A DNA stretch of 64,000 bases from Terriglobia bacterium (GTDB lineage: Bacteria; Acidobacteriota; Terriglobia; 20CM-2-55-15): NCBI GenBank assembly GCA_036496425.1, contig DASXLG010000020.1:1-64000 (forward strand), given 5' to 3'. The translations under genes were made by a program, and so were the position numbers. How positions within the stretch are numbered: the stretch's first letter is position 1; each line of letters starts with the position of its first letter. Shown here piece by piece: positions 1-64,000 of the stretch. The notes beneath the pieces are model-generated. The model was not told the DNA's origin and ran no database searches. It saw only the letters and a list, made by a program, of their open reading frames with translations.

Positions 1-425
1 TGGTCGACTGGACCGGCATGCGTACCACGAACGATGCCGTAATATCCGGCACTCGCCATGGAGATCGCCAGGACGATCATTCCCAGATTGAAAACAAGGT
101 GGTGCGGAATGAACTTCTTCGGCGGGAAAGCGCACTGCGCAACAACGCCGCACGATCCGACCAGAATTGCCGGCTGGGTGCCGAGCATCATCAGCGCAAC
201 CAGCACTACCGTCGTAATGAGCGAAAGAGAAGAACCGCCGACCAGCCGGACCTTCGCATGTCCGCCCACAATCGCCAGGAAAATCAGCAGCGAGAAGTAG
301 GGGAAGTCGACAGTTCCGGCGTGCAGCAAAGCCTGAAGCAGGCCGCCCGCTCCCACCAGGCCGAACAACACCACGGCCGTGCGTGCCTGCACCGGAAGAC
401 TTCCGAATTGTGCCTTCGCGCTCAC
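1..425 (-). CDS. Membrane protein, N-terminal part (runs off window)
   Basis: The minus strand is open from a GTG at 425 to the window edge, about 141 codons. The GTG is preceded by GGAAGAGG seven bases upstream, a good ribosome binding site. The protein has about five hydrophobic segments (roughly residues 12-33, 38-50, 58-74, 78-92 and 104-122) separated by short charged turns, so it is an integral membrane domain. Such N-terminal modules commonly precede HD-GYP, GGDEF or kinase output domains in acidobacteria, but the output part lies outside the window, so its function is unknown. The plus-strand reading frames over this stretch give low-complexity, Arg/His-rich products and look like shadows. 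Confidence 0.6.
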   Translation of the reverse strand, partial: MSAKAQFGSLPVQARTAVVLFGLVGAGGLLQALLHAGTVDFPYFSLLIFLAIVGGHAKVRLVGGSSLSLITTVVLVALMMLGTQPAILVGSCGVVAQCAFPPKKFIPHHLVFNLGMIVLAISMASAGYYGIVRGTHAGPVD

Positions 426-472
426 ATCCAAACCTCTTCCTTGTGCTTATCGGCAGAAATGAATAAAAAATT

Positions 473-549
473 ATTGGAAATTCGAAACTGGAAGTTGGAA
501 ATTGGAAATCCGATTTCGAATTTGTAATTTCTAGTCTCGAATTTCCAAT
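473..549. repeat. Imperfect inverted repeat of GGAAATTG words (family H/I)
   Basis: Two arms of about 37 bases (473-509 and 513-549) pair with a handful of mismatches around a 3-base centre. The arms are built from degenerate short words such as TTGGAAAT. The same words form the inverted repeat at 34903-34984, so this looks like a dispersed intergenic element. It fills most of the gap between the membrane protein start (425) and the NYN gene stop (583). Confidence 0.6.
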
Positions 550-582
550 AGGTTCCGAAACGGTAATCTGGGGCGGCTGCGC

Positions 583-2112
583 CTAGTTGACCGAACCCTC
601 TTCAGGCGGCGAGGTCTTCTTCCTCGTCCGCTTGGCCGGCGCGACGGCGGTCTTTCGGGGCGCGACCGCCTTTCGTTTGATGCCGGTACTGACCCGCCGT
701 TTCCTGGCCGGCTTTTCTTCGGCCAAGGGCTCGGCAGCTTCGGCGGCCAGAGGCTGTTCGGCTTCTTCCACGTCGGTCTCAGGTTCGGATTCGGACTGCG
801 CTTCCGCGCTGTCCTCAGAATCGGAAATAACCGAAGGCGGCTGGTGCAGATGCTGGAGAGTCGGATCATTTTCAACGTCGTAGATCGCCGGCGACGGTGC
901 CGCCTGTTCGTCGCTGCGGCCGCCCGAACGCTGCCCCTGCGCCATCTGATTTCCAGGATAGACTCTGAGAATCCCCTGCCGATTCCGCTCCAGACGGAAC
1001 AACCCTGCACGCTGGCCGGATCGAACCGCTTCCAGAAAGCTGTGAAACCCGTAACGATGCTCGTCAAATGTCGGCAGAGTGTTCTTGATGAACTGCTTGA
1101 CGTTCCGCAGATACATCGGCCAGTGCGGCGTAATGTGGGAATTCTGAAACGCTTCCTGCATTGCCCGCACGCCCTCTTCCGCCTGCATTGGTGTCGGCAT
1201 CGGTGTCGTCACATTCGGAGCGGGCAGATTCGGAGCGGGCAGGCTCGGAACGGGGGCTCCGGCAGGCGCAGCTTCAAGCGCCTGGCCATTGGAGGGGACC
1301 ACTGCCGGGACAGGAATTGCCGGCGCTTCCTCTTCGCCTTCAACCAGAGATTGATCTTTGAGTTCAACAAGAAGGCTGCGATCGACCTGTTTCAGGTTAA
1401 CGTATCCGGCGGCCGCCATCTTTTCGATGAAATCACGGAAAGTGCTGGCACCGTAGTCCCGCTCGGTAAAGGTCGAATCCAACTGCAGCAGCGTACTCTT
1501 CAAAAGACCGAGCTGCGGCGACACCTCGCGATCCGTCAGGACCTTCAAGGCGCGGCGAACGAGCGGAAACGCTTTTGCGAGATTGGGATCCGCGACAGCT
1601 GTGCGCGTGCGTTCGGCGGCTGGCCGCCGCGGGATGGACGGCGCAGAAATCAGATTTTCGTAGGCGATGAATTCATGGCAGTTCTTCTGGAGAATGGCAC
1701 TGGTAAAATTACGGCCGCCGACCACCAGAACTTTCTTGTCGTACTGTTTGAGTTTTTCGACCAGGGCAATGAAATCGCTGTCGCCGCCGACAATAACAAA
1801 GGCATTGATGTGGTTGCGCGTGAAAGCCATCTCGAGTGCGTCCAGCGCCAGGTTGATGTCGGCGCCGTTCTTGTCGCCCCCGGGCGTGAGATTCCGCTGC
1901 ACCATTTGTATGGCGTGCTGCGTCATGCTCCGGCTGTGTTCGCCGGCCCGCTTCCAGTCGCCGTAGGCGATCTTGGTAACGACTTCTCCGCGTTCCTTTA
2001 TGGCCTCGAGAACTGCGCCGATGTCGAAGTGGCGATTGAGAGTGCTTTTGACTCCAATCTCGATATTATCGAAGTCGATGAATACAGCGATCTTTAACCT
2101 ATCCTCTACCAT
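583..2112 (-). CDS. NYN-domain (LabA/DUF88-like) protein with LOTUS/OST-HTH domains
   Basis: This is a 509-residue protein. Residues 6-155 are a NYN (PIN-like) nuclease domain: the strand VFIDFDN carries Asp13 and Asp15, GADINLALD carries Asp85, and GGDSDF carries Asp111 and Asp113, matching the acidic metal site of the family. Residues about 183-265 fit an OST-HTH/LOTUS module, and a second weaker one follows at about 325-400. LOTUS modules bind RNA. A Pro/Ala linker and a very basic tail (Lys/Arg-rich, last about 45 residues) add further nucleic-acid affinity. The likely role is an RNA-processing or RNA-binding endoribonuclease in the cytoplasm; the substrate is unknown. The zinc-ribbon gene lies immediately upstream, 27 bases away, and is probably co-transcribed. 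Confidence 0.85.
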   Translation of the reverse strand: MVEDRLKIAVFIDFDNIEIGVKSTLNRHFDIGAVLEAIKERGEVVTKIAYGDWKRAGEHSRSMTQHAIQMVQRNLTPGGDKNGADINLALDALEMAFTRNHINAFVIVGGDSDFIALVEKLKQYDKKVLVVGGRNFTSAILQKNCHEFIAYENLISAPSIPRRPAAERTRTAVADPNLAKAFPLVRRALKVLTDREVSPQLGLLKSTLLQLDSTFTERDYGASTFRDFIEKMAAAGYVNLKQVDRSLLVELKDQSLVEGEEEAPAIPVPAVVPSNGQALEAAPAGAPVPSLPAPNLPAPNVTTPMPTPMQAEEGVRAMQEAFQNSHITPHWPMYLRNVKQFIKNTLPTFDEHRYGFHSFLEAVRSGQRAGLFRLERNRQGILRVYPGNQMAQGQRSGGRSDEQAAPSPAIYDVENDPTLQHLHQPPSVISDSEDSAEAQSESEPETDVEEAEQPLAAEAAEPLAEEKPARKRRVSTGIKRKAVAPRKTAVAPAKRTRKKTSPPEEGSVN

Positions 2113-2139
2113 CCACTTAGATTAGCAGAAAATAGGGGC

Positions 2140-2622
2140 CTATTTCTTGAATAGGTTATCGAACGCGCTGCGGGCATCGGACGGCTTGACCGGGGATACA
2201 TGGCCCTGAGGGTTGCCGCCGCCGGAATCCCGGGTTTCCCGTTCAATGGATGTCCGGGCCATGAAAAGATCACAATGATTGCGAAGATCCTTCTTCGTGA
2301 TGCGTTCCGGAATCGGCTGGGTGCATTGGAATTGCGCCGCTGTGTCGAAGTGGCGGCAGTTCTTGCAGGCGTGCAGATCGGCCTTGCATTTCGGGCACTG
2401 GCTTTCGTAATTGATTTCGGCGGTGGTCGGAACAATCGTGCCGCATAACGAACAGCGTAAAACTTCCTGGAAGCCAGGCATGTGCATCGGGCGGGGAGCT
2501 TCCCTGGCTTTGGACCCACGCGGTCCGCCCTTGGGTTTTTCTCGCGGCTTTTCGGGTTCCCTTGCGCCACGTTCGCGGTCGTTATTATCGTGATAACCGC
2601 GTTGGCCGTATTTTCGTTCCAT
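2140..2622 (-). CDS. Zinc-ribbon protein with basic N-terminus
   Basis: This is a 160-residue protein starting at the ATG at 2622, preceded by AGGA eight bases upstream. A longer reading to 2661 lacks a ribosome binding site. The first 50 residues are Arg/Lys/Gly/Pro-rich and disordered-looking. A cysteine-rich core follows: Cys57/Cys60 and Cys76/Cys79, then Cys86/Cys89, Cys100 and Cys117, consistent with two zinc sites. The end is polar. I know the general pattern (a zinc-ribbon protein common in acidobacteria) but no characterised function. Its pairing with the NYN-LOTUS gene suggests an RNA-related role; that is inference only. Confidence 0.7.
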   Translation of the reverse strand: MERKYGQRGYHDNNDRERGAREPEKPREKPKGGPRGSKAREAPRPMHMPGFQEVLRCSLCGTIVPTTAEINYESQCPKCKADLHACKNCRHFDTAAQFQCTQPIPERITKKDLRNHCDLFMARTSIERETRDSGGGNPQGHVSPVKPSDARSAFDNLFKK

Positions 2623-2698
2623 AGATAGGGTCCTGGAGACACATGGTCGCCGGGTTTTCAATCGACAATACGGCAGCCATATCTATAAGGTTACACGC

Positions 2699-5395
2699 CT
2701 ATTGGCCTGAGAGTCTCTTTACATCCTTTTGCAATTGCTCGGTGATGGCCGTATAGGGGTCCGCCGCCGTGGCAAACGCCCGCGGATCAATCGGGTCTCC
2801 GAAATGAAACTCCACCGGACGGAAGCGGAAGCCGCCCTCCCGGGGCCATGCCTCGAACGTTCCGTGGATGCCCACCGGAACGATAGGCACTCCGAGTTCG
2901 TATGCCAGAATGGCGGACCCCTTCTTGAATTCAGCGATCCGTCCGTCGATGGACCGCGTACCTTCCGGGAAAATGAGCATCACATGACCGCGCTTCAGTC
3001 CCATGGCTCCGACTTGCATGGCGCGAACCAGATTCACATCGGAGTCGATCGCGACAATCTGGCAAACCTGAGCCAGAAAACGCGAGAAAGCGTTCTTCCA
3101 GTAGTCGCTGTAGCCGATGATGAGGATCTTATAAACGACCCGCCTGGGCAGGATCGATACCAGGAGAGGGCCATCCAGAAACGACTCGTGATTCGGACAT
3201 AGCAGGAACGGCGTCGTCCGCGGCAACTTTTCCATCCCGTAATGCCGCAGCGGCAAGGATATGCCCGCGAAAATTCCAATCATCCGTATGATCGAAAATG
3301 AAAGCGGATTGAGCAGTTTGCGCGCCTTGAAAATGTGGTGCGTTTCCGAAACATTGTCCGGAACAGAGCTGAGAATCTCCTTCCAGGAACGGTTGCCGCC
3401 GGCGGTCCCGCCGGCGGCTGTCGCCCCCTTCGCCCCCTTCGCCTTCTCGAAAGCCTCGATCAATTCTCCCAGCGTGAAGATGCGGGCCATTTCCTGTTCG
3501 TCGATATGCACGCCCAGGCGCGCTTCCGCCAGGCCAAGCAGTTCGACGCGTCCAAGCGAGTCAAAACCGAGATCCAGCTCGACGTTCATCGATGGGCTCA
3601 GCACGCCGGCATCCGGCCTGGCTTGCCGGATCAATTCCGCCAGAACCACGCCGGCCCCTTCCCGGAGCTGCGCGTGGTCCGGTTCGGGTTCGCGGACCGG
3701 CGTGCCACGGCTGTCCCGAGCCTTGATCCGCTCGTTCTCCTCCTGCTGAATCTCGAAGCGTTTCAATTTCCGCGTAACGGTGCGGGGTAGTGGATCGTTG
3801 CGGACAGACAAAGAATGAAGCCGGTAATAGGAAGGAACCTGCTTCGACAGATTTTCGATTTCGAAGCGGATGCTCTCCATGATGGCCGTCTGGCCGCGCT
3901 TTCGAAACTCGTCCATATCCGGAACGATAATCGCGTGGAGAACTTCGTCTCCGGGGCCGGCGCCATTCTGCGAAACACCCAGGATGCAAATGTCCTTGAT
4001 GAAGGGCGAGCGCGAATAGTGCGTCTCGAGTTCTTCGGGATAAACGTTCTCGCCATTTGCAAGGACGATCACATCCTTGCATCGGCCTGTGATGGACAGG
4101 TACCCGTTCACGTCGATGACACCAAGATCGCCCGTGCGAAACCAGCCATCTTTGATGGCTTCGGCTGTCTGGGAGGGCGATTTGTAATAACCCTTCATCA
4201 CAATCGGCCCGCGAATCCACACTTCGCCGATTCCCTGGTCATTCGGGGAATCGATCTGGACGGAGACTCCGCGGACCGGACGGCCGACGGTGCCGATGGA
4301 ATCCTGCTCCGGCGGTGTAGCCGTCGCGGCAGCCGAGGTTTCCGTCAAGCCGTACGCCTGCGCTATCCAATAGCCGAGTTCGCTGAGGTCGCGAGCGATC
4401 TCAGGATCGAATCGGGAGCCGCCGCTCGCGAGCATTTCCAGGTCAGGGCCGATGGCGCGATGAACTTTCGCAAACAGCCTGCGGCGGAGGCGCAGGTCCT
4501 TCGTACGCCGTGCCATGCGCCGCATGAATCGAAATGCCGTGCGTGTGAAGAACGGCTGTGATTCGGCCTGAGAGATAATTCGCCGGTGCAGGATGTAGAA
4601 GAATTGAGGCACGCAAATAAACAGGGTAATGCGATGCCGGTGAAAAGCGTCGATGATGCGCTGGGGGGAAATGGACGAGAGAAACACCACCGTCGCGCCG
4701 ATGCATAGCGGACCCAGACCATTCGCGATGAGCGGAAGCACGTGCGAGAAGGGCAGCACCGAAAGGATGCGATGTTCGGCATGGAGATGCAGACCCTCGC
4801 TTGTGCCGCGGATTTCATGATTGATATTGTCGAAAGTGAGTTCGACACCCTTGGGATTGCCCGTTGTCCCGGACGTGTAAATCAAGATCGCCGTGTCGGC
4901 CGGGTCCGGCTTCTGCAGGGTCGCTCCGCCCTTGTCGGGATTCCCGGATACTGCGCGGTCACAGACCGCGCCTACCGTTTTCGCGACATTCGATCCCTTC
5001 GTCCAATTCCCTTCGTCCGCAAAAATGATCCTGCAGCCGGCATGAGTCACAATTCGCTCGATGGCATCTTCCGGAAGCGTTGTGGCCAGCGGCACAGTGA
5101 CCGCACCGATCTGCATCGCGCCCAGCAGCACGAACACCCATTGCGGCGTGTTCTCCATCAGAATGCCGATCCGGTCGCCGCGCTGGATTCCCTGCCGGGT
5201 CAGATGGGACGCCATTAAGGCCGCCTGGTCGAGCACATCGCTGTAGCGGTATTGCTCCAGCTTGTCCTGGTGATCCAGCACGAATGCGAAACGTTCCGGC
5301 GCGCGCTTCGCCCAGGCTTCGATCTGCTCGAACATCCACAGCGATGGCAGAGGCTCGCTGAGCGGTGGTCCCGTAGTGGCAGTGAGAAAGGACAT
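2699..5395 (-). CDS. Acyl-CoA/ACP synthetase - acyl carrier protein - acyltransferase fusion
   Basis: An 898-residue cytosolic or membrane-associated enzyme with three domains. Residues about 20-560 are an AMP-binding ligase, with the phosphate loop YTSGTTGNPKG at 173-183 and the core motif region GWFRTGDLG. Residues about 575-650 are an acyl carrier domain with LGFDSL; Ser613 would carry phosphopantetheine. An Ala/Gly/Lys-rich linker leads to a PlsC-type acyltransferase at about 690-890, with NHESFLD (His736, Asp741) and FPEGTR (809-814). The likely reaction is ATP-dependent activation of a fatty acid, loading onto the built-in carrier and transfer to a lysophospholipid or glycerolipid. The arrangement resembles Aas-type acyl recycling enzymes but with an internal carrier. 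The gene is divergent from the pilin operon. Confidence 0.88.
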   Translation of the reverse strand: MSFLTATTGPPLSEPLPSLWMFEQIEAWAKRAPERFAFVLDHQDKLEQYRYSDVLDQAALMASHLTRQGIQRGDRIGILMENTPQWVFVLLGAMQIGAVTVPLATTLPEDAIERIVTHAGCRIIFADEGNWTKGSNVAKTVGAVCDRAVSGNPDKGGATLQKPDPADTAILIYTSGTTGNPKGVELTFDNINHEIRGTSEGLHLHAEHRILSVLPFSHVLPLIANGLGPLCIGATVVFLSSISPQRIIDAFHRHRITLFICVPQFFYILHRRIISQAESQPFFTRTAFRFMRRMARRTKDLRLRRRLFAKVHRAIGPDLEMLASGGSRFDPEIARDLSELGYWIAQAYGLTETSAAATATPPEQDSIGTVGRPVRGVSVQIDSPNDQGIGEVWIRGPIVMKGYYKSPSQTAEAIKDGWFRTGDLGVIDVNGYLSITGRCKDVIVLANGENVYPEELETHYSRSPFIKDICILGVSQNGAGPGDEVLHAIIVPDMDEFRKRGQTAIMESIRFEIENLSKQVPSYYRLHSLSVRNDPLPRTVTRKLKRFEIQQEENERIKARDSRGTPVREPEPDHAQLREGAGVVLAELIRQARPDAGVLSPSMNVELDLGFDSLGRVELLGLAEARLGVHIDEQEMARIFTLGELIEAFEKAKGAKGATAAGGTAGGNRSWKEILSSVPDNVSETHHIFKARKLLNPLSFSIIRMIGIFAGISLPLRHYGMEKLPRTTPFLLCPNHESFLDGPLLVSILPRRVVYKILIIGYSDYWKNAFSRFLAQVCQIVAIDSDVNLVRAMQVGAMGLKRGHVMLIFPEGTRSIDGRIAEFKKGSAILAYELGVPIVPVGIHGTFEAWPREGGFRFRPVEFHFGDPIDPRAFATAADPYTAITEQLQKDVKRLSGQ

Positions 5396-5402
5396 ATGTA
5401 AG

Positions 5403-5437
5403 GCGGGCCTAGGCCCGCGTTATTTTAGAATAACGCG
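5403..5437. promoter_or_regulatory. Two adjacent palindromes upstream of the acyltransferase fusion
   Basis: GCGGGCCTAGGCCCGC (5403-5418) is a perfect 16-base palindrome. It is followed at once by CGCGTTATT and AATAACGCG (5416-5424 and 5429-5437), a 9-bp inverted repeat around TTAG. They begin 8 bases before the start codon of the minus-strand fusion gene, so they lie in its 5' leader or promoter, in a divergent intergenic region. An operator or a leader hairpin are both possible. Confidence 0.45.
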
Positions 5438-5514
5438 CACGCCGGCATGCGGCATTATCCCGCGGACACTTTTATTTGACACATATTTATTGCTGCACAT
5501 TTCCCGCCAACTCA

Positions 5515-5544
5515 TTGTCATGATGAGTCTTATGACTTTATATT
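5515..5544 (+). promoter_or_regulatory. Candidate sigma-70-like promoter of the minor pilin operon
   Basis: TTGTCA at 5515-5520 and TATATT at 5539-5544 are separated by 18 bases, about 110 bases upstream of the first pilin start. A second -35-like hexamer, TTGACA, lies at 5476-5481 without a good -10 at the right distance. The prediction rests only on resemblance to the consensus. Confidence 0.35.
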
Positions 5545-5652
5545 AGGTGTACGGCCTGAACTGGATCCGGGAAACTTTCGGGTTGCGGCGTTATGCCCCT
5601 AATCTACAATCCGCCTTTGGCCGATAGTGAATGTGTGCCAGAAGGATTTCAC

Positions 5653-6297
5653 ATGCCCAGTCCAGGGACGGAAAAGGGATTCTCATTGCTCGAAGCAATG
5701 ATCGCACTGTTTGTCATATTTGTGCTTGCACGGGTGGCGCTCCCCAACCTGACAAGTATGCAGAAGTTCGGAAGAATCAACGGAGACGCCAGCAGTGTTG
5801 CCGGTTTGATTTCGGAGGCAAAGCTCCGTGCCTCTGCTTCCTTCTCACATGCAAGGGTATATGCGGACCTGACGGCCAAGACATATCACCTGGAAATCTG
5901 GAACAAAACCAGTTCCTGCTGGCAAACCGACGGAGACAAGAATACGTGCACCGTGGCTGCCAGTCCGGTCCAGAACCTTTCTTCGGGTGTGAGCTTCGGC
6001 TACGGCGCGATTTCGAGCGCTCCATCGAATACCCAGCCCACGCTCAGTCAAGCTCCTCTTTGTTACACCGGATACGCAGGACAGGCAGGCAACACGACCA
6101 CTGTCGCCAACACCGCATGCATTGAGTTCAATTCACGCGGCGTTCCGTCAAATCCGGTCACCAGCGGAAAAGCCGATGCAACCGGCGCATTTTATATAAC
6201 GAACGGCACGGCGATTTACGGAGTGACGGTGCTCACTTCCGGATCGGTTCAAAGCTGGACCGCCCAGACGGCTCAGAGCAGCTGGCAGCAACGGTGA
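5653..6297 (+). CDS. Type IV minor pilin, FimT/GspH-like
   Basis: A 214-residue prepilin. The start at 5653 is chosen because AGAAGGA sits six bases upstream and because it gives a normal short leader: eight residues, then the class III signal site KGFSLLEAMIALFV, with cleavage after Gly and Glu at mature position 5. The upstream in-frame ATG at 5593 would give an unusually long leader. After the hydrophobic helix the body has a GspH/FimT-like beta region with Cys pairs (CWQTDGDKNTC and LCYTGY..ACIEF). It probably belongs to the pilus-tip or priming complex. It is first of four pilin genes on one strand with tight spacing. Confidence 0.85.
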   Translation: MPSPGTEKGFSLLEAMIALFVIFVLARVALPNLTSMQKFGRINGDASSVAGLISEAKLRASASFSHARVYADLTAKTYHLEIWNKTSSCWQTDGDKNTCTVAASPVQNLSSGVSFGYGAISSAPSNTQPTLSQAPLCYTGYAGQAGNTTTVANTACIEFNSRGVPSNPVTSGKADATGAFYITNGTAIYGVTVLTSGSVQSWTAQTAQSSWQQR

Positions 6298-6307
6298 GGT
6301 TCAAGAT

Positions 6308-6904
6308 ATGAAGTCCTGCAGAAATTTCTCAGCTTTTTCCGCCCGTTCGCCGCAAGCCGGCTCGACCTTGCTCGAAACGGCGATTGCCTGCTGCATTTTA
6401 CTGATCTGCGCGGTGGGAGGGTTGAACATGGTGAGTTCGAGTTTCTCGACGACAGAAAATCAGGGACATCTGCTCGCCCGCACTGTCGAGTATTCCCAGG
6501 ACAAAGTCGAGCAGCTTCTGGCATTGGCCTATTGTGATTCGCAGACCGACACGACGCAGCTGACCGCAGCGGCCACTGGCGGAACAGGACTGGCAGGTTG
6601 CCCCGTTCCGCTGCAGAACCCGGCTACCGGGACAAGCGGCATTGGAGGCAGTTCGGATCCCAGTAATCCAGCGACGGGTTACGTCGATTACCTCGACAGT
6701 ACCGGAACGCTTGTCACCGGTGTCAACGGCGCGGCTCCGGCAACCTGGTTTTACAAACGTGTCTGGCAACTCGCGGCGGGACCGGCCGGCATAACGCAAA
6801 CGAAGAAGATTACGGTGACAACACGGGTGAAAACACAGGTCGGCGGCGCTCAGGGAAGCCCGCCGCAGGCCACCGTGTCCGTAATCAAGACTTATCCCTT
6901 TTAG
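6308..6904 (+). CDS. Type IV minor pilin, PilV-like
   Basis: A 198-residue prepilin with the cleavage region QAGSTLLETAIACCILLICA near residue 17: the usual Gly precedes the cut and Glu stands at mature position 5. The leader is longer than average and basic. The start lies 10 bases after the fimT-like stop, with AGG eight bases upstream, so it is translationally coupled. The C-terminal half is Thr/Gly-rich with a conserved-looking TTRVKTQ beta strand. It is expected in the inner-membrane minor pilin complex that initiates pilus assembly. Confidence 0.82.
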   Translation: MKSCRNFSAFSARSPQAGSTLLETAIACCILLICAVGGLNMVSSSFSTTENQGHLLARTVEYSQDKVEQLLALAYCDSQTDTTQLTAAATGGTGLAGCPVPLQNPATGTSGIGGSSDPSNPATGYVDYLDSTGTLVTGVNGAAPATWFYKRVWQLAAGPAGITQTKKITVTTRVKTQVGGAQGSPPQATVSVIKTYPF

Positions 6905-6913
6905 AGGCCAGTG

Positions 6914-7831
6914 TTGACGAACAAAGGTTTTTCACTGCTTGAAAGTATGGCCAGCATGGTGATCCTGCTCATCATCTTTGCCGCCATGATGACAGGTATG
7001 AATCAGTTGATGAGCATGCAAGGCACTGTGAAGAACAGAACCGAGATGCATGCGGACGTGCGTAACGCGACGGAGTTGCTGCAACAGGAGATCGGACAGG
7101 CCGGAAGGATCGCCCTGCCCGCCGCGGTCACAACGACAGCCGCTACGGCAGCCGGCGCGGCGACCGCGGCTGTGAGCTCCACCTCCGGAATGTTCGCCAA
7201 TATGTATCTGGATGTCGATACCGGCGCCAGCTTCGAAACGGTGCAGGCCACGGGCATCAGCGCCAACGGCTTTGCCGCCACATTCACTTTCGCTCACAGC
7301 AACGGCACCCAGGTGCTGGTGTCGGGATCCTTCGGAACCGGGATGGTTCCGCCGGCCGCAGCGCCATCGAGCTATTCGCATGGTTCCACAGACTCGGTTT
7401 TAAAGCTGTACGGCGACGTTAACAAAGACGGGAAGGTTTTATACGTGGAGTATACGTGCTCTCCGGGAACAACGTCGTCTCCCGGATATTTATACCGCAA
7501 CGAGATATCGTTCACGGCAGCCTCAAAGCCCGCGACGAGCTCGAGTATCGTACTGATGAATAACCTTCTACCGAATCCGAACAGTGTGCCGTGTTTCTCG
7601 TATCAAACGGCCACGGGCTTGTCGGGCAACACATATATCGTTGATGTCGGCGTCACCTTGACGGTGCAGAGTCAGCTGCAGGATCCCAAGACGCACCAAT
7701 TCCAGCAGGAAACAAAGGCGCTTTTGAACGTATCGCCGCGGAACATCTTTGAAGCCTGGGAATTGGACAATGCGGGTTCGCTGCAACGCATACAGCCGAT
7801 GCCGGCGAGCGTGACGGCGCTGTTGCCATAA
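6914..7831 (+). CDS. Type IV minor pilin, PilW-like
   Basis: About 305 residues, beginning LTNKGFSLLESMASMVILLI: a short basic leader, Gly, the hydrophobic helix and Glu5. Two adjacent starts compete: GTG at 6911 and TTG at 6914. GAGG is only three bases from the GTG but six from the TTG, so I prefer 6914. The segment after the helix (RTEMHADVRNATELLQQEIGQAGR) is the amphipathic extension typical of PilW/GspJ. The C-terminal domain is predicted beta with a Cys pair. It is third in the pilin operon. Confidence 0.82.
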   Translation: MTNKGFSLLESMASMVILLIIFAAMMTGMNQLMSMQGTVKNRTEMHADVRNATELLQQEIGQAGRIALPAAVTTTAATAAGAATAAVSSTSGMFANMYLDVDTGASFETVQATGISANGFAATFTFAHSNGTQVLVSGSFGTGMVPPAAAPSSYSHGSTDSVLKLYGDVNKDGKVLYVEYTCSPGTTSSPGYLYRNEISFTAASKPATSSSIVLMNNLLPNPNSVPCFSYQTATGLSGNTYIVDVGVTLTVQSQLQDPKTHQFQQETKALLNVSPRNIFEAWELDNAGSLQRIQPMPASVTALLP

Positions 7832-7847
7832 CATGGAGGTTTTGGAT

Positions 7848-9377
7848 ATGCACTATCGATCGCCTGAAACCGGATTCGCCCTGGTTCTCGCCTTGATCCT
7901 GACGCTGGTCGTGTCCGTGATGGGCGCGTCCGTTATGTTTCTTTCCCAGACTGAAACGCTGTCGAGCCTGAATTACGAGATGATGACGCAGGCGCGCTAC
8001 GGAGCCGAATCCGGCCTCAACACGGCGGCCAATTACCTGGTGAATACTTATACAGCGCCGATATCGGGCGGAGCGGATGACATCGCCAACTATGACATGA
8101 CGAAGTCGCCTGTTCAGTACAACGGCGTGGCAGTCGTTTTGTCGGCATCCACCAGCTCGAACTACCCCGTCGCGTCTGTCAAGACGGCATTTTCGAACGC
8201 CGCGCAAGGCACTGTTGTCGCGGGACAGACCACAATGAACTATACAGCCACGGCAACGCTGGTCGCGATGAGCCAGGTAACGACGGCAGCCGGTCCGACC
8301 ACAGTGCAAACATGGAGCATCACGGCGGATGGCACGATCAGCGGAGGGCGAAGCGCCCAGGAAGAGGTGAGCAGCATCGTCGAGCGCCAGGTGACTTGGG
8401 CACAGGCCGCAGGCGAGAATTACGCCATGTTCGCCACCGCCAACGGATGCGGCTCTCTAACTATGTCCGGCGGGGTTACGATTGGCAGTTATGACTCCGC
8501 GCACGCGACCATAAGTGGCGGAGCTGTCGTTCCGGATACCTATGGTGGCGATATCGGATCGAATGGAAACTTGAACGAAAGCGGCGGCGCCACCGTCCAC
8601 GGAACCATGTCCACCCCGCGTTCAGGCGTCGGCAATTGTTCAAGCGGGGGCGTGGACGCATGGAGCGACAGTGGCGGCGCTACGGTCACAGGCTGCAGTA
8701 CCTCTGCTACGTCCTGCGTCTCAGGTGGCCTCGTCCACCTGTCCCAGGCTGTCAGTTTGGCTGCTCCGTCAACGCCGAACCCGGAGCCTCCAACCACAAA
8801 CCTGAGCATCACGAGCACTACGACGTGTACGTCACTGGGCATCAGCGGCTGCACCGGAACGGCCGGAAACCTGGTTTTCGCTCCAGGATCCTATGGCAAT
8901 ATCAGCCTTTCGGGAGGAGCGAAACTCACGATCAGCGGCGGAGCGTATACAATCAACAGCATCAGCGTCTCCGGAGGTGCTGCCCTGACGGTCAATGCCA
9001 CGGGTAGTACGCCGGCGATCGTCACTATCGCGGGCCAGAGTAAAACCACTCCTCTCAGCTTCAGCGGCGGAGGCATTACAAACGTCAACGCCAGCAACGT
9101 CCCTACGCCGACCAAACTGCAATTTCTTTACGCCGGAACCGGCACGCTTAGTCTATCGGGCGGCACGCAAACGGCTGGCACGGTATACGCTCCAAACGCG
9201 GCGATCAGTCTATCGGGAGGGGCGCGGTGGTATGGAAGCATCTCCGGCGCGACGATAAGCGACTCGGGTGGAACAGCCATTTACTATGACCGCGAATTGG
9301 GCAACCCCGGCGCTGGCTCGCCCATAGCAACTGTCGGCAATTTCATGATGAACTCGTTCAGCTGGTCCAGATTCTGA
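7848..9377 (+). CDS. PilX-like pilus protein with a long SGG-repeat beta domain
   Basis: A 509-residue protein starting at the ATG at 7848 (GGAGG eight bases upstream; the ATG at 7833 is too close to the pilW stop). Residues 8-60 match the PilX N-terminal region: FALVLALILTLVVSVMGASV, then Gln/Thr/Glu-rich helix and GAESGLN. PilX proteins lack the canonical cleavage Glu. From about residue 200 to the end there are about a dozen spaced Ser-Gly-Gly turns (SMSGGV, TISGGA, DSGGAT, LSGGAK, SLSGGT, SLSGGAR) alternating with short hydrophobic strands, the pattern of a right-handed beta-helix or a polymer-forming (bactofilin-like) solenoid. It probably presents this domain at the pilus tip or on the cell surface. 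No PilY1 gene follows. Confidence 0.75.
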   Translation: MHYRSPETGFALVLALILTLVVSVMGASVMFLSQTETLSSLNYEMMTQARYGAESGLNTAANYLVNTYTAPISGGADDIANYDMTKSPVQYNGVAVVLSASTSSNYPVASVKTAFSNAAQGTVVAGQTTMNYTATATLVAMSQVTTAAGPTTVQTWSITADGTISGGRSAQEEVSSIVERQVTWAQAAGENYAMFATANGCGSLTMSGGVTIGSYDSAHATISGGAVVPDTYGGDIGSNGNLNESGGATVHGTMSTPRSGVGNCSSGGVDAWSDSGGATVTGCSTSATSCVSGGLVHLSQAVSLAAPSTPNPEPPTTNLSITSTTTCTSLGISGCTGTAGNLVFAPGSYGNISLSGGAKLTISGGAYTINSISVSGGAALTVNATGSTPAIVTIAGQSKTTPLSFSGGGITNVNASNVPTPTKLQFLYAGTGTLSLSGGTQTAGTVYAPNAAISLSGGARWYGSISGATISDSGGTAIYYDRELGNPGAGSPIATVGNFMMNSFSWSRF

Positions 9378-9427
9378 AATTTTCCCAGCCGCGGGGTACA
9401 AGCCGATATCCCGAGTAGAATTGTGTC

Positions 9428-9748
9428 ATGAAGACGATATTGCTTCTGGCTATATCCAGCGTTTTCATGACATTTGCATGGTACGGCCATCTGCGTTTCC
9501 GGGAATCGTCATTATGGATGGCGATCTTGGTCAGCTGGTTGATCGCGTTCGCGGAATATTGTTTTCAGCCCGCCAACCGCGTCGGCTCCTATGAATTTTC
9601 ACCAGCGCAGTTAAAGACCATCCAGGAAGTCATCACGTTGATCGTCTTCTCGATCTTTTCGGTGACTTATCTTGGCGCTCAATTCCGCTGTAATCATGTG
9701 GCCGCCTTCGCGTTCATTCATCGGCGCGGTCTTTTTCATGTTTTATGA
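9428..9748 (+). CDS. DUF486 (DMT-like) membrane protein with 3' frameshift
   Basis: A 106-codon frame with four hydrophobic segments and the DUF486 hallmark YEFSPAQLKTIQEVITL. The family normally ends in a fourth helix of the type AFIIGAVFFMF. Here the last dozen codons are out of frame after Phe-Ile. Dropping the C at 9719 restores IIGAVFFMFYE and a stop at 9750-9752. The annotated frame is therefore either a sequencing or assembly error or a recent one-base insertion. The restored gene would overlap the GNAT start (9745) by eight bases. The function of the family is unknown. Confidence 0.7.
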   Translation: MKTILLLAISSVFMTFAWYGHLRFRESSLWMAILVSWLIAFAEYCFQPANRVGSYEFSPAQLKTIQEVITLIVFSIFSVTYLGAQFRCNHVAAFAFIHRRGLFHVL

Positions 9749-10233
9749 ATGACGCTGTCGAGCTGATTCCTGCCGAGCGCGCTTCCGACATCGCGAACAT
9801 ACGCGCCCTGTTTGTCGAATACGCGAGATCCCTGGATTTCGATCTCTGTTTTCAAAGCTTCGATCAGGAATTGCTCGATCTGCCCGGTCAATACGCTCCC
9901 CCGCGCGGCCGGCTGATTTTATGCCGCGCCGCCGGAACCTCCGCAGGGTGCATCGCTTTGAAGCCGCTGCCAGACGGATTCTGTGAAATGAAACGCCTGT
10001 TCGTGCGGCCCGAGTTTCGGGGAAAAGGGATCGCGCTCAAGCTTGCATCGAAGATCATCGAAGAAGCCAGACAGATCGGCTACTCCGCCATGCGGCTCGA
10101 TACCATCGCCGGCAAAATGGCGGCTGCCATCGCGCTCTACCGCAGACTGGGATTCAGGCAGATCCCGCCGTATTACGACAATCCCATACCGAACGCCGCA
10201 TACTTCGAGCTTGAACTCAGTTCTAAAAGCTAA
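9745..10233 (+). CDS. GNAT family N-acetyltransferase
   Basis: A 162-residue single-domain GCN5-related acetyltransferase. The acetyl-CoA pyrophosphate loop is visible as RPEFRGKGIALKLASKIIEEA (starting near residue 90), preceded by the strand CEMKRLFV and followed by GYSAMRLDTI and ALYRRLGF, the standard motif order. The substrate cannot be told from the sequence. Its start overlaps the (frame-restored) DUF486 gene and its stop overlaps the stop of the convergent OpuB-like gene by four bases. Confidence 0.85.
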   Translation: MNDAVELIPAERASDIANIRALFVEYARSLDFDLCFQSFDQELLDLPGQYAPPRGRLILCRAAGTSAGCIALKPLPDGFCEMKRLFVRPEFRGKGIALKLASKIIEEARQIGYSAMRLDTIAGKMAAAIALYRRLGFRQIPPYYDNPIPNAAYFELELSSKS

Positions 10234-11711
10234 TTCTTGTCGAGAAAATCCCGGACAACATCTTTAACATCACGGTGTTCGCCGTCGACCGCGTAGTTCA
10301 TTTTCCGCATCTGCTCGTCGGAAATCTTCCCGCCCAGTTGCCTTAAGGCCTCGCGAACTTCAGGATGTTTCATCACGACGGCGTCGCGTATGACGGGGGC
10401 GGCGTCGTACGGCGCAAAGTAGTGCTTATCGTCCTCAAGGACGGTCAAGCCCAACGCGTTGATCAGTCCGTCGGTGGAGTTACCTGCAATGAAGTCCACC
10501 TGGTGTTCTGCAGCCGCCTTGTAGGTCAAGCCGAGATCCATGACTCGCGGCGCCGCCGGAAAGCGCAGGTTGTAGATCTTCGCAAGCCCGGGGTACCCGT
10601 CTTCCCGCTCCATGAATTCATATCCGAATCCGGCAACCCACTTCGATGTGTGGGGAGCGGCATCCGAAATCGTTTTTAGCCCCAGGCGCTGAGCGTCATC
10701 CTTGCGAACAATGATCGCGAATGTGTCATTGAAGCCGAGCTGTTCCGTCCACTCGAGGGCGAATCGAGACTGATATGCGCTCCCCACAGCTTCATAAACA
10801 TTGCGAGAATCGGTAGACGGAGGGAGCTTCAGGATGGCCGTCAACGCCGTCCCGGTATATTCGACGTATGTATCGATCTGGCCTGCAATCAGCGCGTCAT
10901 GACACACAAGGGTGCCGCCCAGATTCAGGCGCCGGTCGACCGGCAGGTGTGTCTTACGTTCGATCTGTTGAGCAACGAGTTCGCCAAGGATGACCTGCTC
11001 GGTGAAATTCTTCGATCCTACAACAATGCGGTCGGGGTGCGAACAGGACACCAGCGAAACACACAGCAACACGACGCACAATAATTTTGAAAACCTCCGC
11101 TCGACCGCCCCGAGTCCGAAATCGGCGATCAATGCCAGGCCCGCAGCCGGAATTGCACCGGCAAGAATCACCCGGCTATCCACCATCGAAACGCCGCGGA
11201 AGATATACATGCCGAGGCCGCCCGCTCCTATAGCCGCCGCGATTGTCGCCACGCCAACCGCGATGACTGTCGCGACGCGGATGCCCGCAAAAATGACACC
11301 GAGCGAGAGTGGGATTTCCACCTTCCATAGAAGTTGCGCGTCCGTCATTCCCATCCCGCGTCCAGCCTCGCGTATCGCCGGATCGACGCCCGAGATACCG
11401 ATGAATGTGTTCCGGATAATGGGAAGCAAAGAATACAGCACCAACGCGACGATCGCCGTCCGCGCTCCGATCCCGCCGATAAAGGGCAGTGGAATCAGAA
11501 ATCCAAAAAGCGCCAGACTGGGCACCGTCTGAACGACGTTGGCGACGGTCATGATCGGGCGGCTGAGCCTGGTATGCCGCGTCATTATGATTCCAAGCGG
11601 CAATCCAATTCCGGTTGCGATCGCAATTGAGACGCCAACCATCACGAGATGTTCGAGAGTGAGCTGGAACATCTCGGCCCGGTGCGTCCACATGAAATCG
11701 AGAACGTTCAT
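10230..11711 (-). CDS. OpuC/OpuB-type osmolyte ABC permease fused to substrate-binding domain
   Basis: A 493-residue protein. Residues 1-210 form the permease with about six helices and the EAA-type loop EAGRGMGMTDAQLLWKVEIP. Residues about 228-493 form a periplasmic glycine betaine/choline/carnitine-type binding domain, recognisable by VVGSKNFTEQVILGEL and GGTLVCHDALIAGQIDTYVEYTGTAL. A hydrophobic segment, LLCVVLLCVSLVSC, joins the two. Such permease-binding protein fusions are known in the OpuB/OpuC/ProW-ProX families. The start overlaps the stop of the ATPase gene (ATGA), so the two are one operon importing a quaternary-amine osmolyte; the exact ligand is not predictable. Confidence 0.88.
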   Translation of the reverse strand: MNVLDFMWTHRAEMFQLTLEHLVMVGVSIAIATGIGLPLGIIMTRHTRLSRPIMTVANVVQTVPSLALFGFLIPLPFIGGIGARTAIVALVLYSLLPIIRNTFIGISGVDPAIREAGRGMGMTDAQLLWKVEIPLSLGVIFAGIRVATVIAVGVATIAAAIGAGGLGMYIFRGVSMVDSRVILAGAIPAAGLALIADFGLGAVERRFSKLLCVVLLCVSLVSCSHPDRIVVGSKNFTEQVILGELVAQQIERKTHLPVDRRLNLGGTLVCHDALIAGQIDTYVEYTGTALTAILKLPPSTDSRNVYEAVGSAYQSRFALEWTEQLGFNDTFAIIVRKDDAQRLGLKTISDAAPHTSKWVAGFGYEFMEREDGYPGLAKIYNLRFPAAPRVMDLGLTYKAAAEHQVDFIAGNSTDGLINALGLTVLEDDKHYFAPYDAAPVIRDAVVMKHPEVREALRQLGGKISDEQMRKMNYAVDGEHRDVKDVVRDFLDKN

Positions 11712-12439
11712 GCGTATGCCTCCGCGAAGGCCCGGGCCTCGGGATGATCGAGGTGGTGAAATTCGCCTGCCGGCACGAGCGCGACCAGACTGCCGTCTTT
11801 CATCAGGCCGATCCGGTCTCCGAGGATAAAAGCTTCACGCACGTCGTGAGTCACGAACAGCATGGTTTTGCCGAGACGCTTCTGCAGTGCCCGGAATTCT
11901 TTCTGGATTTCCGACCGCGTAATGGGATCCAACGCTCCAAACGGTTCATCGAGAAGCAGGATAGACGGATCTGCCGCGAGTGCACGCGCAACGCCGACCC
12001 GCTGGCGTTGACCGCCGGAAAGCTCGCGCGGCAGCCGGGCGGCGAAACGAGCGGGCTCCAGTCCGACAAGCGAGAGCATTTCATCGACCCGCGAAGTTAT
12101 TTTTTCAGCCGGCCAGGCCTCCAGCGACGGCACCAGGGCAACATTGCGCGCCACGGTAAAGTGAGGAAACAGGCCGATTTCCTGGATGACATAACCGATG
12201 CGGCGGCGCAGACGAATCGGTTCCCAATCCGTCGTCTTGCGTCCTTCGATCAGAACCTCGCCGGCAGTGGGCTCCAGAAGCCGGTTCACCAGCTTCAGGG
12301 TTGTCGTTTTACCGGATCCGCTTCTGCCCAGCAGAACCACGGTTTCGCCGGCCTCGACCTTGAATGAAACGCCCTCGACCAGGGCCCGGCCGCCGAGCGC
12401 ATAGCCTACATTGCGGAACTCCACGACTGGAGACGCCAT
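11708..12439 (-). CDS. Osmolyte ABC importer ATPase (OpuCA/ProV-like)
   Basis: A 243-residue ABC ATPase: Walker A GRSGSGKTT at 38-46, Q-loop VIQEIGLFPH, signature LSGGQRQRVGVARAL, Walker B ILLLDEPFGALD and switch VTHD. It has no C-terminal CBS pair, unlike full-length OpuCA or ProV. The frame stays open upstream to 13579 because it runs antisense to the alanine racemase gene. The real start is taken at the ATG at 12439, where homology to ABC ATPases begins (SPVVEFRNVGYALGG). No strong ribosome binding site is visible. It is coupled to the downstream permease fusion. Confidence 0.88.
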   Translation of the reverse strand: MASPVVEFRNVGYALGGRALVEGVSFKVEAGETVVLLGRSGSGKTTTLKLVNRLLEPTAGEVLIEGRKTTDWEPIRLRRRIGYVIQEIGLFPHFTVARNVALVPSLEAWPAEKITSRVDEMLSLVGLEPARFAARLPRELSGGQRQRVGVARALAADPSILLLDEPFGALDPITRSEIQKEFRALQKRLGKTMLFVTHDVREAFILGDRIGLMKDGSLVALVPAGEFHHLDHPEARAFAEAYA

Positions 12440-12479
12440 GTGGTGGAGTGTATCAAACGGAGTCGCACAAAGAGTCGTC

Positions 12480-12528
12480 GTGAGCGACCCCCTGCCGCCC
12501 GCTTCGCGGGCGGCAGGGGGTCGCTCAC
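12480..12528. repeat. Perfect GC-rich hairpin between divergent genes
   Basis: Two perfectly complementary 23-base arms (12480-12502 and 12506-12528) flank the triplet TTC. It lies between the divergent starts of the ABC ATPase (12439) and alanine racemase (12560). There is no T-run, so it is not a classical terminator. It could be a dispersed palindrome, or form a leader structure at either gene. Confidence 0.8.
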
Positions 12529-12559
12529 ACACCATGTTGAAACCCGTATAATCGAATTC

Positions 12560-13687
12560 ATGTTGTCCTGGGTTGAAATCGACGCGTCGCGGCTTCGCAG
12601 CAACATCGACGCATTCCGGAGCGCCACTCCGACGGGTACGTCGATCATGGCCGTCGTCAAGGCAAACGCATATGGTCACGGTCTCGGCGTAACGGCTCCG
12701 ATTGCGGCCGAACGGGCGGACTGGCTTGGCGTCAACTCCATCGACGAGGCGCTCACCATCACGGAAGCCGGTATCCGGAAGCCCGTGGCTATTCTGGGAC
12801 ACACACCGCTCGATCAACTCGAAGCAGTGGCGCGGAACGGTTACCGCCAGGTTCTTTATCGGCTGGACGTTGCCAAGGCGTTGTCGGATTCTGCCCAGAA
12901 ACTTGGAACCATGGCGCGCGTTCACCTCAAAATCGAAACCGGCACAAACCGGCAAGGCGTCGGACTGAACGACCTTCCAGGCTTTATCGCCGAAGTTGCA
13001 AAACTGCCCGGCATTGAAATTGAAGGTGTATACACCCATTTCGCCAATATCGAAGACACGCTCGACCCGTCGTTCGCAGAATCCCAGACCCGAAAGTTCA
13101 GGGATGCTTTGACCATTCTGGAAAGCGCGGGCGTCCGTCCGCAACAGATCCACGCGTCCGCGACGGCCGGTACGTTGCTTTATCCCGACATGGCATTCAC
13201 GATGGTGCGCGTTGGCATCGGAATATACGGCATCTGGCCGTCGCGCGAAACCCAGCTGGCCGCGCGCGAGCGGGGCAAGCGGCTCGCACTTTTGCCCGTG
13301 CTTACGTGGAAGACGCGTGTCGCTCAGGTAAAGCAGGTCGAGACCGGCGAGTATGTGGGATACGGCCTGACGTTTCGCGCAAGCCGTCCGATGAAACTGG
13401 TGGTTCTTCCGATAGGCTATTACGACGGCTACGATCGCAAATTGTCCAACTCCGGGCGCGCGCTGATCCATGGACAGCCGGCTCCGATCATCGGACGCGT
13501 TGCGATGAATATGACGATGCTGGATGTCACCGATATCGGCGCTCAACTCGACGATGAAGTCGTCCTGCTGGGCCGGCAAGGCAATTCGGAAATCCGAGCC
13601 GAAGAATTGGCGGAGAAAATCGGCTCGATTCCCTACGAAGTCGTCACGCGGATCAATCCGCTGATACCGCGGATTAAAACCGGTTAG
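12560..13687 (+). CDS. alr: Alanine racemase
   Basis: A 375-residue PLP enzyme converting L- to D-alanine for peptidoglycan. The start is the ATG at 12560, giving MLSWVEIDASRLRSN, the normal N-terminus of the family; the frame runs open upstream only through the hairpin. Lys34 in AVVKANAYGHG is the PLP lysine, and Tyr268 in YVGYGLTFR fits the second catalytic base. RVGIGIYG and IGRVAMNMTMLDVT are also conserved. The length fits the family (about 360-380). It stands alone, divergent from the osmolyte importer. Confidence 0.95.
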   Translation: MLSWVEIDASRLRSNIDAFRSATPTGTSIMAVVKANAYGHGLGVTAPIAAERADWLGVNSIDEALTITEAGIRKPVAILGHTPLDQLEAVARNGYRQVLYRLDVAKALSDSAQKLGTMARVHLKIETGTNRQGVGLNDLPGFIAEVAKLPGIEIEGVYTHFANIEDTLDPSFAESQTRKFRDALTILESAGVRPQQIHASATAGTLLYPDMAFTMVRVGIGIYGIWPSRETQLAARERGKRLALLPVLTWKTRVAQVKQVETGEYVGYGLTFRASRPMKLVVLPIGYYDGYDRKLSNSGRALIHGQPAPIIGRVAMNMTMLDVTDIGAQLDDEVVLLGRQGNSEIRAEELAEKIGSIPYEVVTRINPLIPRIKTG

Positions 13688-13701
13688 AAACCATTTATTC
13701 C

Positions 13702-14175
13702 TTAAGCCTTCAGCCAGTGATATTTCCCGCGAAAGTACAGCAACGGATGATCGGGCTGCAATAATTCCGCATTATCCACCTCACCCAGGAATATCAGGTG
13801 ATCGCCTCCCTCATAAACCTGCATGACCTTGCATTCCATGGCAGCGAGAGAGCTCTTGATCAGAGGCATTCCCAATGGCCCATCGAAGTAAACCGCCGGC
13901 GGCCGCTCCGCATCCTTTTTAGCGAATATCCGTGAGACGTCTTCCTGATGTTCGGACAGGATGCTGATGCCGAAGTGTTTCGAATCCCTGAACCATTGGA
14001 GACCGCTTAATTTGTGATCCAGGCAAACCAGAACGAGCACCGGATTCAGAGAAACGGAGGTAAATGAATTGACGGTCAAGCCATACGGTTTGCCGTCCTG
14101 ATCGCGGGTCGTCACGACCGTGATGCCCGTCGCGAAGTTGCCCATTACTTGTCGAAATTGATCTGAACCAACCAT
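13702..14175 (-). CDS. Flavin reductase-like (FMN-binding split barrel) protein
   Basis: A 157-residue protein of the flavin reductase domain family, starting at MVGSDQFRQVMGNFATGITVVTT. The frame extends upstream into the divergent VWA gene, but homology begins at the ATG at 14175. Recognisable blocks are GKPYGLTVNSFTSVSLNPVL, FGISILSEHQEDVSRIFA and GDHLIFLGEVDNAEL, the NAD(P)H:flavin oxidoreductase pattern. It would supply reduced flavin to a monooxygenase or act as a general flavin reductase; no monooxygenase partner is in the window. Convergent with alr, 14 bases between the stops. Confidence 0.88.
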   Translation of the reverse strand: MVGSDQFRQVMGNFATGITVVTTRDQDGKPYGLTVNSFTSVSLNPVLVLVCLDHKLSGLQWFRDSKHFGISILSEHQEDVSRIFAKKDAERPPAVYFDGPLGMPLIKSSLAAMECKVMQVYEGGDHLIFLGEVDNAELLQPDHPLLYFRGKYHWLKA

Positions 14176-14211
14176 AGGGGCCGTATGATAACATCCGCCA
14201 GCGAGAATCAC

Positions 14212-15174
14212 ATGAGACGCCGGTTTTACGTATTGGCAGTCTTCGCAGCGGTAACGGCCGCAACGGTTATCAGGGCTCAAGTGCGGGTCGACGTCCGGCT
14301 CGTCAATGTCATTGCCACCGTCACGGACACGCACGGGAGATACGTATCCAACCTTGCCGCGAACGACTTCACTCTCGAAGAAGACGGTAACGTTCAGGCA
14401 ATTTCACACTTCAGCCAGGATCAGGAAGTGCCCGTCAGCGTGGGCGTCCTTCTCGATACAAGCGGCAGCATGGACCGGAAAATCCGGACGGCCGTCGATT
14501 CCGTCGATCGTTTCATCCACAGGATCCGCCAGGACGACGAAATATTCCTGATCACGTTTTCGGGCCAGGCGGTTTTACGTCAGGACTTCACCGATAATCG
14601 CGACAAACTCTCGCAGGCATTGCGCCACATCACGCCGACCGGCGGCACCGCTCTGTACGATGCATTGAATGAAGGTCTCACCAAGCTGCGATCGGCGCAC
14701 CACAGCAAGCGGGCGTTGCTGGTGATCACTGACGGCCAGGACACCGCCAGCGTGTCGAAGCTCGAACATGCTGTGCAAGCGATTCGCGCTTCGGAGGTGC
14801 TGGTTTATCCGATTGGAATTTCCTCCCTGACGTATGCCGGGAACAGTTCGCCGCCGTCAATTAAGGCGGTCTCAGCGCTGATGTTTACAAAAAAGACTTC
14901 GGAGAGCCGAAGGGACGATGTCGACTTGAATGTGCTTCGAACCCTTGCCGAAAGCAGCGGCGGACGCCCGTTCCTGCTCGCCGAAAGCTTCAGCGGCCGC
15001 GGAGCTCAAATCGAAAAGGTTCTCGATGTCATCGCGGACGAACTGCGCAGCCAATACACGCTCGGCTTCTATCCTGCCCGGCCGGACGACGGACGCTATC
15101 ATCAGCTCCACGTTAGAGTCCGCACCGGCGATCAGGTCCGCGCGCGGCGCGGATACATCGCGACGGCGTCGTAA
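14212..15174 (+). CDS. Secreted VWFA-related protein (acidobacterial type)
   Basis: A 320-residue protein. An N-terminal signal peptide (RRRFYVLAVFAAVTAATVIRAQ) is followed by the strand VRLVNVIATVTDTHGRYVSNL and then a von Willebrand A domain with the metal site DTSGSM (Asp82, Ser84, Ser86), Thr in PTGGTALYDAL and Asp in ITDGQD. The order matches the VWFA-related domain family first described in acidobacteria. It likely binds a protein ligand at the cell surface in a divalent-metal-dependent manner. The ATG at 14212 is preferred over 14185 because it begins the signal peptide. Confidence 0.85.
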   Translation: MRRRFYVLAVFAAVTAATVIRAQVRVDVRLVNVIATVTDTHGRYVSNLAANDFTLEEDGNVQAISHFSQDQEVPVSVGVLLDTSGSMDRKIRTAVDSVDRFIHRIRQDDEIFLITFSGQAVLRQDFTDNRDKLSQALRHITPTGGTALYDALNEGLTKLRSAHHSKRALLVITDGQDTASVSKLEHAVQAIRASEVLVYPIGISSLTYAGNSSPPSIKAVSALMFTKKTSESRRDDVDLNVLRTLAESSGGRPFLLAESFSGRGAQIEKVLDVIADELRSQYTLGFYPARPDDGRYHQLHVRVRTGDQVRARRGYIATAS

Positions 15175-15184
15175 CCCTGCGCGC

Positions 15185-15859
15185 CTACAGGTTCTTCACA
15201 ACACGAAACCCGTAATCCGTGTAGGCAAACTGCGGCGGCAGACTGCTGCGATGCGCAGCGCGCGAAGCCTTGATCTGGTGGCGCCACGAGCCGCCTCGCG
15301 AAACGCGCCGCGTTCCTGCTTCCGGACCGGTTGGATTCCGCTCGGGCGAGGACGCGTAATACTCCGCGGAGTACCAGTCCGTACACCATTCATGAACATT
15401 GTCCCCGATATTGAACAGGCCGTATCCATTGGGATGCCATTCCGCAACACGGCGCGGCCCCTTCCAGGTATGGGCGTTAAAGTATTCGATGGTGTCGGGC
15501 GTTTCATTCCCCCAGGCATACTCGCTGTCCTCGCGCCCTCCCCGGCATGCCTTTTCCCATTCCGCTTCTGTTGGAAGCCGGTATTCCTGCCCTTTCCTTC
15601 TCGAAAACCACTCGCAATAGGCAACTGCGGCAAACCAACTCACACCAACCACGGGTTGGCCGGGATCGGCAAAAACGGAACTGGACCAGCCGGAAGGTTC
15701 GGCGTAGCCGGTATCCGATAAGAAGCATTCATACTCGCGGCGGGTGGCAGCGGTTTCCGCGATTTCGAATGCATCCAGCCAGACGCGGTGCCGGGGACTC
15801 TCCCAGGAATAACGGTTGTCCGAACCCATCCAGAACCAACCTTGAGGAATCAAAACCAT
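15185..15859 (-). CDS. FGE/SUMF1-fold protein lacking the catalytic cysteines
   Basis: A 224-residue single-domain protein with the formylglycine-generating enzyme fold: IPQGWFWMGS, RLPTEAEWEKACRGG, YGLFNIGDNVHEWCTDW, RVSRGGSWRHQ and YGFRVV. In true formylglycine-generating enzymes two cysteines lie in the segment after GGSW; here that segment (QIKASRAAHRSSLPP) has none. It is therefore unlikely to be a sulfatase activator by the known copper mechanism. It may be a regulatory or ligand-binding member of the fold. No signal peptide is visible. It converges with the VWA gene, 10 bases apart. Confidence 0.82.
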   Translation of the reverse strand: MVLIPQGWFWMGSDNRYSWESPRHRVWLDAFEIAETAATRREYECFLSDTGYAEPSGWSSSVFADPGQPVVGVSWFAAVAYCEWFSRRKGQEYRLPTEAEWEKACRGGREDSEYAWGNETPDTIEYFNAHTWKGPRRVAEWHPNGYGLFNIGDNVHEWCTDWYSAEYYASSPERNPTGPEAGTRRVSRGGSWRHQIKASRAAHRSSLPPQFAYTDYGFRVVKNL

Positions 15860-15940
15860 ATATTTGAATCGTAGTGCAATCAGTCTCCGCTTAAGTTAGT
15901 ATTGCCCCACCTGGAAACAAAAACAGCCCGGAGGAGTCTT

Positions 15941-16375
15941 ATGGGTCTTCTGAGAATTGCTCGTACGCCCCTCGTGACGGTGAACCCCAATACAACCGTT
16001 ATGGAAGCGGTTCGGATCATGGACACGGAAAGGATCGGCGCCGTCGCTGTGACTCAAGACGGCCGCCTTATCGGTATGTTCAGCGAGCGCGACTTGATGC
16101 TGCGCGTAGTATCCGAACGACAAGAGCCCGCGCGAATTCTAATTCAAGACGTCATGACCTCGCCGGTCGAAACCATTCATCGCGATTCAACGGCAGATGA
16201 AGCTCTGAAACTCATGCTCGAAAAGCACATCCGCCATCTGCCGATCGTCGACCGCGACGGCAAGCTCGCAGGAATGATTTCGATGAGAAGCCTTCTGCAC
16301 GACAAGATCGCAGAGCTTACCGATCAGCTCGATTCACTGGAAGCGTACTTCACCGCTGATGGAGTCGGCGGTTAG
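15941..16375 (+). CDS. Two-CBS-domain protein
   Basis: A 144-residue protein made of a CBS pair: residues about 10-62 (VNPNTTVMEAVRIMDTERIGAVAV) and 72-128 (DVMTSPVETIHRDSTADEALKLM, then HIRHLPIVD). The start at the ATG at 15941 has GGAGG five bases upstream, while the earlier TTG at 15902 has none. CBS pairs bind adenosyl nucleotides and often act as energy or redox sensors. No attached effector domain is present. The stop codon coincides with the first bases of the palindrome at 16375-16471. Confidence 0.88.
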   Translation: MGLLRIARTPLVTVNPNTTVMEAVRIMDTERIGAVAVTQDGRLIGMFSERDLMLRVVSERQEPARILIQDVMTSPVETIHRDSTADEALKLMLEKHIRHLPIVDRDGKLAGMISMRSLLHDKIAELTDQLDSLEAYFTADGVGG

Positions 16376-16471
16376 TTAAGTCCATTGCACCATCGCATCA
16401 TTGGAAGTTTTTGCAGTTCTAAATTTGAAATGCAGAAACCTCGAATGATGCAATGGTGCAATAGACTTAAC
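16375..16471. repeat. Imperfect 41-bp-arm inverted repeat (family A/B, copy 1)
   Basis: Arms 16375-16415 and 16431-16471 pair over 41 positions with about five mismatches around a 15-base centre. The arm sequence (TTGCACCAT, GCATCATT, GTTTCTGCA words) is shared with the perfect palindrome at 29724-29807, so both are copies of one element. It lies between convergent genes and contains the stop codon of the M48 gene (16467-16469). No T-tract is present. Confidence 0.85.
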
Positions 16472-17573
16472 TGACGTTCTGTCCAACGCGATTCGCAGCC
16501 AACTGTATGCGATCTTCCACGCAGGGATGGCTGTAGAAGATAAACTCGATAATCTTATTCGGCGTCTTGTTCGCGAGATTGATCTCCGCCAGCTTCTCCA
16601 TGCTTGAAACGAATGCGAGCGCATCGCCCGTAATATCGAGCGCATAGAGGTCCGCTTCGGTTTCGAGCCGCCGGGAGAAGGAATTGACGAGCGGAAGGAT
16701 CAGCAGGGACACGCCCGACATTACCAGGGCCAACAACGGGAAATTGGCGGCGTCCGCTATGCTTCGAAACCCGAAATGCAGGGAGAGCGCGGGCATGAGC
16801 CGGTGCGCCACATAAAACCCGCCGAAGGTCAGCGCCGATTGCAGTGCGAGGCTTTGCCAGATGTGGTTCTTGACGTGGTGGCACAGCTCGTGGGCCATAA
16901 TCACTTCGATTTCTTCGCCCGAAAAGTTCTCGATCAATGTGTCTGAAACAATGATCCGGCGCGTGTTTCCCCAGCCGACGACGGCCGCGTTCGCCTTTCG
17001 CGTTTTCTCGCCCAGCGCCCACTCGAAAATTCCGCAGACCGCCGTATTGGTGCGGCGGGCGACACGATCGACGCGCTTCTGGAGATCCTGATTTTCGACC
17101 GGCCGAAATTTAAAGAACAACGGTAGGAGAAGCACCGGTGCCAGATTCGTCATCACCACGACGAACATGATGAATACCACGCTTGCATATACCCACCAGT
17201 TCGCCGGGGAGATTCGGAGGAAGCCATAGACGATCTCGACACCGGCGATTCCGAGCGGAATGCTCAGGGCAATCCCTTTCAACTGATCCTTCACCCAGTC
17301 CGCGAGCGACTGGCGTGACAATCCGAAGCGATGCTCCAGGATGTAACCGGAGTAGAAACTCAGGGCCAGATTGAAGACGTTAAAGATCACGCCGAGGCCA
17401 ATGAAATAAATCGCAATGCTGAGCCACGGGGAAGTGGAGATACCTTCGGCAAACTCGCGCAGGCGAATGCTCAGGCCCGAGCTGACGAGATAGACCAGAA
17501 TGGCGACATCGAGAATGAACCCGGTGACGCTCGCAAAACGCTTCTGTGATTCGTATCGTTGCGGCTCGTCCAT
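16467..17573 (-). CDS. M48 family zinc metallopeptidase (Ste24-like)
   Basis: A 368-residue integral membrane protease. About four hydrophobic segments (residues 17-33, 50-72, 100-120 and 128-155) precede the catalytic core. Zinc site: HELCHH with His228, Glu229 and His232, plus Glu304 in ETEAD as third ligand. The arrangement with long N-terminal helices is like Ste24/CAAX-type proteases rather than HtpX (about 290 residues). In bacteria such enzymes are linked to membrane protein quality control; the substrate here is unknown. Upstream there are 70 bases to the hydantoinase B stop. Confidence 0.88.
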   Translation of the reverse strand: MDEPQRYESQKRFASVTGFILDVAILVYLVSSGLSIRLREFAEGISTSPWLSIAIYFIGLGVIFNVFNLALSFYSGYILEHRFGLSRQSLADWVKDQLKGIALSIPLGIAGVEIVYGFLRISPANWWVYASVVFIMFVVVMTNLAPVLLLPLFFKFRPVENQDLQKRVDRVARRTNTAVCGIFEWALGEKTRKANAAVVGWGNTRRIIVSDTLIENFSGEEIEVIMAHELCHHVKNHIWQSLALQSALTFGGFYVAHRLMPALSLHFGFRSIADAANFPLLALVMSGVSLLILPLVNSFSRRLETEADLYALDITGDALAFVSSMEKLAEINLANKTPNKIIEFIFYSHPCVEDRIQLAANRVGQNVS

Positions 17574-17643
17574 AAGAACACTCGCTATTCAAGATATACG
17601 CAACGAGCTTTTTAATTTCAATCGGTGTCTTTGCTAATTCTTG

Positions 17644-19212
17644 TCAGCTTGCGCCCCACCCTCCGCCGCCCGGTGTCTGGATGGAAAGGATATCGCCGGG
17701 CTCGCACCACACAGTGACCTTGGACGGCAATTCTTCCGTTCTGCCACCAACCCGCGTGAGAACGTTTCTGCCCGGGGCTCCTGGAAGACCACCATTCAAT
17801 CCATAAGGAGAAAATTGACGCCGGTCACATAAAAGCGTTACCTGAGCCCTGGCCAGGAATTGCACTTCACGAATCACTCCGTCGCCACCGCACCATTTGC
17901 CGCGTCCACCCGATTCACGGCGGAGACCATAGCTGACCACGCGGATCGGGCAGGCATGTTCCAGGGCCTCGATCGGCGTATTCAACGAATTCGTCATGTG
18001 CGTATGAACACCGGAAAGCCCGTCCATTCCCGGCCGGGCCCCCATGCCGCCGGAGACAGTTTCGTAGTAGGCAACCGGCTGATTCGTGCGCGGGTCGACG
18101 GCGCCGAACGTAAAGTTATTCATCGTGCCCTGGCTCGCCGCAGGAATCCGATCGGGCATCGCTTCCGCGAGACATTTATATAGAACATCGACAATACGCT
18201 GTGACGTCTCCACGTTTCCGCCGCAAACAGCAGCCGGAGGACGCGCATTCACGATCGTGCCTTCCGGCGCGATGATCTCGAGCGGACGCATGCCGCCCGC
18301 ATTCGACGGGATTGAAACCGCGACCAGCGTCCGGAACACATAGAAGACTGCAGAGGCAGTGATCGCATATACCGCGTTGACGCTTCCTTCCGCCTGCGGC
18401 CCTGAATTCGAAAAATCGATCGACGCGCGATTTCCTTTGATACGGATCTTCACACGGATCGCGATCTCCCGGTCGGTGATGCCGTCGTTATCGAGAAAAT
18501 CCTCGGCTTCGTAAGTGCCGTCCGGAATCAACGAGATCGCGTGCCGCGTCATACGCTCGCTGTAGTTCAGGATTTCGGCGACATAACGCCGGACTTCCGG
18601 CCACCCGTATTTGTCCACGATTTCAGCAAGACGCCGTTCGCCGGTTCGATTCGCGCCGATCATGGCGGCCAGGTCGCCTTCCCGCTCGTCCGGAGTCCGT
18701 ACATTGGCAAGAACGATGTCCCAGACATCGCGATTGATCACACCTCCGGACATCAAAGTGACGGGAGGGATGCGCAGACCCTCCTGATAGATTTCCTCCG
18801 CCAGCGGCATGGATCCCGCAGACATGCCTCCGATATCCGACTGGTGGGCACGCGACGCGACATAGAACAGGAGTCTCTCTTTCACAAAAACCCCGGAGAC
18901 GATAGTCACGTCCGGCAGATGCGTCCCGCCTTTGTACGGATCGTTGAGGATGATCATGCCGCCGGGCCGGATCTCGCGATTCACGATCGCCGCTTTGACG
19001 GAAAGCGGCATCGAGCCGAGATGCACCGGCATGTGATCGCCCTGCGCAACCATGTCGCCGCGGGCGTCGAAGATGGCGCACGAATAATCGCGGCGCTCCT
19101 TGATGTTGGGTGAGAAGGCCGTGCGCTTGAGCGTGGCTCCCATTTCTTCCGCAATGGCATGGAAGAGGCTTTTGAAGATTTCAAGCTGAACAGGATTAAG
19201 TAACGTCGCCAT
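17644..19212 (-). CDS. hyuB: Hydantoinase/oxoprolinase B subunit
   Basis: A 522-residue protein starting at the ATG at 19212, where TGAGG, overlapping the hyuA stop, serves as ribosome binding site. An upstream start at 19275 would duplicate hyuA coding sequence. Hallmarks are NPVQLEIFKSLFHAIAEEMG, SPNIKERRDYSCAIFD, GDHMPVHLGSMP, GMIILNDPYKGGTHLPD and the Gly-rich end QTPGGGGWG. With the A subunit it hydrolyses a cyclic amide (N-methylhydantoin, 5-oxoproline or a related ring) using ATP. The exact substrate is not predictable. Confidence 0.92.
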   Translation of the reverse strand: MATLLNPVQLEIFKSLFHAIAEEMGATLKRTAFSPNIKERRDYSCAIFDARGDMVAQGDHMPVHLGSMPLSVKAAIVNREIRPGGMIILNDPYKGGTHLPDVTIVSGVFVKERLLFYVASRAHQSDIGGMSAGSMPLAEEIYQEGLRIPPVTLMSGGVINRDVWDIVLANVRTPDEREGDLAAMIGANRTGERRLAEIVDKYGWPEVRRYVAEILNYSERMTRHAISLIPDGTYEAEDFLDNDGITDREIAIRVKIRIKGNRASIDFSNSGPQAEGSVNAVYAITASAVFYVFRTLVAVSIPSNAGGMRPLEIIAPEGTIVNARPPAAVCGGNVETSQRIVDVLYKCLAEAMPDRIPAASQGTMNNFTFGAVDPRTNQPVAYYETVSGGMGARPGMDGLSGVHTHMTNSLNTPIEALEHACPIRVVSYGLRRESGGRGKWCGGDGVIREVQFLARAQVTLLCDRRQFSPYGLNGGLPGAPGRNVLTRVGGRTEELPSKVTVWCEPGDILSIQTPGGGGWGAS

Positions 19213-19217
19213 TTTCC

Positions 19218-21185
19218 TCACAGCCCGCGCCATTCCAGCACCAGATTCGAGTGAGCATCCACTCGACACCGGCACCCCGTCGGCACCAGCGTCGTCGAGC
19301 TGTATTCCCCGATGACTGCCGGGCCATCAATAACGTGGCCATACCCCAGAGCCTCCCGATCATAGATTCCCGCCTTCACCTGCTTGCTTTCCATCCAAAC
19401 CCAACGCGTGTCCATCGCGCGCGCCTTGCCACGCGCTTTCGCCACCTTCTCGAACTTCGGCTTCGGCCTGCGTCCGGCGAACACGGCTCTCACGTTGACG
19501 AGTTCCACATCCTTTCCCGGACTCGAATACCCATACCGGCGTTCGTGAACTCTATGGAATTGATCGACAAAACCTGGGCCCAGCGGTATCGTCAGCTCGT
19601 AGGCTTGGCCGCGGTACCTCAAATCCACAAAATCATCTGACTGAATTTCGCTTTTTTTGAAACCTTCCCGGGCCATTTCCTCGTGTCCCTTTTTATGCAG
19701 TTCGCGGAAAGCGCTCTTCAACTTCCCTGCGGAGCCGTTCGCTTCGATGAGGAGCGTCCGCGAGTAGTCCTTCCGCACATCCGCAAGAAGCAATCCCAAT
19801 GCGGACAGCGCGCCCGGGAAACGCGGAACCACCACACGTTTCATCCCCAGGCCGCGGGCCAGATGTGCGGCGTGCAATCCGCCGGCGCCGCCAAAGCAAA
19901 ACAACGTGAAGTCACGAGGATCGTAGCCGCGTTCGACGGAAACCAGCCGGATCGCCTGAATCATGCTGTTATTCACGACGTCGATCACGCCCTGCGCGAG
20001 TTCTTCCGGATTTTTCCAGCGGCGGGTCCAGGAAAGCTTCTTCAAAACCGGGACGATCCGGTCCGTCGCCAGCGTCATCGCTCCACCGAGAAAAAATTCA
20101 GGAAGCAGGCGGCCCAGAATCACGTTGGCATCGGTCACCGTGAGGCGCTCGCCTTTGCCGTAGCAGATCGGACCCGGCTCGGCGCCGGCGCTTTCCGGTC
20201 CGACCTTGAGCGCGCCTCCAGGATCCAGTTCCGCAATGGATCCCCCACCCGCGCCGACGGTATGGATATCCATCATCGCAATACCGACGGGAAGGCCGTC
20301 GACTTCGCTCTCGTGCGTGACTTTGATTTCACCCTCGCAAAGCGATACATCCGTGGAGGTGCCGCCCATATCAAACGTGACGATCTTCGGATAGCCTGAA
20401 ACCTGCGCGACGTGAAAGGCGCCCACGACACCGCCCGCCGGGCCGGAGAGGATCGTTCGCACCGGTTCATCCGCCGCCGTTACCGATTGGACCGCTCCGC
20501 CGTTGGACTGCATCACGCGCAATGGAGATTTCGTCAGACCCGCCTGCAAACGGTTCAGATACCGGCTCATCAACGGAGCGAGATAGGCATTGATCACCGT
20601 CGTGGAGGTGCGTTCGTATTCCCGATACTCCGGAAGAATCTTTGACGAGAGTGAAATCGGAAGTCCCATGGGCTCCATGGCGCGAAGGATCGCATTCTCG
20701 TGTTCGTCATTGGCAAAGGAGTACAAGAGCGAGACTGCAATCGATTCAACATTCTGTTGCTGGAGATATTCGCTGAGATTCTGAAGATGCCGGTGGTCGA
20801 GCGGCTTTTGAATGGAGCCGTCATACAGCGTGCGTTCCCGGATTCCGAAACGCAGCCCGTCGGGCACCAGCGGAGCGGGACGCGTGACGAAAATATTGTA
20901 GAGTTCCCGCCGGGTCTGGCGGCCGATCACCAGGATGTCCTCGAAGCCTTCCGTCGTCAGAAGCGCTGTGCGCGCGCCTTTGCGCTCCAGTAGCGCATTG
21001 GTCGCGACGGTCGAGCCGTGAATGACTTCCTGAACCGCGTCCTGCTCGAGACGAGCAAGCCCCTTCATGATCGCGGCGTCGGGCTCCTGCGGCGTGGAGA
21101 GTTCTTTGAACATTTCGATTCTGCCGCCGCGGATGACGACAAAGTCGGTGAATGTTCCACCTGTATCGACGCCGATTCTCAGCAA
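19218..21185 (-). CDS. hyuA: Hydantoinase/oxoprolinase A subunit (ATPase)
   Basis: A 655-residue protein with the phosphate-binding GVDTGGTFTD at 5-14, the central VTFDMGGTSTDVSL and the adenosine region FCFGGAGGLHAAHLARGLG of the hydantoinase A/oxoprolinase family. It supplies ATP hydrolysis for ring opening by the B subunit. It lies between an M16-like gene (six-base gap upstream) and hyuB (stop and Shine-Dalgarno overlapping), so the three form one transcription unit. Confidence 0.92.
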   Translation of the reverse strand: MLRIGVDTGGTFTDFVVIRGGRIEMFKELSTPQEPDAAIMKGLARLEQDAVQEVIHGSTVATNALLERKGARTALLTTEGFEDILVIGRQTRRELYNIFVTRPAPLVPDGLRFGIRERTLYDGSIQKPLDHRHLQNLSEYLQQQNVESIAVSLLYSFANDEHENAILRAMEPMGLPISLSSKILPEYREYERTSTTVINAYLAPLMSRYLNRLQAGLTKSPLRVMQSNGGAVQSVTAADEPVRTILSGPAGGVVGAFHVAQVSGYPKIVTFDMGGTSTDVSLCEGEIKVTHESEVDGLPVGIAMMDIHTVGAGGGSIAELDPGGALKVGPESAGAEPGPICYGKGERLTVTDANVILGRLLPEFFLGGAMTLATDRIVPVLKKLSWTRRWKNPEELAQGVIDVVNNSMIQAIRLVSVERGYDPRDFTLFCFGGAGGLHAAHLARGLGMKRVVVPRFPGALSALGLLLADVRKDYSRTLLIEANGSAGKLKSAFRELHKKGHEEMAREGFKKSEIQSDDFVDLRYRGQAYELTIPLGPGFVDQFHRVHERRYGYSSPGKDVELVNVRAVFAGRRPKPKFEKVAKARGKARAMDTRWVWMESKQVKAGIYDREALGYGHVIDGPAVIGEYSSTTLVPTGCRCRVDAHSNLVLEWRGL

Positions 21186-21191
21186 ATCGCC

Positions 21192-23012
21192 TCAGAAGTA
21201 GATGCGGGCCACATCCTGGATGAGGTCACGATTGACGGATGAAAGATCGGGCACGGTTCCCTGCGGATCCCGCTCCCAAATCAAGGCCTGCATATCAGGC
21301 ATTGCAAGCCGGAAACGGTGAACGGCGACTTCGCGGGCCCAGCTGAAGTATTTTTCCGCTGGGGGAGTCGTTCCGGCCATTTTGATCCAGTCCAGAATCT
21401 GCGCGCGTTTGCCGCTGTCGGCCGTGATTTGAAGCGTGGAGCCTTCCGTCGCATCGATGCGGAGCTTCGCCTCCTTCCACCATCCGGCATCGATCAGTTT
21501 CAGGTCGAGCATCGTTTTCAGGATAAACAGCGCCGGAAGATCGCCGGAGGATACTTTGCCCTTCGGCACGCCCGTCGGACCGCTGGTGCTGCCTTTGAAG
21601 TTGCTCCATAGCTGCCGCGCGTTTTCGAGAGACGCCGGCGGAGCCAGAACCAGAATACGTTCTGCGCGAAAGCCCGAGAATGTTTTCAGATCGGCGGCAG
21701 CAGGCTCGTGATCGAAGCGCGTCATCGAACCGCCGGCAACGAAGACTGCATTCGTATTGCTGCGAACCAGAGACACGCCCGACGAAAGACGTTCTGCAAC
21801 GGGTGTCGCTGTCGAAGCGTCGGTGTGTACGGGAAATGCCGCAATCGCGATCTCGAGGTCCGGTTTCGGCTTCGCGCTATCAGGCTCGCGTGACTGCTCT
21901 TGATCCTTCGCCCTATCGGGCTCGGGCTTCGCGGGCGGAGCCGGGGACGCGCTCGCCAGCGGCTCGACCGAGACTGTTGTCGATTTCGGCGTGGGCGCCC
22001 AGGTTGCGACCACGCGATTCATCAGGAGCAGATCCCGCGCCGCGGCGCGCAGGTCGTCCGGCGTCATTCCCTGGAGCCACTGCACGCCTTCATCGCGGCG
22101 ATCGGCGATACCATGGCTGGCAAACCATTCCTGTACGTCCTTGCTGTCGAGATATTCGAATGCGTCCTGCCTTGCCGCGTTCAGGTCCCCGAGGCTCGCC
22201 CGGGTGAACTGCAGCCGCTCCAGTTCCTGAAGCAGATTGGCTTCCGCCGGCTCCGGGAACTGTCCGGCGCTCAGCGGCAGTTCGATGCGGTAGTAGTAGG
22301 GACGGACGTTGAGAGGCAATAACGTCTGCACTGGCAGGGTCACCACCCGATGGATCAATTTATCCAGCAGCAGAAGCAGGTACCACTCCTTGTAGAACAC
22401 CGCCGGAGCGGGAGCGGCAAAAATGACGGCGCCGGACGCAAGGTCCGACTTGAATCGCAGCGTGCGTTCTGCTGCAAGACGCGGCGCCGGCTCCTGCGGC
22501 CGGTTCGCCGATCCGCGCCGCGGAATCGCAGCGAGCGCATCAAGCAATGATTTTGGCGCCGGGACGGAACTCAGGACGAAGGCATCGCCGGTGGCGTACT
22601 CGGGCTCGGACACATTCGCTCCAAGCAAGGCATCGCGGATTTCTTCTTCGACCCTGGCGCGAAAATCCGCAGCGGTAACTGGAGAATTTCCGGCGTCCTC
22701 GGAGGGGACATCTTTGAAGAGCCCCGGCAAGTGTTCAAACAACACCGGCGCCGACCAGGATGGGGCCACGATCCGCACCGCCGTGCGATCGATTTCATTC
22801 AGGAACTGAATGTCGCCGCCGACTGCATACGCATCAACCAGAAGGGCTTTTGCAGCACCGGTCGAGGAAAAATCTGCGAGGCCTCCCGAAGCGTATCCGG
22901 CAACGATCTCGACCGCATCGGAGCCCGCTGGAAGGCTGTCGATCCGGATCCCGTTCGGCAGTGCCGAGGCGAAAAACAGTAAGCCAAGGACGGCGGAAAT
23001 GGGCGGAAACAC
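21192..23012 (-). CDS. Exported M16-like (insulinase fold) protein without active site
   Basis: A 606-residue protein with an N-terminal signal peptide (VLGLLFFASALP). The start of the mature part (LPNGIRIDSLPAGSDAVEIVAGYASGGLADFSSTGAAKALL) follows the first strand-helix unit of M16 peptidases. Where active M16 enzymes carry HxxEH, this sequence has none, and I find no HxxEH or HxxxE zinc site elsewhere. A Pro/Glu/Lys-rich linker at about 345-380 separates two halves, as in two-module M16 proteins. It may be the inactive partner or chaperone subunit of an M16 heterodimer; no active partner is in the window. It heads the hyuAB operon. Confidence 0.6.
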   Translation of the reverse strand: MFPPISAVLGLLFFASALPNGIRIDSLPAGSDAVEIVAGYASGGLADFSSTGAAKALLVDAYAVGGDIQFLNEIDRTAVRIVAPSWSAPVLFEHLPGLFKDVPSEDAGNSPVTAADFRARVEEEIRDALLGANVSEPEYATGDAFVLSSVPAPKSLLDALAAIPRRGSANRPQEPAPRLAAERTLRFKSDLASGAVIFAAPAPAVFYKEWYLLLLLDKLIHRVVTLPVQTLLPLNVRPYYYRIELPLSAGQFPEPAEANLLQELERLQFTRASLGDLNAARQDAFEYLDSKDVQEWFASHGIADRRDEGVQWLQGMTPDDLRAAARDLLLMNRVVATWAPTPKSTTVSVEPLASASPAPPAKPEPDRAKDQEQSREPDSAKPKPDLEIAIAAFPVHTDASTATPVAERLSSGVSLVRSNTNAVFVAGGSMTRFDHEPAAADLKTFSGFRAERILVLAPPASLENARQLWSNFKGSTSGPTGVPKGKVSSGDLPALFILKTMLDLKLIDAGWWKEAKLRIDATEGSTLQITADSGKRAQILDWIKMAGTTPPAEKYFSWAREVAVHRFRLAMPDMQALIWERDPQGTVPDLSSVNRDLIQDVARIYF

Positions 23013-23098
23013 TTAATGAGACTAACTTTTGCCGGATGCGTTTACAAGGATGAATATGCTAGATTTCGAAGCTTGATCCCTACAACAAGGAGATATTC

Positions 23099-25198
23099 GT
23101 GAACGTCTACGAAGGCAAAAACATTCGCAATGTGGGCATCGTGGGACACGGAGGAAGTGGCAAGACCTCGCTGGTTTCCGCGATGCTATTCGATACCGGT
23201 GCCACCAATCGCCTTGGTCGCGTAGACGACGGGAATGCCCCGACGGATTACGACGAAGATGAAATCGAGCGCAAAATCACCATCTCGACGAAGCTCGCAT
23301 TCTGCGAGTGGAACAAAAACAAGATCAACGTTCTCGATACACCCGGCTTCGGCAACTTCATCCAGGAAGCCCGCGGCGCACTGCGCGTTGCGGACGCGGC
23401 GATCGTTGTGGTCGACGCCGTATCCGGCGTCATGGTGCAGACGGAAAAATCCTGGGCCTATGCCGAGGAATTTCAACTGCCCCGCCTGATCGTCGTCAAC
23501 CGCATGGACCGTGATACAGCGAGCTTCGAACGATCGCTCGAGTCGATTCAGCAGACGCTCGGCCGGCTGTGCGTGCCCATTCAAATCCCTCTTGGCGCAG
23601 AAAAGGGATTCAAAGGCGTTGCGGACCTCGTCCAGATGAAGGCCTTCGTATATCAGACCGACGGCTCCGGCAAATTCAGCGAATCGGCGATTCCCGCCGA
23701 CGTTGCCGCGCGCGCTCAGGAATACCGCGACAAATTAATCGAATCTGTCGCGGAGAGCGACGAAAAGCTGATGGAAAAGTTCTTCGACAGCGGCACGCTT
23801 TCGGATGACGAAATCATCAGCGGCCTCAAAAAACAGGTTTCGGAAGGAAAGCTCTATCCGATCCTCTACACCTCGGCGACGGGCAACATCGGCGTGCAAC
23901 CTTTGATGAATGCGATTTTGAATCTGCTGCCGGATGCCGTCGCGCGCGGAACGGTTGAGGGCAAGGATGCCCACGGCAAGGATGTCGAGAGAAAGATCGC
24001 CGACAGTGAGCCCTTTTCCGCCTTCGTGTTCAAAACATTTTCCGATCCCTTCACCGGCCGCATATCGCTTTACCGCATTTACTCCGGAACACTGACGACG
24101 GAAGTCCAGCCGTACAACGTCAACAAGGGCGTGGTGGAAAGATTCGGCGCGCTCGCGCTGCTTCAGGGCAAGACGCAGGTGAGCGTTCCCAAACTTCACG
24201 CCGGCGACATCGCCGCCGTCGCCAAACTGAAAGAAACACAGACCGGCGATACGCTCTGCGATAAAGCGCACACGATCACATATTCCCCGGTAAAGTGGGT
24301 GGAACCCGTCATTTCGTTCGCCATCGAACCGAAGTCGCGCGGCGACGAAGACAAGATCAGCACCGCCATTCACAAGCTGATGGACGAGGATCTCGGAATC
24401 CGATACTCGCGCGAGCCGCAGACCAAGGAATTCCTGCTGTCAGGGCAGGGCCAGATGCACGTGGAAATGGCCGTTGCGCGGCTGAAGAAACGATTCGGCG
24501 TCGAGGTACTTCTCCATCCCCCCAAGGTTCCCTATCGCGAGACGATCAAGGGCAAAGCCGACGTCCAGGGCAAGCACAAGAAACAGAGCGGCGGCCATGG
24601 TCAATACGGCGACTGCAAGATCCGCATGGAACCCCTTCCGCGCGGCGGCGATTTCGAATTCGTCAACGAGATCTTCGGCGGCTCGATTCCGAGAAATTTC
24701 ATTCCCGCCGTCGAAAAAGGAATCCAGGAAGCGCGGCTGAAAGGCGTGCTCGCGGGATTCCCTACTGTAGATTTCCGCGTGGTGCTCTACGACGGTTCGT
24801 ACCACGACGTCGACTCGTCCGAAATGGCGTTCAAGATCGCCGGTTCACTCGCCTTCAAGAAGGGAATCCGGGAAGCAAGACCGATTCTGCTCGAACCGGT
24901 CATGAACGTCGAAGTCCACGGCCCGGAAGAATTCGCCGGAGACCTGATGGGCGATCTCAACAGCCGCCGCGGCCGCGTTCAGGGCATGGAGGTTCGCGGC
25001 CACACGACGGTCATCAAAGCGCAAGTGCCGCTGGCCGAAATGCTGAGCTACGCCTCCGACCTGACGTCGAAAACCGGGGCCCGCGGCAGCTACTCGATGG
25101 AGTTCAGCCATTACGATGAAGTGCCCGCGCACCTTGCGGATAAGGTCATCGCGAATGCGAAGGCGGGAACCACCGGCGAGGAAGAAGAGGAAGCGTAG
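23099..25198 (+). CDS. Elongation factor G paralogue (EF-G2-like)
   Basis: A 699-residue translational GTPase starting at a GTG with AAGGAGA upstream. G1 is GHGGSGKT (16-23), G3 DTPGF (80-84), G4 NRMD (134-137) and G5 TSATGNIG. The switch I motif is ERKITIS rather than the ERGITI of housekeeping EF-G, and G4 has Arg in place of Lys. These are features of the second EF-G-like subfamily found in several phyla. Domains II-V are present (EPLPRGGDFEFVNEIFGGSIP; GSYSMEFSHYDEVPAHLAD). It lies away from rpsL/rpsG/tuf, supporting a paralogue with an accessory role in elongation or ribosome recycling. Confidence 0.88.
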   Translation: MNVYEGKNIRNVGIVGHGGSGKTSLVSAMLFDTGATNRLGRVDDGNAPTDYDEDEIERKITISTKLAFCEWNKNKINVLDTPGFGNFIQEARGALRVADAAIVVVDAVSGVMVQTEKSWAYAEEFQLPRLIVVNRMDRDTASFERSLESIQQTLGRLCVPIQIPLGAEKGFKGVADLVQMKAFVYQTDGSGKFSESAIPADVAARAQEYRDKLIESVAESDEKLMEKFFDSGTLSDDEIISGLKKQVSEGKLYPILYTSATGNIGVQPLMNAILNLLPDAVARGTVEGKDAHGKDVERKIADSEPFSAFVFKTFSDPFTGRISLYRIYSGTLTTEVQPYNVNKGVVERFGALALLQGKTQVSVPKLHAGDIAAVAKLKETQTGDTLCDKAHTITYSPVKWVEPVISFAIEPKSRGDEDKISTAIHKLMDEDLGIRYSREPQTKEFLLSGQGQMHVEMAVARLKKRFGVEVLLHPPKVPYRETIKGKADVQGKHKKQSGGHGQYGDCKIRMEPLPRGGDFEFVNEIFGGSIPRNFIPAVEKGIQEARLKGVLAGFPTVDFRVVLYDGSYHDVDSSEMAFKIAGSLAFKKGIREARPILLEPVMNVEVHGPEEFAGDLMGDLNSRRGRVQGMEVRGHTTVIKAQVPLAEMLSYASDLTSKTGARGSYSMEFSHYDEVPAHLADKVIANAKAGTTGEEEEEA

Positions 25199-25201
25199 AT
25201 C

Positions 25202-28200
25202 CTATTTCAGCGGGGGCCCGGAGGCCTGAATCCTGTCGGAGCCGTAGATTTCCCAGGCCCAGATCGGCTGGTCCGAATGGACGTGGATGTATCCGCCTAC
25301 CTGGCTTATAACGCTTGGCACAATCTGGCTGAGCAGCTGCGCCGTTTGCTGGTTGGCGCCCAAGGCGAGGGTCCCGGATTGCGGCGTGCCGCCGTTGGAG
25401 CCATAGACCTCGACGGTGATGTTCGCGGGATTCCCTCCGTTGGTGAGGGCCAGGCCGGTAAACAAGCCATCCCCATTCGCAACCTGGGGGAACCAGAAAT
25501 CCGTCGAGGCCTGGGGTGCGCCGATGGTGACGGGATCGGCGCCGTTGTCGATATCAACAACTCCGACGATTGCTTGCGCGGCCGAACCGAATAGCGGAGG
25601 CGGAACCGTCACAGTTACTGCACCGACCCCAAAGTAACCTGCCTGCAATGAAAGATGCACTGCCGCATTGGGGCCAATCGTCTCCGCATAAGAGGCGTTG
25701 CCGAACGAAATCAAAGCATTCTGCGCGGCGCCACTAACATTCACCAACGTCAGCGTTGATGCATATCCGCTTCCGGCCACAGCTTGCGGAAAAACGAGAT
25801 TCGACTGCGCGCTCGACGCCGGAACCGCCGGATTGATCGTGAGCCTGCCGGGCGCGGAGACCTCCTCGACAGCAGCCAGTGGCACCGACGATTTTACTCG
25901 CGAGGCCGCAGCGATCGTCGTCACGAGCCGGCTCGTTGGAGGCATCGTCAGCATTTGCACTGCGCCCGTGGCGAGATTCGTAATCTGAACGTTCGCCGTT
26001 CCCGCCGATGGATTCACCATAATCGCGGACGCGCCGGCATGGAATAACACAAAGTCCGCCGACGTATCCTGAGCATTGCTTCCGTCCATGGCCGACAAAT
26101 CGGACGCGCCGGTCGCTGTGAACACGCCGAGTCCGGGGACGGACGCTTCGACCTGTATCCATCCATCAAACGTCTGCAAACCGAACAACTCCGAAATAAG
26201 CTTTGCGGACTGCTGACCCGCAGTCAGCGAAACCGTGATCGGATTGAGAATCCCCGGCCCCAGAATATAGGCCCCACTTGAATCGAACGCGCGCAACACA
26301 ACACTTTCCGCACTTCCTTGCGGCGCAAGCAATGCAATACCGCTGAACCCGGTGCTGCTCTGCGGGCTCCACGGAATGATTCTCACCTGCGGCTGAAACG
26401 ACGGATCATAACGAACACCGCCGGAGACGCCGGCATCGCTCACGACACCGCCGCCGCTGATCGCTTTCACCACGAAATAGTACGTGGCGTTCGCCTGAAG
26501 ATGCAGCCCGCTCACGACAGCAGAATTTTGCGTGGCCGGCGTGAAGGCCAACACGTCGGTACCGCCCGGCGTCGTACCAATGCCGTACTGGAATGAGGCA
26601 ATTCCCGAGGGCGGCGCCGCCGCAGTCCACGATGCGGCAAGTTGCATCTGGTTCGCCGTCAACTTGCCTTCATCGCTGACGACAGGCTTTCCAGGCGGCG
26701 TCATATCCATCGAGCCGGCGACAGTGGTATAGCTGCCGTTTTGATAATGGTAGGTGATCAACGACTGGCTGTTCACAACCGGCTGATCGAAACCCGTCAG
26801 CACTGCAGTGGTTCGGCTCAGGTCCTGCATGCCGACGGTCGCACTCGAACCGGCGGAGCCGGGACCGCTCATGTCGCCGTAAACGAACTGAATGTCGTTG
26901 CTGCCCTCGTACAAAACAATTTCAAACGTGACGCTGGTCTGCGGGTTCGCTCCCGAGGCGCCGATGATGCTTGCGTTCGACCATTCCACGATGAATTGCC
27001 GGTTCGGCGCACTGCCTGTCACACGAACGCCTGCGCTGCTGATTTCCGGCGGGAGAATCAGATAGCTCCAGAACGGCGCAATCAATGACGGCGGAACGAC
27101 GCCTGTGCCGCCTGAAGGCAGAGTTACCGTCGCGGCAGGCAGCGTTGAATTTTGAGAGGCCGGATCCGTTGCTCCCGCCAGGCTGATCCAGCCATTCGTC
27201 GAAATGGATATGGCCCCGCCAGCGGGAAAAATGTCATTGAAGAGACTGAACGTGAACGGTATCGATACGGATGCAACAGCATCGTCCGAAGTGGGGAATG
27301 CGACGGGCGTACCGCCCGCGCTGACCGATGCGTCCTGGAAGCTGTACACATTCGACGCCACGTTGGTACTCGGCGCGACACTCGTGACGGTGAACGCCGG
27401 GCCGGTTGCGGACTGGCCGACCACCGTAATGGTCACAGGACCGGAAACGGCTCCGTTCGGAACGACCGTCTGAATCGCGTTGTTGGTTAGAGAAATAACG
27501 CGCGCGGCGGCGCCACCGATCGTGACCTGAAGGTTCTGCGGGATGGCGCCGAAATTGTTGCCTTGAATCGTCACCACCGTTCCCGGCGGACCGGAAAGTG
27601 GCGACGCGGAGTCGATCACCGGAGGCGCCAGAACAAAGCCGAAAAGTCCCGCAACGCCCCAGGTGCCGTCCGCATTCATGACAACGATATTCGTAAAACC
27701 CGGCATATTCGAAGGGGTCATGGCCTGGATCGTCCCGGAATCGACAACCGTGACCGATAGCGCGGCGAGACCGCCGAAATACACCTGCGCGCCGCTGCGG
27801 AAATTCGAGCCTGTTATCGTAACCAGGGTTCCGCCAATCACCGAACCCGAAGCCGGAGTGATGGCGACACAGGCCGGGGCGGGATCCGTAATGACAAGCG
27901 CGCCCGAAAGTATGGAGGTATCGCTGTTGCGGCTCACCTCGATAAACTTCGGACCCAGCGTCGTGGACGGGTCGATCGCAACATTCATCTTTGCACTTGT
28001 CGGTCCCACGACCGAGATCTGTCCGCCGAAACAGTTTGTCATGACGCTGATGCCGCAGCCGCCCGCAGGCACACCGAGGGCGATTTCCGGAGCCGAAGAG
28101 TTGAACAGAACACCGGCGGTGATGTCGTATCCGCCCAGAGTCAGGATTCCACTGATTCCGCGTCCAAGACGCACTCCGGTAGCGGGCCGCGTCAGGTTCA

Positions 28201-29179
28201 AACCTGTTGCGCTTTGAGGCAAGGTCTGAATGTTGGCTGTTGCCACCGCGTTCGCGGCAACGGTGACCGTCCGCGCTCCTATTAATGTTGCAACGTTGCC
28301 GAAGAAGGTGGTTCCGAAGTTTGTCTGAGCCGCCTGGTAAAAAGCTGCAATATTGGCCGCTGTAACCGGGTTGTCGAGCGGTTCCGCATAGACTCGATAC
28401 GTTCCAGGCGGGACGAATCGAAGAGTGTACGTTCCGTCGGGTTGGGAGAGCGTCGAAACGATCGAGGTTCCAGTCGAATCAACGGCGACGACGTTCGCGC
28501 CGAAAATCGGGCCTGTAGCGGACGCGATCGTTCCCTGGATTTTTCCAGTCGCCGGAAGATTCTTCGGATAAATCTCCATGACGCCCGCAATATCGTCGTA
28601 AGACAGGGTCCGCTGATCCAGTTGACCGGGCAAAAAGTACGGCGACATCACGGACGAAATCATCGCGGCATGATCGAGACCGAGGAAGTGCCCGATCTCG
28701 TGGGTGGCGATGTTTTGAATGTCGTACCTGGCCGGCTCCCCGCTGGTCGAAAAAAGGAGCCCGGGGTTGAAGGCGATATCCGCTTCCTCCGTGCCGTACC
28801 CGGTCGTACCGCCGCTGCCGGGCACACTGCCGTAAAACAAGAACGTCGCTGCAATCGTCGCCGACCCCAGCGGTGCAGACGAGTCCGTAAATGTCACGAG
28901 ATTAATCCCGTCAAAGCCGACATGGCTGACAGGCGTCGTTCCTGTATCAGTGAACTGGATATTCGTGGCGGGAATGCTCTGCCAGGTCTGGAACGCCGCG
29001 CGAATCGCGGCGAAGTCGCTGCCATTCGAGATCTGGGGTGAACCTGACGCACTGATCGCATAGGAGACCGGCATCGTTTGCCACTTCGCCATCTCGCCCA
29101 ATGAATCGGTCAGGCGCGTGTACGCGGCCGCGCTCGCACAGAGAAGCCCGATTGCCGCGAAGATGCAGACGAACCGCAT
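25202..29179 (-). CDS. Secreted matrixin-like metalloprotease with IPT/TIG and FN3 domains
   Basis: A 1,325-residue exported protein. It has a signal peptide (residues 1-19), then an M10/matrixin-like catalytic domain with HEIGHFLGLDH (His160, Glu161, His164, His170) and the Met-turn VMSP (Met178). A carboxypeptidase-regulatory-like module follows at about 215-275. Further on are IPT/TIG-like beta domains (AITPASGSVIGGTLVTITGSNF and SPLSGPPGTVVTIQGNNFG), a jelly-roll-like segment and an FN3-like domain (SWTAAAPPSGIASFQYGIG). The rest is Ala/Ser/Val-rich beta structure. It probably degrades extracellular protein or remodels the surface. It is convergent with the EF-G gene, with its small partner gene just upstream. 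Confidence 0.85.
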   Translation of the reverse strand: MRFVCIFAAIGLLCASAAAYTRLTDSLGEMAKWQTMPVSYAISASGSPQISNGSDFAAIRAAFQTWQSIPATNIQFTDTGTTPVSHVGFDGINLVTFTDSSAPLGSATIAATFLFYGSVPGSGGTTGYGTEEADIAFNPGLLFSTSGEPARYDIQNIATHEIGHFLGLDHAAMISSVMSPYFLPGQLDQRTLSYDDIAGVMEIYPKNLPATGKIQGTIASATGPIFGANVVAVDSTGTSIVSTLSQPDGTYTLRFVPPGTYRVYAEPLDNPVTAANIAAFYQAAQTNFGTTFFGNVATLIGARTVTVAANAVATANIQTLPQSATGLNLTRPATGVRLGRGISGILTLGGYDITAGVLFNSSAPEIALGVPAGGCGISVMTNCFGGQISVVGPTSAKMNVAIDPSTTLGPKFIEVSRNSDTSILSGALVITDPAPACVAITPASGSVIGGTLVTITGSNFRSGAQVYFGGLAALSVTVVDSGTIQAMTPSNMPGFTNIVVMNADGTWGVAGLFGFVLAPPVIDSASPLSGPPGTVVTIQGNNFGAIPQNLQVTIGGAAARVISLTNNAIQTVVPNGAVSGPVTITVVGQSATGPAFTVTSVAPSTNVASNVYSFQDASVSAGGTPVAFPTSDDAVASVSIPFTFSLFNDIFPAGGAISISTNGWISLAGATDPASQNSTLPAATVTLPSGGTGVVPPSLIAPFWSYLILPPEISSAGVRVTGSAPNRQFIVEWSNASIIGASGANPQTSVTFEIVLYEGSNDIQFVYGDMSGPGSAGSSATVGMQDLSRTTAVLTGFDQPVVNSQSLITYHYQNGSYTTVAGSMDMTPPGKPVVSDEGKLTANQMQLAASWTAAAPPSGIASFQYGIGTTPGGTDVLAFTPATQNSAVVSGLHLQANATYYFVVKAISGGGVVSDAGVSGGVRYDPSFQPQVRIIPWSPQSSTGFSGIALLAPQGSAESVVLRAFDSSGAYILGPGILNPITVSLTAGQQSAKLISELFGLQTFDGWIQVEASVPGLGVFTATGASDLSAMDGSNAQDTSADFVLFHAGASAIMVNPSAGTANVQITNLATGAVQMLTMPPTSRLVTTIAAASRVKSSVPLAAVEEVSAPGRLTINPAVPASSAQSNLVFPQAVAGSGYASTLTLVNVSGAAQNALISFGNASYAETIGPNAAVHLSLQAGYFGVGAVTVTVPPPLFGSAAQAIVGVVDIDNGADPVTIGAPQASTDFWFPQVANGDGLFTGLALTNGGNPANITVEVYGSNGGTPQSGTLALGANQQTAQLLSQIVPSVISQVGGYIHVHSDQPIWAWEIYGSDRIQASGPPLK

Positions 29180-29180
29180 A

Positions 29181-29681
29181 CTAACGGCTAAGGAGCTTTC
29201 GAATCTGGTCTTTGAAATTCTGAACCGGCATCCTGGTGAGGGCGCCGGGACGACCGTCCGGGAATGAAAGATCGCCGACGCTGTTGGTCACTTCGCCATT
29301 CGTCACCGTGAACTTGCCCTGGCCAAGGCCCAGCACCGTTTGAAACCCGGCACTCTGCTCGACGAAAACGACGGCGGTCTCCCCGCTCTGAAAAGACGGC
29401 ATCCCGGCGACATGCAATTCGACATCACCGATCTTTCCGCCAATCGTTGTCACTTCGATGCTGCGGGACGACTGCCCCTTGATGGTTTCGTCCACCTGGA
29501 TGGTGTAGTTCGTGTAGATGAGTCTTCGGTTCGTGCTCCAATAGGTCCGTGAATTCACGACTCGGCCGGCAACGATCGTATGTGCCCGTCTGACAAGGTC
29601 TTCCAGGCTGAGACGCTGGACTGTCGTGGCATACAGCGAACCGGTAAAAAGCAGGATTGCGAAAAAAATCCGGGCCCGCAT
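29181..29681 (-). CDS. Small exported protein paired with the matrixin
   Basis: A 166-residue protein with a signal peptide (RIFFAILLFTGSLYA). The mature part begins LSLEDLVRRAHTIVAGRVVNSRTY and contains a beta-rich stretch (YTNYTIQVDETIKGQ; SIEVTTIGGKIGDVELHVAG; SGETAVVFVEQ). I recognise this as an exported type often adjacent to matrixin-like genes in acidobacteria, with no assigned function. The stop is one base from the start of the protease gene, so they are co-transcribed. It could be a chaperone, inhibitor or co-secreted partner; that is inference from position. Confidence 0.7.
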   Translation of the reverse strand: MRARIFFAILLFTGSLYATTVQRLSLEDLVRRAHTIVAGRVVNSRTYWSTNRRLIYTNYTIQVDETIKGQSSRSIEVTTIGGKIGDVELHVAGMPSFQSGETAVVFVEQSAGFQTVLGLGQGKFTVTNGEVTNSVGDLSFPDGRPGALTRMPVQNFKDQIRKLLSR

Positions 29682-29723
29682 CAGGCGAGTCTATCATGGG
29701 GGCAGAATGCGGAAGGGGGAGGA

Positions 29724-29807
29724 TCTATTGGACCATTGCATCATTAGAGGTTTCTGCATTTCAGATTTGAAATGCAGAAACCTCTAATGATGCAATGGTC
29801 CAATAGA
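29724..29807. repeat. Perfect 40-bp-arm palindrome (family A/B, copy 2)
   Basis: Arms 29724-29763 and 29768-29807 are perfectly complementary over 40 bases with a 4-base centre (GATT). The sequence is closely related to the imperfect element at 16375-16471. It lies between the divergently oriented small exported gene and the YcaR-like gene, 14 bases upstream of the latter's start. An mRNA starting upstream would carry a very stable hairpin just before the ribosome binding region. Confidence 0.95.
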
Positions 29808-29820
29808 ATATTATTTCGAA

Positions 29821-29991
29821 ATGGCCGTCAATCCTGAGCTCCTGAAGATTCTGGTATGTCCACTGTGCAAAGCTCCGGTCCAGCTGACCGAGAATGGGCA
29901 AGGACTGAAGTGCAGCCAGTGCCGCCGCGTATATCCGATTCGCGACGACATCCCGGTGATGCTGATCAGCGAAGCGAAAGTTGAAGACTAA
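29821..29991 (+). CDS. Trm112/YcaR-like zinc-ribbon protein
   Basis: A 56-residue protein missed by length filters. It begins MAVNPELLKILVCPLCKAPV and ends with CSQCRRVYPIRDDIPVML. Cys13/Cys16 and a second CxxC near residue 33 would bind one zinc. This is the UPF0434 (YcaR)/Trm112 fold. In enterobacteria the relative lies beside LPS genes (lpxK, kdsB); here it overlaps the GT9 gene by 11 bases, in the same kind of context. Trm112-type proteins act as small activators of methyltransferases in eukaryotes; the bacterial role is less clear. Confidence 0.88.
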   Translation: MAVNPELLKILVCPLCKAPVQLTENGQGLKCSQCRRVYPIRDDIPVMLISEAKVED

Positions 29992-30982
29992 AGATCTCCT
30001 CCATCGTCTTCCAGAAAACGCCCGCATTCTTCTAATCCGGCTCCGCTCGATGGGCGATTGCCTCCTGCTGACGGGACCCGTCCGTGCTCTCAAAGAGGAA
30101 TTCCCCGGCCTCCGTATTTCCGTGCTTGTGGAAAAACGGTTCGCTGCATGTTTCTCCGGCAATCCCGATTTCCACGAGGTCCTCATTGCGAAGGGAAAGT
30201 ACCGCACGGCCGTGCGGCTGTTCTTCCGGCGATTCCATGTGATCGTCAATCTGCATGGCGGCCCGACGAGCCTGACATACTCTCTTCTCGCGCACGGCAA
30301 ACGCGTGGGCGTCGAGCATTATCGCCTTTCGTTTCTCTACCACGGCCTGCTGCCGCCTCCCGATTCCTCCGCCCACACCGTCGAGACCACAATGGCGGGG
30401 TTCCGCTGGCTTGGAGTGAAACAGGAGACCGCGCCGGCTCTGCGATTTGAAAAACACGAAGGCGAAGCCGGCCAAATCGAAAAAACGTTGCGAGGCCGCC
30501 CGTACGCCGTCATTCATCCCGGCAGTGTGATGGCCACCAAACGCTGGGATCCAGGACGCTTTGCCGCCGTGGCACGCACATTGATGACCCGCGGCCTGAC
30601 GATCGTCGTCACTGCCGGACCGGGCGAGGAGTCTTTCGCCAGCGAAGTTGCGCGGCAGATCGATGGCAGCGTGATTCTATTGAGCCTCTCCATTCCCCAA
30701 CTTGGCGAACTGATCCGCAGCGCAAAGCTGTATGTGGGAAACGATTCCGGCCCGATGCATCTCGCTGCAGCGGTGGGCACGCCCGTCGTCGTGCCGTGGG
30801 GCTCTTCGGATTCCCGCCGCTGGCGCCCATGGGCCGTGGATCATCGCGTGGTCCAGAATCCCTTTGAGTGCAATCCGTGTCCGGGCTATCGTTGCCTGGT
30901 TGCGGAGTCGCCGCTGTGCATCGAATCGGTGACCGCCGAGCAGGTGACTGAAGCTGCAGAGGAATTGATGAGCCGCAGATGA
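29981..30982 (+). CDS. Glycosyltransferase family 9 (ADP-heptose:LPS heptosyltransferase-like)
   Basis: A 333-residue enzyme. Conserved blocks are RLRSMGDCLLLTGPVRALKE near the N-terminus, HPGSVMATKRWDPGRFAAVA in the middle and NDSGPMHLAAAVGTPVVVPWG in the sugar-nucleotide site. It would add heptose to the LPS inner core at the inner membrane. The start is a TTG at 29981 inside the end of the preceding gene; a later start is possible because the first conserved block begins near residue 15. The last three sense codons and the stop lie inside the palindrome at 30971-31053, so the C-terminal SRR is encoded by the repeat. Confidence 0.88.
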   Translation: MKTKDLLHRLPENARILLIRLRSMGDCLLLTGPVRALKEEFPGLRISVLVEKRFAACFSGNPDFHEVLIAKGKYRTAVRLFFRRFHVIVNLHGGPTSLTYSLLAHGKRVGVEHYRLSFLYHGLLPPPDSSAHTVETTMAGFRWLGVKQETAPALRFEKHEGEAGQIEKTLRGRPYAVIHPGSVMATKRWDPGRFAAVARTLMTRGLTIVVTAGPGEESFASEVARQIDGSVILLSLSIPQLGELIRSAKLYVGNDSGPMHLAAAVGTPVVVPWGSSDSRRWRPWAVDHRVVQNPFECNPCPGYRCLVAESPLCIESVTAEQVTEAAEELMSRR

Positions 30983-31053
30983 CGCGGATGACGCAGAGGG
31001 GAGCGCATTAAATTTTAACGCTCCCATCTGTGTCATCCGCGTCATCTGCGGCT
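30971..31053. repeat. Inverted repeat with 35-base arms (family C/D, copy 1)
   Basis: Arms 30971-31005 and 31019-31053 pair over 35 bases with two mismatches around an AT-rich 13-base centre. Words such as GATGACGCGGATGAC are shared with the repeat at 42516-42577. It begins within the last codons of the GT9 gene and ends 10 bases before the heptose kinase start, so it fills the gap between two operon genes and may act as a transcript stabiliser or attenuator. Confidence 0.9.
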
Positions 31054-31063
31054 AAGAACTGAT

Positions 31064-32056
31064 ATGAATCGCACCCGCGTTGAAGAAATCCTGAATCGCT
31101 TCTCCGGTCAGACCATCCTGATCGTCGGAGACGTCATGCTGGACGAATTCATCTGGGGCAAGGTGCGCCGTATTTCGCCGGAAGCGCCGGTGCCAGTCGT
31201 CGAGGTGGTGGATGAAACATATCGCCTGGGCGGATCGGGCAACGTCGCCGCGAACATTCAGGAGCTCGATGGAAAGGCTATTCCTATCGGAATCGTGGGC
31301 CGCGATGCCGCCTCAGATCGCATTGGCGAGCTGCTCGAAAAAGCCGGGATCGAAACCCATGGGCTGGTCCGCGCCGACCGGCCGACGACGCTGAAGACGC
31401 GCATCCTGGCTCACAGCCAGCAGGTTGTCCGGGCCGATCGGGAAAGCAGGAAACCTCTTTCCGCCGAATTGAATGCCGACCTGGCAATGCTGTTCACGCA
31501 ATTTCTGCCGGAAGCCGCCGCCGTCATCGTTTCGGACTATGACAAAGGCGTCGTCAATCCGGATCTGATGGCCGCAATTTTGCCGATGGCCCGCAGCGAG
31601 GGAATCCCCGTCTTTCTCGATCCGAAAGTCCATCACGCCGATTACTATCGCCCGATTACGCTGATCACACCGAACCATCGCGAAGCGGAGCTTCTCACCG
31701 GCATGGCGATCGACAGCGAGCCGCGCCTCGAAGAGGCCGGACGCAAACTCCTGCAGAAATTCGCTTGCGAATATGCGCTGATTACGCGGGGCGAGGAAGG
31801 CATGTCGCTTTTCAGCAATGCAAGCTCGCATCACCTGCCGACATTCGCCCGCGAAGTGTTCGATGTGACGGGTGCGGGCGACACCGTCATTGCCGCCCTG
31901 GCTCTCGCTCGAGCCGGCGGCGCGGCGATGGAAGAAGCCGCAATTCTCGCCAATCATGCCGCCGGCATCGTTGTTGGAAAAGTCGGCACGGCGACGGTCA
32001 CTCGCGCCGAACTCGTGTCGGACTTCGAAGCCCGCGATGCGCATTTTGCAGGTTAA
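31064..32056 (+). CDS. hldA: D-glycero-beta-D-manno-heptose-7-phosphate kinase
   Basis: A 330-residue PfkB-family kinase matching the N-terminal half of HldE (RfaE): GDVMLDEFIWGKVRRISPEAPVPV, YRLGGSGNVAANIQELD, TLKTRILAHSQQVVRADRE, and the C-terminal DVTGAGDTVIAALALA, in which Asp of GAGD is the catalytic base. It phosphorylates heptose-7-phosphate at C1 in ADP-heptose synthesis. The adenylyltransferase half of HldE is absent, so this is the split HldA form and HldC must lie elsewhere. The downstream GT4 start overlaps its end by 20 bases. Confidence 0.92.
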   Translation: MNRTRVEEILNRFSGQTILIVGDVMLDEFIWGKVRRISPEAPVPVVEVVDETYRLGGSGNVAANIQELDGKAIPIGIVGRDAASDRIGELLEKAGIETHGLVRADRPTTLKTRILAHSQQVVRADRESRKPLSAELNADLAMLFTQFLPEAAAVIVSDYDKGVVNPDLMAAILPMARSEGIPVFLDPKVHHADYYRPITLITPNHREAELLTGMAIDSEPRLEEAGRKLLQKFACEYALITRGEEGMSLFSNASSHHLPTFAREVFDVTGAGDTVIAALALARAGGAAMEEAAILANHAAGIVVGKVGTATVTRAELVSDFEARDAHFAG

Positions 32057-32969
32057 TTCGGCGCGAAGCCTCGGCGGCGGAGAAACCCATGTCCTCCAAT
32101 TGACGCGCGCGCTCCGCGGCCGTGGTCACGAAGTTTTTCTGGCTGGACGCCGCGGCGGCCCGCTGAATCCGGACATTCCGCTGACGCCGCTGAAACTCCG
32201 TTCAATCCTCAAGCACGAAGACATCGACATCGTCCATGCTCATGCCGCGCGAGATTATCCGCTGGTCGCGGCAGCCGCCCTGGGGATCCGGGGCGTGAAG
32301 GTTATCTTCACGCGTCATCTGTTGTACCCGGTGCGGCGCAGCATTCTGTACAAGCGCGTCGACGGCTGGATCGCGCCGACAGCCGAAATTCTCGAAACCC
32401 TGAAACCGTTGAAGCCGAAGCGTTCGGTGGTCATTCCCAACTGGGTCGACACTCAGAAGTTCGCTTACCGGCCGCACCCGTCTCACAAGCCCGTGAGGAT
32501 CGGGCTCATCGGACAGATCTCGCCGCACAAGGGACACGACGACGCCGTCGAAGCCATGCGCGAACTCGGCGGTGAGTTTCAGCTGATCATTGCCGGGGAA
32601 GGCGAGGCCTCTTACATCAAGAAGCTCAAACGCCAATCGAGCGGCCTGCCTGTCGCCTTTGCGGGATTCGTCACGCTGCCGGATTATTTCGCCGCGATCG
32701 ATATCCTGATCGTTCCGTCATGGCAGGAGCCGTTCGGTATTGTAACGCTCGAAGCGATGTCGGCCGGTGTGCCGGTGGTAGGGACGGGACCGGCGGATGT
32801 GTTAAGGGGAACGTTCATCCCGCCGCGCAATTCCCATGCACTCGCGCATGCGATTCGGACGTGCAAGTTGGACGCGGAAGCACGCGAGCATGTGGAGCGA
32901 AATTTCGATGTCCGGAAAGTTATTCCGAAGATTGAGGAGTTTTATGCGGGAATAATCAGGAGCAGATAA
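32037..32969 (+). CDS. Glycosyltransferase family 4 (GT-B)
   Basis: A 310-residue GT-B enzyme starting at the ATG at 32037 (MRILQVNSARSLGGGETHVLQL). The donor-site block reads VPSWQEPFGIVTLEAMSAGVPVVGT, with the E-x7-E pattern typical of retaining GT4 enzymes. GLIGQISPHKGHDDAVEAM marks the C-terminal Rossmann domain. It is slightly short for the family (350-400). From its place after heptose kinase and heptosyltransferase it probably extends the LPS core or another glycolipid; the sugar is not predictable. Confidence 0.88.
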   Translation: MRILQVNSARSLGGGETHVLQLTRALRGRGHEVFLAGRRGGPLNPDIPLTPLKLRSILKHEDIDIVHAHAARDYPLVAAAALGIRGVKVIFTRHLLYPVRRSILYKRVDGWIAPTAEILETLKPLKPKRSVVIPNWVDTQKFAYRPHPSHKPVRIGLIGQISPHKGHDDAVEAMRELGGEFQLIIAGEGEASYIKKLKRQSSGLPVAFAGFVTLPDYFAAIDILIVPSWQEPFGIVTLEAMSAGVPVVGTGPADVLRGTFIPPRNSHALAHAIRTCKLDAEAREHVERNFDVRKVIPKIEEFYAGIIRSR

Positions 32970-32978
32970 CTATTGGCC

Positions 32979-33674
32979 CTAATTTTTCTTCCCCCTCGCG
33001 ACTTCCGCCGCCTTCTCCGACCATCGAATCGCTTCGTTCGCCGTCGGCCAGATAATGTCGAGCGGCGCTGCGCGCATCAGGAGTTCCTGCAGCGAACCCA
33101 TGGCGACCTGAGCGTTCCGGAATTCCTGGGGCGCGAGTTGATCGGCTCCCAGGAGCTGCGCAATCTGGAACGCGGTGCGGGCCTGGGTCACCGAGGCGTG
33201 GACACCGGCTCCGCTGATCGGTTTCAGCATGGAGTAATCATAAGCGCCGACAGGAATCGAGGTGGTCTTGCGGCGGGGATCCAGGGAATTCTGAGTGCGG
33301 AAGACGACGGTCGCGCTCGGACGATCGACCATGTAATGAGGTTCGGCGGTAATCAGCAGGCCGAATTCGGTCAGCCGCGTCGTTCCGCTGAACTGGCCTT
33401 TCCCTCCGCCCGCATCCAGCTCGCCGAGGTTGTCGAAGGCTCCTTCCGGAGATACAGCCCACACCACGTATGTGTTCATCGCAGGAGCCGCGTTGGCGGG
33501 CGGGCCGACGCGATCGATGTCCACGCGGACATGCGACACGGTTCCTTCGCGTTTCAGTTCGACCCGGCCTGAAGGCGCCAGCACCACCTTGACGTCATTG
33601 GTTAGCGGCATCGTCACCACATCAACGTCGACATTCCCCAGCAGCAAAAATAGAGCGAGCGACAGAACGATCAT
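32979..33674 (-). CDS. Exported protein with DUF4398-like C-terminus
   Basis: A 231-residue protein with a short hydrophobic N-terminus (MIVLSLALFLLLGN) that may be a signal peptide or anchor. Residues 15-150 look beta-rich (VVLAPSGRVELKREGTVSHVRVDIDRV), reminiscent of anti-sigma or adhesion-type exported domains. The last 75 residues (TQARTAFQIAQLLGADQLAPQEFRNAQVAMGSLQEL) resemble the helical DUF4398 repeat. The function is not known. Its start overlaps the stop of the upstream gene (ATGA), placing it fourth in a minus-strand operon. Confidence 0.6.
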   Translation of the reverse strand: MIVLSLALFLLLGNVDVDVVTMPLTNDVKVVLAPSGRVELKREGTVSHVRVDIDRVGPPANAAPAMNTYVVWAVSPEGAFDNLGELDAGGGKGQFSGTTRLTEFGLLITAEPHYMVDRPSATVVFRTQNSLDPRRKTTSIPVGAYDYSMLKPISGAGVHASVTQARTAFQIAQLLGADQLAPQEFRNAQVAMGSLQELLMRAAPLDIIWPTANEAIRWSEKAAEVARGKKN

Positions 33675-34123
33675 GGCGACGGATATTTGCTGACAGGTGA
33701 AAACGAAATTTTAAGTGTGTCTTTATCGACGAGCAACGCGAGCGGACTCTTCAGCGAGTCGATCCCGAGATACACTACCACCGAAGTGCCCTTGCTGTTC
33801 GAGTCCACCACGCGCGCGTCGTGCATCCCTTTCGTGTAGTAACCGTCCTTGCCCCAATCCTGATCAAAGTCTTTCATGGAGTAACGGCCACTGGCGTCCC
33901 ACAACTGATACGCGCCGTCGAGGTTTCCGCCCTCGACCTGTGCCATGAACTGGCGCACCGCGCGCTCCTCCCGAAAGTTGGCGAACTTGTAAAGCATGCC
34001 GCTGATGAATATCAAAACCAGTGCGATCCAGAAAGGAACCTTCAGCCGTTCCTTCAGAGCCCGCGATTTTTTGGGGATCGGGTGGTTGTCGTAGAGAAGG
34101 CTACCGATGATCTTCTCGGCCAT
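33671..34123 (-). CDS. Small single-pass membrane protein
   Basis: A 150-residue protein from the ATG at 34123 (MAEKIIGSLLYDNHPIPKKSR). One transmembrane helix at about 29-46 (VPFWIALVLIFISGMLYKF) is followed by an NTF2-like-looking domain (REERAVRQFMAQVEGGNLDGAYQLWDASGRYSMKDFDQDWGKDGYY). Longer upstream readings are the antisense shadow of the FGE-like gene. Function unknown. It lies five bases after the FGE-like stop and overlaps the next gene, so it belongs to the DUF1552 operon. Confidence 0.65.
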   Translation of the reverse strand: MAEKIIGSLLYDNHPIPKKSRALKERLKVPFWIALVLIFISGMLYKFANFREERAVRQFMAQVEGGNLDGAYQLWDASGRYSMKDFDQDWGKDGYYTKGMHDARVVDSNSKGTSVVVYLGIDSLKSPLALLVDKDTLKISFSPVSKYPSP

Positions 34124-34128
34124 AGGAT

Positions 34129-34983
34129 CTATTCTAGCCGCGAATTCTCCAACACGCATCTGAACCCGATATTCGCCACCCGAAAGGTTGGAATAAACCA
34201 ATAGCGATACGACGCCCGGGCCACACCCGGTTTCCCGATCCAGGCGCCGCCGCGCAGAACTCTGGTGGGCAGAGTCTGGCCTTGAAAGGCGAGTGTGTCG
34301 CCTGCCGGCGGCCCCATGGGATCGACCGCCGGGCTGTTCTCGTAGTATTTGGATCCGTACCAGTCGTTGGTCCATTCCCAGACGTTGCCGAGCATGTCGT
34401 AGAGGCCGTAGGCGTTGGGCTTCTTCTGCGCGGATTCGTGCACGGCGTGCATGCTGTTGACGCTGGTCCAGGCGATCGCGTCCAGTTCGCCGTAACGAAC
34501 AGTGGCCGTGCCGCCGCGGGCGGCGTATTCCCATTCCGCTTCAGTGGGCAGGCGGCCGCCAGCCCACTTGCAATATCGGTCGGCCTCTTCCCAGGTCATC
34601 GACATCGCCGGGAATTTCGGATTCGTCTGCTCGCCGGCCAGCCGGACGGCGTTCGTGCTCCCGAAAATCTGGAAAGCGGCGACCGTCACTTCGGTCTGGC
34701 CGATCCAGAAGTCATGGCTGATTTGAACCATGTGCGGCGGCTTTTCATCTTCGTAGCATTCTTTATCGCCGTCGGAGCAGCCCATCCGGAACGCGCCGGC
34801 AGGAATGTGAACGTAGGTCTGGTGATCCTTGGAATTCTTGCGGGTCTCGGGCGGCGCGGCGAACAGGGAGCCTGCGAGGAAGAAAGATAGGAGAAGACCT
34901 ATCGGAAATTGGAGATTCGAAATTCGAGATTGGCGATCGGATTTCCAATTTCCAATTTCCAATCTCCAATCTCCAATCTCCAA
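34129..34983 (-). CDS. Exported FGE/SUMF1-fold protein
   Basis: About 284 residues. A signal peptide core (FPIGLLLSFFLAGSLFA) precedes an FGE-like domain: HIPAGAFRMGCSDGD, RLPTEAEWEYAARGG, YGLYDMLGNVWEWTNDWYG, RVLRGGAWIGKPG and ANIGFRCV. As in the other copy at 15185-15859, the catalytic Cys pair after GGAW is missing. No ATG or GTG exists near the signal peptide; the only usable starts are TTGs inside the repeat at 34903-34984, so the first about 20 residues, rich in Trp/Gly/Asn, are encoded by the repeat. It directly follows the DUF1552 gene. Confidence 0.75.
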   Translation of the reverse strand: MEIGDWRLEIGNWKSDRQSRISNLQFPIGLLLSFFLAGSLFAAPPETRKNSKDHQTYVHIPAGAFRMGCSDGDKECYEDEKPPHMVQISHDFWIGQTEVTVAAFQIFGSTNAVRLAGEQTNPKFPAMSMTWEEADRYCKWAGGRLPTEAEWEYAARGGTATVRYGELDAIAWTSVNSMHAVHESAQKKPNAYGLYDMLGNVWEWTNDWYGSKYYENSPAVDPMGPPAGDTLAFQGQTLPTRVLRGGAWIGKPGVARASYRYWFIPTFRVANIGFRCVLENSRLE

Positions 34984-34984
34984 T
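34903..34984. repeat. GGAAATTG/GGAGATTG inverted repeat overlapping a start codon (family H/I)
   Basis: An imperfect inverted repeat of short words (TTGGAGA, TTGGAAA on one strand; TTTCCAA, TCTCCAA on the other) around a centre near 34934. The same words build the repeat at 473-549. One half is a run of near-identical 7-base words, suggesting slippage. The element separates the DUF1552 stop from the signal peptide of the FGE-like gene and provides the latter's start codon. Confidence 0.7.
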
Positions 34985-34988
34985 AGTA

Positions 34989-36290
34989 TTAAAGTTCCAA
35001 TTGGCCGCTACTGTCACCAAGCTTATCTATAGTAGCCCCGGCCTTGTCCATCAAAGTCAGGAGCAGGTTCGTCATCGGCGTACGATCGGGGAATTTGATA
35101 TGCCGGCCGCCCTTGAAACCGCCGCCGAAGACCAGGTTCGGCAGCGGGAAGTGATCATGGACATTGCTGTTGCTCATGTTGCTGCCGAACAGAACGATTG
35201 TATGGTCGAGCAGTGAACCGTCGCCGTCGGGAGTGGACCGCAACTTTTCGAGGAACTGCGCGAACAACCCGGCCTGGTAGATCTGGATCTTGACGTTCTT
35301 CTTGATCGCCTCGGGCAGGTCGTCATGATGCGATATCTCGTGCCAGGCATCCGGGACACCGATCTGCGGAAGCGCGCGGTTGCTGGTTTCACGCGCGACC
35401 ATGTAGGTCGAAACGCGGGTGACGTTGGCGCGATAGGCCAGGACCAGCAGGTCATACATGGTCTTCACGTGTTCTTCGTAGGAGTAAGGAATGCCGGCCG
35501 GAGGCGCGGACAAAGCCGGATCGGCGATCACAGCCTGTTCGGTCCCGACTTTCTGTATCCGCCGTTCGATCTCCCGCACGCTGTCGAGATAGTCGCCGAC
35601 GGCGGCCCGGTCCCTGGCCCCGACGTTCTTCTGAAGGTCGGCCACCTGGTCCTTGAACGCGTCGAGGATGCTGCTGTCTTCCTTGCTGCGTCCGGTTTGT
35701 CCGAACATCCGGTCGAACGCCCGCCGCGGATTGATCTCAATGGGAAGCGGCGTCGTCGGGGTGCGCCACGACATTGCGTTCATATAGATGCAGCCGTAAT
35801 CGCGATCGCAGGAACCCACCATCCCGGAGCGGTCTTCGGTCCCGAGCTCGACGGACGGCAGCAGGGTCGAGTTTCCAATGCGCCGGGCGAGGATTTGATC
35901 GGCGGTGACGCCGGCCAGGGCGTCGGTTCCCTGCGTCGGTTTCGGCCGCACTCCGCTCAGCCAGGTTGTCGGGCTCAAGGAATGGACCGCCGAGGTGTCG
36001 GCCGCGGCATGCGCGAGGCCTGAAACGACGATCATCCGATCCCGGAAGGCTTTGAGCGGTTGAAGAATAGGCGTCAATTCAAAGGACGCGCCCTCCTTCT
36101 TCGGCGTCCATTGGTCCATGATCGCGCCATGGGGCATGTAGACGAACGACATTCGTGGAGCGGCGTTCAGCGCGGTCTTATCCTGAGCGGTCAGTGCCGG
36201 GACCATGCAGTCCAGGAAAGGCAGACCCAAAGCGGCGCCGGTAGCCCGCAGGAAGGTGCGGCGGGAAAGGTATTTCTTCGTGACGAACAT
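34989..36290 (-). CDS. Tat-exported DUF1552 protein
   Basis: A 433-residue protein with a twin-arginine signal (SRRTFLRATGAALGLPFLD) and the DUF1552 body: RMSFVYMPHGAIMDQWTPK, MIVVSGLAH, SLSPTTWLSGV, GCIYMNAMSWRTPTTPLPIE, LFGSNMSNSNVHDHFPLPNLVFGG. DUF1552 proteins in planctomycetes, verrucomicrobia and acidobacteria usually accompany DUF1588/1592-type c-type cytochromes; none is adjacent here. The function is uncharacterised; similarity to sulfatase-like exported proteins has been suggested. It is first of a four-gene operon. Confidence 0.88.
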   Translation of the reverse strand: MFVTKKYLSRRTFLRATGAALGLPFLDCMVPALTAQDKTALNAAPRMSFVYMPHGAIMDQWTPKKEGASFELTPILQPLKAFRDRMIVVSGLAHAAADTSAVHSLSPTTWLSGVRPKPTQGTDALAGVTADQILARRIGNSTLLPSVELGTEDRSGMVGSCDRDYGCIYMNAMSWRTPTTPLPIEINPRRAFDRMFGQTGRSKEDSSILDAFKDQVADLQKNVGARDRAAVGDYLDSVREIERRIQKVGTEQAVIADPALSAPPAGIPYSYEEHVKTMYDLLVLAYRANVTRVSTYMVARETSNRALPQIGVPDAWHEISHHDDLPEAIKKNVKIQIYQAGLFAQFLEKLRSTPDGDGSLLDHTIVLFGSNMSNSNVHDHFPLPNLVFGGGFKGGRHIKFPDRTPMTNLLLTLMDKAGATIDKLGDSSGQLEL

Positions 36291-36402
36291 GGCTTAATGC
36301 GTGACCAGCTTACTCAATCCGTAATTATAAATGCAATACGGTAGCGTAAATAAAACATAAGGAACGATCGCCTGGAATCCACGTCAGTCGTGGCTCTCAG
36401 GC

Positions 36403-36463
36403 TTGACGATCGAATATCGCTGGTATAGAGTTTTCACACTTTTGAGTGTTTCAAAAGTGTGAA
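36403..36463 (+). promoter_or_regulatory. Candidate promoter and 5' leader hairpin of the TonB receptor
   Basis: TTGACG (36403-36408) and TATAGA (36424-36429) are separated by 15 bases, a slightly short sigma-70-like pair. At once downstream, 36433-36445 and 36451-36463 form a perfect 13-bp hairpin with a 5-base loop, which would be the very 5' end of the transcript. The remaining leader to the start codon at 36583 is about 120 bases and holds no other structure that I can see. Confidence 0.4.
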
Positions 36464-36582
36464 CAGGCTTTAAAAAAAAATGACAAGCTGGAGACAATTC
36501 AGGGCCTCGATTTCTTTGACCCACCGGTTTGGCACATATATAGGTTCGCGGCTCCAGCAAGAAGCAAATGGAGGGATGGTAG

Positions 36583-39500
36583 ATGTCGAAAAAGTTTACG
36601 TACGCACTAGCCACGTTTGTGCTGTGCGTGCTTTCTGCATACACGTTCGGACAAGGTATTAATGCCGTAGTAGGCGGCTCCGTGTCCGACGCGTCGAAAG
36701 CATTGATTCCCGGCGTGACAGTTACTGCAACGAATACGGGAACCGGTATTGCATCAACGACGGTAACCAATGAGTCCGGGGCATATCAGTTCCCTGCATT
36801 GCAGCCGGGAACTTACAAGGTCAGCGCGGAACTCCCCGGGTTCCAAACCCAGACGTTCACCGGCGTCACACTCGGTGGAGCGCAACAGATTACGCTCAAT
36901 TTCACACTGCAGGTCGCTGCCGCGGCTGGACAGCAGGTCGAAGTGACGGTAGCCGCGGACACGGTTATGGCCACCACGTCAAACTCGATCGGCACCGTCC
37001 TTCCGGACTACAAACTCAAAGAACTACCTGCTCTGACCGGCAACGTGCTCAACGTGGTTGAGAACGTTCCCGGCGTACAACGCGATTCGGGCGGCACGTT
37101 CGGATATATGGCGGGCGGACGTCTCGGCGACGTCAACGCCACACTGAACGGCGTCAACGTGAACGATGGCCGCTATGAAAACGGCGCCTGGTCCACGGTG
37201 TATACGAGTCCCGATCTCGTTGAAGAAGTCAAGGTTGTCGTGGCGCCTGTGGACGCTGAAACGTCGCGCGGTAACGGCCAGGTGCAGATGATCACGCGCT
37301 CCGGAACAAATGCATACAGAGGCAGCCTCTCCTGGAGCAACCACAATTCGTCGCTCGACGCCAACGATTGGTTCAACAACCGCAACGGCGTTGCCAAGGG
37401 CTATGACAACCGCAACCTTTATACGGCTCGCCTCGCTGGTCCCATCTTCAAGAATAAGACGTTCTTCTTCCTCTTGTTCGATGGTCAGCGCGACTTTAAA
37501 AAAGTCGCGGCGACCGGTCTGACATGGACCGATATGGCAAAGGCCGGGATTTTCCGGTATTGGCCCGGCGTTGATAACACCAATGCGTCGAACGCCAAGC
37601 CAGGTGTTGATATTTCCGGAAACCCAATCATGCCTGGCGGCGCCACGGGCCCGCTCGCGGCAATCGGCCTGTTTGGTTCCTGCAATTTTAACGGGGCACC
37701 CGTAGCGAACTGCAAACCGTACAGCAATCCGCTCACTCCATCGACAGTTGCGTTCATGCAACAGGAATTCAGCCGCATGCCGTCCCCCAACCAGTTCACT
37801 TCGGCTGGAACCCTGACAGGTGACGGTCTCAACACCGCTATTATCAACTTCGTTCGCCGTCAAGATGGTTTCGATCAGACGAACGGAAACAGCGACGAGG
37901 TGAACCGCGATCAGTACAATGCGCGCATCGATCACAACTTCAATTCGAACCACAAGTTGAGTTTGATCGCCACCAACGAACACACCTGGGGCACGGCTTC
38001 TCAGGCAGGATTGAGCGCCTGGCCTCTGGCATTCAGCGGCCTGGCGGTGAAGCGGCCGGTGGTCTACACGATTCAGATGAGTTCGACGCTTTCGTCGACC
38101 ATGTTGAACCAACTCCGCCTCGGCAAAAGCGGGTCCGACAATTGGCAGTGGGGCGCCGCGGACCAGAGCACACCGCTCGGCGCGCAGGTCCGGTCGTTGC
38201 TTTACTACGCGAACGGCATCCCGATCGGTGGTGATAATGCGATGTTCGCCACTGGTATTTCGCCTTTTGCCAGCAAGGGCGGATTCGGCCGATGGCGTGA
38301 AGGTATCAACCCCCGATGGTCCATTGGAGATGATCTGAGCTGGACCAGAGGAAAGCACGCGTTCAAGGGCGGTATGGAATGGCGCCGCACGGAATCGAAC
38401 GGATTCAACGACCCCAACATCACTCCTGTCGCAGCCCTGGGCGGCGGCAACAACCCGCTCACCCTGGACAGTTCGGCTGCGGGCGGCGGATTCACCGGAC
38501 TCTCGACCAACAACGCGACTCTGGCCAAAAATTTTATCTATGACACGGCCGGCCAGATCAATACCATCAATGAAGCTTTCGGCATCCTCAGCGCAACCAA
38601 CACAGCGCTTCAGCCGACGCCGATTGTTCCCAACAACCGCCACTGGAATTATCAGAACGAAATGAGCGCGTATTTCAAGGACGACTGGAAATTGCGTCCG
38701 GCTCTGACCGTCAACCTGGGCGTTCACTGGGAATATTACGGCCAGCCCTACGAGCATAACGGCCTCGCGGCGCGCGTCGTCGGCGATCAGAACGCGTTCT
38801 TCAACGTGAACTGCGCCAGCACCCCCGGCACTCCGATCGCTGATATTCCGGCTCCCGGACCGGGCGACACAAGCTGCACCAATCTGGCTCAGGTGCAGTT
38901 TGTCGGAAAGAACTCGACACATCCCGACGTCGGCGTGAATCTCAAGGGAAATGATTACCACAGCTTTGCACCGGCCTTAGGTTTTGCGTATGACCTGCCG
39001 TGGTTCGGGAAAGGCAAGACGGTTCTGCGGGCCGGATATGCCATTGCGTATGAAGGCGCTCTCCGCAACTTCATCACGGTGGACGGCGTTATCAATACCG
39101 TTCCCGGCATCAACCTCATCAACGGCGGCTCCGGAATAACCTGGAACGCTCCTGCGGCGGGTGCGGGCACTCCGAACACGACGCTCGCCAACCTTCAGCT
39201 GCCGATTCCGTTCCCGGCCGGCACGCCGACCACATCTCCGTTCCCGGTGACGCCGACGGCACGAACCCTGGGAATCACAACCTACAACTACACCAATCCG
39301 TACACTCAAAACTGGAACATTGAAGTCCAGCGCGAAGTTGCGAAAAACACAACCGTTGAAATTCGCTACGTAGGAACCAAAGGCACGAAGCTTTGGGCCA
39401 CGGTGAACAACAACGACTACGCGCTGTATGAGAGAGCCAATGCTTTTGGTCTGTTCAGCGCCTTTGACGCAGCGCGCGCCGGCGGCGATTCGCCGCTCTT

Positions 39501-40623
39501 GAATCAGTTGTTCAATGGCGTCGGCCTCACCGGCACGTGCGTCGTAAATGGAACGACGTGCACGGGCGCACAGATTCTTCGGACCAATACGACGACCCGG
39601 CCGTTCCTTGCGAATGGCAGCTACGGTGCTTTGATCAATTCGATCAACACCAGTCTGGCGTATACAGGAAGCGGCACAACCAGTTCCGGACAGATCCTCC
39701 GCCATGCCGGTTTCCCGGACAACTATCTGGTGCCAAACCCGCAATACTCGTCGGTGAATTTCCAGGAGAATGATCAGAACTCAACCTATCACTCCCTGAA
39801 CCTGCAGGTTACCCGCCGCCTGACTCAGGGTTTCACCAATACAACCTCGTTCATCTGGAGTAAAGCGATGGGCGCAGGCAATTTTGTGGATCCCGCGCAA
39901 CGCTCGGACTGGAAGACCCTGCAGACTGTTGACCACGCGGGCCAGCTGAGCAGCAGCGGAACCTACATACTGCCTTTCGGCACGGGCAAAGCCCTTTTGG
40001 GCAACGCTCCCGGCTGGGCGCAGAGAATTGTCAGCGATTGGCAAGTCGGCGGCATTGGCAACTATGTCACCGGCGGCCCCGTGTCATTCACGACTTCGGT
40101 GGACCCCTTCAGCAGCAATGAGGCGGGCCGCCCGGTTCTCGTCGGTGCCAACCCGGCTGGCAGTCTCAAGAAGATCGCTTCAGGCGTGACATACTTCAAC
40201 GGCTATTCGACGATTCCGGACCCGACCTTCGCTCAGGTTACACCCGGCTGCGTAGCCACAACAGCTTGCAATGGCCTGGTCGCCGGGTTAAGCAACAGGG
40301 CTGTGGTCGATCCAAACGGAAACGTTTTGATGGTCAACCCTGCTCCTGGAACAAAAGGGAACGTCCAGCAGAATAGCCTCCGTGGACCGGGCGCGCTTTA
40401 CCTCGATATGAACATGAAGAAGAGCATCCGGGTTGCTGAAAGCAAAAACATCGAACTTCGCGTCGACATCGTGAACGTTCTGAACCATCCGAACTTCTCC
40501 GATCCGACGGCGAGCATCGAATCCACCAGCTTCGGCAACATCACGTCGCTACGCAGCGGCTTGAACACCGGCGGCAACGGTGGCATGCGAAGCTTCATTC
40601 TGAACACACGTTTCAACTTCTAA
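36583..40623 (+). CDS. Oar-like TonB-dependent receptor
   Basis: A 1,346-residue outer-membrane protein. The start has GGAGG eight bases upstream. Signal peptide: residues 1-23 (ending TFGQ). Residues about 27-112 are a carboxypeptidase-regulatory-like beta-sandwich (GGSVSDASKALIPGVTVTATN; ESGAYQFPALQPGTYKVSAELPGF). The plug spans about 120-235, and the rest is beta-barrel with many Asn/Gly/Thr-rich strands, ending in FILNTRFNF with the terminal Phe recognised by the BAM machinery. The family is expanded in acidobacteria and thought to import large carbohydrate or peptide substrates, but the ligand is unknown. It is monocistronic, bounded by its own promoter candidate and terminator. Confidence 0.93.
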   Translation: MSKKFTYALATFVLCVLSAYTFGQGINAVVGGSVSDASKALIPGVTVTATNTGTGIASTTVTNESGAYQFPALQPGTYKVSAELPGFQTQTFTGVTLGGAQQITLNFTLQVAAAAGQQVEVTVAADTVMATTSNSIGTVLPDYKLKELPALTGNVLNVVENVPGVQRDSGGTFGYMAGGRLGDVNATLNGVNVNDGRYENGAWSTVYTSPDLVEEVKVVVAPVDAETSRGNGQVQMITRSGTNAYRGSLSWSNHNSSLDANDWFNNRNGVAKGYDNRNLYTARLAGPIFKNKTFFFLLFDGQRDFKKVAATGLTWTDMAKAGIFRYWPGVDNTNASNAKPGVDISGNPIMPGGATGPLAAIGLFGSCNFNGAPVANCKPYSNPLTPSTVAFMQQEFSRMPSPNQFTSAGTLTGDGLNTAIINFVRRQDGFDQTNGNSDEVNRDQYNARIDHNFNSNHKLSLIATNEHTWGTASQAGLSAWPLAFSGLAVKRPVVYTIQMSSTLSSTMLNQLRLGKSGSDNWQWGAADQSTPLGAQVRSLLYYANGIPIGGDNAMFATGISPFASKGGFGRWREGINPRWSIGDDLSWTRGKHAFKGGMEWRRTESNGFNDPNITPVAALGGGNNPLTLDSSAAGGGFTGLSTNNATLAKNFIYDTAGQINTINEAFGILSATNTALQPTPIVPNNRHWNYQNEMSAYFKDDWKLRPALTVNLGVHWEYYGQPYEHNGLAARVVGDQNAFFNVNCASTPGTPIADIPAPGPGDTSCTNLAQVQFVGKNSTHPDVGVNLKGNDYHSFAPALGFAYDLPWFGKGKTVLRAGYAIAYEGALRNFITVDGVINTVPGINLINGGSGITWNAPAAGAGTPNTTLANLQLPIPFPAGTPTTSPFPVTPTARTLGITTYNYTNPYTQNWNIEVQREVAKNTTVEIRYVGTKGTKLWATVNNNDYALYERANAFGLFSAFDAARAGGDSPLLNQLFNGVGLTGTCVVNGTTCTGAQILRTNTTTRPFLANGSYGALINSINTSLAYTGSGTTSSGQILRHAGFPDNYLVPNPQYSSVNFQENDQNSTYHSLNLQVTRRLTQGFTNTTSFIWSKAMGAGNFVDPAQRSDWKTLQTVDHAGQLSSSGTYILPFGTGKALLGNAPGWAQRIVSDWQVGGIGNYVTGGPVSFTTSVDPFSSNEAGRPVLVGANPAGSLKKIASGVTYFNGYSTIPDPTFAQVTPGCVATTACNGLVAGLSNRAVVDPNGNVLMVNPAPGTKGNVQQNSLRGPGALYLDMNMKKSIRVAESKNIELRVDIVNVLNHPNFSDPTASIESTSFGNITSLRSGLNTGGNGGMRSFILNTRFNF

Positions 40624-40659
40624 CAATGGCAGCGGGCTGCGGCCCGCCGCTCGAACCTC

Positions 40660-40693
40660 AATCCCCTGCGGGCAACCGCAGGGGATTTTTTTA
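40660..40693 (+). terminator. Rho-independent terminator after the TonB receptor
   Basis: A perfect 12-bp GC-rich stem (40660-40671 and 40676-40687) with loop GCAA, followed by a T-rich tract, 37 bases after the stop codon. It is the clearest intrinsic terminator in the window. Confidence 0.9.
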
Positions 40694-40821
40694 TTTCCCG
40701 CACTCTTCCGACACCCTTGGCTCCGATTCACCGAGCAAAGCAAACTTCCGATTTTTTTCACCTGGGCCATTCCTGTCGGCCGCGCTATATTGTCACTGCC
40801 CCGCGGCTCCGGGAGACACGA

Positions 40822-41154
40822 ATGACACCTGAAGAAATCCACAACACGATTGAATTCCTCATTCAGCATTCCGCTAATTTTTCCGTCCATATGGAGGAAT
40901 TGAGGCTGCGGCTGGAAGAATTGGGCAACCGGCAGCAGGACTTTGCCAGACGCCAGGAGCGCGATCACGAATTCTTGATGGAAGTAACGAAGTCGACCGC
41001 CCAATTTCAGTCCTGGGCCGCCGATGTATTCGCGATCGAGTCGCGGCGGCTCGATGAACGCGACCAACTGCATCAGGACGCCAGAGCCTTCCAGAAAGAA
41101 GCGCTGCGCCTGCTGAACCGCATTCTTGACAAGCTTCCGCCCGCAGAACACTAA
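40822..41154 (+). CDS. Small coiled-coil protein
   Basis: A 110-residue, highly charged, almost entirely helical protein starting at the ATG at 40822 (GGGAG six bases upstream). Heptad-like runs such as HMEELRLRLEELGNRQQDFARRQERDHEF and LDERDQLHQDARAFQKEALRLLNRI predict a long coiled coil. It has no signal peptide or membrane segment. I recognise it as a short hypothetical type common in acidobacteria, without known function. The 41-bp tandem-repeat array begins 19 bases after its stop. Confidence 0.65.
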   Translation: MTPEEIHNTIEFLIQHSANFSVHMEELRLRLEELGNRQQDFARRQERDHEFLMEVTKSTAQFQSWAADVFAIESRRLDERDQLHQDARAFQKEALRLLNRILDKLPPAEH

Positions 41155-41173
41155 ATAAAGGTGCGGACGCATC

Positions 41174-41692
41174 CAGCCTTCGATTTTCGACTCCAAGCAT
41201 GGATCTGCGAGATGCAAGCTTGGACTTTGAAATCCAGGCCTGCATGTGGCACATCCAGGCTTGAATTTCCAGATTCAAGCTTGGATGCGACGCATGCAGG
41301 CTTGGATTTCCAGATTCAGGCTTGAATGCGGCGCATGCAGGCTTCGAATTCCGGATTCAGGCCTGAATGCGACGGATGCAGGCCTGGAATTTCAGATTCA
41401 AGCCTGAATGCGACGGATACAGGCTTGGAATTTCAGATTCAGGTCTGAATACGACGGATACAGGCCTGGAATTTCAGATTCGAGCCTGAATGCGACGGAT
41501 ACAGGCTTGGAATTCCAGATTCAGGCCTGGATGCGACGGATGCAGGCTTGGAATTCCGGATTCAGGCCTGAATACGGCGGATGCAGGCTTGGAATTTCAG
41601 ATTCAGGCCTGAATACGACGGATACAGGCTTGGAATTTCAGATTCAGGTCTGCATGCGACGGATGCAGGCTTCGAAATCCAGATTCAGGCTT
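41174..41692. repeat. Tandem array of a 41-bp repeat, about 12.7 copies
   Basis: Copies begin at 41174 and then every 41 bases exactly (41215, 41256, 41297, 41338, 41379, 41420, 41461, 41502, 41543, 41584, 41625, 41666); the last is partial. The first two or three are diverged and the central ones nearly identical. Each unit has two related halves of 20 and 21 bases, both beginning CAGGCYTG. The second half-start forms the perfect 14-base palindrome ATTCAGGCCTGAAT in many copies. There are no spacers, so it is not CRISPR. The 41-base period breaks any reading frame. The stretch from 41155 to 41858 holds no convincing gene; 41693-41858 after the array is plain leader for the next gene. Confidence 0.97.
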
Positions 41693-41858
41693 AGACCCTC
41701 CATCACGTTCGCTTTCCGCGGGCATTTGTAAAATTCCGCGGCCGATGCGTAAAAAGATGCCAGGCAGTTTAGTACTTTTTGCGTTTGCCGGCGATTTACA
41801 TAGTATGGGGCCAAATAATCCGGCCTCAAATTTTGACAACGAAGGGGGGTGAGAGCCT

Positions 41859-42500
41859 ATGTCGCAAACCAAAACGATCAAACCGTACGAAGCGTACGGC
41901 ACGGAGCCGGACGGTACCATCGTCACGACTGCCACGGCCGTTCAGACCGCTTTGACCGGGAATTCGAATTACTCGAATCTGCCGGTCGACTTGGCGACCC
42001 TGAAGACGGATATCGCGACGCTATCGGCGCTTATGGCCGAAGCTCGAGATGGAAGTAAGAAGGTCATCGCCGAGAAAGCCAAACAGCGGGAAGTTGTTGT
42101 GAAAGAGTTGCGGCTGCTGGGACGCTATGTCGAAGTGACATGTAAAGACGATATGGCGATTTTCCAGTCCAGCGGTTTCCGGCCTGCGTCAACGAGCAGG
42201 ACGAAATCGCCGGCACTGACTCAGTACATCCGCAGCATCAATCACGGCGCCCACAGCGGGCAGATTGTCATTCGACTGGTGGCGGTTCCCAAAGCCGTCA
42301 GCTACGAATTGCATTATGCCGCTGAAAGCAACAACGGCGCCGCTCCGGCATGGACGACATTGACGTTGACGGGTGTGAGAACGCCCGTCACGCTCAGTGG
42401 TCTGACACCGGGAACGGCGTACGCATTCCAGACGCGGTCGCTGGCGAAAGCCGGTGGCTACACCGACTGGAGTGATCCGGTGACATTCATGTGCACATAA
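41859..42500 (+). CDS. Fibronectin type III domain protein
   Basis: A 213-residue protein with a strong ribosome binding site (AAGGGGGGTGAG). Residues 1-110 are mostly helical (LATLKTDIATLSALMAEARDGSKKVIAEKAKQ). Residues about 125-213 form an FN3 domain (IRLVAVPKAVSYELHYAAES; LSGLTPGTAYAFQTRSLAKAGGYTDWSDPVTF). It has no signal peptide. Helical-plus-FN3 proteins of this size occur as uncharacterised accessory genes. It stands alone between the 41-bp array and a palindrome. Confidence 0.75.
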   Translation: MSQTKTIKPYEAYGTEPDGTIVTTATAVQTALTGNSNYSNLPVDLATLKTDIATLSALMAEARDGSKKVIAEKAKQREVVVKELRLLGRYVEVTCKDDMAIFQSSGFRPASTSRTKSPALTQYIRSINHGAHSGQIVIRLVAVPKAVSYELHYAAESNNGAAPAWTTLTLTGVRTPVTLSGLTPGTAYAFQTRSLAKAGGYTDWSDPVTFMCT

Positions 42501-42515
42501 CCGGATAACCGCTGG

Positions 42516-42577
42516 GCCGCAGGTGACGCGAATGGCACGGATGGGCGCCCATCTGTGTCATCCGCGTCATCTGCGGC
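42516..42577. repeat. Inverted repeat (family C/D, copy 2)
   Basis: Left and right halves pair over about 30 bases with four to five mismatches. The right half (42548-42577) is almost identical to the right arm of the 30971-31053 element. The mismatches are concentrated in the left half. It abuts the PIN-toxin remnant. Confidence 0.8.
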
Positions 42578-42581
42578 TACT

Positions 42582-42665
42582 TCTCGTAGAGTTTGCTCCG
42601 TGAAACTGCGCACAAGCGGCGATCAAAATATCGGAAGCAGGGACGGTATGTCCATCTCAGCCGGT
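42582..42665 (-). pseudogene. Decayed PIN-domain (VapC-like) toxin fragment
   Basis: On the minus strand 42653-42591 reads 21 codons containing TVPASDILIAAC followed by AQFHGA, the fourth conserved block of VapC-type PIN domains (the Asp of SDILIAA is a metal ligand). Just upstream a shifted frame gives HENRLR, and just downstream another shift gives LYEK, both as expected for the flanking PIN sequence. So the fragment carries at least two frameshifts and lacks the first three-quarters of the domain. No antitoxin remnant is visible. Confidence 0.5.
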
Positions 42666-42679
42666 TTTCATGCAATGCC

Positions 42680-43615
42680 TTATCGAAACCATTCCGAAGG
42701 ATCGGCCTTCACACGCCGCTGAATAGATTTCCGCTTTTGGAGCAGGCGTGGGAGATGGCGAAGGAGGTAGAAGAATGCGGGGATCGAGGACCACTCCCTT
42801 AAAAACACAAAGCCGATGACGGCGAGATCGCGCTTCGTGATCGGCCAGAAATCGCGCCGGTACAGGCGGCCGCTGATGTTATTCAAGCGCAGCAGAAACC
42901 GGTTTTTAACTGAGTGGTAGTTGATCAGTTTCGGTAATTGGCTGCGGCGTTCCGGGGTGACGCGGCGGCGATGCCGGGCGGCGGCGGACGGAACATAAAT
43001 CGAAGTCCAGCCGAGAAGGCGGCAACGCCAGGCCAGGTCGGCATCTTCACGATAGGCAAAAAAGTCTTCGTCGAAATACTGGCCGGATATCACAACCGCA
43101 TCGAGTGCAGCCCTCCGGTACATGGCCGCGGCGCCACTCGGGCCGAAGATGTCTTCGGGTTGATCGAACTGCCCCGAATCCGGCTGATCGGCGCCGCGAT
43201 CGAGATGCCGCTGCTCGCGGAACATGATGATGCCGGTGGAATCGATCATCTTTCCATCCATGCGCAGCAGCTTGCCGCTCGCCGACGCGGCATCGGGCCG
43301 CACATCCAGGGCGCGTACCAGTTCCTCGATGAATGATGGGGCCAGGACGGTGTCGGGGTTGAGAATCAAAACGTATTCGGACTCAAAGCGCCCGATCAGT
43401 TCGTTGTGCGCCTTGCAGAAACCCGTATTGACGGGCGAGCGCATGAGATATTGAACGTCGAACGGCTCAACGGTCTTCAGCGTGTCGTCGCTGGAGGCAT
43501 TATCGAAAATGTGAACGGCGACGTCCGTGAACGTTTGCAAGCGCAGGCTCTCGAGGCAAGCGGCGATATCGCCGGCGCTGTTGAACGTGACGATGTTGAC
43601 GGCGACCTTCACCAT
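42680..43615 (-). CDS. Glycosyltransferase family 2
   Basis: A 311-residue GT-A enzyme: VAVNIVTFNSAGDIAACLESL, then VHIFDNASSDDT, the DxD-type NPDTVLAPSFIEEL and ADLAWRCRLLGW with the catalytic Asp region. It belongs to the rhamnosyltransferase-like GT2 group (WbbL type). It overlaps the next upstream GT2 gene by seven bases and is last in the minus-strand glycan cluster 46435-42680. A C-terminal amphipathic region with several Arg/Leu pairs may contact the membrane. Confidence 0.9.
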   Translation of the reverse strand: MVKVAVNIVTFNSAGDIAACLESLRLQTFTDVAVHIFDNASSDDTLKTVEPFDVQYLMRSPVNTGFCKAHNELIGRFESEYVLILNPDTVLAPSFIEELVRALDVRPDAASASGKLLRMDGKMIDSTGIIMFREQRHLDRGADQPDSGQFDQPEDIFGPSGAAAMYRRAALDAVVISGQYFDEDFFAYREDADLAWRCRLLGWTSIYVPSAAARHRRRVTPERRSQLPKLINYHSVKNRFLLRLNNISGRLYRRDFWPITKRDLAVIGFVFLREWSSIPAFFYLLRHLPRLLQKRKSIQRRVKADPSEWFR

Positions 43616-44445
43616 CCGATCAGCGCTCCGAACAGAACCTTGCTATAGCCGGGAAGATTCGAAGGCCGCGCGATCATCCGGCCGATCACACCGGCAGCAA
43701 CAGATGCCCGGACAGCAAGGACTTCATGCCATCTGAACCATTTCTGCGCATACCGGACCTGGTTCCGGTAGTACGCATCCACAAACCGGCCGCTCCCCAT
43801 CGCCTTCGCGCTGTAGCCGCCGGCGTGGGCGAACCTGGCCTCCGGCGCGAAGTAGACTTCCCAGTTGTCGCGCTGGAGACGGCGGCAGAAGTCCACGTCT
43901 TCGTACCAGGCGGGATAGAAGCCGGGATCGAATATTAGAGTTCCTTTGGAGATCTCGCGCCGGATCATAATGGCGGCGGCCGCGACCTGCTCGACTTGAA
44001 TGAAATCCCCTGCGCGGTCATAGACCGCGCCTACAGGCAGGCCGAGATTTTCACGGAGGAGAGTCCACATCGTGGGGAGAAGACGGGGAAGATATTTCTC
44101 TCCGGCATAGCCGCCGATGGCCGCAGCGCGGGGATGAGTGTCCATGAACTGTTCCATCAACCGAATCGAACCTGGGGCGGCCTGCACGTCTGGATTCAAA
44201 ATGAGGACATATGGCGTTTCTGCCCGCTGGAGGATCTCATTGACGCCGCCGGCAAACCCGCGATTTTCGCTGCTGCGGACAACCTGAGCCCTGCTGGATT
44301 CCCGGCCGGCAAAATCCAGCGAATCGTCTTGCGACGCGTTATCAAAAACGAGAATCTTCAGATCCGGCTCGCCGAGCAGCGATTCTACGCAGGCCTGGAG
44401 GTGGCGTCCGGAATTCCAGTTCACAATACCAGCCGTCGTCTTCAT
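43609..44445 (-). CDS. Glycosyltransferase family 2
   Basis: A 278-residue enzyme starting at the ATG at 44445, which overlaps the methyltransferase stop (ATGA). Motifs are GIVNWNSGRHLQACVESLL, VFDNASQDDS, LILNPDVQAAPGSI and YPAWYEDVDFCRRLQR. It is closely related in organisation to the downstream GT2, so the pair probably adds two successive sugars, perhaps deoxyhexoses, to a surface polysaccharide. Confidence 0.9.
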   Translation of the reverse strand: MKTTAGIVNWNSGRHLQACVESLLGEPDLKILVFDNASQDDSLDFAGRESSRAQVVRSSENRGFAGGVNEILQRAETPYVLILNPDVQAAPGSIRLMEQFMDTHPRAAAIGGYAGEKYLPRLLPTMWTLLRENLGLPVGAVYDRAGDFIQVEQVAAAAIMIRREISKGTLIFDPGFYPAWYEDVDFCRRLQRDNWEVYFAPEARFAHAGGYSAKAMGSGRFVDAYYRNQVRYAQKWFRWHEVLAVRASVAAGVIGRMIARPSNLPGYSKVLFGALIGW

Positions 44446-45308
44446 GCGGGCTTCTTCGTCGCAAAAACCAGCATGATGTCCATTGGATTGATGCGGAATG
44501 TCAGACTTGAGGAGCCGTTTGTCTGTGGAAGCCAACGGCAATATCGCGACAGCCGGTTGAGGACCAGCCCGGCGCTGGCGTGCTTCCCGATGTTTTTCAC
44601 GCGGCGCACTTCAAGGCCATGATCTTTAAAAAGCCGCGAAATGGTTTTCGGATCGAAGAAGAAATAGTGCTCGGGAATGAACTGGCGCCAGCGCGACTTC
44701 AGGAGCGTGAATGGAAGCGACGCGATGTTCGGTGTTTCGATCACGAGCAGGCCGCCCGGTTTCAGCCGTTCCGCCATCGCCTGGATGAAACGGCGCGGCG
44801 AATCGACGTGTTCGATGACATGAAAGCTGGCAGCCACGTCGAAGTCCTTCCACGGGACGCGTTCGATCACGCCTTCAAAGAGCGGCGCAATGCGGCGCGA
44901 ATCCGCCGCCAGATCCGGATTCGGCTCGACGCCGAAAACATTGAATGACTTGCTCGCGACGTCCAGGAAATCGCCCCGCGCGCAGCCGACCTCCAGCAGT
45001 TTGCCGCCGGACTTGAACTGCTGCATGAGGTCGAGCCGCCACTGCGCGTTCAAACGTCCGAGCCGGTGCTCCTCAGTTCCGGACAACTGCCGGAAACTTT
45101 CATTAGCCTGGATAACTCTTTGCGTGGTTACGGAACCGGAATCGGCTCCGAATACAAGATTAGACCGCCGCAATCCGACGTAGCGGAAACCGCAGCTCAC
45201 GCACTCGACGAGCGGCCCGTCGAGGCCCGGCGAGTTCAGGACGAAGCGCGGGTTCTTGGTGCCGCAGAGATCGCAATCCGCCGCCTGTTCCTCAGAATTT
45301 GCGGGCAT
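44442..45308 (-). CDS. SAM-dependent methyltransferase with N-terminal zinc ribbon
   Basis: A 288-residue protein. Residues 10-45 hold two CxxC pairs (DCDLCGTKN; ECVSCGFRY), a zinc ribbon. A class I methyltransferase follows with motif I LLEVGCARGDFLDVA, the acidic strand VFGVEPNPD, and ASFHVIEHVDSPRRFI and LKPGGLLVIETPN. This combination is typical of methyltransferases in polysaccharide loci that modify a nucleotide sugar or cap a glycan. It is translationally coupled to the following GT2. Confidence 0.9.
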   Translation of the reverse strand: MPANSEEQAADCDLCGTKNPRFVLNSPGLDGPLVECVSCGFRYVGLRRSNLVFGADSGSVTTQRVIQANESFRQLSGTEEHRLGRLNAQWRLDLMQQFKSGGKLLEVGCARGDFLDVASKSFNVFGVEPNPDLAADSRRIAPLFEGVIERVPWKDFDVAASFHVIEHVDSPRRFIQAMAERLKPGGLLVIETPNIASLPFTLLKSRWRQFIPEHYFFFDPKTISRLFKDHGLEVRRVKNIGKHASAGLVLNRLSRYCRWLPQTNGSSSLTFRINPMDIMLVFATKKPA

Positions 45309-45340
45309 ACAGCACTATTGTTATCTGATATGCGGTCAAT

Positions 45341-46435
45341 TTAACCAGAAACGACAAGCTCTCTGAATAAGTTTTCGTACGCGTCCGTCACGGCGTCCCA
45401 GGAATAGCGAGCTTTGGCGCGGGACCGGGCGGCCGCGCGCAGCCTCTCCACGAGCGCCGGGTCAGACAAAGTCAGTTCAAGTTGCGGGCGAAGCGTGGCG
45501 GCATCATCGAAGAACAGCCCGGCGTCGCCGAGCACTTCGTTATTTTCAGGAGTGTCTTTGGCGATGACGCAATTGCCGGCGCCCATGGCTTCGATCAACG
45601 CGGGGTGCGTGCCGCCCACTTCGGTCGCTTGAATATACGCGTAAGCGTGCGACTGGAGCTCGCGGTATCCCGTTCCATAAATCGCGCCCGGAAACAGGAT
45701 GCGTGGATCGCGTGTGCTTTTCAGGCGCTCGATATAGTCGTGCGCGTATGGCGCGTCGCCGACGATGAGAAGCGGCATGTTCGTCCGAACATTCTCGAAT
45801 GTTTCGGTCACGATGTGCGCGTTGTTCTCCGGCTCGAGGCGGCTGACATAGAGGAAGTATTCGCGGGGCTTCACGCCCAGGCGGTCGAGCACAGCCGTGG
45901 TTTCAACTCGCTCGCACTGCGCTCCATACGCGATCATGACGGACGGCGTGCGGTACTCTTTCAGATAATAATCGCGAATGACGTTGGCATCGGTGACGAC
46001 GACATTCGGAATCAGCGTCGCCAGCCGCTCCGAGAGGCGGTAATAGGCGCGGCCGGCCGGACCCCACTTTTTTCGAAGCCGTTCGATACCGTCGACATTC
46101 AATGCCACGGATGTTCCGCCGAGCCGCGAAATGACGCAAAAGATCGCGTTCGCCGCATTGCACATGAGAATGCAATCGAACCGCCGGGGCAGCGCGTGAA
46201 GCACGGAGAGGAAGGTATGCGCGACGGTGTCGAGGTGTTTTGTGCCGATCGTGGGAAGAATGGTGAGGCGTACGCCTTTATAGGTCTTGTCCGGATAGCG
46301 GATGTTGTTCGAGCGGCAGTAGACCGTCACGTCGTGGCCACGAGCGGCCAGACGGGTGGCGAGTTCTTCGGCGAAGGTTTCGAACCCGCCGTAATTGGCC
46401 GGGATGCCGCGGGTTCCCAGGATGGCCAGTCTCAT
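45341..46435 (-). CDS. Glycosyltransferase family 4 with DUF1972 N-terminus
   Basis: A 364-residue GT-B enzyme starting at the ATG at 46435 (MRLAILGTRGIPANYGGFETFAEEL). RGIPANYGGFET is the signature of the DUF1972/WbcX-type rhamnosyl- or galactosyltransferase N-domain. The C-domain has FLYVSRLEPENN, ATEVGGTHPALIEAMGAGN and NEVLGDAGLFFDD. The longer frame to 46543 runs into repeat sequence and lacks a ribosome binding site. It is first in the surface-glycan cluster. Confidence 0.9.
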   Translation of the reverse strand: MRLAILGTRGIPANYGGFETFAEELATRLAARGHDVTVYCRSNNIRYPDKTYKGVRLTILPTIGTKHLDTVAHTFLSVLHALPRRFDCILMCNAANAIFCVISRLGGTSVALNVDGIERLRKKWGPAGRAYYRLSERLATLIPNVVVTDANVIRDYYLKEYRTPSVMIAYGAQCERVETTAVLDRLGVKPREYFLYVSRLEPENNAHIVTETFENVRTNMPLLIVGDAPYAHDYIERLKSTRDPRILFPGAIYGTGYRELQSHAYAYIQATEVGGTHPALIEAMGAGNCVIAKDTPENNEVLGDAGLFFDDAATLRPQLELTLSDPALVERLRAAARSRAKARYSWDAVTDAYENLFRELVVSG

Positions 46436-46525
46436 TGCATTGGAACGATACCATTCGGAGCGCTGCGCGGAAATCTGTAAGGTGGCTGCGCCACTTTTAG
46501 GAAGTGAGCTATGGGAGGAGCGCAA

Positions 46526-46698
46526 CATTCCCCGCCCTTCCAAGGCGGGGTGGCTGCGCCGTCAATAAAATGGTCCGTTCTTTGGCAGGCGCAGACGGGG
46601 TGGTTGGTAACTTCCATCAACAAACAAGGTGCGCTTCGCGGTTCGTAACTAACCACCCCGGCGCTTTGCGCCACCCTTCCTTGAAAAGGAGGGGAATG
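46526..46698. repeat. Nested 173-bp palindromic element (family K)
   Basis: The outer arms (46526-46560 and about 46659-46698) pair imperfectly; an inner pair, GGGGTGGTTGGTAAC (from 46597) with GTAACTAACCACCCC (ending 46659), is better. Small local hairpins (CCCCGCCCTTCC/GGCGGGG) sit at the ends. The structure of nested arms with terminal hairpins resembles a MITE or REP-type element with no coding capacity. It fills the 332-base gap 46436-46767 between divergent genes, in which I see no gene. Confidence 0.75.
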
Positions 46699-46767
46699 GA
46701 AGCGTCGCGAACTTCATAGATGCTCGCGCAGCGCTCTTTTTAATCGGAAAGCAGCTATTCTTTTCCT

Positions 46768-47877
46768 ATGCAAGACCTCCTCGCCAGATGCCGCCAGCAG
46801 CTCCCGGAAGCCGTGCTTCTGCTTGAGCGGATGGTTTCGATGGAATCGCCGAGTCTCGACAAAGCACTCACCGATAAATTTGTTCAATTTGTCAGTGAAC
46901 AATTTACCGGAGGCGACGTCACCATCATCCCGGCAGAAAAATTCGGCAATCACCTGCGCCTGAAATTTCCGGGTGCGTCCCGAAATCGGGTGCTCCTGCT
47001 CGGACACACCGATACCGTCTGGCCCGCGGGAGAACTGGCCAGACGGCCGTTCAAGATCGAAGGTGGGCAGGCTCTCGGCCCCGGGGTGTTCGATATGAAA
47101 TCGGGGATTGTTCTGATGCGAATGGCGCTTGCCGTATTGAAAGACAGCCCCGTGACCATTCTGCTTACAAGCGACGAGGAAGCCGGCAGTCCATCGTCGC
47201 GCGCGTTGATCGAAAGCGAGGCCATCCAGTGCGCGGCCGTGCTGGTGCTCGAGCCGGCGCTTCCGGGCGGCGCGTTGAAGACGGCGCGCAAGGGTTCCGG
47301 AAGATTCACGCTTAAAGCCATCGGACGGGCGGCGCACGCCGGCATCGATCCGCAGAAAGGCGTGAACGCGATCGAGGAGCTTTCGCATCAGATCCTGAAG
47401 CTGCAGAAGATGACCGACATTCGGTGCGGTACCACGGTGACCGTCGGTGTCGTGCAGGGCGGAACCCGATCCAATGTCGTACCGGCTGAAGCGGCCGCCG
47501 AAATCGATGTGCGCGTGACATCGATGGAGGAAGCGGAAAGGCTCGTCGCAGCGATCAGGAGTCTCACACCGCACCTGCCGGAAGCGCGGCTGGAAATCCA
47601 CGGCGCGATGAACCGGCCGCCGATGGAGCGCACCACCGACACCGCGAAGCTGTTCAACCTGGCGCGGACGCTTGCCGCGCAGATCGGAATCGATTTGAAA
47701 GAAGACTCCACAGGCGGGGCTTCGGACGGGAATTTCACGGCCGCGCTGGGCATTCCAACACTCGACGGCCTGGGCGCGATTGGCGGCGGGGCGCACGCTG
47801 CCGATGAGTGGGTGGAGATCGAGTCGCTGCCGGCCCGGGCAGCGATCGTCGCGGGATTGATAGGCGAACTAATGTAG
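46768..47877 (+). CDS. M20 family metallopeptidase (carboxypeptidase G2-like)
   Basis: A 369-residue cytosolic zinc hydrolase. LLGHTDTVWP has the first zinc His and its Asp; GPGVFDMKSGI has the bridging Asp; TSDEEAGS has the catalytic Glu pair. The dimerisation domain begins near residue 180 (FTLKAIGRAAHAGIDPQKGVNAIEEL) and the last ligand is His in GGGAHAADEWVE. Closest in pattern to glutamate carboxypeptidases. Together with the next two genes it forms a plus-strand group, though the start of the next is 24 bases away. Confidence 0.9.
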   Translation: MQDLLARCRQQLPEAVLLLERMVSMESPSLDKALTDKFVQFVSEQFTGGDVTIIPAEKFGNHLRLKFPGASRNRVLLLGHTDTVWPAGELARRPFKIEGGQALGPGVFDMKSGIVLMRMALAVLKDSPVTILLTSDEEAGSPSSRALIESEAIQCAAVLVLEPALPGGALKTARKGSGRFTLKAIGRAAHAGIDPQKGVNAIEELSHQILKLQKMTDIRCGTTVTVGVVQGGTRSNVVPAEAAAEIDVRVTSMEEAERLVAAIRSLTPHLPEARLEIHGAMNRPPMERTTDTAKLFNLARTLAAQIGIDLKEDSTGGASDGNFTAALGIPTLDGLGAIGGGAHAADEWVEIESLPARAAIVAGLIGELM

Positions 47878-47901
47878 AATCATTTCTTGGGGTAGCCTCC
47901 C

Positions 47902-49191
47902 TTGAAATCGGTCTTTTACGTCGAGGACGAGTTTGTCGCGACTCTTTTTAAGCAGTATTTTAACGGGACGGGTAACAGCGCAGTCTTTCTAAAGCCGGAT
48001 CACATCGACACGGATTCTGCCGATTTTGTTGTGGCGCAGTCCGAAGATGCTGAAACGCTTACGAGAATCCTGGAAGCTGTCGGCCGCGAACCGCGAAAAG
48101 TCCCTACCCTTGTCATCACATCCCAACCTGAGCGTATCCCCGAAAAATACAAAAGTTTTGCGCATTTTGTGGGGGTGCCCGAGCTGCTCGAATCGAATTT
48201 CCGGTGGCACATCCGGCTGGCCCGCACGACGCGCATTGTGGAGGAGGTCAAGGCACAGTTCGAAGGCGCCGAATCCGTCCTGATTCTGCTTCAGGACGAT
48301 CCGGATCCCGATGCCATAGCCAGCGGTCTCGCGCTCCGGCAGGTGCTCGGCCGCAACAAGCAGACCGCGCCGCTCGGCTCATTCGGCCGCGTAACGCGGC
48401 CCGAAAACATCGCCATGGTGAAGCTGCTCGAGATCGAGATCGAGAAAATCACGAAGGATACGATCAAGGACTTCAACCATATCGCGGTGGTGGACCTTCA
48501 GCCGCCGCATCTTTCGAACCCTCCCGACGAGATCGATCTGGTGATCGATCATCATCCCGAACAGTTCAACTATCAGAGCCATTTGAAGGACATCCGGCCG
48601 AATTACGGGGCGACGTCGACCATTCTGCTCGAATATCTTCTCTGCTCGAACAGCAGCATCGGAACCCGGCTCGGCACCGCGATGCTGTACGGGATCAAGA
48701 GCGACACCTTCGCCCTCTCGCGCGAAGTCAACGAATGGGATGTGCTCGCGTTTTCATATTTGTACCAGCTTGCCAATCAAAATCTGATGCGGCGCATCGA
48801 GCGGCCCGAGCTGCCGCCGGCTGCGCTCGATGCCTTGAGTGTGGCGTTGAAAAACCGCCGCGTGATTGATCGCGTGGCATTTGTGAATCTCGGCCGCGTC
48901 GAGCGCGACGACCTGATTCCGCAGATGGCGGATTTCAGTCTGTCGTTCGAAGGCATCGAGTGGGCGTTCGTCAGCGGCGTGTTCGACTCGAACTACATCA
49001 TCTCCGTTCGCAACGTCGGGTATGTCCGGTCGGCGGGGCGCGTCCTGAAGGAAGCGTTCGGGGGAATCGGCTCTGCCGGCGGACACGCATCGATGGCCAA
49101 AGCCATTATCCCGCTGGGTTCGAAGCCGATCCGTCAGATGGATCGAATGGTCCAGGATAGATTCCTGAAAGCGCTGCACGCGGGGAAATGA
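47902..49191 (+). CDS. DHH-family phosphoesterase with extra N-terminal domain
   Basis: A 429-residue protein. Residues about 120-429 are DHH/DHHA1: [10 protein letters not shown] (133-142) and VIDHHPE (His217/His218 of the DHH motif), and the C-terminal [15 protein letters not shown] substrate loop. Such enzymes (NrnA type) degrade nano-RNA, pAp or cyclic dinucleotide products. Residues 1-110 are an additional alpha/beta domain ([33 protein letters not shown]) resembling a TrkA-N/RCK or receiver-like fold, which may sense a ligand. The start is a TTG. The stop overlaps the dtd start (ATGA). Confidence 0.85.
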
Positions 49192-49637
49192 GAGCTGTCA
49201 TTCAACGCGTATCGAACGCCAGGGTCGTGATTGGCGGTGCGGAGCACTCTCGCATCGACGCGGGCATTCTTGTCCTGCTCGGCGTCGAGAAGGAAGACAC
49301 GGCGGAAGACGCCACGGCGCTGGCGCGGCGGATTGTGGAGTTGAGGATTTTCGAGGACGAGGCGGGAAAGATGAATCGGTCGATCGCCGAAACGGGCGGG
49401 CAGATTCTCGCTGTATCCCAATTCACGTTGCTCGGCGATTGCCGGCGCGGGCGGCGGCCGTCATTTGATCCGGCGGCGCCGCCGGACATGGCTAAGCCGC
49501 TATACGAGCTGTTCGTGAAAGAAGTTGAGACGTCTGGGATCCCGGTGGCGACAGGAGTGTTTCAGGCAATGATGGAAATCGAGCTGACCAATCAGGGACC
49601 GGTAACCTTCATTCTCGACAGCCGGAAACGCTTTTGA
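49188..49637 (+). CDS. dtd: D-aminoacyl-tRNA deacylase
   Basis: A 149-residue protein matching Dtd throughout: [41 protein letters not shown], the active-site [20 protein letters not shown] and [11 protein letters not shown] (the Gly-Pro that rejects L-amino acids). It removes D-amino acids mischarged to tRNA. It is coupled to the DHH gene; the last 46 bases are antisense to the end of the convergent unknown gene. Confidence 0.96.
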
Positions 49638-50839
49638 ATCGGCTCGACTGAGAGCTGCAGCGCAGGCGCCACCCCGATCGGCGCGACGTGGTCGAGAAAC
49701 AACTCGACGGATGCAGGCGTGGCCAGAAGATAATTCGAAACGCTCCACTTGCACTGCGCCGCCATCGGATGCAGCGGACTGATGAGCCAGCCCCGGGCCC
49801 TTTCGTTCGCAGTCTGGGCCGGTTTCGAAGTAAACGCCCACGACGACAGATTCAACGTCCGGAGAGCCGCCGCGGCGTCGGCCGCGGTGCTGATCAATAC
49901 AGGTTCGTCCGTTGCTGTCGCGGAATACGAGAACGGACGCGATGGAGCATCCGGCGACGGCAGGTCTTCCCGGGCGGCCGCAAGCGACAACGACGAATGG
50001 CCTTCGATCAGCTGGCGAATCTGCTGGAACCCTGCCCATCCGGCTTCATCTTCCGTTCGCGCGCTTCCGGAATTCCGGAGTGTTTCGTCCCAGCGCGCGC
50101 CGAATTTCAGAGCGGAATTCACGGCGCTCGCGAACGAAATCGAACCAGCCGACACGAGCGCGGACAACAGCGCGGTTCCGATCACGTGAAAACGCAGGGG
50201 CACTTTTGCAGCACGGTGGCCGACCCAATCCAGCAACGCGGACTGAAAAACGAGATTCTCGATCAGGCGCGCATGAATCCGGTGATAGTCGTACGGCTTT
50301 CCAAACCGCCGTTTGGTTTCGTAATGCGCTGCAGGCGAAAGGTTGCCTTCCTTTATCCACGTGTCGCGGACCGCGCCGATCGTTGTGTCGAAGTAGTGAT
50401 CGGCGTTGTGCAGCGTGTGGAACGTGAAAACATCCCAGCCGGTGATTTTGGCGGCGCAGATCATCCGCTGCCGGATCGTCGCAAGAGCATCGATTTCGTT
50501 GAGCCAGCCCAGGGCCAGGTTCTCGGCGGGCATGAGATTATAGAGAGCCGGAACCACGACGGTGGCAGGATGTCCGGCCAATGGGCGGCTGGACCATCGG
50601 TGGAGTCCGCGAAGCGCGGAGGCCCTCCAACGGAACCCGCTCCTGGTGGGCACTGGAACGGGGTACGACGTCGTTTTCCAGGCCTGATCTTGTTTGTAGC
50701 CGCCTATTAGCATAAATCCCGCGCCAGTGTTGAGCAATTCATCGGCCAACGCCGAATTTCGAGGAATGACGGGCATTCTGGCGAAGGCTTCCCCGGAAAC
50801 GAAACTTTTCGTAACGCTTTCGGCAAGCCGGTACCGCAT
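49592..50839 (-). CDS. Hypothetical protein, 415 residues
   Basis: An open frame with natural composition on the minus strand, from the ATG at 50839 to a stop inside the 3' end of dtd (46-base antisense overlap). It has no signal peptide and one possible hydrophobic stretch near 210-230 ([21 protein letters not shown]). There are several conserved-looking His/Trp/Tyr clusters ([45 protein letters not shown]) that would fit an enzyme, but I do not recognise the family. The competing plus-strand frame at 49688-50710 is Arg/Gly-rich and looks like a shadow. Divergent from the CoA transferase, 51 bases between starts. Confidence 0.6.
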
Positions 50840-50890
50840 TTCGCAAAACGCCGCTGTGGACGGTCTAGAAAGTTGATAGGCTGGCGCAGG

Positions 50891-52087
50891 ATGAAACCTC
50901 TCGAAGACCTCTTTGTTGTAGACCTGTCGCGAATCCTGTCGGGTCCGGTGTGCACGATGCTCATGGCCGATATGGGCGCTGAAGTAATAAAGATAGAGCC
51001 GCCGCCTCTGGGCGACGACAGCCGCCAGTGGGGACCGCCGTTCATCGGCGGTATCAGCACGTATTTTCTAGCAGTTAATCGGAATAAGAAGAGTCTGGGC
51101 CTGAACCTGAAGGCGGAAGCCGGCCGGCGAATTTTATGGAAACTCATCGAGCGGGCCGACGTCATCGTCGAGAATTTCCGGCCCGGCGTCCTCGACAAGC
51201 TGGGTTTCGGATACGAGGCCGTCGCGAAGGCCAACCCCAGGACCGTTTATTGTTCGATTTCAGGCTTCGGCCAGACCGGACCGTATCGCGAGCGGCCGGG
51301 CTATGACGTGATCGCCCAGGGTGAGTCTGGAATGATGGACCTTACGGGATTTCCGGACGGCCCGCCGGCCAAACTTGGCGCATCGCTGGCCGATATCGTC
51401 GCAGGCCTGTATGCATTTAATGGGATCTGCCTGGCGCTGCTCGCGCGTCATAAAACCGGCAAGGGACAGCGCGTTGATGTCAGTTTACTTGACGGTATGG
51501 TATCCACCCTTGCCTATCATGCCCTGATTTACCTGTCGACCGGACGCTCTCCCAGGCGGGCGGGCACGCGGCATCCTTCAATCGTCCCGTACGAGTCCTT
51601 CAAGGTGACAGACGGCTTCGTGAATATCGCCGTTACGAACCAGAAGCAGTGGGAAAACTTCTGCGAAGTGCTCGGTTTTCCGGAAATGGCCCATGACGCC
51701 CGATTCGAATCGATGAAAGCGCGGCTCGCCAATTACGGCGAATTGCGGCCGATGATCAATCGCGTCGTATCGAAGATGACGCGGAGCGAGGTGATGGAAG
51801 CCATGTCGAAAGTCGGCATTCCTGCAGGCCCGATCAATACGGTGGCTGAAATCCTCGAAGATCCGCATATCCGCGCCCGCGAAATGGTCGTGGAGTTGAC
51901 CCATCCGGAATACGGTCCCCTGAAGATGCTTGGCATTCCGATCAAGCTGTCCGATACGCCGGGGGCCGCCGAAAAGGCGCCGCCGAAATTCGGGGAACAT
52001 AACCTTCAGGTGCTTCGCGGATTGGGATACAGCGACTCCGAGATTGAGAAGCTTGAAAAAGAGGGAATAGCCACAAGAGGCACATAA
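50891..52087 (+). CDS. Class III CoA transferase (CaiB/BaiF family)
   Basis: A 398-residue enzyme starting at the ATG at 50891 (MKPLEDLFVVDLSRILSGPVCTMLMADMGAEVIKIE, the standard N-terminus). The nucleophile is Asp168 in KLGASLADIVAGLYA, equivalent to Asp169 of formyl-CoA transferase. GYDVIAQGESGMM and GKGQRVDVSLLDGM are further signatures. It moves CoA between a carboxylic acid donor and acceptor; the substrate is unknown. No adjacent acyl-CoA enzyme suggests a pathway. Confidence 0.93.
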   Translation: MKPLEDLFVVDLSRILSGPVCTMLMADMGAEVIKIEPPPLGDDSRQWGPPFIGGISTYFLAVNRNKKSLGLNLKAEAGRRILWKLIERADVIVENFRPGVLDKLGFGYEAVAKANPRTVYCSISGFGQTGPYRERPGYDVIAQGESGMMDLTGFPDGPPAKLGASLADIVAGLYAFNGICLALLARHKTGKGQRVDVSLLDGMVSTLAYHALIYLSTGRSPRRAGTRHPSIVPYESFKVTDGFVNIAVTNQKQWENFCEVLGFPEMAHDARFESMKARLANYGELRPMINRVVSKMTRSEVMEAMSKVGIPAGPINTVAEILEDPHIRAREMVVELTHPEYGPLKMLGIPIKLSDTPGAAEKAPPKFGEHNLQVLRGLGYSDSEIEKLEKEGIATRGT

Positions 52088-52167
52088 GGAAAACGTATTG
52101 GAGATTCCCCGCGATGTCTCCTCTTGTGCCCCGCGCGCTTTCTGAATTATTCTTCAGGGTTCTGTGT

Positions 52168-53046
52168 ATGGAAACAAAAAGCACCAGTGTGCCGATTCCC
52201 GATTCCGACGAACTGATCGAGGTTAAAAAGCCCACTTCACTACTGATCGCTCAATTCTTCTTATTCCCGCTCATCATCATCGCGATTTGCATCGGAATTT
52301 TTCTTCTTTTCGGCTATCTCACGTATCAGCAGGAAACGGCGCAGGAATATCTCAGTGACGTCCGGACCGGTTCGACGCTGCGATGGCAGTCGGCTTATGA
52401 ACTGTCGAACGTCATTTCCACTCAGAAAGACAAGCTTCGAAATACCGATTTTGTCAACGATCTGATCAAGGTCTACAAAGCACACGACGACGATCCTCGC
52501 GTTCACCGCTACTTGGCATTGACCATGGGCCATCTGGGCGATCCCCGGGCGGTTCCTGCTCTGATAGAAGGACTCAATGACGCGGACACCGACAATCAGA
52601 TGAACACACTGCTGGCTCTCGGTTTGATCGGCGACAAGTCGGCAACGCCGGCGGTGGTTCAACGGCTGGCGAGCAATGATCCCGCGATCCGGAAGATGGC
52701 GGCGTTTGTTCTGACGGCGCTGAAGGATCCGGCAGCGGCAGGTAATCTGAAGGTGGCGCTCAACGATACGAACGACGAAGTGCGGTGGTATGCGGCGATC
52801 GCGCTGGCTCAGGTCAACGACGCGTCGGGAACCGATGTCTTGATGAAGCTGATCGACCATGGCTATGTAGACAAGCTGGACGGCTACACGCCGGACCAGC
52901 GAAGCCAATTATTAATTAATGCCGTTAAATGTCTGGGGATACTGAAATTTGAGCCTGCAAAGGATAGAATACTGGCGCTTAGCCAGAGCGATCCTGACCT
53001 GGCTGTAAGGAACGCTTCATTGGAAGCGCTGAAACAATTTTCGTAA
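52168..53046 (+). CDS. Membrane-anchored HEAT-repeat protein
   Basis: A 292-residue protein starting at the ATG at 52168 (AGGG eight bases upstream). One transmembrane helix at about 30-54 (QFFLFPLIIIAICIGIFLLFGYL) precedes about five HEAT/PBS-lyase-like helical repeats (DPRVHRYLALTMGHLGDPRAVPALIEGL; DNQMNTLLALGLIGDKSATPAVVQRL; DEVRWYAAIALAQVND). It sits 23 bases upstream of the Rieske gene, on the same strand. This is inferred to be an assembly or scaffold factor of the cytochrome complex; the repeats themselves are generic protein-binding units. Confidence 0.8.
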   Translation: METKSTSVPIPDSDELIEVKKPTSLLIAQFFLFPLIIIAICIGIFLLFGYLTYQQETAQEYLSDVRTGSTLRWQSAYELSNVISTQKDKLRNTDFVNDLIKVYKAHDDDPRVHRYLALTMGHLGDPRAVPALIEGLNDADTDNQMNTLLALGLIGDKSATPAVVQRLASNDPAIRKMAAFVLTALKDPAAAGNLKVALNDTNDEVRWYAAIALAQVNDASGTDVLMKLIDHGYVDKLDGYTPDQRSQLLINAVKCLGILKFEPAKDRILALSQSDPDLAVRNASLEALKQFS

Positions 53047-53069
53047 TTATTAACTAACGGGAGGCTCCA

Positions 53070-53663
53070 ATGAGTAAAGAAGACTCACCCGCTCCCTCGA
53101 AGCCGGCGCCAAAACCGGCACCAACCGTTAAGCCGGCAGGACCCGCAGCTAAAGCTTCGATGCCGCGCCGATCCTTCCTTTCCTGGATGACGTTGGCGTG
53201 GACCGCGTTCACCGCGTCGATGCTCGCTGCAGCTACTGCAACCGGCCGCTTCATGTTTCCGAACGTACTCTTCGAACCACCTCCAACCTTCAAAGCCGGC
53301 TTCCCTAATGAATATCAGGTCGGACAGGTCGACGAGCGCTTCAAGCAGAAATTCGCCGTCTGGCTCGTTCGCACCGCGTACGACAAGTGGGCGAATTCCA
53401 GCGGTATTTACGCGCTTTCGACGGTCTGTACGCACCTGGGCTGCACGCCGAACTGGCTGCAGGCCGAACAGAAATTCAAATGCCCCTGCCACGGCAGCGG
53501 TTACTACATCACTGGCGTGAACTTCGAAGGCCCGACGCCCCGGCCTCTGGAGCGGTACGCCATCAGTCTCGCTGACGATGGGCAGATTCTTGTGGATAAG
53601 AGCAGGAAGTTCCAGGAAGAAAAAGGCGAATGGATCAATCCCGCTGCGTTTTTAAAACTCTAA
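53070..53663 (+). CDS. Rieske iron-sulfur protein of a bc/b6f-type complex
   Basis: A 197-residue protein. A Pro/Ala/Lys-rich cytosolic N-terminus is followed by PRRSFLSWM and a hydrophobic anchor (about 38-56), as in Tat-exported Rieske proteins. The cluster ligands are Cys120, His122, Cys138 and His141 in CTHLGC and CPCHGS, with Cys125/Cys140 able to form the usual disulfide. It takes an electron from quinol and passes it to the c-type cytochrome. GGGAGG upstream gives a strong start. Four bases separate it from the cytochrome b gene. Confidence 0.95.
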
Positions 53664-53667
53664 TAAT

Positions 53668-54492
53668 ATGGCCAACCTAACTGATCGACTGAAAGAGTTC
53701 TTCAAGGCTCTCTCGCCGGACAAGATCGGCGAGTACATCCAGGACAGCCAGATTTATCGATCCGTTTTCCGCGTCGGCGTTCCCGATTCGGACCGGAAAC
53801 GCATGCTGGTCATGCTCGGCAGCGTGTTTCTTCATCTGCATCCTGTGAAGGTCCGGAAATCCGGCATTCGCATGCGCTACACCTGGTGCATGGGCGGAAT
53901 CACATTCTTCCTCTTTCTGGTGCTGACGTTCACGGGCCTGCTGCTGATGTTCTATTACCGGCCGACGCTGGAATATGCCTACGTCGACATTCGCGATCTG
54001 CGCGAACAGGTGCCGCTGGGCATCATGCGCGAAATACATCGCTGGGGCGCGCACGCGATGGTCATCGCGGTGTGGCTGCATATGTATCGCGTGTTCATGA
54101 CCGGCTCCTATAAACCGCCTCGAGAGTTCAACTGGAACGTCGGCGTCATTCTTCTCGTGCTGACGCTGCTCCTGAGCTTCACGGGTTATCTGCTGCCCTG
54201 GGACCAGCTGGCAATCTGGGCTATCACCGTAGGCAGTAATATGGCGAGGGCCACACCTTTCGCGGGAAATGAGGGACCGGGGGCCGCCCTGCTCAAGCTC
54301 GGCGATATACCTCTGATCAACAATCAGAGCGACGCGCGGTTCGCGCTGCTCGGCGGAAGGTTTGTCGGAGAAAGCGCCCTGCTCCGGTTCTACGTGCTCC
54401 ACTGCGTCGGATTGCCCCTGGTGGCGGGTTTCCTGATGGCGATCCACTTCTGGCGTATCCGTCGCGACGGCGGCATATCGGGTCCACTGTAG
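53668..54492 (+). CDS. Cytochrome b, N-terminal subunit (b6-type)
   Basis: A 274-residue membrane protein with four core helices. The haem ligands are His124-x13-His138 and His245-x14-His260. The x14 spacing of the second pair is typical of cytochrome b6 rather than mitochondrial-type cytochrome b (x13). [18 protein letters not shown] is the quinol-site helix region. The sequence ends after helix four, so the C-terminal half is a separate gene, as in b6f complexes. The N-terminal 60 residues are an unusual soluble extension with a Lys/Arg patch. Confidence 0.93.
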
Positions 54493-54547
54493 ACAGGAGG
54501 GGGAAACTGGGGGCATCACCAATTTCCCCGCTTCCAAAGAGGAATAC

Positions 54548-55627
54548 ATGTTCATAAAAGAAGTCATCAATGCATTCGCTGCGCCGTACTACCTCATTAC
54601 CGCAGCTGCGATCCTGCTGCTGCTTTCACTCAAGTATCCGGCAAAGTTTTACAGCAACAGAGTTGCGAAGATTCTCTTTCCGGCCATGTTCCTTTTCCTG
54701 ATCTTGAGCGCGATTCTCGATGAGAACTTCCGGAAGGTCGTGACCAAGCCGGACAATGTGCCGATCGTCGGCATGCTTTTCCTCGTGCCGTTCTTCACGT
54801 GGTTCTCAATGCGCGAGGCCGTTCGCAACGATAAGCGCATCGAAGAGGGCAAACCTCTCATCGAACAGGAAGAGACGGCGGAAAAGGTTCTGACGTGGCC
54901 CGACCTGGTTTATACCGAACTCATCTGCATGGTCATCCTGACCGTAGTCCTCATCGGGTGGTCCATGTCGTTGCAGGCCCCTCTCGAGGCGCCGGCAAAT
55001 CCATCCAGTTCGCCAAATCCGTCGAAAGCGCCCTGGTACTTCCTTGGCCTCCAGGAAATGCTTGTCTATTTCGACCCCTGGCTTGCGGGCGTGGTGTTTC
55101 CCGGCCTCATCATCGTCGGGCTGATGGCGATTCCATATATCGACACGAATCCGAAAGGCAACGGCTATTACACGCTGAAGGAGCGCCGCTGGGAAATCAC
55201 GACGTTTCTCTTTGGATTTCTGATTCTATGGATACTGCTCGTCATCCTCGGGACGTTTTTGAGAGGTCCAAACTGGAATTTCTTCGGGCCATATGAGTTC
55301 TGGGATATACACAAACTCGAAGCCCTGGTGAATGTGAACCTGTCGGAGTATATCTGGGTGAAAGGCCTGGGTACGGGCCTGCCGAAAAACCCGCTCATTC
55401 GCGAGATGTTCGGATTCATCATCGTACTCGGATATTTCCTGTTGATTCCGCCGCTGCTTGCCAGGAAGTGGTTCAAGGGTTTCTATCAGACGCTGGGACC
55501 GATCCGGTTTCACGTGATGACATTTCTTCTCCTGGCGATGGCGTCGCTTCCGATCAAGATGGTGCTGCGGTGGCTGTTTAATTTGAAGTACATCATCGGA
55601 ATTCCTGAATACTTCTTCAATATTTAG
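54548..55627 (+). CDS. Cytochrome b, C-terminal subunit (subunit IV-like, extended)
   Basis: A 359-residue protein. The conserved block NPSKAPWYFLGLQEMLVYFDPW (about 158-179) corresponds to the subunit IV ef-loop/PEWY region, here APWY, and is followed by helices E-G. About 130 extra residues precede it with additional hydrophobic helices (YYLITAAAILLLLSL; ILFPAMFLFLILSAIL; GMLFLVPFFTWF), so the protein is about twice the size of chloroplast subunit IV. It closes the quinol-oxidising site on the b6-like subunit. Confidence 0.9.
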   Translation: MFIKEVINAFAAPYYLITAAAILLLLSLKYPAKFYSNRVAKILFPAMFLFLILSAILDENFRKVVTKPDNVPIVGMLFLVPFFTWFSMREAVRNDKRIEEGKPLIEQEETAEKVLTWPDLVYTELICMVILTVVLIGWSMSLQAPLEAPANPSSSPNPSKAPWYFLGLQEMLVYFDPWLAGVVFPGLIIVGLMAIPYIDTNPKGNGYYTLKERRWEITTFLFGFLILWILLVILGTFLRGPNWNFFGPYEFWDIHKLEALVNVNLSEYIWVKGLGTGLPKNPLIREMFGFIIVLGYFLLIPPLLARKWFKGFYQTLGPIRFHVMTFLLLAMASLPIKMVLRWLFNLKYIIGIPEYFFNI

Positions 55628-55638
55628 CGGAGACATAA

Positions 55639-58626
55639 GTGAGCAGCGAAACTCCCAACGAGGGCGGACACAAAAAGCCGCCCATACCTACGCCCGCGAA
55701 AAAAATTCCGGCTTTGAACATCGAAAAGCGCGGCGACCGTCTGTATGGAGGGGATTCCCTTCATAAGTGGTTTGCGATCTCGAGCATTCTGCTTTTCGTC
55801 ATCACCATCTTCATGGTGCTCGTGGACTATTCGCGCGAATGGAAGAAATACCAGCGAGAGTTTGTTCATCTGCAGGTCCAGCGTACGCAGAAAGACGAGC
55901 AGCAGTTCCTGCAGGGTCTGGACCGGACGAAGCTGGGGCAACTCGATCAGCAGTTGAAGCAGACGCAGGCCTCCGAGCAGCAGAATGAGGCACAGATCGA
56001 CAAACTTCAAAAGCAGATCAACGACCTCAACGCGAAACAGTATGGGATCGATGAGAATTACCGTTTCGCGAAAGCGGAGTACGACAGCATCAAGTACGAC
56101 TACGAAGATGGAGTCGCCCATAACGCATCCAATGCGCAAAAGCTCGGCGACAAGCTGGCAACGCAACGGAAGAAGATGGATGACTACAAAGCCGCGTTGG
56201 ACCAGACCACTCTCGACTTGCGCGGCGCGACTGACGATCTGAACAAGTACATAGGCAAGCGGGCTGACCTGCAGAAGGCCCGGGAACAGATGACGGCGGA
56301 TTACACGCGGTTGAACGGGCGGCTGAATACGCTGAATCCCGGAGCTGTCATCGTGTCGTTCCGCAATGCGCCGGTGTTCGATTTCATGAATCCTTCGGAG
56401 CGGATCCAACAGATCATTCTGAGCAATCTTTATAACGATCAGCCTTTCAAGGCGATCCCGCGCGTCGACCGTTGCACCACGTGCCATCTGGGCATCGACA
56501 ACAAAGCCTTTGCGGACGCGCCGCAGCCGTTCAAGACGCATCCGAATCTCGACATGTACATCAGCTCGGGTTCGCCCCATCCGATGGAAAACTTCGGCTG
56601 CACCAGCTGCCACGCCGGACTCGATCGTGCTACCAGCTTCCAGAACGCGGCGCACATGCCGCGCAGCGAGGAACAGCGAGTAGCGTGGGAAAAGAAATAC
56701 AACTGGCGTGTCGACCCCGATATCGAAACGCCGATGCTGCCGATGAACAACATCGAAGCCGGCTGTTACAAATGCCACAGCGCCAGCACGGAAGTCCCGA
56801 AAGCCGCGGCCCTCAACTCCGGCCGTGACCTGATCCGGATCTACGGATGCTTCGGATGCCATAAGCTCCCCGGCTACGAGGGTGTTCGCAAAATCGGGCC
56901 GGATCTCTCGACCGTCTCCGGCAAACTGACGAAGGACTGGGTTCGCAAATGGCTCGCAAATCCAAAGGAATTCAAATCGCAGGCCCGGATGCCGCAGTTC
57001 TGGGGAAACGACAACAACAGCGGCAAAACGAATGGAGTCGATTGGGACAAACGGAATGCAGCGGAGATGAACGCGATTACGGAGTATCTCTTCGCAAATT
57101 CCAAGCCCAAGGAGCTGCCTGCGGGCAAGACAAACGGGAACGCGGCGGCTGGAAAGCAGATCGTTGAAACGGTCGGATGCTTCGGCTGCCACGCGATCGG
57201 CGCAATCCAGGAAGTGGCCAATCAGAGCCAGATCCGGCGGCGCCACGGCTACAACCTGGAAAACGAAGGCAGCAAGGTCAGCCAGTCGTGGCTTTACAAC
57301 TGGGTAAAAGATCCGGCGCAGGTCTGGCCGGAAACCAAGATGCCCAGCCTGCGGCTGAGCGATGAGGAAGCGGCCGATGTCGCCGCTTACCTGACCTCGC
57401 TGAAGACCCCGGATTGGGAACAGAAACCTCTTCCTCAAGTCGACCCGGCGGCTCTCGACGACGTCGCACTCGAGTTGTTGCGGACCAATTCGACCGATAT
57501 CGAAGCGCGCGCGAAGTTGAAGGACATGACTCTGGATCAGAAGAACCTCTATGCCGGGCAAGGCCTCATCAGCCGGTATGGATGTTTCGGATGCCATAAC
57601 ATTCCCAAATTCGAAAACGCGCAGCCCATCGGCACCGAGCTGACCGAAGCCGGCAGCAAGATCACCGAGAGACTCGACTTCGGGTTCGTTCCGATCGATG
57701 AGTCCCGCAACGCCTGGTATGAGGAAAAACTCAAAGATCCGCGTATCTATGACTGCGATGTCGTGAAAAAGGACGGCGATAAGTTCGACTGCGATAGAGT
57801 GAGAGTCAAACGGCCGGAAGAATTGCTGAAGATGCCGAACTTCCACTTCAGTGATAAAGACGCAGAGTCGATCACCGGGGTGCTCGTCAGCCTGGTGAAA
57901 GATCCCGTCCCGCTGGAAATGAAGGATCGCACCGCGCAGGCGATCATAGATGGACGGCAGCTCATCTCGGAAAAAAACTGCAGAGGCTGCCACCTGATCG
58001 AAGGCGTAGGCGGCGATATCCGGCCGACGAAAAAAGAGCAGGCGCAGTGGCCGCCGAACTTGAACACCGAAGGATTCAAGACGCAGCCGTCGTGGCTGCA
58101 TCCGTTCTTGAAGGATCCGGGCTCGGTCAAATTGCGGCCATGGCTCGAGGCCCGCATGCCGACGTTCCACTTCACAGATGAACAGGCGGCGACGATCGAG
58201 AAGTATTTCTCCGCGCTGGATAAGGTCGAATATCCGTATGTCAATACGGAGATCGAAACGACTCCGGACCGGTTGAAAATTGGCGCCGAACTGTTCCAGA
58301 AGCTCTCGTGCCAAAGCTGTCATCCGACGAGCAACGTGATCCCGCCGGGGAAGACTGCGGCGGACCTGGCTCCTAATCTGCAGCTCGCGCACCAGCGGCT
58401 CCGGCCGGATTGGGTGCTTCAATGGGTGGCCGACCCGCAGAAGATATTCCCCGGAACCAGAATGCCGGCGTTCTTCACACCGAACGACAAGGGGATACCG
58501 GTCAGTCCATTCCCGGACATTCTCGGTGGAGATGTGAAGGCGCAGATACAGGCCATTCGCGACCACCTGTTCGTTACGGTTGGTGGCGCCAAGGCCAACT
58601 TCAGCAGCGGAAGCGTCGCAAAGTAA
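55639..58626 (+). CDS. Membrane-anchored coiled-coil octahaem cytochrome c
   Basis: A 995-residue protein. The GTG start has GGAGA upstream. Residues about 44-62 are a single transmembrane helix, and about 66-240 a long coiled coil (Gln/Lys/Asp/Leu-rich). Eight CxxCH haem sites follow at Cys279, 321, 376, 404, 514, 649, 781 and 891. Several are followed by a KMP or RMP axial-Met motif (KMPSL, LKMPNFHF, RMPTFHF, RMPAFF), so the C-terminal part is a string of class I cytochrome c modules, and the N-terminal ones look His/His or His/Met. It is 11 bases after the cytochrome b C-terminal gene and most likely replaces cytochrome c1/f. Confidence 0.9.
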   Translation: MSSETPNEGGHKKPPIPTPAKKIPALNIEKRGDRLYGGDSLHKWFAISSILLFVITIFMVLVDYSREWKKYQREFVHLQVQRTQKDEQQFLQGLDRTKLGQLDQQLKQTQASEQQNEAQIDKLQKQINDLNAKQYGIDENYRFAKAEYDSIKYDYEDGVAHNASNAQKLGDKLATQRKKMDDYKAALDQTTLDLRGATDDLNKYIGKRADLQKAREQMTADYTRLNGRLNTLNPGAVIVSFRNAPVFDFMNPSERIQQIILSNLYNDQPFKAIPRVDRCTTCHLGIDNKAFADAPQPFKTHPNLDMYISSGSPHPMENFGCTSCHAGLDRATSFQNAAHMPRSEEQRVAWEKKYNWRVDPDIETPMLPMNNIEAGCYKCHSASTEVPKAAALNSGRDLIRIYGCFGCHKLPGYEGVRKIGPDLSTVSGKLTKDWVRKWLANPKEFKSQARMPQFWGNDNNSGKTNGVDWDKRNAAEMNAITEYLFANSKPKELPAGKTNGNAAAGKQIVETVGCFGCHAIGAIQEVANQSQIRRRHGYNLENEGSKVSQSWLYNWVKDPAQVWPETKMPSLRLSDEEAADVAAYLTSLKTPDWEQKPLPQVDPAALDDVALELLRTNSTDIEARAKLKDMTLDQKNLYAGQGLISRYGCFGCHNIPKFENAQPIGTELTEAGSKITERLDFGFVPIDESRNAWYEEKLKDPRIYDCDVVKKDGDKFDCDRVRVKRPEELLKMPNFHFSDKDAESITGVLVSLVKDPVPLEMKDRTAQAIIDGRQLISEKNCRGCHLIEGVGGDIRPTKKEQAQWPPNLNTEGFKTQPSWLHPFLKDPGSVKLRPWLEARMPTFHFTDEQAATIEKYFSALDKVEYPYVNTEIETTPDRLKIGAELFQKLSCQSCHPTSNVIPPGKTAADLAPNLQLAHQRLRPDWVLQWVADPQKIFPGTRMPAFFTPNDKGIPVSPFPDILGGDVKAQIQAIRDHLFVTVGGAKANFSSGSVAK

Positions 58627-58635
58627 TAATTAGGC

Positions 58636-58718
58636 ACAAAAGGCACAAAGGGGGGCGCAGGGGAAATCAGGGGTCGCCGACCCCTGATTTCCCCTGCGCC
58701 CCCCTTTGTGCCTTTTGT
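58636..58718. repeat. Perfect 41-bp-arm palindrome (family E)
   Basis: Arms 58636-58676 and 58678-58718 are fully complementary over 41 bases with one central base. The outer part is AGGCACAAA-type, shared in style with the repeat at 59615-59677, and the inner part is GC-rich. It begins seven bases after the octahaem cytochrome stop. There is no T-tract; it could still end or stabilise the transcript. Confidence 0.95.
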
Positions 58719-58802
58719 AGCTAATAAAATCCAACAAGATGCGATATATTTCGGGGTTGGGTCTTAATACTGATTACCAACCTAAAATTGGAGAATCCTA
58801 AA

Positions 58803-59603
58803 ATGCAGAAACGAACTCTCTTCCTTTACGCGGCGTTCCTCGTCGCCGCGCTGGTTGCGGGCTGCGGCGGTGGTGGGAATAATGGTGACATTCCGCCGGC
58901 TGCAACAGGTGGGGGCAATTCCGGTGGCGGCGCCTCATTCGATATGTCCAAGGCTACGGCCACAGTGAGCGGAAAGATCGCCTTCATGGGTACGCCTCCT
59001 CCGAACGACAAAATTCAGATGTCGTCCGATCCCTATTGCCAGATGCACGCCGCCGATTATCCGACCGCCGAAACGGTGAAAGTCAGCGATGGAGGCCTGG
59101 AGAACGTCATCGTTTACATCAGCATGGGCGCGCCGGCCGGAGCAAGCTATGCCACGCCTGCGGCAAGCGAGATCGTGCAGCAGAATTGCCACTACATTCC
59201 GCACGTCTTCACGATGATGACCGGTCAGCCTTTGAACGTGAAGAACGCGGACATGACGCTGCATAACATTCACGTCTGGGCCGAAAAGAATCCGCAATTC
59301 AACGTCGGCCAGCCTGTTAAAGACATGGTGAGTGCGACCAAGTTCGCCACGCCTGAGGTTCCGATTCCGATCCGTTGCGACGTTCACAAGTGGATGGGCG
59401 CTTTCGTGGGCGTGTTCGATAATCCATTCAACACGGTTTCCAAATCCGGCGGCAGTTTCGAGCTGAAACTTCCTCCGGGAACCTACGAAGTCACGGCCTG
59501 GCACGAAAAGTACGGCAAGAAGACCATGATGGTGACGGTCGCCGACAACGACAAGAAAGAAGTTAATTTCTCCTACAGCCCCGACGATAAAGCGGCGGAC
59601 TAA
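58803..59603 (+). CDS. Cupredoxin-like lipoprotein
   Basis: A 266-residue exported protein starting at the ATG at 58803 (GGAG nine bases upstream). The lipobox LVAGC gives lipid-modified Cys21, followed by a Gly-rich linker. The domain from about 52 on carries type 1 copper-like residues: His154 in LHNIHVW, then Cys192, His195 and Met198 in CDVHKWM. This Cys-x2-His-x2-Met spacing fits a blue-copper site. The end (GGSFELKLPPGTYEVTAWHEKYG) is a carboxypeptidase-regulatory-like strand set. From its place between cytochrome and oxidase-assembly genes it may carry electrons; a structural role is also possible. Confidence 0.75.
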   Translation: MQKRTLFLYAAFLVAALVAGCGGGGNNGDIPPAATGGGNSGGGASFDMSKATATVSGKIAFMGTPPPNDKIQMSSDPYCQMHAADYPTAETVKVSDGGLENVIVYISMGAPAGASYATPAASEIVQQNCHYIPHVFTMMTGQPLNVKNADMTLHNIHVWAEKNPQFNVGQPVKDMVSATKFATPEVPIPIRCDVHKWMGAFVGVFDNPFNTVSKSGGSFELKLPPGTYEVTAWHEKYGKKTMMVTVADNDKKEVNFSYSPDDKAAD

Positions 59604-59614
59604 GGACTCTTAAG

Positions 59615-59677
59615 AAGGAACCACAAGAGGCACAGAAAGCGCAAACACCTTGCGCCTTCTGCTTCTTGTGGTTCCTT
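59615..59677. repeat. Imperfect inverted repeat, AACCACAAGAGGC type (family F)
   Basis: Two arms of about 28-30 bases (from 59615 and ending 59677) with a few mismatches and a short centre. Related words (CCACAAGAGGCACA; CCTCTTGTGCC) also occur as a looser inverted pair at about 52070-52129 upstream of the HEAT gene. It lies between the cupredoxin stop and the ctaA start. Confidence 0.75.
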
Positions 59678-59689
59678 CCTTTCGAAGTC

Positions 59690-60676
59690 ATGCAAGACGA
59701 AAACGTTTCCCTCCACCGCTTCGCTCTATTCACGGCCTGCTGCACGGCATTCCTCATCTTTGTCGGAGGGCTTGTCACCAGCACGCAATCAGGCCTGAGT
59801 GTTCCGGACTGGCCGACGAGCTACGGCTGGAACATGTTTACCTTCCCGTTCTCCAAATGGGTCGGCGGAATATTCTATGAACACAGTCACAGGCTGGTTG
59901 CTTCGACCGTAGGTTTCTTCACAGTTATTCTGACCGTCTGGACGTGGCTCAAAGAAAAGCGCGCGTGGGTCCGGTGGCTGAGCGCTGCCGCTCTGGGCGC
60001 CGTCGTTCTGCAAGGCGTGTTCGGCGGCCTCACGGTCATCTTTCTCTTACCGGCGTGGATTTCGACGGTCCATGCCTGCCTGGCGCAGACATTCTTTTGT
60101 CTGGTGATTGCAATTGCGGTCGTGACATCACCGCAGTGGAAACGCGGACTTCCACAGGTCAAGCCGCATGCGGAGAGCATCCCGCTGCGGACTTTGTGCG
60201 CCATGACCACCGCCGCCGTATACGTTCAGTTGATCATGGGCGCGCTGATGCGTCACACGAACGCCGGGCTGGCGATTCCGGATTTTCCGCTCGCGCTCGG
60301 GCACCTGATCCCGCCATTCAGTTCGGGAAAAATCATTATTCATTTTGCCCATCGCGTGGGAGCGGTTATCGTGACCGCCATGATGGTCTGGACCTTCACC
60401 AGAATTGCGCGATTGTACTCGGACCATTCGCTCCTGTTCCGGCCGGCATTGACGATGCTCGTTCTGGTCGCGGTTCAACTCACGCTAGGCGCCATCACGA
60501 TCTGGACGGCTAAAGCCGTGGTACCGACCACCGCGCATGTCCTCACGGGAGCGTTGATCCTGGGGACATCATTTCTGTTGACGCTGCGGGCGTATGCTAT
60601 GAGTGGAGCGCATGCAGACGCAATAGCGCGCAGCAAGGATCAGATGCTCATCGACCGGGTGCCGGCATGGAAGTAA
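59690..60676 (+). CDS. ctaA: Haem A synthase (CtaA/Cox15)
   Basis: A 328-residue, eight-helix membrane enzyme starting at the ATG at 59690. Conserved features are GGLVTSTQSGLSVPDWPTSYG, the catalytic region FYEHSHRLVAS, and the other haem-binding His in STVHACLAQ, IHFAHRVGAVIV and TAHVLTGAL. It oxidises the C8 methyl of haem O to haem A for cytochrome c oxidase. It overlaps ctaB by ten bases. The ribosome binding site is weak, which may tie translation to the repeat upstream. Confidence 0.94.
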   Translation: MQDENVSLHRFALFTACCTAFLIFVGGLVTSTQSGLSVPDWPTSYGWNMFTFPFSKWVGGIFYEHSHRLVASTVGFFTVILTVWTWLKEKRAWVRWLSAAALGAVVLQGVFGGLTVIFLLPAWISTVHACLAQTFFCLVIAIAVVTSPQWKRGLPQVKPHAESIPLRTLCAMTTAAVYVQLIMGALMRHTNAGLAIPDFPLALGHLIPPFSSGKIIIHFAHRVGAVIVTAMMVWTFTRIARLYSDHSLLFRPALTMLVLVAVQLTLGAITIWTAKAVVPTTAHVLTGALILGTSFLLTLRAYAMSGAHADAIARSKDQMLIDRVPAWK

Positions 60677-61542
60677 CACCGCTGGAACTGGCGCGCCGGC
60701 GGGTTCGCGCCGGCGACCTGATAGAATTGACCAAACCCCGCATTACGTTTCTCGTGTTGATTACCACGCTGGTGGGGTTTTACATGGGATCGCGGGACGG
60801 CATGAATTTCCTGCTGCTGTTTCACACAATTCTGGGAACCGGGCTGGTGGCCAGCGGAGCAAGCGCGCTCAACCAATATTTCGAACGTGACCTCGACGCG
60901 CGGATGGTGCGCACACGCAACCGGCCTCTGCCGGACGGCAGGCTTGTCCCGAATGAAGCGCTCATTTTCTCGGCGCTCATTTCCGCCGCCGGCGTCCTCT
61001 ATCTGATGTTGTTTGTGAATCTCCTGACAGGCCTGATCGGTGCGGCCACCCTGGGCGGTTACGTTCTCGTTTACACTCCGCTGAAAACACGCACAGTGTT
61101 ATGCACATTGATCGGGGCGTTTCCGGGCGCTGCGCCGCCGGTTATGGGATGGACGGCGGCGCGGGGCGAAGTGGATGCGATCGCTTTATCGTTGTTTGCA
61201 ATTCTCTTTCTCTGGCAGATGCCGCACTTTTTTGCGATCGCCTGGATCTTTACGGAAGATTACATGCGCGCCGGCTTCACCATGCACGGCAGCGGCGTCC
61301 GCACCGGCAGGCAGATCGTCCTCTATTGCTGCGCGTTGATTCCGATCAGCGTACTGCCGACGTTCTTCGGATTGACGGGAATGGCATACCTTCTCGGAGC
61401 AATTCTGTTCGGCTTCATTTATCTGGGCTATGGCTTCGCTGTCGCGCTCTTTCGTTCGAACACACATGCCCATCGATTGCTCCGGGTTTCGGTGGTCTAT
61501 TTGCCCGCATTATTACTGCTTATGATGCTTGATAAGATATAG
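60667..61542 (+). CDS. ctaB: Protohaem IX farnesyltransferase (haem O synthase)
   Basis: A 291-residue UbiA-family prenyltransferase: LTKPRITFLVLITTLVGF, the Mg-prenyl-PP site NQYFERDLDARMVRTRNRPLP, the second site YTPLKTRTVLCTLIGAFPGAAPPVMGW and LWQMPHFFAIAW. It makes haem O from haem B, the substrate for CtaA. Coupled to ctaA by overlap. Confidence 0.96.
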   Translation: MEVTPLELARRRVRAGDLIELTKPRITFLVLITTLVGFYMGSRDGMNFLLLFHTILGTGLVASGASALNQYFERDLDARMVRTRNRPLPDGRLVPNEALIFSALISAAGVLYLMLFVNLLTGLIGAATLGGYVLVYTPLKTRTVLCTLIGAFPGAAPPVMGWTAARGEVDAIALSLFAILFLWQMPHFFAIAWIFTEDYMRAGFTMHGSGVRTGRQIVLYCCALIPISVLPTFFGLTGMAYLLGAILFGFIYLGYGFAVALFRSNTHAHRLLRVSVVYLPALLLLMMLDKI

Positions 61543-61568
61543 GCCCGGGTTTTCGCCAGCATTGCGTT

Positions 61569-62123
61569 ATGAAATTTATTGCCGCATTCTTTTCCCTTCT
61601 TCTGATCGCTTCCTGCAGCCGCACGCCCGATTTGCAAACGTTCTACCCCGTTCCTGATTTCTCTCTGACGGATCAAACCGACAGGACTGTCACCATGCAG
61701 GAACTCAAAGGCAGGGCATGGGTGGCGGACTTTATCTTCACCAACTGCGGCGGCACCTGTCCGGTGATGACGGAGGAGATGCGCAAATTGCAGGCAACGC
61801 TTCCGCCGAACATCCGGCTGGTCTCTTTCACGGTGGATCCGAACCGGGATACAACGAAAGTACTTGCGGCGTATGCTGCCGAACATGGTGCAACACGAGA
61901 TCGCTGGCTGTTTCTGACAGGAGACAAGCAGGCGCTCTACGACATCTGTATCAAGGGATTCAAATTGGCCCTCGAAGACGATGCCGGAACACCGCTGGAG
62001 CCCATCACGCACAGCACGCGATTCGTTCTGGTGGATGACCAGGGACAGATTCGCGGCTATTACAGCGGCACCGAAGACAAGGAAATGAGCCGGCTCGCGG
62101 CAGACGCAAAGAAGCTGTCGTGA
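61569..62123 (+). CDS. Sco1/SenC copper chaperone lipoprotein
   Basis: A 184-residue thioredoxin-fold protein anchored by lipid at Cys16 (LLLIASC). The copper site is Cys60-x3-Cys64 in TNCGGTCPVM plus His in PITHSTRFVLVDDQGQ. It delivers copper to CuA of cytochrome c oxidase. It overlaps the next gene (GTGA). Confidence 0.92.
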   Translation: MKFIAAFFSLLLIASCSRTPDLQTFYPVPDFSLTDQTDRTVTMQELKGRAWVADFIFTNCGGTCPVMTEEMRKLQATLPPNIRLVSFTVDPNRDTTKVLAAYAAEHGATRDRWLFLTGDKQALYDICIKGFKLALEDDAGTPLEPITHSTRFVLVDDQGQIRGYYSGTEDKEMSRLAADAKKLS

Positions 62124-62533
62124 CTCAGATCTCCGATCTCGCCACCGTCAATGCCGCGCTGAACGCCACTGCCGCGGTTCTGATCGGCACGGGTTTCTAC
62201 TTCATCAAGCAGAAGAATATTCGCGCGCACAAAGTGTGCATGGTTGCGGCTGTGGTGGTGTCTTCGCTTTTTCTGACCTCGTATTTGATTTATCACTACC
62301 ACGTCGGATCGGTGAGATTCACGAAACAGGGATGGATCCGGGACGTCTATTTCCCGCTTCTCCTGACGCATACAATTCTCGCCGTCGTGACGCTGCCGAT
62401 GGTTCTGCGGACGGTTTTTCTCGCCGCCAAGGGCCGCTTTTCCAAGCATGTCCGGGTGGCGAAATGGACGTTTCCGATCTGGATGTATGTCTCTGTGACC
62501 GGAGTCGTTGTCTATCTGCTGCTATACCATTAG
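62120..62533 (+). CDS. DUF420 membrane protein
   Basis: A 137-residue protein with four transmembrane helices starting at a GTG that overlaps the Sco stop. DUF420 markers: LNATAAVLIGTGFYFIKQKNIRAHKVCMVAA, SYLIYHYHVG (conserved His), LLTHTILAVVTLPMV, and RVAKWTFPIWMYVSVTGVVVYLLLY. Members are found beside oxidase assembly genes (CtaM/YozB type) and are thought to help haem-copper oxidase assembly. Confidence 0.9.
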   Translation: MTQISDLATVNAALNATAAVLIGTGFYFIKQKNIRAHKVCMVAAVVVSSLFLTSYLIYHYHVGSVRFTKQGWIRDVYFPLLLTHTILAVVTLPMVLRTVFLAAKGRFSKHVRVAKWTFPIWMYVSVTGVVVYLLLYH

Positions 62534-62555
62534 CCGTGGTGAACGGATCGGCTGA

Positions 62556-63230
62556 ATGATTGCACTCACGGGTGTATCGAGAGTTTTCGAGGGGAAGCGC
62601 AAGGCGGTTGCGCTCGAAAACGTCAGTCTCGAGATCGGGGAAGGCGAGATCGTCGCGATCGTCGGTCCCTCGGGCTCGGGAAAATCGACGATGCTGAACC
62701 TCATCGGAGGCTTGGACCGGCCGAGCGGCGGCGACATTTCAATCGATGGCGAACGTCTCGGCTCGCTGAACGACGATGATCTCACGCGCGTCCGCCGGGA
62801 CAAGATTGGATTCGTTTTTCAGTTCTTCAACCTGCTTCCCACGCTGAATTGTTTGGAGAATGTCTCGCTGCCGCTGCACCTGCGCAAGTGGCCGCGGAAA
62901 AAGATCGACGATCGAGCGAGGGAACTCCTCAACCTCGTTCAACTCGGCCATCGCCTGGAACATCTTCCGGATGAGCTTTCAGGCGGTGAACGCCAGCGGG
63001 TCGCGATCGCACGAGCGCTGTCGGTTTATCCGCCGATCCTGCTGGCAGATGAGCCGACCGGGAATCTTGATACGCAGACAGGAAAGGACATCCTCGAACT
63101 TATCCACGGTCTGCACGCACAACTCGGTTCGACAATTCTGATCGTGACCCACGATCTGGAAGTTGCAGGCCGCTGCCCGCGGACGGTGGCGTTGCGGGAT
63201 GGGCTGGTTGTGGAGGATAGAAGGCGATGA
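62556..63230 (+). CDS. ABC transporter ATPase (LolD/MacB family)
   Basis: A 224-residue ATPase: Walker A GPSGSGKST (37-45), Q-loop FVFQFFNLLPTLNCLENV, signature LSGGERQRVAIARAL, Walker B ILLADEPTGNLD and switch VTHD. The LolD/MacB-type QFFNLLP and NLD features indicate partnership with an FtsX-type permease, which follows. It could serve lipoprotein release or another mechanotransmission exporter. No link to the respiratory genes beyond proximity. Confidence 0.92.
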   Translation: MIALTGVSRVFEGKRKAVALENVSLEIGEGEIVAIVGPSGSGKSTMLNLIGGLDRPSGGDISIDGERLGSLNDDDLTRVRRDKIGFVFQFFNLLPTLNCLENVSLPLHLRKWPRKKIDDRARELLNLVQLGHRLEHLPDELSGGERQRVAIARALSVYPPILLADEPTGNLDTQTGKDILELIHGLHAQLGSTILIVTHDLEVAGRCPRTVALRDGLVVEDRRR

Positions 63231-63257
63231 GGGGAGCGAAATGCTGGGTTGGCAGCT

Positions 63258-63284
63258 ACTCCCCGCCTAAGTTAGGCGGGGAGT
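63258..63284. repeat. Short perfect inverted repeat, CCCCGCC type
   Basis: Arms 63258-63270 and 63272-63284 are complementary over 13 bases. The core (ACTCCCCGCC/GGCGGGGAGT) resembles the terminal hairpin of the element at 46526-46698. It lies in the 91-base gap between the ATPase and permease genes. Confidence 0.7.
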
Positions 63285-63321
63285 TCCAAACCGAATTCGC
63301 GCCCCCAGGGGCCGCACAACT

Positions 63322-64000
63322 ATGATGCTGCTGCGGCTCCTCACCTGGCCATACCTCCGGCGGCACGTGCTGCGATGGGTCCTTACTGTCGCGGGCATCG
63401 TCCTGGGTGTCGCCGTTTTTATCGCGATGCATACCGCGGACCGGTCTGTTTTCGCCGCATTCGATAAGACGATCGATCAGATCGCCGGGGCGACTCAGTT
63501 ACAGGTCACGGCAGGTGACTTCGGATTTGACGAATCTCTGCTGGAACGGGTGCAAGCCGTTCCGGAAGTCGGCGTTGCGGTCCCGGTCATTGAATCGACC
63601 GTCGAAACGAAATTGCCGAATCAAGGCAACATCTTAATCCTCGGCACCGATATGACTTCGGATCGCAGTCTTCGCGATTACCAGCTGAAAGACGCCGACG
63701 AAGCCATTATCGACGACCCGCTGGTATTTCTCGCGCAGCCCGACTCCGTGATGATCACCAGAGAGTTTGCGGACCGCAATAATCTTCAGGTCAACAGCAA
63801 GCTTCCGCTGGTGACTCTGGACGGTGAAAAACAGTTCACCGTGCGCGGCATCATGAGCTCGGCCGGCATGACGCAGGCATTCGGCGGCAATCTGGCCGTG
63901 ATGGACATCTACGCCGCTCAACACGAACTCGGGCGTGGTCATCGCTTCGACCGGATCGACGTCAGGGCCAGGGACGGGGTAACGGTGGATCGCTGCAGGG
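63322..64000 (+). CDS. FtsX/MacB-type ABC permease, N-terminal part (runs off window)
   Basis: Open from the ATG at 63322 to the window edge, 226 codons. One transmembrane helix near residues 18-38 (WVLTVAGIVLGVAVFIAM) is followed by a periplasmic MacB core-like domain (TVDQ/DKTIDQIAGATQLQVTAGDFGFDESLL; VMITREFADRNNLQ; FTVRGIMSSAGMT). The rest of the permease lies beyond 64000. It would form an exporter with the preceding ATPase. Confidence 0.85.
   Translation, partial: MMLLRLLTWPYLRRHVLRWVLTVAGIVLGVAVFIAMHTADRSVFAAFDKTIDQIAGATQLQVTAGDFGFDESLLERVQAVPEVGVAVPVIESTVETKLPNQGNILILGTDMTSDRSLRDYQLKDADEAIIDDPLVFLAQPDSVMITREFADRNNLQVNSKLPLVTLDGEKQFTVRGIMSSAGMTQAFGGNLAVMDIYAAQHELGRGHRFDRIDVRARDGVTVDRCR

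Follow-up and report, generated by a model that had tools for sequence, protein, structure and literature searches.

The tandem array described here is one of dozens that lie upstream of genes of a fibronectin type III (FN3) family, and it is not a stand-alone minisatellite. The common denominators of these arrays are their upstream position, a period of two helical turns and a tendency towards dyad symmetry. Our leading interpretation, which we hold tentatively, is that array and FN3 gene form one cassette in which the array, upstream, has the regulatory role, as a helix-phased putative binding array of the enhancer or UAS type. The stretch of 64,000 nucleotides that was analysed (the window) belongs to a 6.16 Mb MAG of 407 contigs, and the following features were delimited in it.

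41,174 to 41,692, no strand: tandem array of 12.7 units of 41 bp (half-units of 20 and 21 bp), self-complementary
41,355 to 41,368, no strand: perfect palindrome ATTCAGGCCTGAAT, first exact copy
41,560 to 41,573, no strand: perfect palindrome ATTCAGGCCTGAAT, second exact copy
41,601 to 41,614, no strand: perfect palindrome ATTCAGGCCTGAAT, third exact copy
41,749 to 41,812, forward strand: leader- or promoter-like block GTAAAAAGATGC...GATTTACATAGTATGGGGCC in the interval between array and gene, delimited by comparison with paralogues and of putative function
41,859 to 42,500, forward strand: FN3-family gene (213 aa, Pfam fn3), the partner of the array

An earlier reading of the sequence only had described about 12.7 copies in a 41-base register, and both the coordinates and the period hold. 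TRF calls the array at 41,211-41,690 with period 41 and score 622 (41,162-41,690 and 12.9 copies with looser settings), and the lag-41 identity of 41,174-41,692 is 0.84, against a maximum of 0.33 among 5000 shuffles. The half-unit word said to recur every 20 or 21 bases was recovered as well: C[AG][AG]G[CT][CT]TG has 21 sites spaced 20, 21, 20, 21 and so on, with one site missed, and the fundamental period is 20.50 bp. Since 41 is not a multiple of 3 the array is noncoding, in agreement with the claim that no stable protein is encoded. The presence of the perfect palindrome in many units was overstated: near-palindromes are frequent and exact ATTCAGGCCTGAAT occurs three times. Aligned with its own reverse complement the whole array scores 171, versus 22 with its mirror image. 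Mismatches to the consensus unit run, from left to right, 15, 11, 7, 5, 3, 3, 3, 4, 2, 4, 2, 2; the left edge is thus decayed and the centre homogeneous, as had been proposed, whereas the right edge, also described as diverged, stops abruptly inside a partial unit. A CRISPR array was rejected, the whole 41-bp unit being repeated and variable spacers being absent.

Our initial idea, that the array is a product of local slippage, was dropped once upstream arrays surfaced across the FN3 loci. One rule was applied to all loci, namely that the period be a multiple of about 20.5 and that length and score each reach 80. By this rule a tandem array lies upstream of the FN3 gene at 41 of the 69 loci of the family for which 700 bp or more of upstream sequence was available, and downstream at none of 75 (Fisher 1e-17). 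About 376 kb of DNA from the same genome lacking an FN3 gene contained one such array; at this density 0.3 upstream arrays would be expected rather than 41, with a P of about 4e-71, a rough figure because the density is based on few arrays. When TRF was run on all paralogue loci, the majority proved to have an upstream array, the periods being 20, 40, 41, 42, 82, 120 or 123 and each array having its own word. FN3 gene and array are paired also in a further four genomes of the genus, in two more Acidobacteriota families (L200-L206, genomes G268 and G392) and, with a 21-bp period, in one Verrucomicrobiaceae MAG (L171). At one of these loci (L206, in G268) 21-bp arrays occupy -639 to -408 and -383 to -131 of the FN3 gene, and the two look like inverted copies with a short gap, that is, a large hairpin of arrays.

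Arrays are not always close to the FN3 gene. At L083 the array lies past the 3' end of a divergent activator-like gene, more than 1.1 kb from the FN3 promoter, at L075 it lies 2.7 kb away beyond a polymerase gene, and orphan arrays exist without a nearby FN3 gene. Several arrays end exactly at contig ends, the MAG assemblies being fragmented and several arrays being cut there. In G000, C35:1-440 and C253:1-309 (L147, L258) carry one shared 41-bp array cut by two contig ends, with no adjacent FN3 gene; in C35 it is followed by two genes that, read from sequence rather than by profile, resemble tssB and tssC of type VI secretion.

Concerning the period, the fundamental value lies between 20.0 and 21.35 bp, two turns of the DNA helix, in 50 of the 50 arrays measured; this set was chosen with a period filter, and the unfiltered TRF lists contain almost no other upstream periods. 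Self-complementarity exceeds mirror symmetry in 36 arrays, versus 11 with the opposite result (Wilcoxon 1e-6), and palindromy reaches p<0.05 in 17 of 52 consensus units (9e-7 when combined by Fisher's method). Because only these 17 are individually significant, self-complementarity is a tendency and not a rule, and universal palindromy was rejected. The sequences themselves are hardly shared: only a few pairs of arrays are similar, and their similarity tracks the relatedness of the FN3 genes. Between close paralogues or orthologues the arrays diverge about as fast as synonymous sites or faster (array identity of 86% vs pS 0.13; 72% vs pS 0.18), so that constraint on the words seems weak. Intrinsic curvature was rejected, since at 10.25 bp, half the period, W/S power shows no excess and hence no signal of an intrinsic bend.

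These results allow the reading as a passive minisatellite, a functionless product of slippage, to be weighed. The drift of the words at a nearly neutral rate and the decayed left edge would suit it. It leaves unexplained, however, the upstream-only association with FN3 genes and its improbability at background density, the occurrence of the pairing in further Acidobacteriota families and a Verrucomicrobiaceae MAG, and the one shared period, and we consider it hardly credible. The sequence-only reading had itself named a unit found nowhere else as one of the marks of a passive minisatellite; at the level of architecture this is contradicted, the same arrangement occurring with other words at dozens of FN3 loci.

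The same reading had suggested searching the unit against the complete genome, and this search returned three more arrays with a related word. The one at C308:6055-6362 (L021/L113; also delimited as 6047-6370) is 79% identical to the window's array and collinear with it at both ends, and has no FN3 gene; by our reading of the sequence it adjoins a tRNA-like sequence and an integrase-like fragment. The array at C362:16513-16687 lies upstream of the closest FN3 paralogue, and that at C240:44228-44333 is a degenerate 21-bp array. The word is not scattered at other promoters of the genome, has no match in five other genomes of the genus (one MAG per species), and the exact 41-bp unit has no match in the GTDB contig set, plasmids or phages. 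The block at 41,749-41,812 is common to the C362 paralogue and partly to the paralogue L036 of genome G004, and is not of sigma-54 type.

The FN3 protein is modelled with a pLDDT of 93.5 as a helical N-terminal domain followed by a fibronectin type III domain. The family has about 50 paralogues in this genome (52 matches), and five further genomes of the genus gave 26, 8, 7, 3 and 0 matches. Other sampled genera of the same taxonomic family lack it, 2 of about 395 other genomes sampled in the phylum have it, and plasmids and phages gave no match. Over the FN3 protein, a genome of the same genus is 100% identical to a soil MAG labelled 'Acidobacteria gp5', which suggests that the window comes from Acidobacteriota. 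In a fold search, the solved structures among the matches listed are FN3-type domains and the viral matches listed are for the most part tail proteins and others that contain FN3. With dN/dS values of 0.2-0.5, the genes evolve under purifying selection. The nine genes around the window's array encode a TonB-type receptor, the FN3 protein, glycosyltransferases, a methyltransferase, a peptidase, a DUF1552 protein and one product without a match. No conserved third gene of the cassette was found, no family besides FN3 recurring at most loci (gene calls outside the window were made in this analysis).

The large and variable size of the family (from 52 matches to 0 across six genomes of the genus) could also indicate a platform for recombination or variable copy number, in which the arrays would help the FN3 family to expand, convert or switch its genes and regulation would be incidental. 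Such a role would fit the near-identical central copies, the arrays that stop exactly where a contig does, a behaviour of unstable or long repeats, and the collinear FN3-less copy at C308. The drift of the words, the outlying arrays of L075 and L083 and the orphan arrays also leave it some room. On the other hand, the words differ between loci, and therefore recombination across loci would not be easy, the arrays are upstream only, and the role predicts no helical phasing; we regard it as improbable.

Evidence for the regulatory reading comes also from the promoters and from the genes beside them. Sigma-54-like sites scoring at least 7.5 are found upstream of 25% of FN3 genes, versus 4% of background 200-bp windows, and about 15 FN3 promoters belong to this class. 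The IHF consensus occurs with at most one mismatch at 11 of 17 scored sigma-54-like promoters, on a single strand and 26-29 bp before the -24 element, and five of the 11 are perfect (background: 0.03% perfect, 1.8% with at most one mismatch). Further upstream, 13 of 15 sigma-54 loci carry an array. Genes with FHA and Sigma54_activat domains adjoin FN3 in L068, L072, L079, L098, L163 and L164, all of them sigma-54 loci (domains checked with Pfam in the first four); these activators are FHA-GAF-AAA+ proteins with a terminal helix-turn-helix, and in L079, L163 and L164 the array separates the FN3 gene from the divergent activator gene. One rpoN and about 33 full sigma-54 activator domains were counted in the genome. 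In this subset of loci the order is therefore array, IHF-like site, sigma-54-like promoter and FN3 gene, with an activator encoded beside the gene, and the geometry, as far as motifs define it, is that of a putative enhancer with IHF-assisted looping.

Sigma-54 is not common to all arrays and was dropped as a general rule, since 23 of 33 other loci carry arrays too (p=0.29 for the difference, the promoter classes having been assigned post hoc from motif scores, after viewing the data). Other FN3 genes adjoin ECF sigma factors, a FecR-like protein or T7-like RNA polymerases, and none of the four loci paired with a phage-type polymerase has an array within 1.7 kb upstream (p=0.004 against the 13 of 15 sigma-54 loci, a comparison likewise made post hoc). 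The window's own locus has no sigma-54-like promoter (best score 4.0) and its 64 kb contain no GAFTGA activator. Because the -24/-12 promoter is absent, we do not file the window's array as a sigma-54 UAS but only as working like one; at this locus, of another promoter class, we infer the role by analogy.

The T7-like single-subunit RNA polymerase genes deserve a separate mention. G000, a bacterial MAG, has about seven (PF00940, E down to 3e-105), at least five of them beside FN3-family genes. They include C138:11904-13073, C203:1780-2853, C277:11619-12656 and C231:12503-13564 of G000 (by locus, L075:405-2810 with homologues in L090, L094 and L104, and a fragment in L096). One more was found in G004 and none in four other genomes of the genus or in 14 control genomes.

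Considering all loci, the arrays probably act as docking strips for the regulators of the FN3 genes. Dimeric regulators would occupy the dyads on one face of the helix and, helped by IHF looping, would activate the FN3 gene. Regulator specificity would be particular to a locus or a small group of loci, which would explain why words differ between loci, and unequal exchange would homogenise the copies, which would explain a near-identical centre beside a decayed edge.

An alternative is that only period and symmetry count and not the word, a sequence-tolerant protein or DNA topology insulating, silencing or marking the cassette; a silencer or bridging protein, the FN3 protein itself or topology would be the candidates. 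The steady period of 20.0-21.35 bp, kept while words drift at about the synonymous rate, speaks for this reading, and so do the presence of arrays across promoter classes, the orphan arrays and the position of the L075, L083 and L086 arrays at the outer border of cassettes of regulator and FN3 gene. It has to face the missing intrinsic-bend signal, the lack of arrays at polymerase-paired loci and the fact that no candidate sequence-tolerant protein was found, and we consider it unlikely. A related proposal, possible though rather doubtful in our judgement, is that of a gene-plus-array cassette, dispersed among Acidobacteriota and present in at least one Verrucomicrobiaceae MAG, for which only the two-turn period and the symmetry would be under selection while the sequence drifts, so that function would lie in the spacing.

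It was also considered whether the array is transcribed to a structured repeat RNA that works on or with the FN3 product, as do the repeat antitoxin RNAs of type III toxin-antitoxin systems. Type III toxin-antitoxin loci typically carry tandem repeats immediately before a gene, and the FN3 arrays share with ToxI-like repeats this upstream position and a word that varies by locus. A single strand of the window's array folds far better than shuffles with DNA parameters (z -17), although this value is inflated because shuffling also wrecks the repeats. Against the RNA stands the composition of the palindromes, where G-T pairs and A-C mismatches are equally frequent (98 vs 96); without wobble bias a role as DNA is favoured, and the RNA hairpin was rejected. 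Furthermore, the interval from array to gene yielded no terminator-like site, promoter-like matches were confined to the other strand downstream of the FN3 gene, Rfam gave no match in the window, structure model and fold search reveal no nuclease fold in the FN3 proteins, and an RNA needs no period quantised at 20-21 bp. A repeat RNA is therefore very improbable. A type III toxin-antitoxin system in particular was rejected at the window, with no terminator, no promoter-like match upstream of the gene and a partner made of a helical domain and FN3.

Other elements were seen in the FN3 leaders. A possible H-type pseudoknot RNA lies 30-130 bp before the start codon (L085, L087, L088, L089, L090, L097, L047, L078 and others), with a stem such as GAGAAGG/CCUUCUC whose loop CGGCCGC pairs with a downstream GCGGCCG. 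Stem 1 varies between leaders while pairing is kept; 9 of 54 leaders score at least 13 versus 0.2 in shuffles, two of the nine looking unrelated, and Rfam gave no match in pseudoknot leaders at the 16 loci scanned. Moreover, the short hairpin-like GGGCAAGCGCGATAGCGCGCAG and its variants recur, in the manner of a REP-type repeat, in the leaders of L078, L089, L092 and L103 and, in a variant form, at L117:3217-3328, a locus without FN3.

We compared the arrays with known systems. The regulatory reading finds its closest counterpart in the sigma-54 UAS, with bacterial enhancer-binding proteins and IHF looping: a subset of the loci shares dyads at least 100 bp upstream of a -24/-12 promoter, an IHF-like site between them and an AAA+ activator gene beside the target. 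Sigma-54 enhancers are usually described with two or three sites, whereas FN3 arrays hold about 5-30 phased sites, have a word per locus and lie also upstream of non-sigma-54 genes, the window's included. The F plasmid centromere sopC consists of twelve 43-bp repeats with inverted repeats, and sopC and other ParB/ParR arrays share with ours about 12 head-to-tail units of about 41-43 bp and dyad symmetry. However, no partition genes were found beside the FN3 loci examined, and there are dozens of arrays per genome with differing words and linked to FN3. A partition centromere of sopC/parC type was rejected for the window's array, ParA/ParB-type genes being absent among the nine neighbours. In plasmid iterons, direct repeats that each span about two helical turns stand in tandem, and their word varies according to the cognate protein; FN3 arrays resemble them in both respects; they differ in being chromosomal, dispersed and palindromic, with no Rep gene among the annotated neighbours. 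With REP/REPIN-RAYT elements they share palindromic words that are linked to a single gene family and diverge as it does, but no transposase was found at FN3 loci and the words are confined to arrays instead of scattered over the genome.

Among the options listed by the sequence-only reading, protein binding is thus best supported (20-21 bp period, dyads, upstream-only position, adjacent regulators) and structured RNA is disfavoured. No sign of genes for the partition or nucleoid role that it offered was seen, and the evidence points to gene regulation. We found no account of FN3-linked or helix-phased arrays in Acidobacteria in the open-access literature, which is weak evidence of absence.

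What appeared to be a minisatellite is therefore one of dozens of parallel natural cases in which one architecture is combined with different words in one multigene family, whose members adjoin dedicated transcription machinery of unusually mixed kinds (sigma-54 activators, ECF sigma factors and T7-like RNA polymerases). With such families it can be tested directly whether sequence or helical phasing is what is read in a cis-regulatory array, and how regulator and site diverge together after gene duplication.

Follow-up and report, generated by a model that had tools for sequence, protein, structure and literature searches.

A split b6-type cytochrome b operon with an atypical octahaem cytochrome c was described in the genome paper of the nitrite-oxidising Nitrospina, which gives the operon as conserved in the anammox bacterium Kuenenia and in Methylomirabilis and the octahaem protein as its sole c-type subunit (PMC3578206). 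In Kuenenia, the Rieske protein Kustd1480 was solved by crystallography (9rk3, Em +335 mV), and the complex was modelled with a b6-like cytochrome b, an extended subunit IV of five helices and a large multihaem cytochrome c with long helices, those of Kustd1485 wrapping round the complex (PMC12954380). The same models report a Glu-ligated haem cN, and a conserved His was put forward as the ligand of a new haem b at the dimer interface, linked to the making of NAD(P)H (PMC12954380).

We analysed a stretch of 64,000 nucleotides from a Terriglobia bacterium, a soil acidobacterium (GCA_036496425.1, DASXLG010000020.1:1-64000; hereafter the window) that carries a related unit. Like Kustd1480-1485, the unit encodes a Rieske protein (best PDB match Kustd1480, 9rk3, 8e-43, 55% identity over 116 residues), a b6-like cytochrome b, an extended subunit IV, a Glu at the place of haem cN and candidate His ligands of the proposed dimer haem, and by the description of Kustd1485 the two also share a large multihaem cytochrome c with a transmembrane anchor and long helices. 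It differs in having no NAD(P) oxidoreductase, in opening with a gene for a HEAT-repeat protein, in closing with genes for a cupredoxin and for haem A and copper assembly, and in a subunit IV with about eight helices by hydropathy. By description, the operon of Nitrospina gracilis, Kuenenia and Methylomirabilis oxyfera likewise has a Rieske gene next to those of a b6-type split cytochrome b, with an octahaem cytochrome c; the passages describing it make no mention of a HEAT protein, a hairpin or an oxidase link (PMC3578206).

Because that operon had been reported, because the Kuenenia complex had been modelled, and because the Rieske protein of the window finds its best PDB match in Kustd1480, the unit is not a new type, and the novelty implied by a first-pass annotation, which held that it may define a distinct quinol:cytochrome/cupredoxin oxidoreductase, is not supported (PMC3578206; PMC12954380). 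What appears to be new, although priority is not certain, is the HEAT partner, the phylum-wide spread, the oxidase link, the four variants and the invariant His candidates in operons without an NAD(P)H module; no description of the first four was found in the openly readable literature.

Among other relatives, cytochrome b6f of plants and cyanobacteria has the same split cytochrome b, ligand spacing, haem cn Cys and b6-type Rieske protein, whereas the window has an octahaem cytochrome c and no cytochrome f, about five more helices in subunit IV and KAPWY for PEWY. A bc1 complex is recognised by an unsplit cytochrome b with a second His pair of H-x13-H and by a cytochrome c1; in the window, cytochrome b is split, the second pair is H-x14-H and cytochrome c1 is absent. 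The c-type subunit has neither the c1 nor the f design, as the first-pass annotation had stated, the octahaem protein standing in that place. Among NCBIfam models, those of ExtP, ExtQ and ExtS from a selenite/tellurite reduction operon (NF040969, NF040970, NF040971) matched cytochrome b and subunit IV best and the c subunit weakly; none of these matches reached its curated cut-off, and the large octahaem subunit is absent from those models. ACIII (ActABCDEF) does the same job in the chain with unrelated families (NrfD and Fe-S proteins, no Rieske protein or cytochrome b).

Results

Organization of the unit

Gene calls on the window placed ten genes in one tight plus-strand unit at 52114-62533 (Table 1, in gene order). 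Neighbouring genes overlap or are 4-62 bp apart, except for a gap of 176 bp 5' of the cupredoxin gene, whose start was set at the ATG at 58803; a TTG at 58788 shares its frame. The unit is longer than the 53070-59603 marked at first pass. By gene calls and residue checks, the coordinates, haem ligand spacing and haem count given there were all correct, and the membrane-anchored HEAT gene noted 5' of the Rieske gene was also recovered. Nearly all parts were named by Pfam or NCBIfam, and the cupredoxin was identified by its fold and ligands. Rfam and tRNA searches of the window returned no matches.

Table 1. Genes of the unit in the window: product, coordinates, strand and evidence
Membrane-anchored HEAT-repeat protein, 310 aa	52114..53046	+	Pfam HEAT_2 1.4e-26; TM 48-66
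Rieske [2Fe-2S] subunit, 197 aa	53070..53663	+	Pfam Rieske; 55% identity to PDB 9rk3
Cytochrome b6-like subunit, 274 aa	53668..54492	+	Pfam Cytochrome_B, NCBIfam, PDB b6 9.6e-41
Extended subunit IV, 359 aa	54548..55627	+	Pfam Cytochrom_B_C; PDB subunit IV
Octahaem cytochrome c, 995 aa, GTG start	55639..58626	+	Pfam Cytochrom_C; eight CxxCH; TM; AlphaFold2
Cupredoxin lipoprotein, 266 aa	58803..59603	+	Predicted fold, ligands, conservation
CtaA/COX15 haem A synthase	59666..60676	+	Pfam COX15-CtaA 4e-38
CtaB haem O synthase	60667..61542	+	TIGR01473, over cut-off
SCO1/SenC copper chaperone of cytochrome oxidase	61569..62123	+	Pfam SCO1-SenC 1e-27
DUF420 membrane protein	62120..62533	+	Pfam DUF420 1.8e-42

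Conservation and spread

Scanning genomes with the cytochrome b gave 317 relatives, the best 80 of which were fetched as loci. The order HEAT, Rieske, b6-like cytochrome b, subunit IV, octahaem cytochrome c recurs in these 80 loci across at least eight phyla, labelled Acidobacteriota, Neomarinimicrobiota, Omnitrophota, Planctomycetota, Bdellovibrionota, Gemmatimonadota, Latescibacterota and FCPU426; being kept so widely, it lies far beyond chance. One of the 80 loci was labelled Woeseiaceae. Of 75 testable loci, 69 have the HEAT gene next to the Rieske gene. The octahaem gene lies directly 3' of the subunit IV gene in 85/85, with eight CxxCH motifs in 79 of the 85 genes and most exceptions being cut or broken genes; the counts of 75 and 85 include some loci of variant architectures. 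With a profile of the octahaem protein, near-full-length copies were found in about 40 of 247 Acidobacteriota genomes and partial matches in about 36 more, and matches were found in 48 of 149 Neomarinimicrobiota genomes and in 13 of 23 genomes from the class of locus L058. The first-pass annotation had named a gene order both widespread and already characterised as grounds for refuting its reading; the order is widespread, and no characterised, purified whole complex was found in the openly readable literature.

Weaker matches in Acidobacteriota were also fetched and fell into four plans. Type I, that of the window, has the HEAT gene and Cys74 of cytochrome b. Type II has a long octahaem protein, with a stretch before the first haem comparable to that of type I, no detected HEAT gene and Gly at position 74. 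Type III is compact; its eight-haem protein has the first haem near residue 76-97 and no hairpin, subunit IV has about 235 residues, and Cys74 is lost. Type IV pairs an unsplit cytochrome b with a seven-haem protein. On the cytochrome b tree, types I-IV each formed one group (SH-aLRT 98, 99, 94 and 100, respectively), and types I and II were neighbours (support 94); the tree was built by a quick method and rooted at the midpoint, and has long branches among types III and IV. Strict co-inheritance of the HEAT gene and the hairpin was ruled out by type II, in which the comparable stretch occurs without a detectable HEAT neighbour.

Rieske protein, cytochrome b and subunit IV

On sequence grounds, the unit belongs to the Rieske/cytochrome b superfamily, having a Rieske protein and a four-helix cytochrome b in which two His pairs bind haem. 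The Rieske protein carries the cluster motifs CTHLGC (120) and CPCHGSGY (138) and a twin-arginine PRRSFL in its N-terminal region. The haem b ligands of cytochrome b are H124/H138 (H-x13-H) and H245/H260 (H-x14-H), and the haem ligands are invariant in the alignment save for one row each (X or gap) at H129 and H260. NCBIfam matches were 4e-78 to ExtP, 6e-53 to b6 and 2e-23 to bc1, and cytochrome b6 came first in the PDB search. The Rieske protein and the split b6-like cytochrome b with its second pair of H-x14-H, both read at first pass, are confirmed. A Cys of the haem cn type, Cys74, is invariant in 79/79 cytochrome b sequences.

Subunit IV, which had been called oversized, has about eight hydrophobic helices by hydropathy compared with three in b6f. 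Its Qo motif is KAPWY (160-164) instead of PEWY in 72/72 sequences; other Qo motif variants occur across the wider Rieske/cytochrome b superfamily. Glu124 is likewise invariant (72/72) and, by alignment to b6f subunit IV, presumably sits where the second ligand of haem cn lies. Glu124 also persists in variants that lack Cys74 and so is not, on its own, proof of a haem cn ligand; co-variation of the two residues was accordingly rejected as proof of haem cn.

H56 and H58 of cytochrome b are invariant in 79/79 sequences and are candidate ligands of a dimer-interface haem; one of them should match the His proposed in Kuenenia. They would fit a Kuenenia-like bifurcation, in which a cytoplasmic NAD(P) reductase receives the low-potential electron of the cytochrome b dimer and the octahaem protein carries the high-potential one, as would the fact that Kustd1480 is the closest solved relative. 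We regard this as very improbable: the unit in the window holds no NAD(P) oxidoreductase gene, the Rieske, cytochrome b, subunit IV and octahaem genes are packed in the loci with no room for a reductase, and the unit is coupled to oxidase genes instead. Among the loci examined in the class of L058, no Kuenenia-like NAD(P) unit was recognisable, and further HEAT-type operons were found instead. No NAD(P) module lies among these genes in the unit or in its relatives, so that the NAD(P)H link of the dimer-haem proposal cannot hold in general, should the haem exist.

Octahaem cytochrome c

The 995-residue cytochrome has a single transmembrane helix (44-62), about 217 further residues and then eight CxxCH motifs at residues 279, 321, 376, 404, 514, 649, 781 and 891. 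The distance from the transmembrane helix to the first haem is maintained (median 220, range 191-262, n=65 sequences); the residues themselves are not conserved. An AlphaFold2 model, calculated from an alignment of 60 sequences without haems or partners (mean pLDDT 86, pTM 0.75), placed helices at 67-93, 96-115, 117-160 and 166-232 with a turn at 161-165. Read from this helix order, the coiled coil is predicted to be an antiparallel helical hairpin with arms at 67-160 and 166-232, the outgoing arm being about 27 residues longer than the returning arm. A PDB fold search with the whole model found no significant counterpart, and the local matches, none significant, included hairpins of Smc, HlyD and EmrA as well as SoxX.

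Haems 1-3 (279, 321, 376) have no paired downstream Met-Pro, and haems 4-8 are each followed by an invariant Met (M451, M568, M732, M840 and M942). This pattern suggests three bis-His haems plus five His/Met class I domains, and such a plan in turn suggests a high-potential relay. In-frame stops flagged inside the octahaem gene of some genomes raised the possibility of recoding; the five genes fetched had ordinary intact frames with eight haems.

The first-pass annotation suggested that the coiled coil could be a stalk lifting a haem wire; the cytochrome might in that case reach far-off acceptors, such as extracellular or outer-membrane ones. The anchor, the long stretch before the first haem and weak Pfam matches to MtrC-like domains are in keeping with this, and the longer hairpin arm makes some lift possible. 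A simple stalk is not supported, because the predicted hairpin runs out and back rather than one way, and the Kustd1485 helices were modelled as wrapping round their complex (PMC12954380). The five His/Met-type domains and the oxidase linkage are also unlike a low-potential conduit, the unit encodes no porin, and the compact variant keeps eight haems without a hairpin. We therefore consider a raised wire unlikely.

HEAT protein and cupredoxin

In the HEAT protein, the repeats follow the membrane helix and are predicted to be periplasmic from the charges flanking it. It is likely a structural or assembly subunit; we infer that both this protein and the cupredoxin are members of the complex.

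The blue-copper-like lipoprotein noted 3' of the complex genes proved to be a genuine cupredoxin by fold, ligands and lipobox. Its model (pLDDT 87) matched amicyanin and plastocyanin in the PDB, with the Greek-key fold and the two His, Cys and Met ligands that define cupredoxins; H154, H157, C192, H195 and M198 are invariant in 37/37 sequences, and the loop CDVHKWM has amicyanin spacing. The copy in the window has its lipobox Cys at position 21, and the C-terminus is carboxypeptidase-regulatory-like. A cupredoxin gene was found within 2.5 kb downstream in only 32 of 52 testable loci; several carriers may therefore exist, the cupredoxin among them, or the octahaem protein may dock on the oxidase directly.

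Oxidase linkage and host genome

COX1 genes near the loci were identified by BLAST. A COX1 gene was present within the fetched flank in 29 of the 80 loci and absent from it in 51, partly because contigs end. At locus L067 the order is octahaem, cupredoxin, COX2 (CuA, no CxxCH), COX1, COX3 and COX4, with a CtaA homologue further on, and oxidase operons are joined to the unit in several phyla. These arrangements, together with CtaA, CtaB and Sco in the unit itself, link it to an oxidase. The genome of the window has its oxidase subunit genes on other contigs. A second COX1, with COX3 and COX4, lies on contig 22; it is 47% identical to the L067 COX1, compared with 35% for the ACIII-linked copy of the host, and is thus nearer to the unit-linked oxidase clade. 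Also present in the host are ACIII-like genes; one set of them neighbours a caa3 oxidase in which COX2 includes a cytochrome c domain. A search of the host genome gave one match to the cytochrome b of the window and no second relative. Two VitK2_biosynth genes (MqnA/MqnD family), which are futalosine-type menaquinone genes, point to menaquinol as the substrate.

The same enzyme could instead deliver electrons to a periplasmic reductase (nitrite, N2O or other). In Caldithrix, Nitrospira and Kuenenia, related Rieske/cytochrome b units neighbour reductases of the nitrogen cycle, and the loci without a flanking COX1 would leave room for such an acceptor. It is nevertheless improbable, given the haem A and CuA biogenesis genes inside the unit of the window and the joined oxidase operons.

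Discussion

We consider it likely that the unit encodes an electrogenic menaquinol oxidase, a member of the Rieske/cytochrome b superfamily, that feeds an aa3-type oxidase, probably through the cupredoxin. Quinol would be oxidised at the Qo site. In a Q cycle, one electron would go back to the quinone pool by way of haems b and cn. The other would pass from the Rieske cluster into the octahaem subunit at the haems nearest the membrane and then run along a series of haems that are mostly His/Met and of high potential. The hairpin arms, instead of forming a mast, may hold the cytochrome against the b/Rieske dimer, perhaps together with the HEAT subunit, and electrons would leave through the lipoprotein cupredoxin to CuA of an aa3-type oxidase without its own haem c domain. 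We infer this electron path, together with the potentials and the proton coupling. The occurrence of the cupredoxin gene at only part of the testable loci and the location of the host oxidase subunits on other contigs speak against the menaquinol oxidase reading.

A more closely knit arrangement is a tentative and rather unlikely proposal. The HEAT, Rieske, b6-like, subunit IV and hairpin-clamped octahaem proteins would be obligate subunits of one class of complex III that is permanently joined in a supercomplex to an aa3 oxidase of its own, the eight haems serving as an internal wire, and a dimer-interface haem b would share electrons between monomers and not serve NAD(P)H. If the dimer-interface haem is real, its general role must differ from the making of NAD(P)H, the candidate ligands being invariant in dozens of operons without such a module. 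Teaching on complex III recognises bc1, b6f and ACIII; the unit points to a further class, not yet studied biochemically as a whole, that extends across at least eight phyla.

Architectural types and divergent relatives

In Acidobacteriota, the b6/octahaem family fell into four architectural types (loci L101-L103 and L110-L137), and more than one type co-occurred in several single genomes. Among them are a compact type without the predicted helical hairpin, exemplified by locus L102, and a seven-haem protein paired with an unsplit cytochrome b (L120-L124). Locus L137 is an intermediate form among these architectures. Its unsplit, 484-aa cytochrome b adjoins an octahaem protein with the first haem at residue 254, and a cupredoxin gene precedes the Rieske gene.

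In relatives from the class of L058 (L139-L142), the octahaem protein contains long inserts and reaches 1350-1580 residues. The unit was also present in L013, a record labelled Woeseiaceae (Pseudomonadota), with six CxxCH sites only; a misbinned contig, transfer or sequencing error may be the cause.

Locations of the features discussed
Feature	Location
Cytochrome b	window, 53668-54492
Extended subunit IV (SUIV)	window, 54548-55627
Intermediate form	L137, 5361-9531
Alternative complex III (ACIII)-like genes and oxidase	L098 (host genome G000, contig 138)

Conserved residues

The Qo motif, PNPxKAPWYFLGLQE, was invariant in SUIV of the window and in all variants and lacked the PEWY glutamate throughout; a different group must accept the proton at Qo. 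In the window cytochrome b, an additional conserved His (H129) lies five residues past haem ligand H124, and the Cys adjoining haem ligand H245, C246, is invariant.

Second respiratory route of the host

In L098, ACIII-like genes stand ahead of Sco, a COX2 gene whose product bears a cytochrome c domain, and COX1. The host thus possesses a second, unrelated route from quinol to oxygen.
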